64,000 nt of DNA from Halisarca cf. caerulea (taxonomy: Eukaryota; Porifera; Demospongiae; Chondrillida; Halisarcidae): the NCBI GenBank assembly GCA_963170055.1, contig CAUJGJ010000332.1:2471001-2535000 (forward strand), written 5' to 3'. The position numbers were made by a program, and so were the translations under genes. Of this stretch, positions 1-64,000 are shown one piece after another (position 1 is the first letter of the stretch; every line of letters starts with the position of its first letter). A model generated the notes under the pieces. That model saw only the letters and a program-made list of their open reading frames with translations. It made no database searches and was not told the origin of the DNA.

Positions 1-6
1 TATGTA

Positions 7-183
7 CAGTGAAACCTCTCTAATCCGACACCTCTGTAATCTGATATTCTCTCTAATCCGAACGTCTGATGAGGTACAGTCACCATATTAAAGTATGGTA
101 AGAGGCACTCCTTAATCCGACAACCTCCTAATCTGACATTATTCTCAGGTCCCATTGAGTGTCGGATTAGAGAGGTTTCACTG
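7..183. mobile_element. MITE, CAGTGAAACCTC-ended (pogo/Tc1-like), copy 1
   Basis: A 177-bp non-autonomous element. The left end reads CAGTGAAACCTCTCTAATCC and the right end is its inverted match, and TA lies on both sides (5-6 and 184-185), as expected for Tc1/mariner/pogo insertion. The interior repeats the 'ctaatccgac' theme several times. There is no coding capacity. The superfamily assignment rests on the TA duplication only. Confidence 0.8.
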
Positions 184-203
184 TACTATAAAAAATACAG
201 ATA

Positions 204-380
204 CAGTAGAACCTCGTTAGTAAGAACACTGTTAATGATCTAATACCTGGTTAGGAAGTACAAGGATATGATACCCCAGCTTATAACCCATAATACTAAT
301 CTATGTGGTTAGCAAGTACTACTGATAGTAAGTAGCAATTTGGAGGGTCCCCAGGTGTACTCACTAACGAGGTTTGACTG
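204..380. mobile_element. MITE, CAGTAGAACCTCG-ended, copy 2
   Basis: The inverted ends CAGTAGAACCTCGTTAGTAA and its match ending at 380 are flanked by TA (202-203 and 381-382). It lies 20 bp from copy 1. The end resembles copy 1 for about 12 bases and then diverges to a 'gttagtaagaac' interior, so it is a different subfamily. Confidence 0.75.
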
Positions 381-511
381 TATACTGTGGATCTATACAA
401 AACATCTTGTTGTACAACTTTGTAATTATACCATAGATAATAAATGAAAGCAACCAAATTAATACTACAAACACTGTTAACTTCGCACACAACTTTACAT
501 CATTAATATTA

Positions 512-3500
512 CTACCTAGCAGCCAGACGGTTCATTTCTGAATTGCGTGCAGCATTTCTTGTCTGTGGTGGCCATTTCAAATCATCAGTATGACATTCCC
601 CTTTAGAATGATCAACATGTGTTGCACCTGTCAACTGAGATCTCTCCAATTCCACTACCCCATCATTGGGACTGCTCAATACAAGGAAGCTTCCAAAAAT
701 ACAATAATTCCTCAAAAAGCCGGACCCATACTACAAAAGAACATACAAACCTATCATCACACCAAATGTCCAAAAAATATGCATGGTAGACAATAGGACA
801 ATTCCTTCATTGTGTCCTACCTGTGTTGTGTAGTAAAACACATTTTGTCGGGTGAAGTCTGATATACCACTTTGCCATGACCGAGCACCAGATGGTATCA
901 GATCTGAATTACTGCCACATCCTACACCAAAAAATCTTGCTACAGTTGCAATTCCACCAGCAGCAGGTGTTCCACCATAAGGTGTCCCTACTGATTGCAC
1001 CAAGCGTCCACGTCCAATCTGAAACACAAATGCAGTAAATAGTCGTTTAATAAAAAAATAATATGAGTTAGTGTTCACAAACATTGCATGCAATAGTTCA
1101 ATGAGCAAAAACATGCAATTGGCATAGATGTGGATTGACTTTAATTAGCGTTAATATATATATTAAGAGGCACCATAGAGTTTACACATTTTACTTATCC
1201 CATGCTATATATATTTTACAAATAGAAAACAAGTAATTTGAGTCAGAAACTCAAGAATTCTGCCACTCACACTATTGAATAACACATGCAAAATAACATA
1301 AAAGTTTGAAACTAAACATTCCATCATTGACAAACAGGACCTTTGGTCCATTATATATTCCATGACATTCCATATACTGCACATTCCTGTGAATGTAATC
1401 TAAAACTACCTCAAAGCCTTCATCACACATATAAACATGTAAACATAATTACACATATTACTAGACGTAATTTGTAATGCACACATTAAGGATTACACAC
1501 CAGAAAGCCAAAAAGAAGACAATATGAGGCTGCCTCAGTAGATTCTGAAAATCGCAAATGACCACAAATAATTGTAAGTTTCACCCTACAAAGGCCAGTT
1601 TTTTTCTATTTAATCAGTACATGTACATTTGACTTACATGTAAGAGGAAGGAATCATTTTGTACTTACTGAGTGGTTTGTCAAGATTAATTGTTTTCATC
1701 ACCAATGGGAGTCCAATCAAGATTGCCCCTGCATTAAAATTCCCCATTTTGGCCCAGAACGGTATCTTCAACTCAAACTATGATTATACAGTGGAACCTG
1801 TCTATTGTGGTCACTGTGTAATGCAGCCACCTGTCTATACCAGCCACTAATTCTTCTCCGAATCAGCAGTAATGTACGGTATTCTACCTCATTAAAGCAG
1901 CCACCTGTCTATAACAGCCAAAAAATTCCACCTCAATGGTGACAGACAGGTTCCACTGTAGTTTGAAAATGATTGTATAATACAGCCACAGTGAACAAGG
2001 ATTTGGATACGTGTGTACTATACAATAAGCCCCGAACCATTCTTTTTGATCAGAGTACAGGCAAAACAGGAAAAAATTCAAATCTTGGCCTAATTGGCAG
2101 TCTCATTGTTCCATTTGGAGTTCAATACATCATGTTACAAGGCCCAAAACATACATACGTATCTTCAATTTTTGCTAAACAATTCTTAAAATTCAATAAA
2201 GAAGGGGTAGAATTTCCAATTGTAGCATTTGGGTCATTAATACCATTGGCCATGCTGGCAGCCATTTGCAACGTCATCTTGTTCTCAAACTCACAAGCAC
2301 TATTGGATATGGAAATTATAGTGAGGTCTGACTGTGTTCAAAACTAGTAAAATATTGTAATGTTTGGGTGGGAGGTTGGTAGTAGGAAATTTAGATTCAA
2401 ATGTGCTAGTCATAAACATCAAGGTGCAAATCATCAAGGCAAATATCAGCATCCAATACACTATATTCGCGCTACCTACCTATTGCCCTTTTGCCAAAAC
2501 TATGATAATAGGTATTCAGAATCTATACTGTACAAAAAATATTATGACTCCTTAACTGCCGTATTGACCACCTGTTTCAACAAATTTCATCTGGTACTGT
2601 TGTGCAATAGCTTAGTCCAGCCAGCTGTGACACACAAGTGCCGGGGTACAAACGAGGGTCACAGATGGCTGGACTAGCATAGCTATGCTGTATGGTGGTA
2701 GAAATTCTTTGACATGCCTGATTGATGTAGCGATGTTTTATCTTTGGACTGATAATGTGTGTCCCAATTTGTCAACAATTAATCACAACGGTACAACCTT
2801 TTGCCTACTTGGGCTTCTTCAGGTACACAAACCAAAATTAACTGATTGATCAATCAGTTTTAATTGTGATTAATTGTTACAGTTGTGATTAATTGTTGAC
2901 AAATTGTGACAAGTGTTATCTGTCCAAAGATTAAACATTGCTACAGCCATGCTGTATACTGAATGCACAACACAATATATTACGAAACAGAAAATTGGTG
3001 CTGTATTTCAACTAATCATGTCACCTAGCTGAGATGTTAGTATAATTTCTTGTTTTATGATATACGTATTATTTTCAAAAGAATGAAAAAGCGTAAAGTC
3101 ATCATCATTTATACATGGTTCCCATCTCTGCCTTCTACTAAGTCCCTTGTGACATGTTTGCACATACGTACATAATCTGTGATGAAGTGTCTATGTTATG
3201 ACTTCTACCATTCTGATCAGAAAAGGATATATTGGTTCTATCTGTATTCAACCTCCATTTGCTCACTTTATACCTTAAGTAGCATAGTTTAGAGGTGTGA
3301 GTCCATGTAAGAATAAGCCAGTCAATAATGCACGAAGACAAATTCAAATCATGGCATGCTATCACTTAAGCTGAGCATACTGTTAGAGAACTGTTATTTA
3401 TTGTCCTCGTTTTCTTGTAGATTGCACAGTCACAAGGGGAGTGACTGGGTTTCTCCCTCTAGCAAGGACTGATCTGAACACATGCCTGGTTGCTGGTGCT

Positions 3501-5330
3501 GGCCCTTTTCCCATGACTCAAGGCCTTAGGAGCTGGTATGGTAAGGCATGAAGTACTTGATCTTACATTTCCATACCAGAGACAAATTTAACCACTACTC
3601 TACAGCATGTATCTTGTCTGTAGACAAGATACATGCTGTAGAGTAGTGCTTAAATGCATTGGGAGTCTTACTACGTAAAAATATATACATATACCAAAAC
3701 TATGACTATATCATAAATATCAATTAAACCTACTCACCAATGCATCCATTGATGTTCTGTAGTATTGCAGTAAATGTGCACCCACCATGCCACCTTGAGA
3801 ATGAGCAACTATACTGAATGGTCCAATACCTTCTTGATCTATGAAGTTTAAAACTAGCTGTGCAAATCGATTAATGGATAAGTTCTCTCCAAGTCTCCGA
3901 AACACTCTGGCATTAGAAAAGTGACCGAGTGGAAATGGATCCACTGAAGCACAGTATCCATGAACCAATACAACTGTGCCAGTTTCTGTACTATTAAGAT
4001 ACCTGTCTCTTTGAGGATTATATCCATTCAACATTTCGTATGTGACTGATATCTGCTCTTTGGAGTACATTGGTTTCCAAGTATGTATTCGAGCATCAGC
4101 AATCTTGAGGAATGTCTCTTCTTTGACATGAACAATAGAAATATATCCAGACACATCCTGAAAGACAATGTTCTTCAAAGAGAGAGGAAAGGTAGCCTGT
4201 GCTTTGATCAGCCACCTGCTGTCTAGTTCAAATTGAACAAAGAAGCCTGAACTCTCTCTCTTTACTTCAACAAGCCCACCAACCCATGCCACAGCTACTC
4301 TCTCACCACTACTCCCAGTCCCATAAACTTCTGCATACCCATTGTAAATGGGATTTGCTGTTTCGTCCCATGAAACGTTTACTCGAATTAGTACAATTTC
4401 ACCAAGTGTAATTGGATGGTAAAATAGCTGTATTTGGGCTTGTTCTGTGACATTAAGTGATGGAGCTGCAACAGGTATCTCAAAAGATGATGTTCGTGCA
4501 AATTGATATCCATCCTCTTCTCCCTCCACATCCACTGTCACCGAATAGACTCCAGGAATTACAGGCATGAATGTCCCTTCCATGTCTCCAGTGGAATCCT
4601 TCATCACCTGCATAACCTCATTTCCATTTGGCATAGAAACCATCATAGTCGAATTCTTTATTGCTCCCACTCTTTTTGGCATGAGCATAAAATCCTTAGT
4701 CATTCTTTTATTCTCATTGTCCATAACGAAAGCATCCACTGAAATTTCTTTATATAACATATTATTTGTAGTAGCAGCATATGCCATCATGGTCATCGTC
4801 GTACTGTTGAAATTTATCCAAGTCATTGCTTTCTGGGGCTCCCCACTTGCACGTCCTTTGACAGACAAAACAATACTCCACATCCCAGGATCTGGCTTGA
4901 TAAAGAAGAGCGAGATTACAGCATAATCAGTGCTGTATCCAAACAACGTCTGGCTAACATTGCGTTCATTGGGTTGTTTTATGTCACCACTGGGACCAAT
5001 AAGGGTCACTATTACTTCCTTTCCATCCATGTCTGATTTGAGGTAAGCAACATTTACGATGATACTGAATACCGGATCGACGGGGAATGGGTACTTCCAG
5101 TCGATTCCAACGCTGAGATAAGACACTGGTAGGTGTAATTCGCTGCTGGGATTGTCGAGGCTGCTTCGGTTGACGTGTTGGGTAAAATTGCGAAACTCGC
5201 TGGGAGGCCCAGCAAGTTTCTTGAATTGGTCGTCATCGTCGCTGGTCCAGCTATTGCTCGACTGTACCAAAGACGGCAAAACACAAAAGGAAAGGAAGGT
5301 AAGACTTCGAACAAGAGAGATGTGAAACAT
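512..5330 (-). CDS. Secreted alpha/beta hydrolase, conditioned medium factor (CMF)-like
   Basis: Three exons in phase 0: 3738-5330, 821-1018 and 512-730, giving about 669 aa. Residues 1-24 form a signal peptide. The next ~400 residues are beta-rich with several N-glycosylation sites, probably Ig-like strands. A lipase-like alpha/beta hydrolase follows: the oxyanion motif VLVHGY lies near residue 454 and the nucleophile elbow AHSQGG near 509-514. Exon 2 carries LVQSVGTPYGGTPAAGG and GVGCGSNSDLIPSGARSW. Exon 3 carries NDGVVELERSQL, GECHTDDLKWP and the ending ARNSEMNRLAAR. I associate this motif order with Dictyostelium CMF and its bacterial and animal relatives; substrate and role here are unknown. 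The first intron is 2.7 kb and holds a MITE and a foldback. The start chosen is the first ATG before the signal peptide. Confidence 0.8.
1789..1958. mobile_element. MITE, CAGTGGAACCTGTC-ended, copy 3
   Basis: The end CAGTGGAACCTGTCTATTGT and its inverted match at the right are flanked by TA on both sides. It sits in the large intron of the CMF-like hydrolase gene. The interior repeats the 'cagccacctgtctat' theme. Confidence 0.75.
2727..2944. mobile_element. Foldback/MITE with ~63-bp inverted arms
   Basis: The left arm (from 2727, starting gtagcgatgtttta) and right arm (ending at 2944) are inverted copies over about 60 bases with a handful of mismatches. The inner part includes the shared block caattaatcacaac. 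A palindromic centre (ttaactgattgatcaatcag) separates them. Non-coding, inside the hydrolase intron; superfamily not determined. Confidence 0.7.
3593..3648. repeat. Perfect 26-bp stem, 4-nt loop hairpin
   Basis: The arm at 3593-3618 is exactly complementary to 3623-3648 with the loop tgta between. It lies about 90 bases downstream of the first splice donor of the hydrolase gene, in its intron, so it would be transcribed. It could be a tiny palindromic insertion or a microRNA-like hairpin; there is no evidence for processing. Confidence 0.75.
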
Positions 5331-5770
5331 TAGTCTTCGATTGAACTTCTCTCAGCATATAAAATACATATGGTTATATATATTATACGACACTATAAAA
5401 TATTTTTTATTGGCCACTCCCACATATAGCTACGGATATGATGACATTCGACTTTATGAAAGTTTGTACACGGTCGTCGATTATGTCCTTGACCCGAAGG
5501 ATATCTTGGCATGACTATTCGATCCTGGAAATGTTTGCTAGCCATTTTGGTACGGTTAGTGGGATACTTCTGGATCACTAGCTACAGATAAGGATTTGTC
5601 AGAAGTGGTCAGGATGGATACTGTCAGAATTAACCTTGAATGGTCCAAAATCGTCCAAAATGGCCTGAAATACCACCTTAAATACATAACCTAATAACTC
5701 AAATCCCCCCCTAGTTATATACCCCTACAATATATACTGCATACATATCTGCACTTCCTTACATCTGATT
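5331..5770. other. Upstream region of the hydrolase gene, nothing else recognised
   Basis: An AT-rich stretch 5' of the hydrolase start codon, with TATA-like runs near 5356-5390 that could hold the minus-strand promoter. No open frame worth calling and no structured repeat was seen. Confidence 0.4.
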
Positions 5771-5774
5771 CACT

Positions 5775-6003
5775 GCACTGCATGTGTTTTACAGACATCT
5801 AGAAAACCACATACACTTATATAGCCCCTTCCAAGACTGTAGTTTGTTATTGCCTTGGCCCCTTGATCATTTTCCTAAAAGAAAGCCATACAATACATAC
5901 ATCAAACCGCAATCATGTCCTGCATGGCAGGCATGCACTGTAATACTGAAGCTCCCCCCCCCCCCCCTCCAAAAAAGAAGTAATTCAAGATAGAATCCTG
6001 GAT
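5775..6003 (-). mobile_element. Decayed fragment of the CAGGGTTCTA-ended transposon family
   Basis: Read on the minus strand this stretch matches, with many changes, the first ~220 bases of the element at 7895-9277. It has a 'gattctat' terminus, a G-run, the 'agcttcagtattac' block and the 'ctagatgtctgt' block near its other edge. Only one terminus remains, so it is a truncated old copy. Confidence 0.6.
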
Positions 6004-7894
6004 TTAAAGGCAGTTCTTTTGCAGTATTTGTGCCTTGTCGTCAACCATTGTCATTATTTAGTCACCAATTGTGAACAGTGGCAGGGCCATGCCCCCCGTG
6101 CATGGTTCCTATGCTATGTTGAAAGTGTCATGTACATTAAAAATGCATAACTTACAACTTATATACAGTTAGACACCATTTTGCACCATAACATGTAACA
6201 AGCACTTGCTAGACAAACAAGGCACTGTCCCAATGACCATCAGCAATATAGTAATAAGGGGAAATCTGACAGAGATAAGAATATTTGATGAAATGTAAAC
6301 TACAGTAGTTTCATAGCAGAGTGTTGGGGATTCAACTTCCCAAGATCCAACCCATTTAGATGCTGTGCACATGCAAAGTTCAGTAATACATTTAATTGGA
6401 GGCATTCATGTAATTGTAAATTTTAGAAAGCTCAGTAGAGTAGGAAGCAATATTGCTACTTTGAAGCATAGTTTGTGCATTAGTGTGTAGACTACATGAT
6501 CAATCCAGTTGACTCATCAATTGCAACGAAGGTACAATAGACTGCCAGTATACGCCATATAAAGGACATTCGTATTCTTCAGGCTAACTAATGGAGGGTC
6601 AGGTCCCAACTGTCTTAATGCCCTCCCCCTCCCCCATATCCACCCATTTACCTCCAACACACATGCATGCAGAGTCTAGGATCTGTGTTTGAAGGTGCGT
6701 ATTAAGGACTGAATTGTGATGACTAGTGTGTTTAAAGCAAAGATGTACACTTTCTGGCAGGCCACATGCAGCGCAACCTCCACTAGTGAATCCTTGTATT
6801 GGAGCTGGTTTATGTCAGTGTCCTGCTCTCCTTTTCTGCTTGGTTATATTGATATATTACAGGACAGAATGTTATACTATTACCGTAGATGGTATGTACA
6901 TACAAGTGTCTAGAATCCAACTGCCACTAGCTACCAGTTATATCTGAGGCGCAATGCCTCTATGTCCTCTAATCTTTGTATTAGTTATGTATGTATCTGT
7001 ATAGCCTGCATGCCTCAAACGCACCTCTTGCATGATTCATGTGTCAAAGAGCATATACAACTCTATGTCTGTCTTATTTCAAAATTTATCACTCCACAAC
7101 AGTTTTCATTATAATATGGAAACTTAAAATCTAATATCAATGTCCTTTATTCAAACCATTCCACTAGGTTTCACTCTTCTTTATCTTAATCTGGTAGGTG
7201 CGGTTAAGGATCTGCCAGAATATATATAGATTTTGTTGCTACATGTTCTTTTCAGTTTAATTTTTTCAAAGCTCTGACATGGTCAATGAATTACACCCTA
7301 CTCTCACAACTTGGTCTCACCTCTTTTATTGTGTACTGGTTTCCTTCCCACATATCATTGTGATCATAATTCTAAAAATATAATATTGACTCCCTTTTGT
7401 TCCCCTATAGTTTCATTTTTCTGGTGTCCCCTAAGGTCATCTTGGCTCTTCTGGCCTTTCGTCCTCTTCCATTAATTATTTTCCTAAGGCACTTCCATTT
7501 GGCTCTCTGTACGCTACCACAGAGATCTCAGTAACAAAAAGTGTCATCTCAACATTTCTCTTCAATTGTACTTCATTTTAGCAGACACATGGATGAAAAT
7601 CAATGACATTCAACTAAATTCAAATAAGACAAATGCAGAACTTTAAATTAACTTTCCGACAGTTGCATCTACAGTGTATATATCTACAAGACGTATATAC
7701 CTGTTTAATACACTGTCCATTTTTGTGGTGCTTGTCTTTGATTCATTCACTTAGAGTGATCACATTACTTTGTTGCATCCAAATTCTCTCATATATACCC
7801 CCAGACTTCTTAGGCATCTCTCCTGCATGGTTTACTCCTCACTTTCTTCTGGTCATGTGTGTATCTGAAATATTGTTGTTTTTCCCATTCTGGA
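6004..7894. other. Non-coding interval, no feature recognised
   Basis: About 1.9 kb of AT-rich sequence. The short open frames lack splice-compatible neighbours or recognisable motifs. I see no inverted repeat or tandem array. Confidence 0.5.
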
Positions 7895-8385
7895 CAGGGT
7901 TCTATCTAGGATTAAATTTTTTGGGGGAAGCTTGAGTATTACAGTAAATGACTGCCGCGCAAGATATACACATAGATCTGATGCATGTATTGTATGTATA
8001 TAGCAGGGTGATGGGGGGGGGGGATGATTACAAAGTATAGTGGGGGGGGGGGGGGGGGGGGGGGAAGGTACATGTATGTATATATGGTATCCTAGACATC
8101 TATAAAACACATGTAGCGCCAGTGATAATAAAGGTGCATGCAGATATGTATATGGAGTGATGGGGTATATATATAAGTATGAAACTAGGGGGGTCTGGGG
8201 GCATGCCCCCCCCCAGGGAAAATTCGAGTTTTTAGGAGAGATAATGTTGCATTTGAGGTCATTTTAGACCATTCAAGGCCAATTTTCATACTCAAGTAGG
8301 GCCTTCTCTATAGTATTACAATGAGTGCCTGTGTGTATACATGTGTACACATGTGTGTACGTGTGTGCATGCATGCATGCATGTG

Positions 8386-8388
8386 TGT

Positions 8389-8476
<88 letters not shown>

Positions 8477-8508
8477 ATGTGTGTGTGTGTGTGTGTGTTT
8501 GTGCACGC
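8386..8508. repeat. (TG)n microsatellite inside element A
   Basis: A nearly pure TG run of about 90 bases with short interruptions. It lies between modules 1 and 2 of the transposon at 7895-9277. Confidence 0.95.
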
Positions 8509-8565
8509 CTGTAATGCTGTGAATGGTCCCCTGCTGTAAGTTGTCCCCCTATCGTTTCATCAATA

Positions 8566-8595
8566 CTAAACCCTAACCCAACCCTAACCCTAATG
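8566..8595. repeat. Short telomere-like interstitial repeat
   Basis: About four imperfect copies of CCCTAA (the metazoan telomere repeat read on the other strand), inside element A between satellite modules. It could be a trace of telomere-associated DNA or chance. Confidence 0.6.
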
Positions 8596-8888
8596 CCTCG
8601 ACAGTATAGAGTTTGTATTCGATAAGCGCCCACGCCGGACAACTTTTAGGAGGGACAAGATTTGGTGTGACACACCCATATATATTATGGAGTGCAGGAG
8701 TATACATACTTAACTAGAGGGATCAGGAAGCATGCCTCCCCAGGGAAAATTTGAGTTTTTAGGTTAGATAATGTTGCATTTGAGGCCATTTTAGACCATT
8801 CAATGCTGATTTTGACACTCAAGTAGGGCCTTCTCTATCGTAGTGAAATGAGTGCCTGTGTGTATATATACAAGTGGCTAGATGTGTG

Positions 8889-8940
<52 letters not shown>

Positions 8941-9020
8941 TGTGTGTGTGTATGTGTCTGTGCATGCGTGCATGTGTGTGTGTGTGTGTGTGTGTGTGCA
9001 TACGTGTGTGTCTGTTTGTG
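8889..9020. repeat. (TG)n microsatellites inside element A, second block
   Basis: Two TG runs (about 8893-8936 and 8975-8999) with impure flanks, between modules 2 and 3 of the transposon. The same arrangement recurs in copy B at 30430-30482. Confidence 0.9.
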
Positions 9021-9493
9021 CACGACTGGATATATTATGGAGTGCAGAAGTATACGTACTTAACTAGAGGGATCTTGGGGCATGCTCCCTAGGGAAAATT
9101 TGAGTTTTTAGGTTATACAAGGTTGTATTTGAGTCCATTTTAGATCATTCAAGGTAAATTTTGACACTCAAGTAGGGCCTACTCTATAGTAATTTGTATT
9201 GCAGTTGGAATTTTTTTGGGGGGAAGCTAGGGAGTTTGGGGTGGAAGCTTCCCCCCCCCCTCCTGGATAGAACCCTGCTGGACTATTGTAACACTCTGCA
9301 TTTGGAATACATGTACCAAGCAGACATCTGATCCACCACAATCCCTTTAGACCATATAGCTGCTTTACCAGTGTAGAATGTGTATCTATTCTGCATCAGG
9401 TGCACGTAAAGAACTTGGTCTATCCTCATTGACCAAGGTTTCAGATTGCTAAGATAGTGTTGAATGTCTCTCTTTCAATTCCATCCTTCTCTG

Positions 9494-9606
<113 letters not shown>

Positions 9607-10294
9607 TACATGCACATCACGCAGTATCTGATTTCATTATCTCCTTTTTGTCCTTGATTAAGTGAAGAGAATTCTACTTCTTTTGGCTTCTCTACAGTTT
9701 TCTTTCCACCTTCAGTTAAAGTTTTCAAATTGTTGCTAATCTTTGTAAAAGCTTGTGAGAACTGTAGTTTGTGATTACTTTCTATTTGATTTATATTGCA
9801 TTAGCTACTTGCACTATATACTTGAACTTAAATTTAAATGGAAAAATCTCTTCAAATTCTTATCTTGTTTGTCTATGGTAACTACACATTCTTGATACTC
9901 ATGATCGTTATTGTACAGTAATTCCTCTCTCTTGCTAGTTTGTTACATAGTAAAGGATATACTGTACACGTATATCATTTCCCCAAACATGCACTGTTTT
10001 ACTGTATGTCATGTACATAATCAATTATTATTTCTACAATTTTGTAAATACATTTCATAGAGAATCAGGAGGATACAGATTTTTGTTGAATCCATGTCCT
10101 TTTGTGCAGTGTGCCAACCATGAAGATGATGTCGCTGTGAGTTATCACTAGTTCCTACATAATGTTTACACAAAAGCACGAGTTAATATTGAAATTCATG
10201 CATGAGCAATTAAATTTTATTGTTTTTGGGTAGGTTTGTCAGGAGAGTCTTCATATCCTGGCACTGGGTAGAGTTCACACAGTATCTTACGATA

Positions 10295-10500
10295 TACCGT
10301 ATATCCGGAAATATTGGCGACATTTTTATTTTGGCAGTTTGGCCGTCAGTATCAAATTGCCAAATTTGCATAGACCTACTTACTATGCTTTGTCTTTGTT
10401 GTGCAACTGCCAAATTTAATTTCCACCAATATTAAAGTACAGCCTGATCTTGTGCAAATCGCTAAATTTAATGATTGCCAATATTTCCGGATATATGGTA
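10295..10500. mobile_element. MITE, TACCGTATATCCGGAAAT-ended, complete copy
   Basis: A 206-bp element whose 24-base ends match inverted at 23 of 24 positions (taccgtatatccggaaat at left, the complement at 10477-10500). The interior contains repeated 'tttggcagtttgg' and 'gccaaattt' motifs. Decayed relatives lie at 10757-10840, 12006-12130, 14650-14745 and 55575-55675. Confidence 0.8.
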
Positions 10501-10756
10501 TATCTGGATCCACTCCTGGTGCAAATCAGTGGCCTGTCATAGATACTCATTTTATGTTAGATGCAATCAAAACATGCAGGTTTGCAAAAATAGGTACCAG
10601 ATACAATGATGCATTACAGGACAATGAATACATATCTTAATCTGTCTTACAGAACAGATACATTTTTGAATAGTATACAACATCTAGTCCAGTATTGACC
10701 TTCTTCTCTGAGGATTTGTCTCAGCTGAACTATGTAAGCGCATTTGTCATTGCGTA

Positions 10757-10840
10757 TTATGATAATTTGGTGGTTTGGCGGTCAGTATCAAAATCACCAA
10801 ATTTATATCACCAAAATTTGCTTTGTCCTTTCTGTGCCAG
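10757..10840. mobile_element. Fragment of the CCGTATATCCGG MITE family
   Basis: It shares 'ggtttggcggtcagtatcaa' and 'atcaccaaattt' with the copy at 12006, but both termini are missing. Confidence 0.6.
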
Positions 10841-11036
10841 TGATTGGATCATATTATAATTTTAGTAGAACTTATACATTGCTACATGCTTCAAAATCTT
10901 GTGATATGAATTAAGGTGTTCAATCACACTTAAGGAAATTGTTCAATTATATACAGAACGTTCAATCCACATCACCTGTTGCCAAACATACGTATAGTGT
11001 GTCTTTATTGGGTACTATCATAGACACAGTGAAAAC

Positions 11037-11178
11037 TCTCTAATCCACCACAATTGGGAATGTCAGTTTTATGGTGGATTAGCGGGGTTGGCGGATTAAC
11101 GAGGTCCCAATAATGCATGTATTTTAATTCATTTCAGGAAACTAGGGGGGGGGGTACTGGATTATATAGGTTTCCCTG
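11037..11178. mobile_element. MITE, CAGTGAAAACTCTC-ended, copy 4
   Basis: The left end is CAGTGAAAACTCTCTAATCC and the right end reads 'ataggtttccctg', followed by TA. The right end is diverged and the left TA is lost, so this is an older member of the CAGTG MITE group. Confidence 0.6.
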
Positions 11179-11353
11179 TACTACTATTAAATCATCCATC
11201 TGAGGTAATTATACATAGAAGTGATGCATGCTGCATTTTACCATAATATGCATGCTGATCACAACTAGCTGGCGAAGATCCACCAATTGCAAGCATCTCA
11301 TAGTTGAATGTCTGCTCTAGCCTGGCGTTGCCAACCCTGCATGGACCATCTCG

Positions 11354-11411
11354 CTCGGCCACTTTCAGGGACTAATGGCACTGGTGATGTTAGTCCCTGA
11401 AAATGGCCGAG
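11354..11411. repeat. Hairpin, 22-bp stem with 14-nt loop
   Basis: The arm at 11354-11375 (ctcggccactttcagggact...) pairs with 11390-11411 at 21 of 22 positions. Weaker flanking complementarity extends to about 11320 and 11450, so it may be the core of a small decayed foldback. Confidence 0.65.
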
Positions 11412-12005
11412 TGCATGCATGCATGTGATTGGGTCAGCAATGCCATGTCTGCTTCAATACTATGTCTACAGTATTATTATATTACATTCGAATTCATCAA
11501 CATCAATATATACAGCTGTGTAGACAATAGATGCAGGATAATGGGGTAACTTTCAATATCATATTATTATATTCATATGAGATTCTTATTTCCTAGTTTT
11601 TTTTGAAGTGGAATCAAATCTTATTGAGCCACATTTTTCAAGCCCACAAAGTATTCCTGTGGTTGGATGGGTTTTTATTAGTTTGTGAGTTGCATGACTA
11701 TTTGTTCATCACATTTATATGCACAAGATGGTATGAGTTTGCTGTTGTCTGTATGATAACCTAAATGTATACCATGCATACTGCAGCCCAAAAATTTTAA
11801 AGTGTACAATTCCAGCCTGCTGATTTCAGACGAGCCTTGACTAATGAAATTTGTGCTTTGCTAAAAATTAGCAAAATCATCAAGCAAGTAGTGTTAGGGG
11901 GTCAAATGCTGGTATTTTCAATGATCATTATTAGTGTTTCAGCCCTGAATGTGCACTTATAAAATTGTAGTGTTATTTCCCTCTGACATTGAAGCTCCTT
12001 TTTAT

Positions 12006-12130
12006 AGTACCGCATATCCGGAAATATTGGCGACACTTTTAATTTGGCAGTTTGGCGGTCAGGATCAAAATCACCAAATTTCTATCACCAAATTTGCATA
12101 GACCTACTTACTATGCTTTGTCCTTGCTGA
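12006..12130. mobile_element. 5' half of a CCGTATATCCGG MITE
   Basis: It begins taccgcatatccggaaat and follows the complete copy through 'gcatagacctacttactatg'. The second half and right terminus are absent. Confidence 0.65.
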
Positions 12131-12282
12131 AGTTCAATCATGTTTCTATGTATTATTTGAATAAACTTAATTGTCCACATTTCACACTATTTGATTATAA
12201 CAATTATATTTAGCAATACACAAGTATAACACTGTACAGGAATATTGCAGTTGCAAGTGGATTATAAAACCATGTTGTAAAT

Positions 12283-15200
12283 TTAAGAACTACCTAACAC
12301 AGACTCCAAGGATTGTAAACCCTCCAAGAGGTCCTGAAGCCCGGACATTCCCTCTTCTTCCCTGTTCCCTATTACTTCCAAGTTCCGTTCTGCATACTTA
12401 CAGGAGAATATCAGCCAGCATATCATCTGGAATATAAACATACCAGGAAGCAGTACATATAGCTTAGGGAACATTAAAGTGATATTAAATTATACATTAT
12501 CATTGTGTCAGAACACATAATTAAGCTGCAAGACAGTGATACCAGAGGGGTTCAATGCCAGCACTATGAATGTGACACTGCTGTTTTCTGTATCTGTGAA
12601 GAAGGAAATATACATTGCATGTTTGTACTTTTGTCAGTTTTAAATCAAGGTTCAAGGTATCAATTTAATACATATGATATCTTGAACTTTGGAAGAGTGC
12701 CTCTATTCACTCTAGTCTCAAGACTCCAGCCTCTTTCCTGATAGTGTCAGCCCAGAAACAGTAGAATTCAATTAGGAGATTAATCCACTGCACCGCATTC
12801 TCTCAAAAATTGTCATTCTAATGCTCGCAGACCTACATAATTCTTTTGTATATTTGTATAATTTTAATTCTGTCGAGTTTACAACCTTTCTAATTTCTAT
12901 CATGTAATTCTAATTTTTGTCAGATACCAGAAGTGACCTAATAATTTGTCAAACCTCTCACAGCACTCAGCAAATTCGATGTGACGATCACCTACAGCAG
13001 GTGTATTTGATTCTGGTAGACACAGAGTCTCATCACCATGAACACCTGTGATACTTTCTCTGCCTTTGAAGAAGGAAATATACACCACTTGCGTGTGTTT
13101 AGGCTTTCTTTGCTGATGTCCTGTGTCCCTTTAAGTTGTCAAAGTACACAAGACTCTGAGGGTGAAAATGGTGTATCTGCCATCACAAAAAGCCAGAATA
13201 TTCTAGGATTCGCGAGTACTTTCCAAAGTTTCATCATATATTCTAATTTTCGTTTGAAATTCTATATTTTATCAAGGTAAACAATTTTGGTAAATCCTAT
13301 TCTATTCTTAGACTATAATAGAAAAGACAAAATTTTTGGTGCACTAGGTGTGCCGGAGTTTTAGAGAATATGGTACATAGTCCACCTAGAATCACTGACT
13401 TAAGTATTTGGTGGTATGCTGTATGTGACTTCCTAGAAAAGGCCATCTTAGACCAGAATAGCTAGTAATCCATTGTGCTAGTCTAAGAGGCATCTCGGGG
13501 TGTTCTGAAGGAAACACACCAACAACACCTCCGGAGCCATGGACAAGCAGTTTTGAAGGAAAGCATAAGTTTATTTTTCAAGAGCTTTGTAACAAAGAAA
13601 AGAGAAACCAAATTAAATACAAACTGAGAAGATTGGAAGAAACTTCAACAGCAGGATAAAAACCTATCTTGTTAAATCCTGTGTTGTAAGTGTATTCTTA
13701 ATTATCGAAATATTTACAGTTTCCACAAATGGTGACTATAACTACTGTACCATGAGAAAACACATGCTCACTGTGCTACTGCTCTGGCTAAACTCTATAA
13801 AACTTGTGACTCCTACGTATATACATATGTTGTAAGGGTTACTTACTCACATACACATGTACATGTACATACATTGAAACACTCTTTAATGGAATATCAC
13901 TTAAAGAAATGTAGTTTCAGAAACACAACCTGCAATACCGGACATGTGGCATTTATTATACATAGATACATATATAAGTACCTCCTTATATAGATGGGAA
14001 CTCTTCTCAACATCGGTGTCTTCCAAGTGCAACAATGTTTCATTAACGGCATTCTGTACATGTCTCAACAATAGATTACAAGAATTATTCATTTGTACAA
14101 CAAGATTTTCTGGTGCAGGGAGATAGTCAATGTAACCTAGCAAAGAAAGCATACTAGATAAACAGAAATACAATCACACCTTCTTCATCTACTAGATATT
14201 ATTGTGGATTCTGAATCTATGCTAGGCTTACAATTACGTATGCATGCCATAAATATAGGACATGTGACAGTTATCCTGTACTTATCATGCTCAACATGAA
14301 GTCCCTTGGAACCATACATACATTCATACACGTAATACATAGTGCTATGTATTTTTCTGAAACCACCTAATATGCACAGAGCAAAAGCCATGACATACGT
14401 ATGTATGCACATGCATGCAAATAAATAATGCGAGCAAATGCTGAGCTCATATGATGAGTTAAGAATCAATGCATGTCGCTCTCATGCTTTGACTAACCAT
14501 TGGAAAAATTCTTTAAGCCATTCTGTTTCTTAATGATTTCCTTCGTTTTACTTAAAACCTTTAAAGTTTCCTCAAAATGTGTACATACAGACTGTAAAGA
14601 ATATATGGGCAGCTGAGAGTAAATTGCAAGCAGATATCATATGTATAATGGGAAACTTAGGTGAGAGTTTTAATTTGGCAATTTGGTGATTTTTGTATTA
14701 AAAGTGCTAAATTTAATATCTGTCAATATTATAATCATAGTATATTTGTGTTTCGTCACTTAGTAGGTATGTATGTATATACGTATATGGTGTAACATTC
14801 ACCAATGTTATTGAAAATGATATTAGAGTAATTGTATACGTACAATTATAGGATGACATGAGGGGGCAAATCAAAGTGAATACATGTCTAAAGTCCATAT
14901 CTATTTACATATATTAAGCAAAAGTCTATACTCATGTATCTATCCATCTATACCAAACTAAATTAACACCAATAACATTTGGAGATGGATTCCCTACTAT
15001 AATGCTCACCGAAGTTTCCCGCTATGTGGCATAACAAATATAATGGTGGAATCCCAGAATTAAGACTATAGTATCAACAACTAGGATAGGCATTCAACAA
15101 TCTTAGTTGTGGAATAGTTTCCATTGTGAAACGACACTCAAAGGAGCAGGTCAAGACACCATATTATACATACAGTATAATATAGACAGAAATTGTGAGC

Positions 15201-18200
15201 CAGAGTTCTGAGGTTGTCCTGAGGTTCTATTATAGATGAACTGAAGATTCATACAAAGGAATTGTGATCAACAAAAGTTGAAGGTTTTCAATTCAACAGT
15301 TTTCCAGTCTTAGTGAATAGGTGTCAAACATTGGCAGTGCATGATTAGGATTTCCAAAATCCAAGCTACACACAAATGAAGGCATGTATAGAAGAGGATA
15401 GTTCAGTAAACTGGAATCTTGAATGACCACAATGAAAATTGCAGGTGATAGTGCAACTACATAGGACCCCCGTAGAGAAGAAGAAAGAGGTAGGAGCAGG
15501 AAAGAAGAATAAAAAAGATGTACAGTGAAAGGTATGTATACCAAGAAATGTGCTAAGGTGTTGTTACAGGAACAATAACAATAGGAAAACCCAAAATACA
15601 ATGGAAGTGCAATTTAAATCAACATTTAGACCAATTCAGTATCACTGACATTGCATTACAGATACACATATGTACATGTACAAAATATAATAACTAACCT
15701 GTTGAGTGGATAAGTACACAAATCCTTCATACTGGTCACAAGATATTCGTAAATGACAACTCGCTAGGCTTGACACACACTCTTGGACTGCTAAGTTGTT
15801 TTGCCCAGAGGAGTGCTCAATGTACTTTGTACAATCCAGCAAAACATCAAGTGCTTGAAGTAAAAATGACTTCACCTAAATGAGAATATAACATGAGAAA
15901 CAACTAAATATACGTACTGTGTTTAAGGTATGTATCTATGCATGCTAATCTAAAATCACGACATAGGAGTTCATTAAGCTTGTTTGTTCACCCAGGGTCA
16001 CCCCAGATAAAACCCGGAGTATATGTTTACATACAATAATAAGAAACTGTAACAAGGCTTCATTATAGCAATTGCACAATTCAGCAGAGAAAGCCAAATT
16101 CAATCACTACTAAAAGTGCAAAATTCATAGTATCTACATATGTTGATATCTAATTAACATTGCTATCAAAGCCAAATCAAGTTTTGCCTCTATACTCTGG
16201 AGACAGTGGAGATTTTGATGGAACTCACTAACCAGGAAAGGCTGACATACAACCACCTCCAGCCTTCCTAATAGACCATCATGGACCATCATCATAGGTC
16301 ATGAAAGTCTAGGTAGTCTTCCTTGGTAATGAGTTCTATCAAAATCTCCCTAATAATGATCTATCCATCTAAAAACCCAAAACTCTGGAGACTGATTCAC
16401 CAGTACAAATTTAATGCTTACCCAATGATTCCTGCTACACAATATTTCAGAGGTATGTGGTCACAACAATAAACCTTCACTCTTACAAAACATGAATACA
16501 CAGTATTCTTTAGAAACATCACACACCTTATTAGTCCTTGTACATCCAAACGACACCAGAAGACCATGTATGTTTTTGGTTTCAGTCACAACAGAAAGAG
16601 CCAACCCTGTGGCAAGGTCTAATAGGTGGTTAGCCCCATCTTTAAGAAAAAGTGCCTCAAATGGCAAATTGTGGTCATTCCAGATTCTTATGAAAGTGCA
16701 AGAGAATATAAAAAAGTTGTACGAAGCGATAATGTATAGAATTATTCAAGTCCCTACCTTCCTTGTGAACAAATTATAGGTCCCCACAATTTATCTCTTT
16801 GCTTGTATTCATCTCTATAGCAGAATTAAGCAGATAGCCAACTACTAAATTTTCCTAAAAGCAAACACTATTGCAAGAAGCTCAGAACATACAAAGTCCG
16901 CTGAATCCTGACTGTGGGAGATGACACAAGAGCAGTTGCCTGTTTGCCATGAGAGTTAGCAAGGACAGAGGACATGTCAGCCATTACCTAATGATTAGAT
17001 GGACAGCTGTAACTATTCGAATAATACACAAAATTGTGAAAAGTAACATAATAACATCATGCAATTTGCAGTATATGAAGTAATGAAAGAAGTGAACTCA
17101 CATGCACATACTCTGTCATAGCATCAATCTTAGACTCTATAGCACAATAGCTCAAGTCACCACTAAATAATGTCTGCAGAGAAACAATAAATAAAAATAA
17201 ATGATTCAATTATACGTATGTATGCACACACTTGAAGAGTATACTAACCTTTACTTCTCTTGTACCACCAGGAAACCAAGTAAGACCATCCTGATAAGAT
17301 TCGACAAAGGCTGTGACTTGTTTAGGTGTGCTGAATACAGTTGCTTCTAAAGACTAGTGTACAGTTAAAGAGGAGTGTCTTAGACTCACAGCACAATAGA
17401 CACTGGCAAAATTTAGGTGTAAAGTTGTCAGCACTTCTAACCTTCAAAAGATCACTAAAGTCTTCTTGCTTCTGTTTCACAACTGTCTTCATTTCCTCAG
17501 GCTTCATTTTCATTTTATGGGCCTGAATTTCAATCCACTGCAAAAACTAAATTTCAATACAAAAGTGAATTACAGCAATATTACACATATTATACAGTAT
17601 AATATATGTATATTAGTGTTGCCATGACACTACTACATGTGTATCAAGATTTTGTGTATCTGAAAAAATATATACGGTATATATATAAGTATACGTATAT
17701 AACACAATATCAGCTGGTGAGGGTCTAGTTTAAAGCAGGGTTCACAAACTCCTCAAATCATTCTCCTTTTGCAATGTCAAAATGATCTGTTAGGATGAGT
17801 CCCCACACAGTATTACTGAACATCCACAAATGAGCAAACTTAATGCTTGCATATGCACCTACATCAACTAACTCGTACTGAATGATGGATTGATTATTGG
17901 AGTGGAGGCACAGTGGAGGCCCAATACTATCGCACCACTGTTATTGTACAAGGCAGATTAAGACTGCCAAATGCCCAGTATCACCATACTAAATGTCTAT
18001 CAGTGTATCATATTGTCAACGGTATAGTGATACTGTGTATCATGATCATCATAGCAACACTAATATATACAGTAACTGTCAAAAAAGCCACATTAGATAG
18101 TTGTTTTTGGAACTTCAAAATGTACTGGAAGATGTCTTAGCGAAAATATAGTTGGCTCTAATGTACGTACGTAGGTATACACATATTATATCCATATTTT

Positions 18201-20829
18201 TGTGTCATCCCTACACCACTACCATGCTTCATAATATTAGAATATATGCATATAATATATAGATAATACTTTGTACATTCTGCTTTTACAAGTGCATTGT
18301 CAGTTGGTGATAAGTACACACTAACCATCAAATCTGATCGATTTGATTGACATCCAGTCTCAGGAGTGTCAACCTGATTACATTTCTCCTTTCTCATCCT
18401 AGAACGAAGGCGCTGCTGCATGTCTCGCAACATCATTTTAGAGCCCACCTCACTCTGTTCTGTGCTGTTAGATGTTCTTGATGAGGTACTACTGGTTAAT
18501 TTACCATGTGAAAACTTGATGGGAGGTGGTGGAGGGGGTGGAGGGGGAGGAGGTGGAGGGACAAATGTTGGTACTGAAGACTGGATTGCAGGTGGTGAGC
18601 CACTAGCTTTCCTATTTTGAAAAAATCACAGAATATACGTACATTGTATACTGTACATGAACCAAATGTAAACAGTGCTACATGCACAGCCTTTTAAACT
18701 GCAAATAACAAATAATAAAAATAAAACACAATAACATGCACCTTCAATGATGTACAGAATACACAGAATACGTAGTCCTAGTGCAGATTTTCTTGAACAC
18801 ATCTTACATCAATATTGCATGTACATACGTACAGTATACACAAGTGTTAGAATTTCAAAGATCTTGAAGTACTGCAGTATTCTTACATGTTGGTATCCTG
18901 TCTACTTGATGAATCTGTAGCAGCTGTAGTGAAGATATCATAGTTCGGAGCATATCATCAGAACAGAAATACTTCTCAATCCACATAATTACATACATTT
19001 GCAACCTTCTTTCAACCTCTCCTGGAAATGTACTCCTTTCAGCACAGGGGAAGGACAATAATAGCTCCTCAATAAAGGGTTTCTAATCCTCACAGGTCGT
19101 GTTTTATGAGCTTTAAATGAAGAGGGAGATTCATAGTCCATATCCATCGCTGAAGATGGGGATGACATGGATGAACTTGGAAAAATTCTGTTTGCAAATG
19201 GCACTTGATGGGGACCCACAATCTCGAGTGATTGTATTCTCTTTGGCTCTGATGAAGAAAAGTTTCTGAAATTAGATTTCCTTTTTCGCATCGACTGCAA
19301 ACTTTGACATTGAGTTTCATTAATATCACCAGCCAGAGCTCTCCTGACAGGCTGCAACATGGTACAAGCAGACACATAAAATACGTAGTAAGAAAAGTGA
19401 CTAGAAGACTGTAAAACAATAAAATCTACATTACATCATGCAGTTCAATGTCAGTTCATTCTAATTAAGGAATATGTCATCAACTTCATGTGGATGACAG
19501 TGATAACCAACTGCATGATACTAGTAAAAATACTGGATATCTATTGATGCACTTAGGCATTGCCTAGCATAATAGTGTTAAACAGAATGTCACAATTTTT
19601 TCTATACTTAAAAGTACATACACATGTTACAATCCCAATTGCTATACATACTTACCATATCATATATGTAGCAAGCTGAACACAGAAACAATGCATTGTA
19701 TAGAATAACTCTTAAACAAAACTAATGCAGGACTGCATTTGAGGGGTCACAGTGATGGGAGATAGGAGGTGTCCCACCTGGCTCATCCTGTTCAACTATT
19801 GACTATTCATAGAACTGTGATTTGCCACCAAGCCATTCATCCATAACTAATATATTCCCCTTGCAGAAATTTTTGAACATTGTTCTCTAATCATACGTAA
19901 TACTGTGTACATAATTACATACTACAAATAACAAATATCGGTTATATGCAATGCATGCCAGCTTAAATACAGTGTTTTATCAGTAGTCCAAATACAGGGT
20001 GCCCCACTCTGAATTTTGGCCTCCTCTTTTTAAATCTATTTGTTTCATCTCTACCCTATAAGCTTGTTAATCCTGCATGGTGCAAGGATACTAGTGAATT
20101 GAGCATCCTGTTTCATGTGGGAAACACATAAAATGAATAATTTGTTCATGCAGAGAATTTTGCCTCCGTCTCACTTATACCAAACCTATTCGCATGATGT
20201 ACAGGAGTTTTAAGTGGGTTAGACATGTGCCATCTGCAATATGATCTATCACACCATACATACTTTATCCACAGAGATTGCAGGTTTAGAATCTTCTTTG
20301 GAGAATGCATTCTTGAGGGCAGTTACCACATTGTCAAACAAAGTCTTCAGTGTAGCTATAGGTCCTTCCTCTTGCTCAAATGAATGCTCACCAAGCCTCA
20401 TATGGTCAATTAATTGCTGCTTTGGACTGTCGATAATCAATTCTTCTAAAGGTTCAGATGCAGAATCTCGTCTTTTCTTCGTTCTTGACCATGCACTGTC
20501 CAAATAAGGGCTATATAGCTGAGATTCCCCTCGAAAAGTTTTCTTTATTGGTGTAATAACACTACGAGGTGGTAGCAGAACTGCTTCGAGACCATTCTTT
20601 GGCTCCGGGCATGGACTCTACGATTAATAAGTCATTGTATCCTCTTATATGTCAAATATCAGTGTGTCTGGAAGAAAAAAATAATACGATAACGGCTTAC
20701 CAATTTTACTTTGGACAACATCTTGGATTTTGACCTGTCTTTGTTTGTTTTAGCACTTTTTTCCACACCATCATTTTCCTTTCCGTGATCCTGCACTCCT
20801 GGAACAACCGAACGCCGTCGGCGGAGCAT
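12283..20829 (-). CDS. Unidentified multi-exon gene, polyproline and coiled/helical regions
   Basis: I do not recognise this protein. Exons with matching phase: 20701-20829 (start MLRRRRSVVPGVQDHGKEN), 20264-20617, 19094-19351, 18887-19067, 18326-18606 and 17442-17537. Further exons have less certain edges: about 17252-17340, 17104-17172, 16895-16990, 16533-16690, 15701-15873, 14500-14592, 13990-14131 and 12938-13063. The last two are 12403-12426 and 12283-12362. The N-terminal third is basic and Ser/Pro-rich and looks nuclear. Exon 18326-18606 encodes a run of about 12 prolines followed by a basic helix (RDMQQRLRSRMRKEK). The C-terminal half is amphipathic helices ending LQDLLEGLQSLESVLGSS. 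A cytoskeletal or mitotic scaffold is possible, but that is only a guess from composition. It is head-to-head with VCPKMT, 104 bases apart. Confidence 0.6.
14650..14745. mobile_element. Fragment of the CCGTATATCCGG MITE family in an intron
   Basis: It contains the 'taatttggcaatttgg' and 'gctaaatttaatatctgtca' motifs of the complete element at 10295-10500, but the terminus has decayed. It lies within an intron of the unidentified gene. Confidence 0.45.
16208..16349. mobile_element. MITE/foldback with ~35-bp inverted ends
   Basis: The left arm starts ggagattttgatggaactca, and the right arm is its inverted copy ending at 16349, with about 80% identity over 35 bases. It lies in an intron of the unidentified minus-strand gene. 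Confidence 0.65.
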
Positions 20830-20933
20830 AACACTGCAATCAGCACAACCTAGAAGTACAGAAATTCTAGAGCATAAAAATTATCCCGCCTTTTTTTAAA
20901 AGATTCATGTAGGGAAACTCCCCAGCGTAGAAC
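20830..20933. promoter_or_regulatory. Bidirectional promoter interval
   Basis: 104 bases separate the start codon of the unidentified minus-strand gene (20829) from that of VCPKMT (20934). Both promoters and 5' UTRs must lie here or overlap the neighbouring gene. No TATA box is evident. The call rests on geometry alone. Confidence 0.65.
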
Positions 20934-21216
20934 ATGGCTTCAAAGCCACCGACGTTCGTAAGACAAGTTTTAGTTCGTTCTACTAGTCTTGAAATAAAGC
21001 AATGTTATATAGGTGATGTAGGTTGTGTTGTATGGGATGCAGCGTTAGTACTTACTAAGTTTTTAGAGAACAAGTTTTATTTTTCAAACGAATATTGGAA
21101 GGACAAATACGTTCTGGAATTAGGAGCTGGTACTGGAATTGTGGGCCTTGCAACAGCATCACTGGGGTACAGTGTTTCATTTAACCGTGTATGTGTGTGT
21201 GCGTGTCTCTCGCTCT

Positions 21217-21288
<72 letters not shown>

Positions 21289-22112
21289 CACAGTTTTTGT
21301 ATAGCATTTTTTGTACATGTCGTTTTCATCCCATCAGAGCCAATGCGGTGCTAACAGACCTTCCAGAATTGGTAGAATTAATGGAAACCAACATTAGGGC
21401 TAACTCAGATTGCTTTTCACATTTGCCTAAAGCAATGCCTCTTGTATGGTCAGTTTCAACATTGACAGAATGTTGCATGCAAGTTGACATTTCTCTATAC
21501 ATTATGTTGAATGGCATACCAAGGAACCTTAATTATTACTTGCATATTTGTATTACCTTCAAAAGGGGTCAGGACATATCTGAATTTCTTCCGCACCCAG
21601 ATGTTATTTTGATGGCTGATTTGATATATTACGAAGAGGTGGATAAGTGTAGCTATTTTATTGTGATAGAAATGTATGGAGGACTTTGAGAATTACTGAG
21701 CTCAATATTTTCATTCTCATTTGAAGAGTGTCAATAAGCTATGTAAAACAGTTCTAGAGCTGTGTGGCCCTCACACTGTTGTTCTGATGTGTTATGAAGA
21801 AAGAGACATTGGTAACAAAGTGGGATTACAGAAGGATTTTAATGAGGTTAGCTCAGTTTTTCATATGGAGTGAACATGTGCTCATACACCCATGGGCTAT
21901 TTAATAATAGAAAACCCCTACATTCAGTTACTCAGTACATATATTTTTGCCTTTATTAGAGTTTAGAAGCAACTTTGGACATTTGTGAAGTCCCTTTTGA
22001 AAAACTTGATGAGGAAATGAGAAGTTCAGACATTAAAGTATTTATTGGCAAAAACAAAGACAAATTTAAACATGGTTGTGATGTCCAGTGTTCATCTAAT
22101 GCGGTGAATTGA
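20934..22112 (+). CDS. VCPKMT: VCP lysine methyltransferase (METTL21D/VCPKMT)
   Basis: Five exons join in phase: 20934-21166, 21338-21448, 21566-21638, 21727-21846 and 21960-22112. They give 229 aa, the length I recall for the human protein. The family's GDVGCVVWDAALVL is at residues 27-40, the SAM-binding LELGAGTG at 61-68, LTDLPEL in exon 2 and the DLIYYEE catalytic-pocket motif at 133-139. The known enzyme trimethylates a lysine of VCP/p97 in the cytosol using S-adenosylmethionine. The C-terminus (EKLDEEMRSSDIKVF) also fits the subfamily rather than other METTL21 members. Intron 1 contains a (TG)n array. It is divergent with the unidentified gene upstream. Confidence 0.92.
21218..21286. 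repeat. (TG)n microsatellite in VCPKMT intron 1
   Basis: About 70 bases of TG repeat between the donor at 21167 and the acceptor at 21337. Without splicing it would be read as Val-Cys repeats, so any uninterrupted open frame across it is an artefact. Confidence 0.95.
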
Positions 22113-22598
22113 AAATTCTGTGTACATGACATGCATGTTCCTTTAATTTTTACTCAAATTGTCACATGTTGCATCATTTGTATGTAAGAAGTGCAAAATG
22201 CATTTTTACTATATTATTTTAATGCATGCATACATGCAAAAATATCGTTGAACTGCACGATATTTGCATTCACAACCTATTACTCCTTGTAATGTTGAAC
22301 AAATTGCCTAAAATAGTGTTATCTGATCATTAGTGGTATATTTTTTCTGAAAACAAGTGAGAGAATTAAATGTTACATACTATTTATATTGTTTCAAGGA
22401 TTCTAAATTTAATTTGATCTGTATGATCACATCCTTCCAGCAAAGAACATGCATGCAGCTTTTCTATCATGCATGCAATAACAAGATGGCTACGTATTAT
22501 CCACTGTACATAATATATCTTGATATACGTAGTCTCAGTCTGGCATTCCAAACCCTTTCTTTGAGGAAATAGTTGGCAATGTCGGACTATAGCTACAA

Positions 22599-22829
22599 AG
22601 CCTGGTTCACAATATGTCGCAAGTACCCGTGACACAACGCAACACTCTGTTGCATTGTATATTTTGGTCGCGTCACAGTTTGTCGCAGTGAATAGGAATA
22701 ATTAATTCTAATCTGAGCAACAGTTATGCGATATGTGAATTTTCACATGCTTTTAAAATGGCCAAAACTACACTGTAACAGAGTGTTGTGTTGCATCAAA
22801 AGCACTTGTGACATATTGTGAACCAGGCT
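22599..22829. mobile_element. MITE, AGCCTGGTTCACAATATGTC-ended
   Basis: The inverted ends run about 50 bases (agcctggttcacaatatgtc at left, the inverted match with few changes ending at 22829), and both ends continue into a shared 'caacactctgtt' block. 231 bp, non-coding, between the 3' ends of VCPKMT and TRMU. The target duplication was not resolved. Confidence 0.8.
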
Positions 22830-22894
22830 TAAGTTTGCCCATGCATGCATGTTACATTAATTCCCACATAAAAAATTCAAATAATTTGTGTATG

Positions 22895-25602
22895 CTAGAT
22901 TATTGCATTGCTAGTATCAATTACAGTGATATTCTGTTGAAGGCAAGTTTTGCCTTGCTCTGTGATGATGGCTCCACCAAAGCACTCATCTTCACCATAA
23001 AACACAGCCACCTATATACAGTATATGCATGCATGGGTCCATTACAAAAGAACCAAACACACATTCGTGACTTATCTATGTACATGATAGTGTAGTGTAT
23101 GTACCTGACAAGTCATGCAATGTGTGACTAACATGCAAAGATTGAGCTAACCTGTCCAGGAGCTACTGCTCTCAATGGTTTGTCACTCTTTACAGAGTAT
23201 TTTGTGGTAGTTCCGGTAAATCCATGACACACAGACAGTTTACAGTGAACTATAAGGAACAAAAAATGTTAAATTATCAATACACAAATATGCCTCTGTA
23301 TGACATCAACATACACAAAGGTTGTCTGTGTCGGTATCTCATCATGCACGCCAACACACCATGCTCTTTAAGTGCATGTTGAGCTGTATCAGATATCCAC
23401 TTGATGTCTTGTATTCCAAATTCCATACAAAACATAGCAGGATGATCAACCATATTTCCCTGTAGTATATTATGGAGTTTAAACGTTGGAATAATGGATA
23501 ATTAACGATACATAAAGCATTCTCTTAAGACTCACAACTAGTAACTGTTTGCTGGCAACATCTTTACCAACAACATAGTAAGCATTTTGACAACCACCAA
23601 TACGAGCTCTCTGGCCAACTGTATAGAAGTGCAGACCTATGTAGAAAACATTTGGCAAGACCCTGAGTCAAAACTAAGCTGGCACTGAGTATGCACAGTA
23701 TCACATACTGTACCTTTGTGCTGACCAACAACAGTGCCTCTGTCAATGTCGATGATTACTCCAGGTGAATCTGGAATGTACTCAGCAATAAAGGTTTGAA
23801 AATTTCGTTTTCCTACAAAGCATAGCCCAGTGCTCTGTTTCAAAAACAGATACATGTCATACGTAGCATTGAAAGTACAAGTACTGTAAAGTATAAACAA
23901 CCTCTTTCCTTTCAGCAGCCTCACGAAGACCATGTGTGGCTGCTATTTTCTTAACTTCTATTTTGGTGAGGTCTCCAATAGGGAACACAATATTCTTAAG
24001 CTGTTCTGGACTAACATGGGATAAAAAATAAGTCTGATCCTTGTTCTCATCAGCTGCTTTAAGAAGATGCATCCGTCCTGCAGTAAACAATAGTTTGTAG
24101 TTGCATGTTGGTCTTTTAGAATATACCCGTTCCTCACACAAATGATGGTACCCATATAACAGCAACAGCATAATAATACAAATAAAATTTTCATGAAACC
24201 ATTTTGAAACTCACCACTGGTGTCTTGGTACAGTCTGGCATAATGTCCAGTAGCAATCAAGTCCACATTGAGCTTGGACGATGCATCTACCAAGGAACTA
24301 AATTTTATATGTTCATTACACATGACATCAGGATTGGGTGTCCATCCATTTTGATACAACCTTAGCGTTTCACTATAAACAGTGAAAAGAGAAGATCACA
24401 GTCCAAACACTCAAACACACTCAAGCCCTGTGATGTGATCCCAGAAACCAGTTTTCAAGTGTATTCTTAGATTCACGTGCACTGAGTAGATAAGTACAAC
24501 ACTAACTTTAGAGTACATTTCCATTTACCGGTACTACATACACATGGAATACAATATTAAAAAAATACTATTATCATCGTTGCTTCAGAACCAAGCTGTG
24601 CAAAAGTACAATTCACAAACGTTAGAATTATAAAGTGTTTTACTGTTAATCCGGATGGAAATTTCAAGTCATGGGCAATTCAAACAGACCCATAGCAATT
24701 GCTGTAAATACGTGAGGAATTAGTGATGTCTTGATACGTCACACACATTTGAAAATCACAGTGCACTACAAACTCAGTTGCACAAACATGTATATACTGT
24801 ACTACAGCAGTATGCCATGTTTCTTGACCTGAAAACATTATTCCAGTATTGCTTGACAAAGTTGACACGGTGTGAGCGAATTCCCAGGGTCTTGCACACC
24901 CTTTTCATGGATTCATAGTCAGAGTCTGAAGGGCAGTGACCAGATTCTTCCACCTCATCCCAGTTGTGCATGTACATTCCTTCAACAGTGTAACCTACCA
25001 GTCAACAGCCAAAATGCAATTTCATAGAAAATACAAAAATACATCGAAGAATGAAGATGCTTTCAAGAAGCATGAATCATAGTGTAAATGCAGAATATAG
25101 ATGAAGATATCCAGTGAAACATATACAATATTGGAAACCCTTGCTAGTTTTTTCTGCATTTGGAAGTGTTAATATTCCGGAAAGTGTAAAATGCACACAT
25201 GTCGATGCCAGGAATTCCAAATGGGGAGAACAATTGTGCACAAATAAAGGAGGTGACTGCATTTCTCCTTTGATAAAAGTTTCACTGAGGCTTATTTAAT
25301 ACATTACAACAAAATTAATTAACCAATTATCATAGTGGTTATTTATTTACGTTATGTACACAAATATATCCGTAGGTCGGGGACAACTCAGTTTGCCTCT
25401 TCCACAACCAATTGATGAAAGTAATTTTGGCATTAGCCGAATTCTGTCGTAGCTATGGTTTGGGCTGACCACATTAGAATATCTTCCTAAACCTCCGTCA
25501 GGTACCTTGCTTCTGTAGTAGTATGGCAACAACTGAAGAATCCACACCACCTGACATAGCCACTAGGACTTTCCTTCCAGCACCAAGGAGAGCTCTGGAC
25601 AT
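22895..25602 (-). CDS. TRMU: Mitochondrial tRNA-specific 2-thiouridylase (TRMU/MnmA)
   Basis: Nine exons all agree in phase: 25506-25602, 24829-24994, 24215-24372, 23902-24077, 23714-23834, 23536-23636, 23315-23459, 23152-23249 and 22895-23011. They give 392 aa. The PP-loop SGGVDSS is at residues 17-23. The two catalytic cysteines are present, in TPNPDVMC (Cys106) and STGLC (Cys204), together with GHYAR, KDQTYFLSHV and HFYTVGQRARIGG. The family makes the 2-thio group of wobble uridine in mitochondrial Lys, Glu and Gln tRNAs, using ATP and a persulfide relay. No long presequence is visible before the PP-loop, as in other animal copies I recall. It is divergent with the GST gene. Confidence 0.95.
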
Positions 25603-25696
25603 CTGTGCCATTTAGACATCTCAGGTTTTTCAGTATCGTAGCTCTATACACGTCCTCCATGGACTCAGCATCACGTGACACTCACTGCATGCGAAA
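25603..25696. promoter_or_regulatory. Bidirectional promoter interval, TRMU and GST
   Basis: 94 bases separate the TRMU start codon (minus) from the GST start codon (plus). A palindromic tcacgtga E-box-like site lies at 25672-25679 (within 'gcatcacgtgacac'). Transcription in both directions from here is inferred from geometry. Confidence 0.65.
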
Positions 25697-28063
25697 ATGG
25701 CTGATAGCTGGAAGCTGTACTACTGGCCAGGATTTCCTGGCAGAGGAGAGCTTGTTCGCCTCATGCTTGAAGAGCTGGGCTTATCATACGAAGACGTTGG
25801 TGTCACAAAAGGCGCACAGGAAGTATTGAAGTTGATGAGAGGAGAACACGGCGGATGGCCTGTACGAGCTCCACCTATCGTGCAGAATGGGGATTTCTAC
25901 TTGTCGCAGACGCACGCTATTCTTGAATATCTGGGTAAGAAGTACGGTGCGTGGCCCAAAGGTGGAATCGAGGAGGAAGCCAGAGCGTCACAGATCAACA
26001 TGATGCTACAGGACCTTTTGGAGGAGGCATGTACGGCTTACCACCCCCTTGAAAGATCAGGGACGTATGAAAGCCAGAAGGAAGCGGCCGTCCCTTTTAT
26101 TGCCAAGTTTCGTAAAGAGAGGATTCCAAAGTATAAGTTTGAAAATAGGAGCTAGTTTGCTTGGTTTCATTATAGATTGTAGACATTCTATGGGCTTATG
26201 TACCAGTTGTCTGTGATCTGGTGTAGTCGGACCAAATTCCTCCATTACAGGAGAACTGCAGGAGTTTGGTCGGTTATGCCAGACTAAGTTGTCTGAAAGT
26301 GTTCTTGTTTCAGTGTGAGTCATCATTACTCAGTGGCCTATAGCCGGGGATTTAAAAACAGACCACTGAGTAATTCTCTATTCTTAAACCAACCCTCTCT
26401 GCACCTTTTGTTATCAATTTGCCATCAGTTGTTGGCCAGTGTGAATGGATGTTGTATGCTCATGGCACCACCATATTATACATCACTGATTGCTGCATAC
26501 AGTAATCATAGATTCATAGTCTGTGCTATGTCCAGCATAGATGGACTTTTTTCATGTTGTATCTACAGATGCCTGCGTCTTCCAGATACTGTACTCTTGC
26601 TGAATGCTTGGGTTTTTAACTTGGTAATAGTATGGTGTTATAGTAATAATTGTTGGGTACATGTAAGTTTTTTGTGGTTTGGATGACCCATGTCTCAGGA
26701 CTGGGGGAAGTAATTATTTTTTTACTCAGGCCAGTGTCCATCACAGTTTTTATCATTATTGGAACTTGATCACCAAAGCGCTCAAATTTGCAATTAGATG
26801 AGGGCGGGGAAGACAATTGTGAAGGTGCCATCTAAGATTCTTTAGAAAGTGAGCGAGGCAAAAATAATAATACAGCGACACCATTTTATCTCACACAAGC
26901 ACGTGTTGCGCTAACAAGCAAAATGTAGCCTCAGGAACGTTCTGGTTAAAATTCTGAATGTTTTGCTCTAGAAATTGAGGAGATTCAATAATGTACTATT
27001 TCATTTTGAGTCTTATTCAAAAGTAAGTCCAGCCATGGCCGTAGTGGCTGTAGTGCTCACCCCAGCCCTGTGTCTCCTGATGCAGTTTTATTAGCCTTCC
27101 TGGTCTATTGCACACTATCCATAATATGTCAAATTTCCAGCATTCATCCTTTTATACCCAATCTTTTTTAACTTTTGTATATTATACTGTATTTTATTCT
27201 GCAAATATTTTCCCATACAGGGTTTTAGCTAAAGCAGGGTAGCAGGCTGGTACCACCCTGCTTTCATTTTTCCCACCCTGCTTTCATTATCCCCATATAC
27301 CCTGTTTTCATTCTCCCAACCCTGCTTTTATTCTCCCCACCCTGCTTTTATTCTCCCCACCCTGCTTTTATTCTCTCCACTCTGCTTTAATTCTTGTGTG
27401 AGATCATGGGGATTATGAGTACAGGGGCAGGAATCCATCACTTTTGTGCATGGATTAGTTAATTTTGCTTTACATTGACTTAGATGAAAAAAATTATGGC
27501 AAGAATTCACTGTACTGCAATTACTGACTTATGCTATAACCCTCACTACCCTGCTATAGAAAAATTCTGGCTAGAACACTGCCATACCTCTATGTATTGT
27601 TTCTGTTTGCAGATATTTAAATACTCTTGAACAGATGTTGAAATGGAACAATGAAGGAAAGGGTTTCTTCTTTGGAAACAGTGTATGTTGCCTAAACGTA
27701 TTGTAATGATACTTGCTTTTGTACAGCATGTTCTTTGGTGCTTCATGCTCATTACTGTGGTAGTGAATACATGTAGTCCAGCCCTGTTGTCATGTTCTGA
27801 AATTCTTGCTGTTTTGTCCTTGAATTCTTTGCTCATGAAGCAGTGCTTTCTACTTCTGATTTGTCACACTGCAGTTGACATATGTGGACATTGCTGTACT
27901 GGGTGTCACCAGACCAATAGCCTCACTGTATCCTGAGGAATACAAGTCTTTGGATATCCCACTGTTGAGAGCCTTTACAGAAAGGATGGAATCAAGACCT
28001 AATATTGCAAGCTACTTGAAATCTCCACGATCACAGCCATACTCAGATAATTCTCTGATGTAG
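25697..28063 (+). CDS. Cytosolic glutathione S-transferase (sigma/alpha-like)
   Basis: Three exons agree in phase: 25697-26130, 27613-27682 and 27875-28063, giving 230 aa. The N-terminal thioredoxin-fold half has Tyr8/Tyr9 in KLYYWPGFPGRGELVRLML (catalytic Tyr position), the glutathione-binding cis-Pro site (RAPPIVQNGDFYLSQTHAI) and ILEYLGKKYG. The C-terminal helical half has LTYVDIAVLGVTRPI, with the conserved N-capping Asp. The family conjugates glutathione to electrophiles in the cytosol. The class is inferred from the Tyr motif only. Intron 1 (1.5 kb) carries a CAGGGTTTTA-ended transposon. It shares a promoter with TRMU. Confidence 0.9.
27218..27581. mobile_element. CAGGGTTTTA-ended element with ~20-bp minisatellite (copy C)
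   Basis: The left end is CAGGGTTTTAGCTAAAGC and the right end is the inverted relative (ggctagaacactg), flanked by a perfect 5-bp duplication, CCATA (27213-27217 and 27582-27586). The interior starts with six or seven copies of a ~20-base unit (accctgcttttattctcccc) at about 27255-27395. It lies in GST intron 1. The ends and 5-bp duplication link it to copies A and B. Confidence 0.75.
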
Positions 28064-29050
28064 ATTATTCTGGAGAATTTGTGTGATTTTCACTTCAAAT
28101 GCTGAAAACATCTCTATTATCTGTAGGGACACAAGTTGAGATTTGTAGCTATAATGTAATAATAATATTTTCTATTAAATTTGTAGCACTACTATGTAAG
28201 TTATTAGTGCCAGACTACACGTTACACTACGTGTACATGTAAGTACAGAACACCATTTTGTGCATACATGGTTATGCAAACACAATATTCTATACATGTA
28301 TGCATCTTCATGCAGTGACTGTGTGCAAGTTCAGTAAATTGTATGCATGCATGGTAAATTATTGTTCTAAGGCTAATTGTATGTACATATACAGAGTACT
28401 ATTCTGAAGCATAAATTAACATTACAGTGCATGTATTATGTAATTAATGTTGGTATATATAGTGCATGCAAGGGAATATCCCATAATATTTCAGTTACTG
28501 TATCATAAGTGTATATATAACCAACACCCAGCAACAATATAATCAATCGCTGATGTACCTGTGGATATACATGCATACATGTTGGTTTATATATTCTTAA
28601 TCTTTTAAACTTATAATTATTCTTATTAGCATGCTAGTGTTGATTATTCGATACATGCAGTGCATGGAACCTCCAAGTGAAGAACACATGCAGGGACATG
28701 TTGCTTAATTGTCCTTTGAAGAGTCTGCATGACTGCATGATCACCAGAAGAACGCCTAGATTTAGAGTATAAGGAGACCGACAGCTCTACTATAATGATT
28801 TGCATTAAAATAAAATACTTTATACAGTTATCATTACTATATGAATCTATAAATCCTCAATAGTATTATACACAGTGCTTCTCTGCACGAATTAACTTTA
28901 GCGAATCCAATTAATCTTGGCAACTACTATGTTTAATGAGAATCAATCAATCAATCAATCAACACAAACAGGTTTTCTACTCAGTAGGAGGTCGCTTTAA
29001 ATACAGAGAAATATCATAATGTGTAATACATATAATATAATATATTATTC
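28064..29050. other. Non-coding interval
   Basis: An AT-rich 3' flank of the GST gene. AATAAA-like motifs lie near 28160, and there is a short (AATC)n run at 28941-28962. No gene or structured element was recognised. Confidence 0.5.
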
Positions 29051-29054
29051 TGTC

Positions 29055-30181
29055 TCACCATCCTATAGGCCTTACTTCAAACCTGACATCTGAGTTTTGT
29101 GTCTTCTATTTGGATGACGTGACCTAGGTGGTCCCACTCAAGACATCATTTCGGATTTGAAACATTAAATTTTAGAAGAAGCTTCTAAAGACCTAGGCCT
29201 CTACTCAACAATTAAGATTAGGAATCTGCAATCCCTGGGGACAGGCTTAGGCTTCTGTACATGTATACACATGATGGGCTCTGTCTAATGCAGCATGCCC
29301 TGGCCCTCCCCAAGCTACATTATGTTCTGAGGAGTACTCCATGCTTCTTTTCCGGACTTTTAGAGACAATGGACATGGCCCAGCACTATACTTTTTGGAG
29401 TCTGTCTGTAATTATCTCCCTGGATGATGATTTGTGGAAGCAAGCATCCCTGCCCATTATTTCTGGTGGTCTGGGGATAAGGAGTGCAACCTCTCTTGCA
29501 CTGTCAACCGCTGCTTGCCTCTGCCGCTCAGGTTGGGCTCCTCTCCTCTCTTCTTCACTACCCCAGTACATTCTGGACACTAGGCTTCCTGTCCATGAAG
29601 ATGCTTTCCTGGTTGGGAGTGGTTTGTCCCTCACCGATCCACCCTCTGGTTCAGCTAGCCTCCACAAAACAGAAGAGCGGGGATGCCCCAATCATTGAAG
29701 CTGTATACATTTGACTCCCTGTTCTGGAATGCTGATGCTAGGTCCCGAGCCCACCTCCTGGCTTCCTGTGAGAAGGAGTCTGCATGGTGTTTGGCTGACT
29801 GCTCCCCCTGTCTTAGCAGTTGGTTTGAGAATGGACAATGAAACCATTCAAATTGATACTGGAATGTGTGTTGGTTCATCTCTGAGTGAGCCACATTCTT
29901 GTAAGAACTGTGGCAAAATGGTTAACAGGGTTCTATCTAGGAATAAAATTTTTGGGGGGAAGCTTGAGTATTACAGTGAATGACTACGCAAGATATGCAT
30001 ATAGATTTGATGCATGTATTGTATGTATATAGCAGGGTGATGAGGGGGGGGGGGGGGGGGTACTTACAAAGTATAGTAGGGGGGCAGGTACATGTATTAT
30101 GTGGTATCCTAGACATCTATAAAACACATGCAGTGCTGTGATGATAGAGGTGCATGCAGATATATATATGGAGTGCAGGGG

Positions 30182-30222
<41 letters not shown>

Positions 30223-30427
30223 GTATGAAACTAGGGGGGTCTGGGGGCATGCCCCCCCACAGGGAAAATTCGAGTTTTTAGGTGAGATAATGTTACATTT
30301 GAGGCCATTTTAGACCATTCAAGGCTGATTTTCACACTCAAATAGGGCCTTCTCTATAGTAATACAATGAGTGCCTGTGTGTATACGTACATGTGCACAC
30401 ATGTGTGTACGTGCGTGTGTGCATGCA

Positions 30428-30465
<38 letters not shown>

Positions 30466-31180
30466 CGTGTGTGTGTGTGTTTGTGCACGACCGGATATAT
30501 TATGGAGTGCCAGAGTATAAGTACTTAACTGGAGGGGTCTTGGGGCATGCCCCCTAGGGAAAATTTGAGTTTTTTGGTTATACAAGGTTGTATTTGAGGC
30601 CATTTTAGATCATTCAAGGTAAATTTTGACACTCAAGTAGGGCCTATTCCATAGTATTTTGGATTGCAGTTGGAATTTTTTGGGGGTGGAAGCTGGGGAG
30701 TTTGGGGTGGAAGCTTCCCCCCCCCACTGGATAGAACTCTGGTTAATGAATCAGGATTACATGACCTCAGTTAATTGTTGGAAGAGTCAGGGACACAGAG
30801 CACATCATTCAGTGCTTAACCATAGACACCATATACTGACAGCTATCCAGGTTCCCTCCACACTGGACCCACGAGGCCTATGCAGATCTGATGACTGTAG
30901 ACCCAATGGCCTCTCATTCATACCATAGTCACAAGGATGCTCTTTGGTGTGGGATGCAACTCCACCCTACCTGCATCTGAGCTCTGTCAAAGCAGGTGCA
31001 GTTGCTCACGAGGCAGCTCTACATAAACACTGTTTGTTCAGTACTCTATACTCTACACACCATTTTATCCCCCAGGCATTTGAAACCTCCAGGGTATTCA
31101 GTACGTCAAGATTCTCTTTCTTTTCTAAAGCATCTTGCACTCCGAAGTTGTCAACACAACCATGATCCACTAGCTTAAAC
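29055..31180 (+). pseudogene. Decayed reverse-transcriptase retroelement, interrupted
   Basis: Frames broken by stops and shifts keep RT hallmarks: the catalytic YLDD box near 29105 (context TSEFCVFYLDDV), LPKLHYVLRSTPCF near 29315, SLPIISGGLGIRSATSLA near 29450 and GLRMDNETIQIDTG near 29825. A Cys motif (HSCKNCGK) follows. After element B the reading resumes (RGLCRSDDCRPNGLSFIP near 30870; AVAHEAALHKH near 31000). This is a C-terminal layout I recall from a retroelement protein family common in marine invertebrates. Not functional. The clade is not assigned. Confidence 0.75.
29926..30741. mobile_element. CAGGGTTCTATC-ended DNA element (copy B) inside a retroelement
   Basis: The ends CAGGGTTCTATCTAGG and the inverted match (gatagaactctg) are flanked by a perfect GTTAA duplication (29921-29925 and 30742-30746). 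816 bp. It holds two copies of the ~150-base module found three times in copy A, a (TA)n run (30190-30222) and a (TG)n run (30430-30482). It splits the decayed retroelement, whose protein similarity resumes on the far side, so it inserted later. Confidence 0.85.
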
Positions 31181-31892
31181 TTTGCCAAAGAATCAGTGTG
31201 TGTATTCAAAGATATATAATTGTGTGTCTGTGCTAGGCACATGTCTGCAAGAATTATTGTTTTTTTCATCCTTTTGCTTGTTTTTTTCTGTTTATTTTTC
31301 TGCATGCTTGTCATTTTCTGCTCTATCTATTTACCTCACTTATATGGAAATAATAATAATAATAGTAATACATAAAAAATAATATTTACGTATGTAATGG
31401 GAACCAATTTTAACTAAATCTTTGAAGGTTGCTAAGTATGTATAAATTAGCTAAGTTTAAGACCCCCGGCTGCTAAAAGTAGCTACATAATACCGTGCCC
31501 TTAAGGTATCTCTGAGTTGCATGCCTGTTCTAAATAGCTCCTGCATGCAACGTACTTATAGATCGAGTGTATATATCCTCATTGCATGTGTGCATCACAC
31601 TAAATATTATTGTATATATAAGCACCTATATAATAGTATAAACTTATTGCATAGATCGTTAATTGTAAAAATCCCATGCAATTATTCAGATCGAGTTGTA
31701 ATGAATGGGTGCGTCAAAATCTCAGTTGTGTAAGTATGGTATGCATGTGGACCTGCCCATTATTTTGTCTTAATATATAATTAAATTGGTGACTGTGATG
31801 TTCATGATGCATGCACCAGTTCATGGGAATGTCAAGTCACCAAGAAAAATTAAGTCATTTGTATATATAATTATTTTTATATGGTCAACGTA
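31181..31892. other. Non-coding interval
   Basis: AT-rich sequence with several ATAA runs. No gene or inverted repeat was recognised between the retroelement remnant and the MITE at 31893. Confidence 0.5.
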
Positions 31893-32068
31893 CAGTGGAA
31901 CCTGCCTAATCCAGCACCTCTATAAACCAGCATTCTCCTAAACTGGTCAAGGTTCTCTGGCACCAACCATTAATTTACCATACAAACTGACCTCTACAAT
32001 CCAGCAACCTGCTAATCCAGCACTGTTTTACATTCCCCAACGGGTGCCGGATTAGACAGGTTTCACTG
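31893..32068. mobile_element. MITE, CAGTGGAACCTGCC-ended, copy 5
   Basis: The ends CAGTGGAACCTGCCTAATCC and the inverted match (ggattagacaggtttcactg) are flanked by TA on both sides. The interior repeats 'aatccagca'. 176 bp. Confidence 0.8.
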
Positions 32069-32165
32069 TACTGTGCTAGAATTGATTCCATATTTAATAC
32101 TATACTGAATCAACTTATTATATTATTATAAGTTAATCTTTTTGCATATTTTACATGTATGTGCA

Positions 32166-32334
32166 TGTGATGAAACCTCTCTAATCCTCCAAATTATATC
32201 CCACCATAATAAACCTTATAAGCTTAATCTGCCATGCATCCCCATATGCCGTACGTATAAAATATATAGACATAAATTCCCAATAATGCATATGGTGCAG
32301 ATTGTAGAGCTAGAGGTTTCACTGTATAGTAATA
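32166..32334. mobile_element. MITE, TGAAACCTCTCTAATCC-ended, copy 6
   Basis: The left end has lost its CAG but reads tgatgaaacctctctaatcc. The right end reads ctagaggtttcactg, then TA. It is diverged and lies about 100 bp downstream of copy 5. Confidence 0.6.
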
Positions 32335-32397
32335 ATACTATAATATTAATACTTATTCATATGAGGAAAGTGCACAATCACTGATGATGAACATGAT

Positions 32398-33450
32398 TTG
32401 TTTGCATTACCCATCAGAGAAGGTGGCATGGGCATTCCCCATACCCACCAGTGGTCCACCCAGCAATGCTGCTTGTCTCAAGAAATCTGTGCACCAATTG
32501 TCAAGGCGGTACTGCAACAAGACGAGCTGGACCCAGACCTGATGTCTAAATTTGCTAAAACGAAATTTGATGCTGTCCATATCCTCCATTGTAAAAAGAA
32601 ATCCTTCATTGAATCCACCACAAATTCACTTCCGCCCAATGTAAGCTCCAAAGACAAGTGAAAATTGCTTCCCAGGATGGTGCTTCAATCCTCATGGCTT
32701 CCCTGCATCCCACTGAAAGTATACCATTTCTTCCTTCACAAGCGTGCCTTAGTGGATGCTGTCGCATTGAGACACGGATGGTACCCAAAGGACCTGCCAA
32801 CCAACTGTGATTGCGGAAAGCCTTTCAGTGTCAATCATGCCCTCAATTGTCCCAAGGGGGGGTTTCCCATCTTGAGGCATAATGAGGTGCGTGACCTTAC
32901 TGCATCAGCTCCTTGGCGAAGTATGTCATGATGAGAAACTAGAACCACATCTGCAGCCATTATCCGGGGAGATTATGCAGCACCGCACTGCCATCACTGA
33001 CAATGAGGCCAGAGTGAACATCAGTACATGTGGTTTCTGGGGCTCCCGGTATGAGAAAACGTTCATGCATGGATGTCTGGGTCTTCAATCCTAATGCTGA
33101 CTCGTACCGGAACGTACCTATTGACTCCTGTTTCAAATGGCAGGAACAAGCCAAATGCTGCCAATATGAGGAGCGAATCAGGGAGATTGAACATGCATCT
33201 TTCTCTCCTCTAATCTTCTCCGCATCTGCGGGGATGAGCAAGTCGACATCAGTCTTCTACACAAGGCTTGCACACCTCCTATCTGTGAAGAAGAATGAGC
33301 CATACAGCTGTGTGATTTGGTGGCTACAATGTCGCTTGGGTTTTGCCCTCCTAAGAGCACAAATCATGTGCTTGAGAGGATCGATCCAGATCTCTCCACT
33401 GTGTTCCGGATTATCCACCATCCACTGCCCATGCAATGTGTGATGGAGGG
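32398..33450 (+). pseudogene. Decayed C-terminal part of a second retroelement
   Basis: Frames shift repeatedly, but the order of motifs is intact: LPIREGGMGIP near 32405, LRHGWYPKDLPTNCDCGKPF near 32770, NHALNCPKGGFPILRHNEVR near 32835, EPHLQPLSGEI near 32945, then FMDVWVFNPNADS near 33065, REIEHASFSPLIFSASAGM and LLRAQIMCLRG. I recognise this as the C-terminal region of a reverse-transcriptase protein family abundant in cnidarians, molluscs and sponges. The RT catalytic part is missing. It differs from the family at 29055. Confidence 0.75.
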
Positions 33451-33838
33451 ATGCATCTCTCTCGAGTGACTCAATTAATTGTCGTACGTACTACTATTCA
33501 AGTAAATTACAAAAACTGTTTTATTACATCTTTATTGTCATTCATTATTATGTACATTAGTTTATTCATATGAGAGGTATATATGATTAATATTATTATA
33601 TTATTATCATATATAATACACATAACTACATATTAAAAGGATCGAGATAATATTATGTAGATAAGTGAATACATACAAAATGAAGCATGCAATCAAAGCA
33701 ACTTATAAGATACACACCACAAATTAAATTGTAAAGAATAAAAAAATAATAGATACTATATGAACACAAAAGCCTATAAGCAAAGAAATTCTATATGCAG
33801 TCATAATCATGACATTGTTCATATTATGCAGTGGACTC
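33451..33838. other. Non-coding interval
   Basis: AT-rich, with TTATTA runs. No gene, tandem array or inverted repeat was recognised. Confidence 0.5.
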
Positions 33839-34249
33839 CACTTATAAAGAACCCTCTTATATAAAGAACTTCTGCATATAATGAACAATTTGCCAAATTC
33901 AAGTTTGTGTGCATACATTTTCCCCGTTATAACAAACAAACTCCTGTTATAAAGAACTCGTCACTGCTGCCAGTGACTTTCAATGAGGTTTGAAGTGGAT
34001 TTTGTGCTCTTAGAGACATGGAATTAAGTGCACAGGCTAGTCAAAAAACAGCACAAGAAACTAAAGGTTGAGGTTCACTATGGCCATTGCATGCTGTGAA
34101 TTATGGCATACATTTTCTTCCATAAATTTATAATGATGTAATGTTCACACTCAGTAATACATTAAAATACACTTCTTTTAAGTAAGAACTTCTGTTATAA
34201 AGAACAAATCCTTGTGGATTTCATGGTTCTTTATATCAGGAGTCGACTG
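33839..34249. mobile_element. MITE, CAGTGGACTCCACTTATAAA-ended, copy 7
   Basis: The left end CAGTGGACTCCACTTATAAA and the right end (inverted, ttatatcaggagtcgactg) are followed by TA. At 411 bp it is the longest of the CAGTG group. Its interior repeats 'tataaagaac'. Confidence 0.7.
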
Positions 34250-34610
34250 TATATAATTTTAATAATAAATATTACTGATCATGCATGCATACAGAGTATA
34301 TATTAGCTACTTTATTGATAAAAACTATTATGGCAATAATCTCTAAAACTCTTACAAAATAATTAGCAACCTAATAATACATAAAATCCAAAATTACATA
34401 CATAAAAAATATTACAATTATTTTTATTATCACTACAGCTATGTATCCTGAACACAAACATGAGAAGGCATTGAAGCACCAAATAAAAAATTTACAGTCA
34501 AGTTTGTGGACGATGAGTTACTACAATGTCATGCTATAACACAGTTCAGAACAAGTTGTGGAGTTACATTTGTAGACAAATACAGTTACAAAGAAATTGA
34601 GAAGCCAAAG

Positions 34611-37600
34611 CTATACACTATCTCTTTTTAGTGCAATAAGTAATTCCTGGCGTTGAGCACTCTCCCAAGCATCTTGAAGAATGGACAAAAACTTTTCCCT
34701 TTGAGCAAAGGTTTTGGTTTGAAATGTCAATTGCCGAAAAGAATCAGGAGGTGGCAATACACTTCCATCAATCTGTGCTTTTTCAACTTGATTGTGAAGA
34801 ACCACTGAATCCATCAGTTGACCAACGAGCTTTTCATCATCTGCTGATAGCTGTGAGGTTATGGATCCCATCCCAACCAAGAAGACTACTGTAAAGTCGC
34901 AAGAAGCAGTGTTAGCCACATCTATTCTTACAATGTTCTCCATTCGAATAGATTCTTCAACTGCAAATTTGTCCCCCTGAGGTAGAGTTTCGGAGAAAGT
35001 TGGTACTGGCCATAAGACATAATTCTCTGATAGCACATACAGACCATTGTTTGTGAGTGCTAAGGTCTTGGTAGATACTGGAGCGAATGTCTCCACATCA
35101 ACGGATTGCACCAACAGGTAGCTTCGGAGAGCTGGTGTGGAGGTATCTTCTATTGGACGCCGTTGATTTGCTGATGCAGCATATACACACGATTGAAGCT
35201 TATGAAAATCCAATTCTGGATATTCAATCTTAGGTACGGACGACAATGCTGATTTATCAGGGGAACCTTGGAAATTTCTAAAATGGCCAATGATATACTC
35301 AGTGTTTACTTCATCCATAGTGATGAATGTGAAAGTTGATGTATCAGTATCTGATGTAATACGCAAACTCAGATCAAACAATCCCACGTTCACTTGTTGC
35401 ACAGCAGAAAAAGGAACAGAAGCAAGAAGCAGTGGGGACATTTGGTCATCTTCAAGAGAAACTGAAACATTGCTAATGACATTCTCCTTGATCCACATTT
35501 CTGCTACAGATTTGGTAGACATTATGTAGACGGCAGCAGTGGAAAAGCAGACTAGTGCCTCAAACTGCCTGCCAGGGTGGCTATAAGGGATAACAAACAC
35601 CCTCATAACCTTGCCGAATTCCTCTGATTTTGGATTTATGGCAAACATTTCCTTGAAATATGTACTTATTACATCACTTGGATGACGCTCCACCTCAGAC
35701 AATAACTGCTCAACAGAAAACACACTATTAGATCTACTGACTAGGGAATGCTGAGCAGGGGAAGCTACTTCTGATGGGCACAGCTTTTGACTGGTTTGAC
35801 TGAAGTAGATGCCGCTTATGTCCTGCAGAACACACTCTTGCTCCTCACGAGAACGAAAGTATAAATTCCACTCCTTGTGTACATTATCAGTTTCTTGCTG
35901 GAAGCTAAATGTGACAGGGTAAAGTTCATAATGGCTACAATACCCGGTAAACATGAAGGGGCTGCTTGTGATTGTCACTCCTTGGAGACATGAAATAGGA
36001 AAGGAAGACTGGATTAAGAATTGTGGAGTGGAAATCTGTGTATCAGAAAAACTTGGATTTGGATAATGTATAAAATTGGCACTGCATGTATATATGGTAT
36101 CAGCTGTGCTAATTAGCAACATGAGGTGGCATTCAGATGATAAAATTTGCTCCGTTTCAGAGCAACTTGGTCGGGCATCGAACTGCAACACAAAACTTAC
36201 AGTTTTTACTTCCACTTTTGACATATCATTGGTACACTGAGTGGCAAGTTTTTCTCTCCATGTGCAGTCTGCGTCAAGGCTTCTAGTGGGAGAATATCTA
36301 GAGGAAAATCCTAAGGGCTTTTGAACCAGTTGCACTTTCAAAGCAATAAGGTCATCTGATGTGGTATCCTTCAAGGAAGGGGCATAAGATCGCAGGCTTT
36401 GGAGCAAAGAATCCAAAGCATGAGCACTACGACAGATGATGGCAAAAGTTACACGAGATGACGATGTTTCTACGTGGAGAGCTTGATTGGAAATCCCAAA
36501 TGATAATACTTTGAAAGTATTTAGAGGGCACTCTAGCAAGGGCCGCAGTGGAAGAGCAGTAGAATCCATCCATGAATAATTAGAACCTGCACAAATGTGG
36601 AACTCGTAAATATGCAACTTTTGATCAGAGACCAGCACACAGCAGTCATGTATGTGAACTGGATCATTATACAATAAAACTGAGCCCCACACAGCAAGTT
36701 GTAGTGTTTCAGTATCTGTATTGGGTGACTGTGCCCGTTGATGGACAAAAAAGGATTTGATAATTTCACCATTGGCATCTGGTCTGCTCTCTGCTGTAGG
36801 CTGAAGGGTGGGAATGAAAGCGAGGGTGTTTTCAGGTACAGAGAACAATTTCTTAGTTGTGCTGGAATACTCTTTGCAAGCATTCGTATGAATTGGTAGC
36901 TTCATAAGATTTTGTGCTGCTTTGCGCTTTGGCATCATTTTCGGTGACGATCTAGGAGTGATCTTGGGGGAAGATTTGGGAGTACTTTCCTTGCTCTAAA
37001 GTAGAACAAAATTAATTTCCTCAAGATTTTTTTATCAAATGCTAAAAGTCCCTGAAACAATGACTCACCGACAAAGGAGAAACCTTGCATGTTGTAAGCA
37101 TGCTTAACCATCTGTCTCCACCTTCCTTGCGCATTTGATCAATTCTCTCCCTCACTGATACAGAAGCTGCAGATGTCAACATAAATGTTTAAATTCATTA
37201 TAATTCAATATTTAAATATTCAGTAACTATTTAAAGAATCAAAATGAACCAATCTTTACTGATTACATAAAAAAGATGCATGTACGTATACTGTGATAGG
37301 AAAGTGCCTTGAAGGTAGAGCATCTTAGGAGTTATGCAAAATCCTGACAGTCAATAAGTTTGTTAGAGGTGACAAAGGGGTGAAAACTCAAGGGCATGAT
37401 GACATCCGAGTCAAATAAAAACTGAATTTGGGAGGAGACGGTTTGGATTTGCTGGGGGTAAGGATTGGAACTTGCTCCCTGCAGATTTAAAGAGAGTGCG
37501 AGCTTCTGCAGGCTTCAATTCTGTGTTGAAATGCTGTTTGTGTGTGTAACATTCTTCCTGTGTACGTATATGAATTGTGTTTCAATGACTTATTTAAGTA

Positions 37601-39345
37601 TAATGTTGTCCACACATACGTACCTGTTATTATCACTATTGATACCATTAATCATTGTTGCCACATTTTTTTATAATCATTTTTATAATTATCAGTGTAT
37701 GTATTGAGCTGACATGTTTCCTGCATAAATAATAATATCTATCTATCTATATACAAATCAATCTGAAATCACACGTGGTTCGAATGCTTTGATGTATCCA
37801 TTCAATCCAAAGGAGCATCAGCAGCAAGTAGTGCAGTGGGGCATACAGGACTCAGCTTGTTACCTTGAAGTGTTGATTCCACATCTCCATGGCCTTCATC
37901 ACCAGGACTATCAATGACTGCTGATTTGGGGGGAATCTATAGCAAACACAAGCAGGAAATTTGAAGTCAGAACTGAACAGAAACTCATTGTACATTATGT
38001 ACTCAACCAGAAATACAGGTCACACAAAGGGAATACTACCTGAAGGACGCATGCCTGCAGATATGCATTGCGCAGAGAGTTGTTGGCCATGGAATGAGAC
38101 TAGCAGACAGCAGCAGTGTGGTATCCATGTGCATATTATGTGCAGTGATGCAATAGGCCTGCCATTGCATGGTGTATTAAAAGTACACAAACCAGCAATG
38201 TCATGGATACTGATGCAGTATTAGAAATAATAGCCAGCATTCAGACATTGTCCGACCATTTTGGCATTTTGTCTAACCCAAAAACATTTGGGTAGACATC
38301 TGGCTGAGCACTACCACATGTTCAATTCACACACACAGCGTGATACTAAGTCATTTACACTGAGAATGTCTACTTATGCTTTCATTATTTGTTGATGAAC
38401 ATCTACTGTGGCACCTGTGTATCTCTTCAAGAATATGTCCCAGCAAATCTGAAACTGTCTGACCCAAAATAATGATGCCAGGACATTAGTCCATCCGACA
38501 CCTGCTCCTTATTTCTAACACTGCTGATAAAAATAATAATATACTGCAAAACAGTAGAACATTATAGTGCCACATATTGAATAAAAGTTGAATGATATTA
38601 AGTACACATGCACTGATCAGGACACCACTGACGACACCCACGAAGTGCCTATAGGAGTGACTGACTCAGTAAGGAGATTGCAAGTTGTCACACTATGTAT
38701 GATGTGTCTACTGCAAGAAGACAATGTAGGTGAAGTATTGAAGCATGGCGCATTCAGTGCGGCAGCCAACTGTGATACCCTTTATAAGCATGTGCCATGT
38801 GCGCATGCACATGCATTTACATATTATGTGTATGTGCACCCAAATATAGTGGAATCCCTCTAATCCAGCCCCCTGAATTGGGGACACCCCTCTAATGTGG
38901 ACACATGCCACTGGAACCAAATATTCCACTATAATAAGCCACAGTACATCTCCAACCCTTGAAATGAGGACACCTCGATAATCAGGACAGTGCTTTCAGG
39001 TCTTAAGGTGTCCGGATTAGAGGGATTCCACTGTACTTGCCTTTCTCTTCACTTCACTCGGACTGGGTGCAGTGATTCCAAAATACTTTGGGTTTGACAG
39101 TCTCAACACCTCAAGCCTTTCCTGGAAAGTAATGCACACATACAGTGAAGCAATTGCTCACAAACAGCAGGGCATGCAGTTATGAGTGGCCCAGTAACCA
39201 ATCACAACCAGAAAGGATCCCAGCAATTCATTTATTAACAATACTATGGAAATTGGTGAATACCAATCCCAACATGAAAAAGTGAAGTACTTTGAATCTC
39301 TACTCTGCATTAATTTCATAGCATTCCTCAAAGAATATAGCCTTC

Positions 39346-39408
<63 letters not shown>

Positions 39409-42400
39409 CTATTAATACAGCATTCTATTCTGCTTAATTCTTACCAGCTGCTCTTTAGTTGGTTTCAAACCATCCACCTGAACCTGAAAGAACAAACGCA
39501 AATGTCACTGAAACATGCGTACATATTACATGTGCTAAAGGTACATGTAAATTCTACCCAACTTACTTCAGCATATGTATACTTCAATGCAGCTAATACT
39601 TGAAGCTGATACAGATCAGACTGGCAAATAGGATTGTCTTTTAGTGCTAACTTCCTCATATTTTGCAGTTCACCAAGATGACAAACCTCTGCTACCTGTA
39701 TTGAGTTAAGACATGTGACACATAAACTGCTACCAGTCTAGCGTACAAACCCCTTACAGCTCACAACAACAACAGGTGTTAGAACACAGAATATAGTGCT
39801 ATACATACATACAGGACGCATATGTGACAAAATAAACTAACATCACTAATAATGTTAGCCATTAGATTTAGCTCTTCCAAGGAATACATTTTTTGGAAAC
39901 CTGAAAGAGGAAAATGAGCCACTGATTAGTAAACCACGCACTCTGAATAATACACTGCTCACCTTCGAGTGACCTAAGCTTATTAGCAGCAAGATTGATT
40001 GCTTTAACATTGCCAATTCTTGCATGTAGTTCACTGGTACTTTCAATGTCATTGTGTGACAGATCAAGAAACTTCAAGTTGTACAATTCCTACAAATACA
40101 TTCATAGAGACCAAACAATGAAGGCATTTACATAGATTTCTAACTAAGAACTGTAACTTACAGACAGATTTTCTATGACAGAGATCTTGTTATGACTCAG
40201 TATCAAATCCTCCAAATTTGGGAGTAGCACCTGAAGAGTGAAGAGTTACACATTGCAGACAACGCAATATGGCAACATTAGTATCGTATTCCACCTATTC
40301 TACCCAAACAATCATATTGAATATGACCATTATGTACGGCTCCAAGTTTGAACTTATACCAAAACAAAACTTACCATGGAAGAGTCAATCTCTGTTAGGC
40401 CATTAAATCTCAAGTCCAAAATCGTCAAAGAAGTCCACTGGCTGGTCTTTACTTCAGGACTTCTGGGATCTTCCACTACAGTCTCTAGAAAAGACACTGT
40501 GCGACGGCAGAAGAATTCCTGAAAGGGAAAAACGAATACCAAATACTGTGCCATGGCATTGTGATAAATCACAATCTGCTTCTACACAAATGTATACATA
40601 CATATGTACATAATCCACTGATAACTCTCAGCTATACATTCATATTGCGCATTAGTCTAAGGACTGGACTTCAAGATCATGACTGCCAACTGCTATGGCA
40701 ATTTCCATAACACTATTCCACCACTAGACAGTTTACAGATCAAATCCACTGTAGAGAACATACGTACCTTCATTGATGAAATGCCTCTGTGAATTTCAAG
40801 ACGCTGCAGGTGTGATCGCAGAGTATCAACGCCATGACAGTTCTGAATGTTAAACCCTTCCAACTGGATATAAAGATAGACAAACATCTTCACATGAAAG
40901 ATTAGTGCACATACACATGTACAAAACCCATAGAGCATGTACCAAACTCACCAAGCACTACACATAAAGCCACTTACAAGTAAAGCAGTTACAGACTTTA
41001 GGATAGACAAATCAAAGACTAATACTTCTTGAATAGCAAAATTTGGAGGAAGTTGTGGAGAAATCTGCAGACACAAACAAACTAATGCTGAAAAAACATG
41101 TATAAAAGACACATGGTGTATCCAATATAAAATCCACAGACACTAACCTTAATTCTCTTAAGCCTATACAGAAAGTCATACAGATGACCTAAATCATGCC
41201 TGTTTGGACCTACAAGAAAAGAGAAAATATTGAACAGACAAGTCTGAAAACCCAACAGTGGTACATTCTAACTAGTCTCGTGTAGCCCAGACCAATATTT
41301 CGCCTCCTTTCTTCAGGGACTATGATGTCACCGGTCGCCTTTATTCACCGAATAAAGGAGGTGAAGTAGTGATCTGAGTTACGCAAGACTACATTCCATG
41401 CAACAGGCAGATTCCTGTAAACCATTCATGCATATGCAACTTACCTGTTTCACTGTCAGGTAAGGTAAGCTGTTTGGTCACACAGTGAAGTTGAACAGGA
41501 GTTACATGTATAACTCGATCATCCTTCAACCAAACATCAGCTGGAGATGGCAAGAACTTAGTAAAATCATTACTAAGGAGAAACTAGATTAGGACTAACC
41601 TGTCTTTTGGATAATGTACAGCAGTTTTTGAATAACAGTAGAGATATCCTACAGCAGTTGAAAGTTCTCTCATATATAGTCAGAGATATTGTACAAGTTC
41701 TACACACTGTGGTGTGAGCTGGATAACTTACATAAAGCTTGTAATCCAAAAACTCCAATAATCTGGGAGGTGGAGGAGAGAGGGTCTGTATCAGGTATTG
41801 CAGGTAGCGCTCAAGGCTTATTTGACGCTTCTGAACAAATTCTGCACTGGTGTTTCCAAAGGCCTTCTTAGGGGGGAATAGGGTGCTATCCAGCATCGGG
41901 TGCTGCTTGAGGAGCTGTACAATGAGTTCAAGGACCAAACAATAAAGTAGCTGCAAATGCTTCATATTCTAAAGTTACACAATTGCAAAAGCCACACATG
42001 CACAAGTGTAACTTATTTAACCTCAAAAACAATATCCCATAATATTAACTTAACATTAAGGTAGCATTCATCTTGTATCAAATATCATGGAGACAGATTA
42101 GACAATCCTTTGTTAGGGGACGTTAGAGGATGTTATAATAATAATAATTTCTTATTTTGACTGGGTGGCCATTAGCCTGAGGCTACTACTAAGGCCTCCA
42201 GTACCCACACACTCGCTCACACACACATTCAAATTATATAAATCAATTTCAAATTGTTTGGTGGCTGCAGTAGGTCATCTTCCCAGCTGTCCCAGGTTGG
42301 TGGCAGGGGGGTGCAGGGAAAAAAAACCTCCAAATGGCACACAGGTGGAGTGGTGCCTTCTGTCCAATGCTTGACTGACTTCAGTGCTAACCTACTGAGC

Positions 42401-43107
42401 CACCAGCACCCCTCTTGATTAGTTTTAAAGAACTAATCAAGAAACTGTATCTAGTCTACCATGACCTAGTTGCTCAGGTCTAGTCTGGCCTGCTAGATCA
42501 TCAATACAGGTGGAGAGTACAGGCCTAAATCTGTGGTGCAGGGAAGGTCTAGCAAGCCAGATTAACTCAAGTCTAGGACAGGGAAATTATTCTGTTTTTA
42601 ATTATTGTATGCTATTATGCTATTTCAAAGAAAATCATATAACCTAGAATTGCAATATATTTTGTATCTGATGCCACATAGTACCACATGTCAAGAAATT
42701 GTGAAACTAAAACCACATAGTACGTGTCTCAGACTCTGTGGTGGTATCAACAGCATACTTTTACCACGCACAATGTACATGCCCTATGGTATTGTAAGAT
42801 GAAATAAATTACCACCAATCTCGCCACCAATATACCATACACAACTCAATGCCTCACTTCTACGTGCAGCGCATGGAACTCTTTGTATCGTTTTGATGTA
42901 CTCCATGTAGCCACTGGTGAATGCACCTTGATGTGATAGACCTGCAGTCAAAGATTAAACAAGTGAAGGATGTCAAGAAACAAGTAACATTGTAACAAAG
43001 CAGTGCACATTGACTACGTATGTCGTCGCTTTTGGAGTACAAGCAGGTGAGTCGAGGCATAGATATCCTGTACTCACGGTACGTAGACTCGCGTAGACTA
43101 GTAACAT
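34611..43107 (-). CDS. NISCH: Nischarin homologue (PX + leucine-rich repeats + C-terminal PH-like region)
   Basis: Eighteen exons agree in phase: 43078-43107, 42864-42941, 41732-41914, 41600-41648, 41445-41540, 41148-41209, 40978-41064, 40768-40863, 40375-40518, 40162-40230, 39963-40089, 39842-39900, 39567-39695, 39445-39483, 39041-39121, 37864-37936, 37069-37166 and 34611-36995. They give 1294 aa. The PX domain (YHIKVHSPVATWSTSKRYKE; LFPPKKAFGN) is followed by LRRs at ~228-403 (LILSHNKISVIENLSELYNL; LDLSHNDIES). The 795-aa last exon carries QQVNVGLFDLSLRI, near-identical to nischarin. Nischarin binds PI3P on endosomes and restrains Rac/PAK and integrin signalling. The first exon codes only ten residues, so the PX start is short and the start is the least certain part. 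The exon ending at 39041 uses a GC donor. Confidence 0.92.
38847..39033. mobile_element. MITE, (C)AGTGGAATCCCTC-ended, copy 8
   Basis: The left end is tagtggaatccctctaatcc (first base changed). The right end is its inverted match, followed by TA at 39034-39035. It lies in a nischarin intron and ends about 6 bases from the 5' splice site of exon 39041-39121. Confidence 0.75.
39351..39406. repeat. (CA)n microsatellite in a nischarin intron
   Basis: About 56 bases of pure CA repeat between the exons at 39041-39121 and 39445-39483. Confidence 0.95.
41273..41391. mobile_element. MITE, TAGTCTCG-ended (DUF6589-element type)
   Basis: 119 bp. The left end tagtctcgtgtagcccagac and the inverted right end match at roughly three quarters of ~40 positions. 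The flanks cattctaac (41264-41272) and cattccatg (41392-41400) agree at 6 of 9, consistent with a decayed 9-bp duplication. It lies in a nischarin intron. The ends resemble those of the DUF6589 element at 48805-51548. Confidence 0.65.
42481..42564. mobile_element. MITE, TAGTCTGG-ended
   Basis: 84 bp. The left end tagtctggcctgctagatca and the inverted right end (tctagcaagccagatta) match. The flanks gctcaggtc and actcaagtc agree at 7 of 9. It lies in a nischarin intron; a sister copy is at 58122-58194. Confidence 0.65.
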
Positions 43108-43497
43108 CTACGTATACGGTCAGGGTCACCCTAACAGCAGCAGAAACAATACCCGAGCGGGTGGGGTTGAGGAACGGATTGAATCGATTCCAAATCTCAT
43201 TACAGATACTAGTGATAATGTTAAACAACGACCCATGCTATACAATCTTACCGTATGTCTTGAAGAGCTGCTATAGGTAGAAATGAAGACACCACTGATT
43301 GTGGGCTTATCCAGAATGCGAGTCTGGATGAATAAGTTGTCTGAGGACTCGCTGGACATTACGAAAGCGGTCACGGCTAAAGGAGTGGCAGAAGCTAATC
43401 CGGAAAACCTTTCAAAACAGTCAGTTCTCCTCCCGCAAAATATGTTGAGACCACGCCTAACTTAATTGTGGGTATTTCGGGATTTTACTCGCGCGTC
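43108..43497. promoter_or_regulatory. Bidirectional promoter interval, nischarin and UTP23
   Basis: 390 bases separate the nischarin start (minus) from the UTP23 start (plus). It contains a plus-strand 60-codon open frame at 43283-43465 (starting MKTPLIVGLSRMRVW) that ends 32 bases before the UTP23 ATG. This could be an upstream ORF in the UTP23 leader, a small separate gene or chance. Confidence 0.55.
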
Positions 43498-45934
43498 ATG
43501 AAGGTGAAACGATATAAGCATGCGAAGAAAGTACTATCGTTTTACAAGAATACGTTCGGATACAGGGAACCATTCCAGGTCCTTGGTGAGTAGGTCCTTT
43601 CTGAGTATTGATTCAGTGGTACGGTAGTGTTTTAGGATGTTGTCTACATGCGTGCAGTGGACGGGACTTTCTGTCAAGCAGCATTGAAGGGGAAAATTTA
43701 CATCAAGGAGCAACTGCCCAAGTACTTTGGAAGCTCAGTCCAGTTAGGTATGCATTTCAGACTTGTCGTTTTCCTTGAGGAAGAGTAAGGTAAAGGGGGG
43801 TAATTTGAAACACAGTGGTAATTTGGAACAGGGCCTGTAACTCCTGTTGTGATTAAGTCACTCGGCCATCCTTGCCACTGCCAATCTCCCACTTCATGGA
43901 GACGATACAGACGAGAAGTAATGGATGTAGCTTGTGGTTGACACTGCTTTTGGCCTGACTGTTCCAAATTTCCCCACTTTACCTTGAGCCTTGACAATTG
44001 AACACACACAGAAGCTTTTGTATTAGGTTACCTTACTACCTTAGTATTTTCTCACCTCCTGTGTATGATTGAGGTGTAGCATATGTTATCAGGTGTCAAG
44101 ACTGGTAAATAGTTCCTGTACATGCATGCAACCGGTCTATGTTTTCTATTGTTGATATTGAGTCTTCATTAAAGTAGACAGCTGTCACCCACTTCTGCAC
44201 TTGTTTCTCTGTATTGTGCACTGTGCACTGTCTAGTCTCATACCCAGACCCTATTTTTCCCCTCCGTTTTCAAATGAGTGATGTCCGACCAATGACGTCA
44301 GTCAATTGAAAATGGAGGGGAGAATAGGGTCTGGGTACAAGACTATGAACTGTCAGGTACTGTGCACTGTCGGATACTATGCACTGTTAGGTACTGTGCA
44401 CTGTGCACTGTCAGGTACTGTGCACTGTAAGGTACTGTGTACTGTGCACTGTGCACTGTCAGGTACTGTGCACTGTGCACTGTCAGGTACTGTGTACTGT
44501 GCACTGTCACGTACTGTGTACTGTGCACTGTGCACTGTCAGGTACTGTGCACTGTGCACTGTCAGGTACTGTGTACTGTGCACTGTGCACTTTGGTGTGA
44601 CTTGGTGGTCACTAGTCCTTCCTCAAGATCATGCAGGCTCATTCAATGAATGTTCGTATATTGAAAGGTGTTGAATGTGTTCTTTTACTCCTTTTTGAAC
44701 AATGACTTGCGTACCTGCGTACTGTGTATTGTAGCACCAGTGCTGATATCCAATGCAGTATTGCTTGGATTGCCATCTTTAGCAACCGTACAGTAGAACT
44801 GGTTGTACATTTCTGAGGCAGTGAAAACGAGGTATTGACACCGTTAACCACCCAATATAAACAAGAAAATTAAGTTCTTAACATGCATAGCATGCATATG
44901 TGTGTGGAAGCACACGGAAAACAAGCATAACAAGGCAACATAAATGCTTTTATCCTTGATTAACTTTGTTCATGAGTTTAGTGACAATAGTTGGACAATG
45001 ATTTATGAAGATTTACGAGAATTCACTGTACATATGAAGTTTTTCCATGTTCACCGATGTACTGTATAACCTGTCTTACTGGCCACCTGTCTATAATCTC
45101 ACAGCAGGCACATCCATGGGGTGCTGCACATATGCCGTCGCACCTGCATACGTACATGTGTGTACAGAGACTACCTCGGAGTCTGTTTCAGAGGATGCAA
45201 TTACTTGTTCGTTTGATTGATCTTTGTCACAGTATATGTATATCATAACCATTATGGCACTGTTGTATACCCATGGTATGCAACAGTGCCATAACATATA
45301 TACGTATATATATATTTATATATATATTGTTATGCTTATTGTTATTGTTGTTATGCTTGTTTTCCGTGTGCTTCCACACACATATGCATGCTATGCATGT
45401 TAAGAACTTAACTTTCTTGTTATAACAGTGCCACAATATATATACGTATATATATTTATATATATACATGTACCTGCTCGTATTTGACACCTGCTGGAGT
45501 AGCACATAGTCCTAGAACATCGTCTCATAGCACTGTATGCGTGGATATTTACTGGTCCTTAATTGTATGATATTACTGAGGGCCTAACCTGAGGATATAT
45601 TTTACATTTTTCCAGTCACGACAAGATGTATTGCCGAGGAAATACGCTCTTTAGGGCAGGATTTTTATGGTGCATCCTTGGTAGCACAACGATTTTCTCA
45701 TCGAAACTGTGGACACACGAAGAAACGTGTGAATGCAACAGAATGTGTACTATCCATGATAGGTGCGTAAGCAGCTACAAGTATATATGTAGTTTCTTGT
45801 TCTTGGCTTTGAATGGAAACCCAATGGCATACATTTTTGTGTGTTACTCTGATTGTGCAGGTGAAAGCAATTCAAGTCATTTTGTAGTAGCATCACAAGA
45901 CAAAGATGTTCAAGAGAAATTGAGACTAATTCCT

Positions 45935-46005
<71 letters not shown>

Positions 46006-46037
46006 ACATGTTTACGGTATGAGTGTGTGTATGTGCT

Positions 46038-46108
<71 letters not shown>

Positions 46109-46646
46109 TATCTGCAAATTGCTTGCTTTGGTTTACTTAGGTGTAGCTCTGGTACACATTGTAAGGAATACTATTGTTCTAGAGAGCCCATCTGAGGAGT
46201 CTCACTCTAAGGCAGATGAGGTATGCTATGTATGTATGGATATTTTAAAGTGCATTTTGTGATGTACGTACTGTTTGTCCATTTTATGAATTGTATTGTG
46301 TATGTTCTTACGTACATGCAGCTAGTTGAATCAGTGACAGATTTAACGCACCACGAAAAAACAGTTGTAGAAGCACTTGATAAGGAGATAGAACAACACG
46401 AAGTTCAAAAGAGAAAAAGAAAGAAACCACATGGCCCTAATCCACTTTCCGTTAAAAAGAAAGCTAAGTCACATGCACCTATTCTAACAGCAAAGACATC
46501 CAGTAAAAACCAGGTTTGTGTGTTTAAATGGTTGTCTTGAAGCGTAAATAAAGGTGAAATTGTTTTTAATTGTCTTGTAGAGAAGAAGAGCAAGACAGAA
46601 GAAACTCAAGGTTATCAAACACCTTAGTACTACTGTCAAAGTTTGA
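43498..46646 (+). CDS. UTP23: rRNA-processing protein UTP23
   Basis: Seven exons agree in phase: 43498-43585, 43658-43747, 45616-45762, 45861-45935, 46141-46220, 46322-46513 and 46581-46646. They give 245 aa, close to the human length I recall. It opens MKVKRYKHAKKVLSFYKN, then VDGTFCQAALKGKIYIKEQL (PIN-like fold), RCIAEEIRSLGQDFYGASLV, ATECVLSM and HFVVASQDKDVQEKLR, and ends in a basic tail (KRKRKKPHGPNPLSVKKK). UTP23 is part of the small-subunit processome needed for early 18S rRNA cleavage in the nucleolus. A Cys that I recall in the human zinc-binding part (AQKC) is Phe here (AQRF). Exon 4's donor is the first GT of a (GT)n array. Confidence 0.94.
44233..44345. mobile_element. MITE, TAGTCTCATACCCAGACCCT-ended
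   Basis: 113 bp. The left end is tagtctcatacccagaccct, and the right end is its inverted copy with few changes over ~40 bases. The flanks tgcactgtc (44224-44232) and tgaactgtc (44346-44354) form a 9-bp duplication with one mismatch. It lies in UTP23 intron 2, within a minisatellite. Same end type as the DUF6589 element. Confidence 0.8.
44355..44595. repeat. Minisatellite built on 'gtactgtgcactgtgcactg'
   Basis: About 240 bases of short variable units (cactgtcaggtactgtg and gtgcactgtgcactgtca types), read open on both strands because it is almost stop-free. It extends a little upstream of the MITE at 44233. It lies in UTP23 intron 2. Confidence 0.85.
44860..45421. repeat. Near-identical 74-bp inverted repeat, 414-bp spacer
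   Basis: The arms at 44860-44933 and 45348-45421 are complementary at 73 of 74 positions. The spacer and right flank contain a related direct repeat ('cagtgcca..a..atatatacgtatatata') at about 45285-45330 and 45427-45470, and a small palindrome at 45256-45290. It lies in UTP23 intron 2. The near-identity suggests a recent rearrangement or young foldback element. Confidence 0.75.
45936..46108. repeat. Two (TG)n arrays forming the start of UTP23 intron 4
   Basis: TG runs at 45936-46003 and 46040-46107 with a short interruption. The first GT is the splice donor after exon 45861-45935. Confidence 0.95.
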
Positions 46647-46984
46647 TTTTTATTGCCTCTTTTTGTTCACAGACTTTCATAGTGATTTCCAGTGTTTGTT
46701 GGGTTTATTGCATCAATCAAGACACTTGAATACAATGTATGCATGTATGTATGAGCGTTGTAGCATAGATATTCAACCCAACACAGAGTATGATACTATC
46801 TATGATTACGTATACCGATCCAGGGAGACTTATCTAGGGCTGAATGTTAGTGTGATTTCAGGTCAATGTACTGCGTACACTAACGAATGTACATCTGTAC
46901 ATATCAATCAATCAATCAATCATCATTAATGTGTACACATGTACAGCCGACACTAGGGTAATGAGATACCCAACGAGGCACAAG

Positions 46985-48440
46985 ATAAAATAGAACCATA
47001 GATAAGTCAAATTATGCAACTGAAGCAGGCACACCACAACACACATAAGAGTTTTACAATCTTGTGATCTCTGCAAGCTAGGTCCACAATCACAGCAGCT
47101 TTTACATCTGTGCTCAAGTTGTTGAATTCATTGTTCAGTTCACCTGCAAGCACCTGCAATATTAATGGGTAGACACTGATTCGACCATACAGGGCAGCTC
47201 CACATCCAGTGGTATACATCCTCAATCATGCCGTTAGCACACTCCCGGCAAACTCGATCTTCTCGTGCTACTCCCTGCCACCTGCCTGTCTCCACTTGGA
47301 AGTGACCAGTGCCACCTCTCAGTTTCATGAACATAGAGCGGATGACCCTATCCTGCACTCACCAGCATCTCTGGGTTAAGCTAAGATCAAAGATCTTATT
47401 CAACAGACTCAGCTTGGGTTTAGTTACCATCTCTGCATGGTGCCATTCGGACATGATCCTTCTCTCAGCACAATTTTGCAGCATCCCTTGTAACTGTGAA
47501 CCATTGCAACTCCTCAATTCTTGGCAATTTACCAAATGGTTATTCCATCCAAATGCTATGAAACAACCCATGTAGTAGTTTTCTCATCCAACTGCCTCTA
47601 CTCACTGATAGAGTGTCCAAATTAAACCACTTTCTTTATGATACGGTTCTCATAATCAGGGTGGGTCTTCACTTCATGCCAAACGACACACATCTAACTC
47701 TAGCCTCCCAACACAGAGGAAGACTGCAGTCCATCTCTGCAAACAAGGATACTCTCGGGTGTGATCTAGCTACACCAAAGAACGATCTAAGAAATCTCAG
47801 TTGAAGCTGGTCTAAACACATGAGAGATGTGTTGCAGCCCCACACTTCAGAACCATAAAGGTTCACAGATTGCACCATGCATTCAAATAGTTTCTTGAAG
47901 TACTGACCAGAAAGCATTCCAACAGAAGTTCAAACACGTTGAAGGAGAAGGTTTGCCGCTCTCCTCCCAGCCTCCATTCTATCTACAAACATAATAATAT
48001 TATGTCATTCAAATCAAGAAATTCATTGATACAACACCCAAGATACTTATTGGAAGATACCAGAGGAATAACCTCACCATTGACGGCAAATTTGTCTTGA
48101 CATTGTTCACAAGATCTATCCCTGAAGTGGATAATTACACACTTCTCCACATTCACCCACATGCCCCACTCCTGACACCAGTCTTCCAGAACATGCAGGC
48201 TCTGTTTGAGAGTCTTAGCATCCTCCCCAAACAGGGAGGTATCAGTCTGCATATAAAAGACCTGGTATCTGAGTACTACCACTAGCCACTCCACACTGTT
48301 TTAGTGTTAGATCATCGATCAGCCCATTGATGTAGAGGGAAAACAGCATAGGGACTAAACACACCCTTGCCGAAGACCAACCCCAACGTGAACTAGAGGA
48401 TCACTATAAGCTGACCCGGCATCAACCTTAACCATACATA
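46985..48440 (-). pseudogene. Decayed non-LTR (LINE) retrotransposon, RT and C-terminal part
   Basis: On the minus strand, with frame breaks: a VGLRQGCV..PMLFSLYING block near 48330-48390, then SLFGEDAKTLKQSLHVLEDW and VNVEKC near 48100-48240 (the YADD box is decayed to MQTD). SNKYLGCCINE lies near 48030, NLYGSEVWGCNTS near 47850, and GGTGHFQVETGRW plus the Cys/His motif RECANGMIEDVYHWMWSC near 47230. It ends in DLACRDHKIVKLL near 47070. The layout fits the C-terminal half of ORF2 of a Jockey/CR1-like LINE. Truncated and dead. Confidence 0.8.
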
Positions 48441-48804
48441 CATTTGTATGTATGTAACATTATGTAATGTGTACATACATACTTCCAGGGTATTTGGCAC
48501 ACTAAACAAGATGAATTCAAAATAGCCCTACTGGACCTACTAGTTGTTATGTGCAGTGAAGTGCCTACAACAAAACCGGCATATGCGGTATACACACAGT
48601 TAACATGGTTTCCTGATGAGCAAGGCTCTGAAGTTTTGATGACCAGACATTAATTCTGGAAAGCATTCCTTTCAGAGAGCTTTCCAAGCAATTGGTGAGT
48701 TATTTTGATAAACATAAATGGCATGCAGCGGATTCTACACCAGCCATTTTAAACATGCATGTACAGTATACATGTGTCATCCTGATTGTACGGCAAGCTG
48801 TTTG

Positions 48805-51548
48805 TAGTCTCATGTAACACAGACCCGCTAGTCTAGCATTGCACAGACCCTCTTGCCTCCATTTTTTTATTATGACGACCAAATGACAAAACAAAAACGA
48901 AGAAAAGAAAACTTTTCCCGGCGAGAATAAAATGCCGGCCGGAAGTGGGGCTGAGAACGAGACTAGACTTGTTCTGGCCACAGAACATCGGTGGATAATT
49001 ATGTATATATGCAGTTGTCATGGTAATAATGATATTCATAAACTGAACGCATTGCTGATGCAAAGGCACTGTTCGCACAATCTTGCCGCCAGCCGCTCGC
49101 CGCTATACCAGAATTCACGATTTTGAAAATTGGTGAGGTGTGGACTGAAAAAATTGATATTTATGTAATATGTATATTTTACCCCAGGTTAGACAAGCTC
49201 ATACAACAGATCTTCGTCACTGGCAATATAAATCATTTTCAGGAAGTTTCTGCCGGCAGTGCCTTGATCTGCTACAAATGTCGTGATGACTTTGAAACCC
49301 TAGATAAGGTCGAATCTGATCGAAGCTAAAGCTCTTTGAATGAAGTTGACAATGTTTGTGGGCAATTAACCTTAGCGTGGTGTCATCAGCAACTAGACAG
49401 ACTCTGCTGTCATCAGAAAATGAACTGTCCATATAGAAGGAGACAACCTGCATGATCATCACGCTGATTTCAAAGGTGGTTGCACTCCCAAACGAATGTG
49501 TCCTGATGGTAGCTCCACACTTAGGCAGCATCTAAGAAGAGTCAGTTATGGCATTGAAGTTTCTTCTAAACCTTCCCCGAGTGTGCTGTAAGTATGTCAT
49601 GCATTGCATATATATCACTCTATAGCTGTGACAATTTCATTTTCTGATTCAGTACAATTTGTTCATTTGTGCATGTGCATATATGCATGTACTGTAGGTT
49701 ACTTATGGTTATGACCAACCAAATTCATATATTTCTTGAACACTCCACTGAGAAAACGTACGGCAAGGCAACTTGCTCGATGAAGCTATGGTGCAATGAT
49801 GACTGACTTTGGACAATCAGTGTACCACAGACATCTAATGCCTAATTTTATTGTGCAGACAATTTGCAAGGAAATACGGGCTTCTAAGTTTGGTTATAAT
49901 GACTCTTACATCTAAAGAGTTGCAATTTAAAGAAATTTACATGGAGTTCTCTGCTGGAGCAATTGAGAAATAACTTGCCCACTTTGCTATATTATTTTCT
50001 TTCTAAGCTGATCAGAAATCTTGATTCTAACAATTTAGCCGATTCTCTGTTTGCTATATCTTGTATCATCCTAAACAACAAAAATGTGTGTTTACTTCAA
50101 GGAGTGATTTTTGCTCTAATGTATGGTAATGGATGCAGCAAACAGGTTAGCATAATATTATATGATATCCATTACATACATGGACAGTATTGATTCCTAT
50201 ATGTGTCATTTATTTCGAATTCTGCAGATGTATATATGTCTATCTGCAACCTTTAGTCTGTGTCTCTCACACAAAGTAACTCTTAATGTGCATGATTGAT
50301 GACTTAATATGTAAAGATCATGATTATGTGATTGTGAGGCAATGGAGAAACGAAATAAAGGTATGTATTATTATAATTTTTGAACCATATGCATGCAGTG
50401 TGTACAAATCAAACCTGCATTGTATATATGCATATAAATGCATGTAGTGCCTGCATGGATTCAGAATTGAATGATGGCTTGCATGTGGGACTGTATGGAG
50501 GAAGGCATTGAACATGCTGAGTCAGAACATGCACATGAGTGCTAGCATAATGATCCAGAATCTTCATCAGTGGAATCAGATACAGAAGAGGGTGTATCTG
50601 AGCATGATATCTCGATCACTAAAGATGTCAATGAGGATGAGTCAGGTCAAATATATTATAATAATATTATATTAATATTCTATTAATTATTATTATTTTA
50701 AAATGCATGGTTACAAAAGTGCATTAATATTACAAGAAGCATGCATGCATGCAATTATATGATTGTAATTATAGGATTATTTATATACACAGGTCCTGTG
50801 GTAGAACACATGGATGAGGAGGACAATACATTGTCACCACCATACCAACAGGAGTCAGAAGAACCAGCAGCAACAGATGTAGCTGAGGACTGGATGGGAT
50901 ATGTCATTGTGGGTGATAACATAGACAAGAATATTCGACCATCTTTTCGGCAAATGGATCACACGAACATTTCACTTCATCACTTTACTGATTTTGCCTC
51001 AAAAGACAGGATAAATACGACAGAATGCCATCACTTGCCTGGTAATAGCTTTCTGGATGTTACATCCCTTCTACCATCAAAAGACGACATTGCTCACATG
51101 GAGGATGAGTTCTCTATATTGATTTCAAGGTATAATATTGTATGCATGCATGTAAATTTAACATGCATGCATGGTTTATTGTATATCGTATACTAAATAT
51201 AGGATTTTGGTTGAGAACATTAAAGAATTTTCTACAGCTAGCAAAAGTGTGACATGGCATATATCATCCAAATACACTGAAGAAATGGCCACCATATCAA
51301 TTACGTAGTACATGTAGATTGCAATTATTGCACTTCAATTATAATAACACATGCACTTTGGAATGGACTTGAATGCCATGTACCTTTAGTGCATGCATGT
51401 GTTGTTTTTTCTTACTCCTATGCAGATTCCCCTGGGCACCATCCAGTGTAATGAGAACAATTTAGAGGACATGTGTACAATATCGCCGACTAAATGACGT
51501 CATAATAAAAAATGGAGGCGAGAAGGGTGTGTGTGTTACACGAGACTA
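48805..51548 (+). mobile_element. TIR element enclosing a DUF6589 gene, 9-bp target duplication
   Basis: The left end (tagtctcatgtaacacagac, continuing 'cctccatttttt.attatgacg') and the right end at 51496-51548 are inverted copies over ~50 bases. A 24-base insertion, partly duplicating the end, sits in the left copy. The flanks agctgtttg (48796-48804) and agccgtttg (51549-51557) form a 9-bp duplication with one mismatch. Inside, in the plus orientation, lies a broken DUF6589 protein gene. The right TIR abuts the SSUH2 promoter region. Five small MITEs in this window share the TAGTCT end and a 9-bp duplication. Confidence 0.8.
49245..51480 (+). pseudogene. DUF6589 family protein, 3'-truncated copy
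   Basis: Coding blocks with splice-like borders: a Cys motif LICYKCRDDFETLDK near 49268; TLLYYFLSKLIRNLDSNNLAD through MYGNGCSKQ (about 49975-50144); an acidic exon near 50545-50645; VGDNIDKNIRPSF, SLHHFTDFASKDRI and LPSKDDIAHMEDEFSILISR (about 50793-51129); ILVENIKEFSTASKSVTW (about 51202-51305); and IPLGTIQCNENNLEDM (about 51426-51473). I recognise the GDN.DK..RP and KDRI signature of DUF6589. The second half of the domain, which should contain a GGDQ motif, is absent because the element's right end follows at once. Early frames contain stops, so it is probably dead. Confidence 0.75.
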
Positions 51549-51712
51549 AGCCGTTTGTAACACCCGTAAACACCGAGGTAAGGGATCCTATCCCCGGGCC
51601 CAAAGTCTCTATACCCATGCAGGGTAAAATTTCAAACCGATCGCGCTTACCCGATAGAGCGGAAGTGGGTGGGAATAGCGAAGGTCGTCGTTTCCTTGAA
51701 TAAAGTCGGGGG

Positions 51713-53212
51713 ATGGCTAACTACGGTGCAGTTGGTCAAGGTCCTCCACCACAGATGGAACCAGCTTACAGGGGAAACGTCCCTGTAGAAGACGTGGACG
51801 AGAATTCAGCCGTTCGGCAAGCACCAAGTGCTCCTCCGGCTCCATTACCCTCCCAAATCGGGTTTCAAATTGGAGGATACGAGAACGTTCAGTACCAAGA
51901 AAGTAAGTAGTGCTCGGTAGGGCGGATTTCTCGTCACGCACGAACTTGACCGAACGTTATATCAGATAGACATCTTATCTTGTGCTTTACCATAGACACT
52001 CTGTGCTATGTAGTATATAGTGTGTCTATGGCTTTACAGCCAAACAGAGGTACCATAATGCGTATAATATGATATGTACGAGCAAAGGGGGTGAAGCTGG
52101 TCTGCTCTCATCTTGTGTGGCAACCAAGACATGCAATGTCGTTCAAGGGATGATATGATGGCATTGATGACAAAAGCACGGCGTTGTTAGGAATTATGCA
52201 GAGAGTGTAACAAATTAAATATTTAGCCCTAGATAGTGTAACTACGTAGCATAGTCTAGAATATATATAATTTAACCATACAGAATATTGACAAGCCATA
52301 TTAGACCAGGCAAAGTTAATTCCCAGTTTATCGTTTCCGCCCGCATTTTATTTGGCTTGCGCCTGACTATTTTCATTATTCATTATTTGATCAAAGACGA
52401 GTCTAGCAATTACTACGTTACATTACTTTCATTAATTTGAATTAAAAATGTGATTTTAATATGTACGTGTAGTTGTACATGTATTAGTCTTAAAACAAAT
52501 TCATGATATAATACCCTCATTTGTTTCATTATTATTGTTTGCATTAACTTGAAGATTTTATTATTATGATCAAAGTGTACAAATACATACATAAAAAAAT
52601 TGTAAGTGCATTTTAATACAAATGAATAATGAAAAATGACCTCCCTCCCTCATGCTATAATTTAGAAGGTTTGACGATAAACTGGGAATCAATTTTGCTT
52701 GGCCTTAAATGCTTTCTATACATCATATTCTGATAGTTACATGCGACCCTCAGTAATTTAGAAGGCATATGGCCTTCTCTGAGCAGGCATGCATAATGCA
52801 TTTGATTACACTGTACACTTGGACTAGCTTCAAAGTGGCAAACATTCTCCATTGTTATTTGTAAATTCCGCAGTGTGTCAACAACTTGAACATGGATACT
52901 ACAATTTTTTTTACAGATTTTAATATTTGGCATTCTACAAAATCACTAGCTCCACCCCCTACAAAGCACTTTTGTGTGATTGTTTCCAGAACCAAAGTCC
53001 GACCATCAGCACTGATTTATGATCCCCCTAGTTCAATGTGTAAATGTATGAAAAGATTTAACAGATATTGCAAGTATATGTACAGTACATGTGTACCATC
53101 TAAAGTGTTGGTCTCGTTGTCACACAAGACAACCTCTATCCTCTTTATAGTCTTGCTTCAGCAGACTTTTGTGTTTGTGTGTACAATGTCATGCATGTAC
53201 GTACGTGTGTGT

Positions 53213-53259
<47 letters not shown>

Positions 53260-53273
53260 ATTGTGTATGTGTC

Positions 53274-53321
<48 letters not shown>

Positions 53322-53848
53322 TGCATTGAGGCAAGGTAGCAATGAGTGGTTGAATGGTGCTGGGATGTGTGCAGTTTCCGGTTGAATGTGCTGTATAGTA
53401 ATTGACAAGACAGAGTTGTGCTTGAAAGGCAATTTGCGATAAAGTTTAATTTGTGGCATTTTCGTTCTGCAGACTCTTTTGCTCCACCACCATCTCACCA
53501 GGACTCTATCTTTTCCCAAGCTCGGAGGGAAGATACCACTGTTCAGCCCAAGTAATTGTGATGCTATTGTTTGCATGTTTTCAAGCACGAGTTGATTTTC
53601 CTTTGCTCTCATGTTTGAAGCATTCCTGCCATCAGCGAAGAGCAGGCAAGAGAGTGTTTGTTGGAGTATGTAGGAGAGCATTGCTGTTATGGGAAATCTG
53701 CCGCCAGAGACTTTGTTTTTGCCAGAATTAACCCTTCCAGTGCATTCCACGTAAGAACCTCTTTTGTCCCTGTGCACAATGTTGTTCAGTTGACTGGTAA
53801 AGAAAGTATATATAGCTTTTCGTGTACTATTGTTGTGTGTGTGTGTGT

Positions 53849-53922
<74 letters not shown>

Positions 53923-56900
53923 AGCTCGAAAATGCAACTGGACATCAGAGACATTTTCCAATCATTTTCAGTAAATTTCTGGATGTTATCAACTTTGTCA
54001 GGACATTGTGTCTGCTCAATGGAAGTGTTTAAGGCTGTAGGAGCCTGGCTATTGGGATGAGGGGAATATGCTCGCATAGATTTGGAAATGATAGGTGTTA
54101 CAATTTCACAGGTATAATGCGGGTATAATCGGAGTTTTATACTGGCATATCCAATGCCAAGTGGTTTAAAATGGCTACCAATAGCTCAACTAGTACTCTG
54201 AGTACTATTAGGGAGTGTAATTAGTCTCTAGAGTTTGTTCATTCAAGTAATAGTGTTGTAATTCGTATCAATTGGGGAATTGTATGCAGATCTTTGCAAC
54301 GTATCGTGGTAACCATGTCGTGTGACTGTAGTCTATTGTGTTTACTTAAACCAAAGACATTCTATACTACGTACTATGTACTATGTACCATAGACATTCT
54401 ATACTACGTACTATGTACTATGTACCATAGACATTCTATACTACGTACTATGTACTATGTACCATAGACATTCTATACTACGTACTATGTTGAAACATTT
54501 TAAAGAAATAATTGGTAAATGTGAAAGCATAATGGGATTGAATCTTGAGCACAGGAGCACAGCATAATTGGAGCTTTTTAGAGCATATTCCCCTCATCCC
54601 TAGTTGGCTGTCATTGTTCATGTGACAGATTTGTGGTCTGTCACTTTCTGCTATTAATCAGGTAGTGGTACCACAGGAGAGAAACAGCTGCTTAGTAGCC
54701 CTGCAGCCTCTCCTAAGTGTATATGGACACTGGTGCTTTGAAAGCCTGTTGACAAAAGCCTTTTCACTTACACTAAAAACAATACTATTGCTTTATGACT
54801 GGGGAAATGCTAAATTGCTACTGCACATAGTGGAAACTATATATACGTATACTGGCTTACAACTGCATACATGGTAGGAGGAGAAACTAGCAAAGTATGT
54901 GATTACTATAGTCAAAATTAATTATCATGTCTAAGCAAATATGTGAATGTCCTGACATTCTGGAGTTTGTCTGAACATTCTGTCTAGACACTTCCGAATA
55001 GTTATCATGAGCTCTGGTGTGTATGTGGTGCATGCATGCGTGTGTGGTGCGTGGATGTGTGCATGCCTATCTGTGTGTGTGTGCATGTGTGTGTATTGAT
55101 TCCCGAAGTATTCGATACATTCCACTCCAGCCTGTTTGAAATTTGACCTGTGTGTCTATGACAATTTGTCTTCCGGCCCCTAGTCTGTGCTTCAGATTGT
55201 ACAAAATGTGTGTATTTGTGCTCTCATACGATCATTATTCACCATTAAACGACAATGTCACACAATATATGTGGAAATTATAATAATATGTTAACTCTAT
55301 AAATGTATGAAAACATTTGTTAAGTAATATTTGTATATTTGGCTGTCCCTTATTTCTTATGTTTTCATTCACATTGTTTAACGGAAACTTTGGGAATTTT
55401 GTCAAGTTTTATGCCGTAGACGAATGCCCAATGTAAACCCACCAATAGTTAAATAGTGATGGCAGTATCTGTGTTTTTTCACACATTGTCTGATGTAACG
55501 TTTAGTTGCCATGGTATTGTCATCCAAAATGGAGGTAGACTAATGGTTTGGGTACAGTTACAGGGCAAAAGGGGCCATCCATAATCAAATTGCCAAATTT
55601 AATGCTCTCCATTATCATGTGGTGTTGAGTTTACTAAATTTAGTGCTCACCAAGTTTCCCGGTATACAGTGTATCCTGTAGGTATAGACACTATATACGT
55701 ACTACGTAGTATATAATGTCTATGCTGTAAGCTACTGTCCAATCAGTTTGTTTGTTGGCTTAGTCTTGCAGAACTAACTCCCTTTGTATGTCTGAATATG
55801 TGTGTAAGTGGTGTATGTTCCAATGCATTGCATATGGAAGTCAATGTTGAGAGCCAAAATAATGCAACAGTGTCAGTAGTTTTGTATGTACTGTAGGAGC
55901 CATTCCAACCATTGTAAAGTACATACTTTATCACTGTTGAGGTACATGTACAGTACATGGATATGCTCATTTTATTTGGCGTCTTCTTTTTCCTATCATT
56001 GTCTGCTGACTACACAGTACACTCTGGAGACATTCACAGAGAAGAGGCAGACGAAATGGAAATTTGTGCCGTATGTCTCAGGTCCATTGGATGGTCCGCA
56101 CAATGGACCGGCCCCCATGCCGTGGGACATTCAAGTCCAAAAGCCACCTCCGTTTCAGAATGAAACCAGGCACATCCCTGTCCCCCATACTGAGAGTGTG
56201 AAGGTATGTTAATGTGTGTACCGTCGTGGTGGGGGTTCAGACATTACTTTTTACCCCCAATGAAATCATAATAACTGGTACTCCAGCAACATAATGCATG
56301 GTCACTGTGTTACCTGCACGTCTGGTAGTTTTATGCCAGTTTTGACCAACAATGAAATCACTGGATTAATACTGGTATTCCAATAACATAATGCGTGGTC
56401 ACTGTTTTACCAGCATATCTTGTAGTCTTATGCCAGTAGTGGAAGTTTACATAAAATGTTCTTACATAGATTGAAAGTGAGCTGAATTGTGCACCAATTT
56501 TATATTTGTCCCTTGTTTACATGCTGTTTGGTTTTGTTTTCATTTTAGCCATAGTGGGCACCTTGTCACATACAGGTTCCTGGATATTCATGGTTACTCG
56601 TGTCATTCAAAGACTTCATTCCCCTCCAACATGCTATCCGTAATAGTAACAGATGATTTTGTTCATGTTTTTTTCTGTTACTATTACTGTCCTTCGTAAC
56701 CAGGACTAATAGAAGTTTGTTGAGCTGCCACACATACTTACATGGCTAAAGTGTCTTTTAGTTCCTTTGATTTTAACAGCCAAGCGGCAACAGACCTCTA
56801 AGTTTTTGAACTTAGAAGCGGTCCACTGCGGGGGGTTATCTGGTTATGGCAATTTCCAAATTCTGTCATTTTCTACCCCTGTAACTAGCTATTTTCAGCA

Positions 56901-58490
56901 GAACAAATAAACAATTTTCATCGGTCCTAAGTACAGCCTATCCTCAGCTTTTCATTAATTGGGTCCTGGCTGTCAGAGGATGTCACCCAGTGCTACTGAT
57001 ACCATAGGTGGAGGAAGATACTTTTAGTTGGGGGGGGGGGAGGGGCATAACTAATGCAAGCTAAACTAAAGTACGTACATGTGGTAGAGAAAAGTTGATC
57101 ACATACTCATTATTGCATCATCAGATTCTACAATGGCATCCAGAGAAACGGCTGCCAATTCAGAATTGATTACAACCTTCATTTATATCTTTCAATTTTC
57201 CTTAAATTGTGGTAGAGAAGCTTTTTAGGACTCAGTATAGCTACATTTATAAATAAGGGCTTCTAACGTGCACCTATTGCTCAAAATTAAGTATATAAAA
57301 GAATTTTTCAAACCTTGAAAAAATGTGGAGGGGCACAGCCCCCCCCACAAAAAAAACAAAACTTGAGGGGGCATGTGCCCCCTGTGCCCCTATGGTTCTG
57401 CCGCCTATGGATGAAGGGGGGTATTCCCCGAAAAGGCCTTATAGCACACTGGTGAAAGATTGTGTGAGGATTTGATCTGCCATTATAGCAACCTTTTCTG
57501 TTACAGCATGCATGTGTATTATGTGTTTCCTCCCTGATCGTTGATGATCATGCTAAAGGTTGTCATTGTCATTGTCACCCCTTCAACCCAGGACGGGTAC
57601 AAATGAGGGACCAATTAAAGGTTGAAAACTAAAATTATGATGTGTATTTACGTATGTGACCTGTGAGAGTAAACTAAATGGGTGCATGCAACAGTGTCTG
57701 TACTGATGTTACATAAACCTGAAAGATTGGTAATGTTTCTGGTGAATTTGTATCCCTCTACATCATATTGTACTGTACTCTCTCCTGTTGACACCTCTCC
57801 TGCATCTGCATGGACACAGTGCATGCTGTGTTCTATCACCTCAGCTGTAGCCCAGTAAAAAGCAGAGTTTTTTTAGTGTGTATTCTTTCCCTGATCATCT
57901 GTACATGCATGACACTTAGCTGCTGTCCAGCAGTACAGATGGGATCAAGTGTGAAACTGCTAATTTCATTTTCCGTTTTGAATCAATGTGTATGTACAGA
58001 TCCACAAAAAACTCTCTTTAGATGTTCTGTAGCATTGGATGGGTAATGTTGGGCAATTATGCCAGAATGGTATAAAACAGGTCTTATTGGTCACCTAGAC
58101 CTTTATCAGCCTCATGTAGTGTAGTCTGGCCTGCTCGACCATCCCTGCAAGGACCTGAGGGGCGGTTAAAAAGGTGGTCTAGCAAGCCAGACTACATGCA
58201 GTGTTGGTACTCCACTGATGGAGAATTGTGTTTGTGCAAATGGTGAAGGGCTGTTTGTGTGTAGCTGGTGAAGGGCTGTTTGTGTGTAGCTGGTGAAGGG
58301 CTGTTTGTGTGCAAGTGATGAAGGGCTGTAATGTGTGCAAGTGATGAAGGGCTGTAATATGTGCAGCTGATGGAGGGTTGTTTGTATAGACTTTATCTGA
58401 GGTAAAATGTGTTTGGGCTCCAAAATAACGATATGTTCTCTTGAAAACTTGTTTATGTTTCATGGATGCTTTGAGTTGGCTGTGTGTGTG

Positions 58491-58558
<68 letters not shown>

Positions 58559-61500
58559 TATTTGCAATGATTTATAATCATGGCATGGGATTCACTCACA
58601 AGTAATATAGGGTTGCACAAGGTTGGCTGGGGGCATACCAGGATTGCAATATAGAGATAAAACTGCAGGTTTTTATCTGGAGAAAATGTTTCTTTTTGAG
58701 GGGGGAGCCATTAAAATTAACTCTATTTTCCATTATTTTCAAAACATCTAAAACTTTGTGCACTGTTGTGGTGCTTTGGTTGGTTGTGTATGGTACATGT
58801 ACGTACATGCACCATTTGCAATGATTTGCAGTCTTGTCATGGGTTATATATATATATTGTATATATACTCACAGAAAGAAGGCTACACATTTGTTTTGAG
58901 AGATATGTATACCTAGTATGTCATTATGCAGACTAAACCCAGTGTTGTATTTTTGGTGAGGCATTTCCAACTCTCAACAGATGTTCAACTATGATCTTTC
59001 ATGGTCTACTTAGCTCTCACTTACTGCAATGCCAACTAATGTTGTGCTAGATTCTACTATTTGTGGTGTGTAACTAATTATAGAATAACAGTTACTATGA
59101 TTCTATGTAAAATAGAGTCTACATATACATACACACTGTATCTGTGAAATATCATGATACGTAGTTTAACTGGGATTGGGTCAATACCCTCTGGATAGCT
59201 GCCAGCTACTCTTGTCTTAGTACTGGACTTCATGGGACAGTGATGTACAGGATGGATAGTCTTATTCTAACCTAATTTGTAAATGTTGTAAGGACACTTA
59301 CTGTTGACCTCAAATGCTGCTAATGTGCCCTAAGCAACCTGCTGTATGTACTGTGTAGGGGAAAATGTCGGGATTAGAAGATGCATCTTGCTGCATTCCT
59401 CTGCTGCTCTGCTGCACTCCTCTGCTACTCTACTGCTCTGCTGCACTCCTCTGCTACTCTACTGCTCTGCTGCACTCCTCTGCTGCTCTGCTGCACTCCT
59501 CTGCTACTCTACTGCTCTGCTGCACTCCTCTGCTACTCTACTGCTCTGCTGCACTCCTCTGCTACTCTACTGCTCTGCTGCACTCCTCTGCTACTCTACT
59601 GCTCTGCTGCACTCCTCTGCTGCTCTGCTGCACTCCTCTGCTACTCTACTGCTCTGCTGCACTCCTCTGCTACTCTACTGCTCTGCTGCACTCCTCTGCT
59701 ACTCTACTGCTCTGCTACACTCCTCTGCTGCTCTGCTGCACTCCTCTGCTGCTCTGCTACACTCCTCTGCTACTCTGCTACTCTGCTGCTCTGCTGCACT
59801 CCTCTGCTACTCTACTGCTCTGCTGCACTCCTCTGCTACTCTACTGCTCTGCTGCACTCCTCTGCTGCTCTGCTGCACTCCTCTGCTACTCTGCTACTCT
59901 GCTGCTCTGCTGCACTCCTCTGCTACTCTACTGCTCTGCTGCACTCCTCTACTGCTCTGCTGCACTCCTCTGCTACTCTACTGCTCTGCTGCACTCCTCT
60001 GCTGCTCTGCTGCACTCCTCTGCTACTCTACTGCTCTGCTGCACTCCTCTGCTGCTCTGCTGCACTCCTCTGCTACTCTACTGCTCTGCTGCACTCCTCT
60101 GCTACTCTACTGCTCTGCTGCACTCCTCTGCTACTCTACTGCTCTGCTGCACTCCTCTGCTACTCTACTGCTCTGCTGCACTCCTCTGCTACTCTGCTGC
60201 TATGCTGCTGCTCTGCCACTCGGCTACCTAGAAGCCACAAGGGTCCAATATACCATAGGATTGGTATATTATGCAAAGTAAAAAGTTGCAATTTTGACAA
60301 CCACAGACACTCAGCCATTTTTAATTTTGCTATTTTCTTGACAAACAATATTGTGTGGTGTCAGACATGAAGTATAGTGCGATTCTTATTTATGCAATTT
60401 TCTTTAAAATAGCATGATAGCATAGTTAGAAATACAGCATAACTTTCCATCCCTATGGTAGCCTCTATGATCTGTTGTAGTGTACGTGTTTCAGAGATTG
60501 CTGGATTGTTGGTGTTTGAGTATTAGTGTAACCTCATAAGAAACTTTTACCTCTTAATATGGTCAGGTTATGAAGAATGCTGGATTATTGAGATGTTGGA
60601 TTACAAGGATCTGCTGTAGTAAGACTGCCTTGTCAGTGTTCATTACTGAGCAGAGATCATAAACAAGCAAATCGAGCCCAATGATTGCATTCCAATCGAG
60701 ATGTTTGTTTATTTCTATATACAGTATGTGGATGTCAATATGATCACTCATTGTGCAAGCCGATTGATGACACATTCATCAGTTTTCTTACATACGTACG
60801 TACATACTGTAGGTACGTAGGTAGTGGGATTCTTCTTTGAAGAAATCCTTTGCAAACGAAACTCAGAGGAGAAAGAATTTTCAAAGACTTTTCTTTACAA
60901 AAGTTCAAAAGGGATGGTGTGGTTCTGCTCATTAGCAGCCAATCAGTGAATGTTTTCCTCGTGATATTTCCTTTTCTCTGCACTGGCCGGGGGAGGGGTT
61001 CCCCCCTTTAAAAGATTCCTGTTATATAATATGCAGGATATTACAGGTATATAGACCTATGTAGTTGCTACCCTATGCTTGCTGTACATGTTATGCTTTA
61101 TCTCTCATTGTCCTCAAAGCATGCAATACTACACACTATGCTGACCAACTGCCATAACCATCTCAATGTTAGAGTGTGGCATGTACAGTGAGAAGCAAGT
61201 CTTATGCACACTGTGTCTTTCTAGCATGGTGTGGGTTTAGAATGTCAGCTGAATCCTGTTTATTCAAGAACAGCCTGCACTGAAAATATCTAATCTACTG
61301 TACGTAACAGCCGCATACCACTGGCATTGGTATGTGTGCACCTGTGCAAACTGTTGCAGTGGGTGTTTGTTAAATCACTGATTATACAAATTGATCTGCT
61401 GTTTTTTATAACTCCACTGTTGGAATTATACTAGTTTGTCACAACACATGTTAGGAATGCGAAGATAGTTTCCTTGGTCCGTAATATTAATGATCATACT

Positions 61501-64000
61501 CCAGAAAGATTCTTAATTGTCATTGGGACAGGGGCCCAATATTCTTGCCTGTGGTGGCAGACATTACTACTTCAGTATGTACAGGTCTATTGTACAGGTC
61601 TGCTGTACTGATCTGTTGTTCTGATCTGTTGTACTGATCTCCTGTACAGATCAGCTGTACAGATCAGCTGTACAGATCAGCTACAGATCAGCTGTACTGA
61701 TCTGCTGTACTTAGTCTCGCACCCAGACCACCTTCGCCGCATAGAACAATTAGGGGCAAGACTATGCTGTACTGATCTGCTGTACTGATCTGTTGTATTG
61801 TACTTGGAATGTCCCCCCCCCTCTCCCCGCATAGGACATTCTACATACTTGTCCTCACCTTTGTTGATCTTTATTCATTGCATGTTTGTTTGCTTTACAT
61901 CCATGTAGCCATGTCACAAGTGTGGTGGCTGTGGGCACTGCCGTTGCCATTCCTGCTGTGGGAGAGGAAGGGTGAGTAAATGTCTCTCTGTATGTGTGTG
62001 TGTGTGTCTACTCTTTTATGTCTGATAATATTCTATATGCATTTTTATTTATTGATGTGTACTATGACTGGTAAGGTTGCATGCATTGTGTGTATATGTT
62101 TCAGTTTAGAGGCAACCAATTGTCTTCTGTATGAAGTACAATACGTACAGTATTCAGTTTTATTCTTATTGTGAGTGATACACTGAGTGAGGTGTGGTAC
62201 ACTATATGGAGTACTACCTTGTCAAACTGTTCTGGATTCCATAACTAATTATATGGGCAGCCATTTTTTGGCATATTCCCTACATTACTGTACTCCATGA
62301 TACAGTTCACTCAGTTTATCACTGAACATTATTCTCTGAGTAGTCGTGTATCCTACATATTCCACATGTTCAAGCTTAAATCTAATTTTGTGAGGATATT
62401 TCATGGTTTGTATTCTCTCCTGTACCTTCTACAGTTGCGTTGTGCTACTTGTGGTGGGAAAGGGTGGAGACAAGTGATGCATCATGATGACCACCACGAT
62501 CACCATGACCACCATCACCATGGTCACGGGCAACATCACCATCACCACCACCACCACCATGGTCCAGGTACTGAACCTTGCCCATTTTGCCATGGAAGTG
62601 GACGCAAAGTGTGAGTGTTTATGTACTGTATGTGGTGAACTAGGGTGCAGTATAGTTGTTAGAAAGTGTAATGAATACAAGAGCAGAAAGATGTCTTTGT
62701 CCTTGCTGCCCCTCTTTTCTGCAAAAGGTTTCCTGTAATGATTTAGCAAATGCAATACCAACTCCACTACTCCTCTAATCTTACTACTTGAGCACAAAAT
62801 TGTTACCTCATTGATGTGTTTGGAATATCAAGATTTCTCTCTGTATTAGTATTGCTGTATAGAACCCAAACAAGATCTGCTCTTGTTGTGATGCCATGTG
62901 CAAGGGGTACCTCTGCACCTTATGCATGTACTTTTGTGCAGCTGCTTCACTTGTAATGGACATGGCCAAGTGAGGTGTGACATCTGCCAAGCTGCTGGAA
63001 AACTGAAGTTCTATATCGAGCTGACAATCAACTGGTTAGTTAGCTTTTGTGTTATCTGTTGCTTTAACTCTACACTAATATTGAAGACATGATACAGGAG
63101 TAATGAAGTCTGCTATATGTGCACTGTGTGACCTCTGCACAACCCTTGGGATCATAGTAAGCTGTCCTGCGTATGGAGGTGTCCTTGGTTTGGAGGGTTT
63201 CAATGTTGTGGTTGCCCTTTGGAGAGGGTTCATTCCCAGGTGTGCAGAGGTTCTTCCCTACAACAACTGGAACTAATGTAATAAACATCCTTCCTCGGTC
63301 TTCCCTGCACTATTTCCTACTGCCCTTTACCCTCTTTCCTCTATACAATGGCTTCATATCCTGTGTAGGTTTGTGTTGCTCATTTTTCTTACATTAGCTA
63401 GCAGAACTGCAATACAGTGGCCACTGTTTTCTTGTGGTAATCCATTATGCGTTTACATACCAAAGCAGACATGCCTATGCGTGTGTACATGAAGAGTACA
63501 GTATGTATTCCTAACTATGTGAAGCTCATCAGTAGGCTCCTGCACAGTACTAGGTTTTCAGTGGGATAGAGGTGTTCTCATTCTAGCCGTTTGACTCTAT
63601 TGCTTCTCTTGAACAGGTACTGATAACCATAGATACTATGTACGTATATACTGTACATTCTTAAAGTATACATGTGATAACCATCTGTCAATGTTGAGCT
63701 ATTGCATCCAGAATGAGAACATTGGAGTTAGCTGCTTATGTGTCTAAATGTTCTGAATTTCACAAACATTCCTCCTGTATTCAGCGCTGCACATGTCATG
63801 TCCATGTATCTTTGACACCATGTGAATTCCCTCTTTTGTGACAAGCAAATCACCAGTACTTGAGAGGTTACAATGTGTCCCGTAATTAACCCTTCATATT
63901 AGACACATATTAATCTGAAAACAAAATGGATGGTAGTACTGCAACTTGATTCCTCTGTTTGTGATAGGGTCAACCACAAGTTGGACCACATTGTTGAGCG
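51713..64000 (+). CDS. SSUH2: SSUH2 homologue, 3' end beyond the window
   Basis: Exons seen: 51713-51902, 53473-53551, 53621-53750, 56018-56203, 61909-61971, 62435-62610, 62942-63034 and 63968 onward, all in phase. The N-terminus is Pro-rich and disordered. The family core follows: EEQARECLLEYVGEHCCYGK, YTLETFTEKR and GPAPMPWDIQVQKPPPFQNE. A DnaJ-type Cys-rich region comes next (PCHKCGGCGHCRC, RCATCGGKGW, PCPFCHGSGRK, CFTCNGHGQVRCDIC), then the start of the C-terminal domain (KLKFYIELTINW, VNHKLDHIVE). The vertebrate relative is linked to tooth development; the molecular role is unclear. A His-rich insertion interrupts the Cys-rich region. The introns are unusually large for this window and full of tandem repeats. 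Confidence 0.9.
52314..52705. mobile_element. Foldback/MITE in SSUH2 intron 1
   Basis: The left arm starts accaggcaaagttaattccc at 52314, and the right arm is its inverted relative ending near 52705, with ~27 of 30 positions matching. Weaker pairing continues inward ('ttttcattattcatt'). Target duplication not resolved. Confidence 0.65.
53217..53320. repeat. (TG)n microsatellites in SSUH2 intron 1
   Basis: Two TG runs (53217-53258 and 53277-53320) separated by 'cattgtatgtgtcac'. They are non-coding despite being read as open frames on both strands. Confidence 0.95.
53833..53919. repeat. (TG)n microsatellite in SSUH2 intron 3
   Basis: About 87 bases of nearly pure TG beginning about 85 bases after the exon that ends at 53750. 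Confidence 0.95.
54352..54490. repeat. 37-bp tandem repeat, ~3.7 copies
   Basis: The block 'agacattctatactacgta' starts at 54355, 54392, 54429 and 54466, an exact 37-base period. The units are virtually identical, so the expansion is recent. Each unit contains the palindromic tactacgtacta core. It lies in SSUH2 intron 3. Confidence 0.95.
55575..55675. mobile_element. Fragment of the CCGTATATCCGG MITE family
   Basis: 'caaattgccaaatttaatgc' and 'ctcaccaagtttcccggtat' echo the interior and end of the element at 10295-10500. The copy is partial and diverged. Confidence 0.4.
56259..56445. repeat. ~92-bp tandem duplication
   Basis: Blocks starting 'aatgaaatca' at 56259 and 56351 run parallel through 'aacataatgc.tggtcactg' and 'ttatgccagt' with scattered changes. 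Two copies, in SSUH2 intron 4. Confidence 0.75.
57002..57410. mobile_element. Putative MITE, CCATAGGYGG-ended, with G/C-run subtermini
   Basis: The left end ccataggtggaggaa and the inverted right end (ttctgccgcctatgg) match at 12 of 15 positions. G-rich and C-rich runs follow just inside each end ('ggggggggggaggggca' and 'ggggcacagccccccc'). Target duplication not resolved. Confidence 0.5.
58122..58194. mobile_element. MITE, TAGTCTGG-ended, 73 bp
   Basis: The left end tagtctggcctgctcgacca and the inverted right end (tggtctagcaagccagacta) match closely. The flanks catgtagtg (58113-58121) and catgcagtg (58195-58203) form a 9-bp duplication with one mismatch. It is a sister of 42481-42564 and lies in SSUH2 intron 4. 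Confidence 0.75.
58233..58395. repeat. 25-bp minisatellite, ~6 copies
   Basis: 'gaagggctgt' recurs at 58245, 58270, 58295, 58320 and 58346, with a diverged sixth unit, so the period is 25 to 26 bases. It starts 40 bases after the TAGTCTGG MITE, in SSUH2 intron 4. Confidence 0.9.
58484..58556. repeat. (TG)n microsatellite in SSUH2 intron 4
   Basis: About 70 bases of nearly pure TG repeat. Confidence 0.95.
59390..60225. repeat. 29-bp minisatellite array, ~830 bp
   Basis: A tandem array of the unit types 'ctgcactcctctgctactct' and 'actgctctg', mostly a 29-base period with 15-base and 14-base variants. It contains no stop codon in any plus-strand frame. Because 29 is not a multiple of 3, all three frames read the same Leu/Cys/Ser/Ala-rich repeat in rotation, so the ~290-330 codon open frames here are not a gene. 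It lies in SSUH2 intron 4 in the sense orientation. Confidence 0.95.
61577..61800. repeat. 13-bp tandem repeat 'ctgtactgatctg'
   Basis: About ten imperfect copies, some as the near-palindromic variant ctgtacagatcag, interrupted by the MITE at 61712-61764. It lies in SSUH2 intron 4, about 110 bases upstream of the exon at 61909. Confidence 0.85.
61712..61764. mobile_element. MITE, TAGTCTCGCACCCAGACC-type, 53 bp
   Basis: The left end tagtctcgcacccagacc and the short inverted right end (gggcaagacta) lie between identical tgctgtact flanks (61703-61711 and 61765-61773). The site is inside a tandem repeat, so the flank identity is weaker evidence than elsewhere. It is the smallest member of the TAGTCT group. 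Confidence 0.6.

Follow-up and report, generated by a model that had tools for sequence, protein, structure and literature searches.

A lineage of Academ DNA transposons named AcademH was reportedly set out by Kojima in 2020, in Mob DNA 11:15. In an extract of PMC10045372, AcademH is credited with target-site duplications of 9 or 10 bp, as compared with 3 or 4 bp in AcademX, lengths that are related there to the encoded helicase and nuclease, and the occurrence of the lineage in animals and fungi is recorded in the same extract and in one from PMC10799480. The phrase "RecQ Helicase in Academ" is found in a portion of PMC3627910, and the part of PMC10294476 dealing with Academ employs the DDE profile of Yuan & Wessler 2011 and describes Academ as nearly restricted to bivalves among the molluscs. 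RecQ helicase genes of subtelomeric location are also the subject of an extract of PMC4522978, in which no TIR transposon appears. A RecQ helicase together with a DDE transposase, the combination found in the elements described below, is likewise reported for KolobokH in an extract of PMC9587614; according to that extract, however, Kolobok generates 4-bp TTAA duplications, and KolobokH was ruled out by the mostly 9-bp duplications of our elements, which lack TTAA at their ends.

The window analysed here is a stretch of 64,000 nucleotides from the sponge Halisarca cf. caerulea (C308:2471001-2535000), and the feature located at 48805-51548 of this window is, with a probability of roughly 85%, an internally deleted, non-autonomous copy of an AcademH-type cut-and-paste DNA transposon. 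We infer membership in AcademH from the published descriptions of the lineage and not from an alignment of transposases; it is the best home for the element because the 9- or 10-bp duplications, the RecQ helicase and the Academ literature are taken together. Duplications of 9 or 10 bp, terminal inverted repeats (TIRs) and a helicase within the same element were found, while the RNase H fold and the D-D-D/E triad are indicated by predicted models and by conservation, with the triad placed by topology. The initial annotation had spoken of an uncharacterised lineage, a claim that does not agree with the RecQ-type helicase, the 9- or 10-bp duplications and the presence in animals and fungi, all of which match AcademH as far as the cited extracts describe it.

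The window copy is flanked by agctgtttg on the left (48796-48804) and agccgtttg on the right (51549-51557), which match at 8 of 9 positions as first reported. Its left TIR, starting with TAGTCTC (48805-48877, plus strand), and its right TIR of 66 nt (51483-51548, minus strand) both have counterparts elsewhere in the genome, with up to 94% identity over 66 nt for the right one. The inverted arrangement of the ends was borne out by arms that pair at 84% (48805-48829 with 51524-51548) and at 75% (48842-48877 with 51498-51533), the latter enclosing a core at 90% (48848-48867 with 51507-51526). The left end carries in addition a 24-bp stretch that partly repeats the terminus (48805-48828 and 48829-48852) and, embedded at 48911-48965 on the minus strand, an end belonging to a second family of TIRs, of the TAGTCTCGTTCTCAGCCCC type, which resembles that of element L062. 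Just to the left of the element, pieces reminiscent of the reverse transcriptase of a non-LTR element (LYINGLIDDL, LLYAD) were noted by eye on the minus strand at 47983-48400.

Between the ends, the relic of a DUF6589 protein is read on the plus strand, in agreement with the initial annotation. Its decayed N-terminal part, with a zinc-finger-like CYKC stretch (49187-49591; ORF pieces 49042-49329 and 49424-49591), was likened by eye to the reading of L059, a full-length relative described below, and a second decayed stretch of the gene (49903-50193) was compared in the same way with L059 5594-6088. A third one (50795-51130), which resembles L059 4529-4987, contains VGDNIDKN, with the predicted first catalytic Asp, and KDRI; the ORF translations of the window give GYVIVGDNIDKNIRPSF...KDRI inside it and IPLGTIQCNENNLEDMC from 51426. 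The latter position opens the next DUF6589 exon, of which only the start, IPLGTIQCNENNLEDMCTI, is left (51426-51482), the exon being truncated by the internal deletion. In the alignment to L059, whose identity with the window copy is 89.6% and 85.8% in two long segments and 83-95% in shorter ones, the deletion junction falls at 51482-51483 and about 3.85 kb of L059 is absent: base 2679 of the element joins L059rc 2786 to about 6637, so that L059rc 2787 to about 6636 is missing. Both the helicase gene and the latter half of DUF6589 lie in the lost part. The three window pieces taken alone gave no Pfam match; PF20231, the Pfam entry for DUF6589, does match at the related C284 locus. About 170 bp downstream of the right end of the element lies a candidate start codon (MANYGAVGQGPPPQ...), and the interval 51548-51716 may belong to a host promoter; the 64-aa piece beginning at that codon had no Pfam match.

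Similar ends are not confined to this copy. The window was scanned blind for ordered TAGTCT...AGACTA pairs lying 50-9000 bases apart; the flanking 9-mers agreed in at least 8 positions for 4 out of 85 pairs, against 0 out of 461 control pairs, and among 579 control 6-mers that occur about as often, none yielded more than one such element. Since the scan yielded four, the window holds, besides the DUF6589 element, three short non-autonomous elements with similar ends, at 44233-44345 (9-bp duplication matching at 8/9), at 58122-58194 (ends TAGTCTGG...CCAGACTA, 8/9) and at 61712-61764 (TAGTCTCG...CAAGACTA, 9/9).

On the scale of the genome, a profile search in which 102 of 187 candidates were scored gave at least 124 matches to PF20231, which were merged into 90 loci. 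Five elements (L059, L060, L061, L062 and L069) combine inverted ends, exact 9-bp duplications, a DUF6589 gene and a RecQ-like helicase. The full-length relatives measure 5.9-8.0 kb, with nested insertions included in L060 and L061, their inverted ends start with TAGTCT and the genes contain introns. The TIR arms are 63-149 nt long and 95-100% complementary in L059-L062, and 85 nt long at 95% in L069; those of L067 and L068, whose ends begin with TAGTCTGG, reach 89-96 nt at 100%. The nested insertions include a hAT transposase ORF of 612 aa at L060 5105-6943 and a reverse-transcriptase ORF of 641 aa at L061 1932-3857. Moreover, a zinc-finger-like stretch, perhaps a DNA-binding part, was seen by eye ahead of the catalytic part of DUF6589 in the N-terminal exons of L059, L060 and L062 (ERCSICP...YACKSC in L062).

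L059, L060 and L061 are a biased sample, chosen because they were flanked by TIR matches, and a further seven loci (L062 and L067-L072) were fetched blind to their ends. TIRs were present at four of the six testable ones (L062, L067, L068 and L069; L070 holds 3101 N), with exact 9-bp duplications in L062 and L069 and one of 8 bp in L068, the left flank of L067 consisting of N; at L071 and L072 inverted ends were looked for and not found. In eight further loci (L001-L008), available with 1.5 kb of sequence to either side of the match, the scan detected no TIR pair. The exact duplication of L060 lies where this 9-mer is itself repeated in tandem and is therefore weak evidence. Between L067 and L068 the identity amounts to 99.6-99.8% along some 7 kb and the right flanks differ, a pattern that speaks for recent movement, and the empty-site search with the flanks of the window copy and of L059 returned just the two flanks themselves.

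As regards the length of the duplication, 36 candidate TIR pairs were considered, 19 of which have flanks identical at 9/9 and 5 at 8/9, several of the others being alternative pairings of nested ends. When one pair per place was picked by hand, with the better pairing where ends are nested, 26 pairs were retained: 18 with an exact 9-bp duplication, 4 at 8/9 (the window copy included), 1 at 7/9, 1 with an exact 10, 1 with an exact 8 and 1 with none. Such picking favours good matches, which is why the figures for all 36 pairs are also given. Among null cross pairs, 0 out of 650 reached 8/9 or better.

The second gene of these elements encodes a RecQ-like SF2 helicase. PF00270 (DEAD) and PF00271 (Helicase_C) were both found in L060 and L062, PF00271 and a sub-threshold RecQ_Zn_bind in L059, and helicase relatives fall, judging by coordinates, within L061 and L069. 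A relative of the helicase occurs within 8 kb of 78 of the 90 DUF6589 loci, a count that leaves out a second helicase query (L062; 151 matches), as compared with a mean of 3.9 and a maximum of 11 in 200 random placements, for which 2 Mb was assumed for contigs of unrecorded size. With respect to the nearest helicase, DUF6589 is convergent at 46 loci, on the same strand at 32 and divergent at none; the convergent pair is the arrangement of L059-L062 and L069. The gene order with both genes on one strand, of which L067 and L068 are examples, is a second organisation existing beside the convergent one.

From a structural perspective, DUF6589 (PF20231) is probably a DDE transposase with conserved D, D and E residues, as had been proposed at the outset, a reading well supported by RNase H-like models, structural matches and conservation. 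AlphaFold models were obtained for the proteins P0002 (alignment of 61 sequences) and P0043 (49 sequences), with pLDDT values of 86 and 82. Both contain two long strands, a helical stretch, a strand-helix-strand-helix-strand unit and a long helical insertion followed by another long helix, namely an RNase H-like fold with a helical insertion. In the P0002 model, D114 belongs to the first strand (109-120), D262 lies just past the strand 257-261 and E578 sits in a helix (573-594) that follows the insertion; placed by topology, the three residues occupy in the model the positions where catalytic acids are expected. The aspartates of GDN and GGDQ are located within or next to strands one and four, which supports the catalytic role predicted for them, and the GGDQ motif, anticipated in the missing half of the window copy, is indeed present in the homologues. 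In the A5 alignment, counting covering sequences only, D114 is conserved in 17/17, D262 in 33/33 and E578 in 52/54, whereas for the DWH/DFH motif H297 is conserved in 34/34 and the Asp of DWH stands in a column covered by 2 sequences.

The structural case is built on VIA-align, topology and conservation, the search with Foldseek against the PDB having returned nothing at E<=0.001. The comparison with DDE folds suggested by the initial annotation came out in its favour: in VIA-align, Hermes, the P-element, ISCth4, Transib and RAG1 are the top structural matches, and the first 14 and 9 rows consist of DDE transposases and recombinases only. The best of them, the hAT (Hermes) and P-element transposases, share with DUF6589 the RNase H-like fold and the helical insertion at 7-10% identity in the alignments. 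hAT and P elements generate 8-bp duplications and are not known to carry a helicase. The C/DxxH motif of hAT, P and others, as given in the extract of PMC9587614, takes in DUF6589 the form DWH/DFH, a motif one residue shorter.

Among the matches listed, the near relatives of the proteins are from Ephydatia, Amphimedon and metagenome contigs, and the named homologues from Ephydatia, Amphimedon, Mytilus, Pecten, Argopecten, Saccostrea, Ptychodera, Oculina and Ceratobasidium. These genera we take to be sponges, bivalves (Mytilus, Pecten, Argopecten and Saccostrea), a hemichordate, a coral and a fungus. In viral contigs, 14 stretches fitted a pattern, none of which encoded a relative.

It is unlikely, in our estimate, that the DUF6589 elements form a separate, undescribed superfamily, AcademH-like in the helicase and the 9-bp duplications and with an unrelated or deeply diverged transposase. 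What speaks for it is that the likeness to AcademH is one of description and not of sequence comparison with Academ, and that the name DUF6589 was found in no paper of the CC-licensed PMC collection searched; yet AcademH, as the cited extracts describe it, has the same helicase content, 9- or 10-bp duplications and distribution over animals and fungi, and the four mollusc genera matched accord with the near restriction of Academ to bivalves given in the extract of PMC10294476. We regard as equally doubtful that DUF6589 would be a DDE superfamily of its own, in which a hAT/P-like domain with its helical insertion and a transposon-borne RecQ-type helicase would produce staggered insertions of 9 bp. 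A central role of the helicase in mobilisation, with DUF6589 as an accessory DNA-binding protein, accords with the joint occurrence of the two at 78 of 90 loci and is nevertheless quite improbable, given the RNase H-like models of DUF6589 with their conserved D-D-E set and nine ORF stretches of L059-L062 without another transposase domain, save the nested hAT of L060 and reverse transcriptase of L061.

The chances of the remaining explanations appear slighter still. The initial annotation called the duplication Mutator-like in length, and a Mutator-like (MULE) element with a captured gene would account for the 9 bp as well as for the long TIRs. The length is what stands of this comparison: the MULE transposase domain (PF10551) was detected in none of the nine ORF stretches, the three window pieces and the six database relatives scanned, and the elements encode a helicase. 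Such a partner is, to our knowledge, not a known feature of MULEs. Just as remote is a chance placement of two unrelated MITEs on either side of a host DUF6589 gene. Numerous short elements do share these ends, and the window copy is mosaic at its left end, but five full elements enclose DUF6589 and the helicase between matching ends and exact 9-bp duplications, and these, together with the near-identity of L067 and L068 in front of different right flanks, contradict the idea.

In the AcademH-type transposon that we favour, anatomy, fold and duplications suggest that the DUF6589 protein would bind the inverted ends, excise the element and join it to the two strands of the target DNA at points offset by 9 bp, and repair of the 9-base gaps would leave the duplication. 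The helicase would probably assist by unwinding ends or gaps in transfer or repair. A large internal deletion would have produced the window copy, which would be mobile only with enzymes from another copy. The biochemical question raised is what use a cut-and-paste element has for a RecQ-type helicase of its own. If the assignment to AcademH is true, the lineage itself is already known and the main gain is a probable function for PF20231: the label of a family of unknown function could give way to a testable one, since many of its predicted proteins are probably transposases and not host genes.

The 90 DUF6589 loci are unevenly distributed, with 46 of them on contig C369, which accounts for 14.2 of 194 Mb. 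By eye, hAT matches are also concentrated on this contig, which may be a transposon-rich or unusual chromosome.
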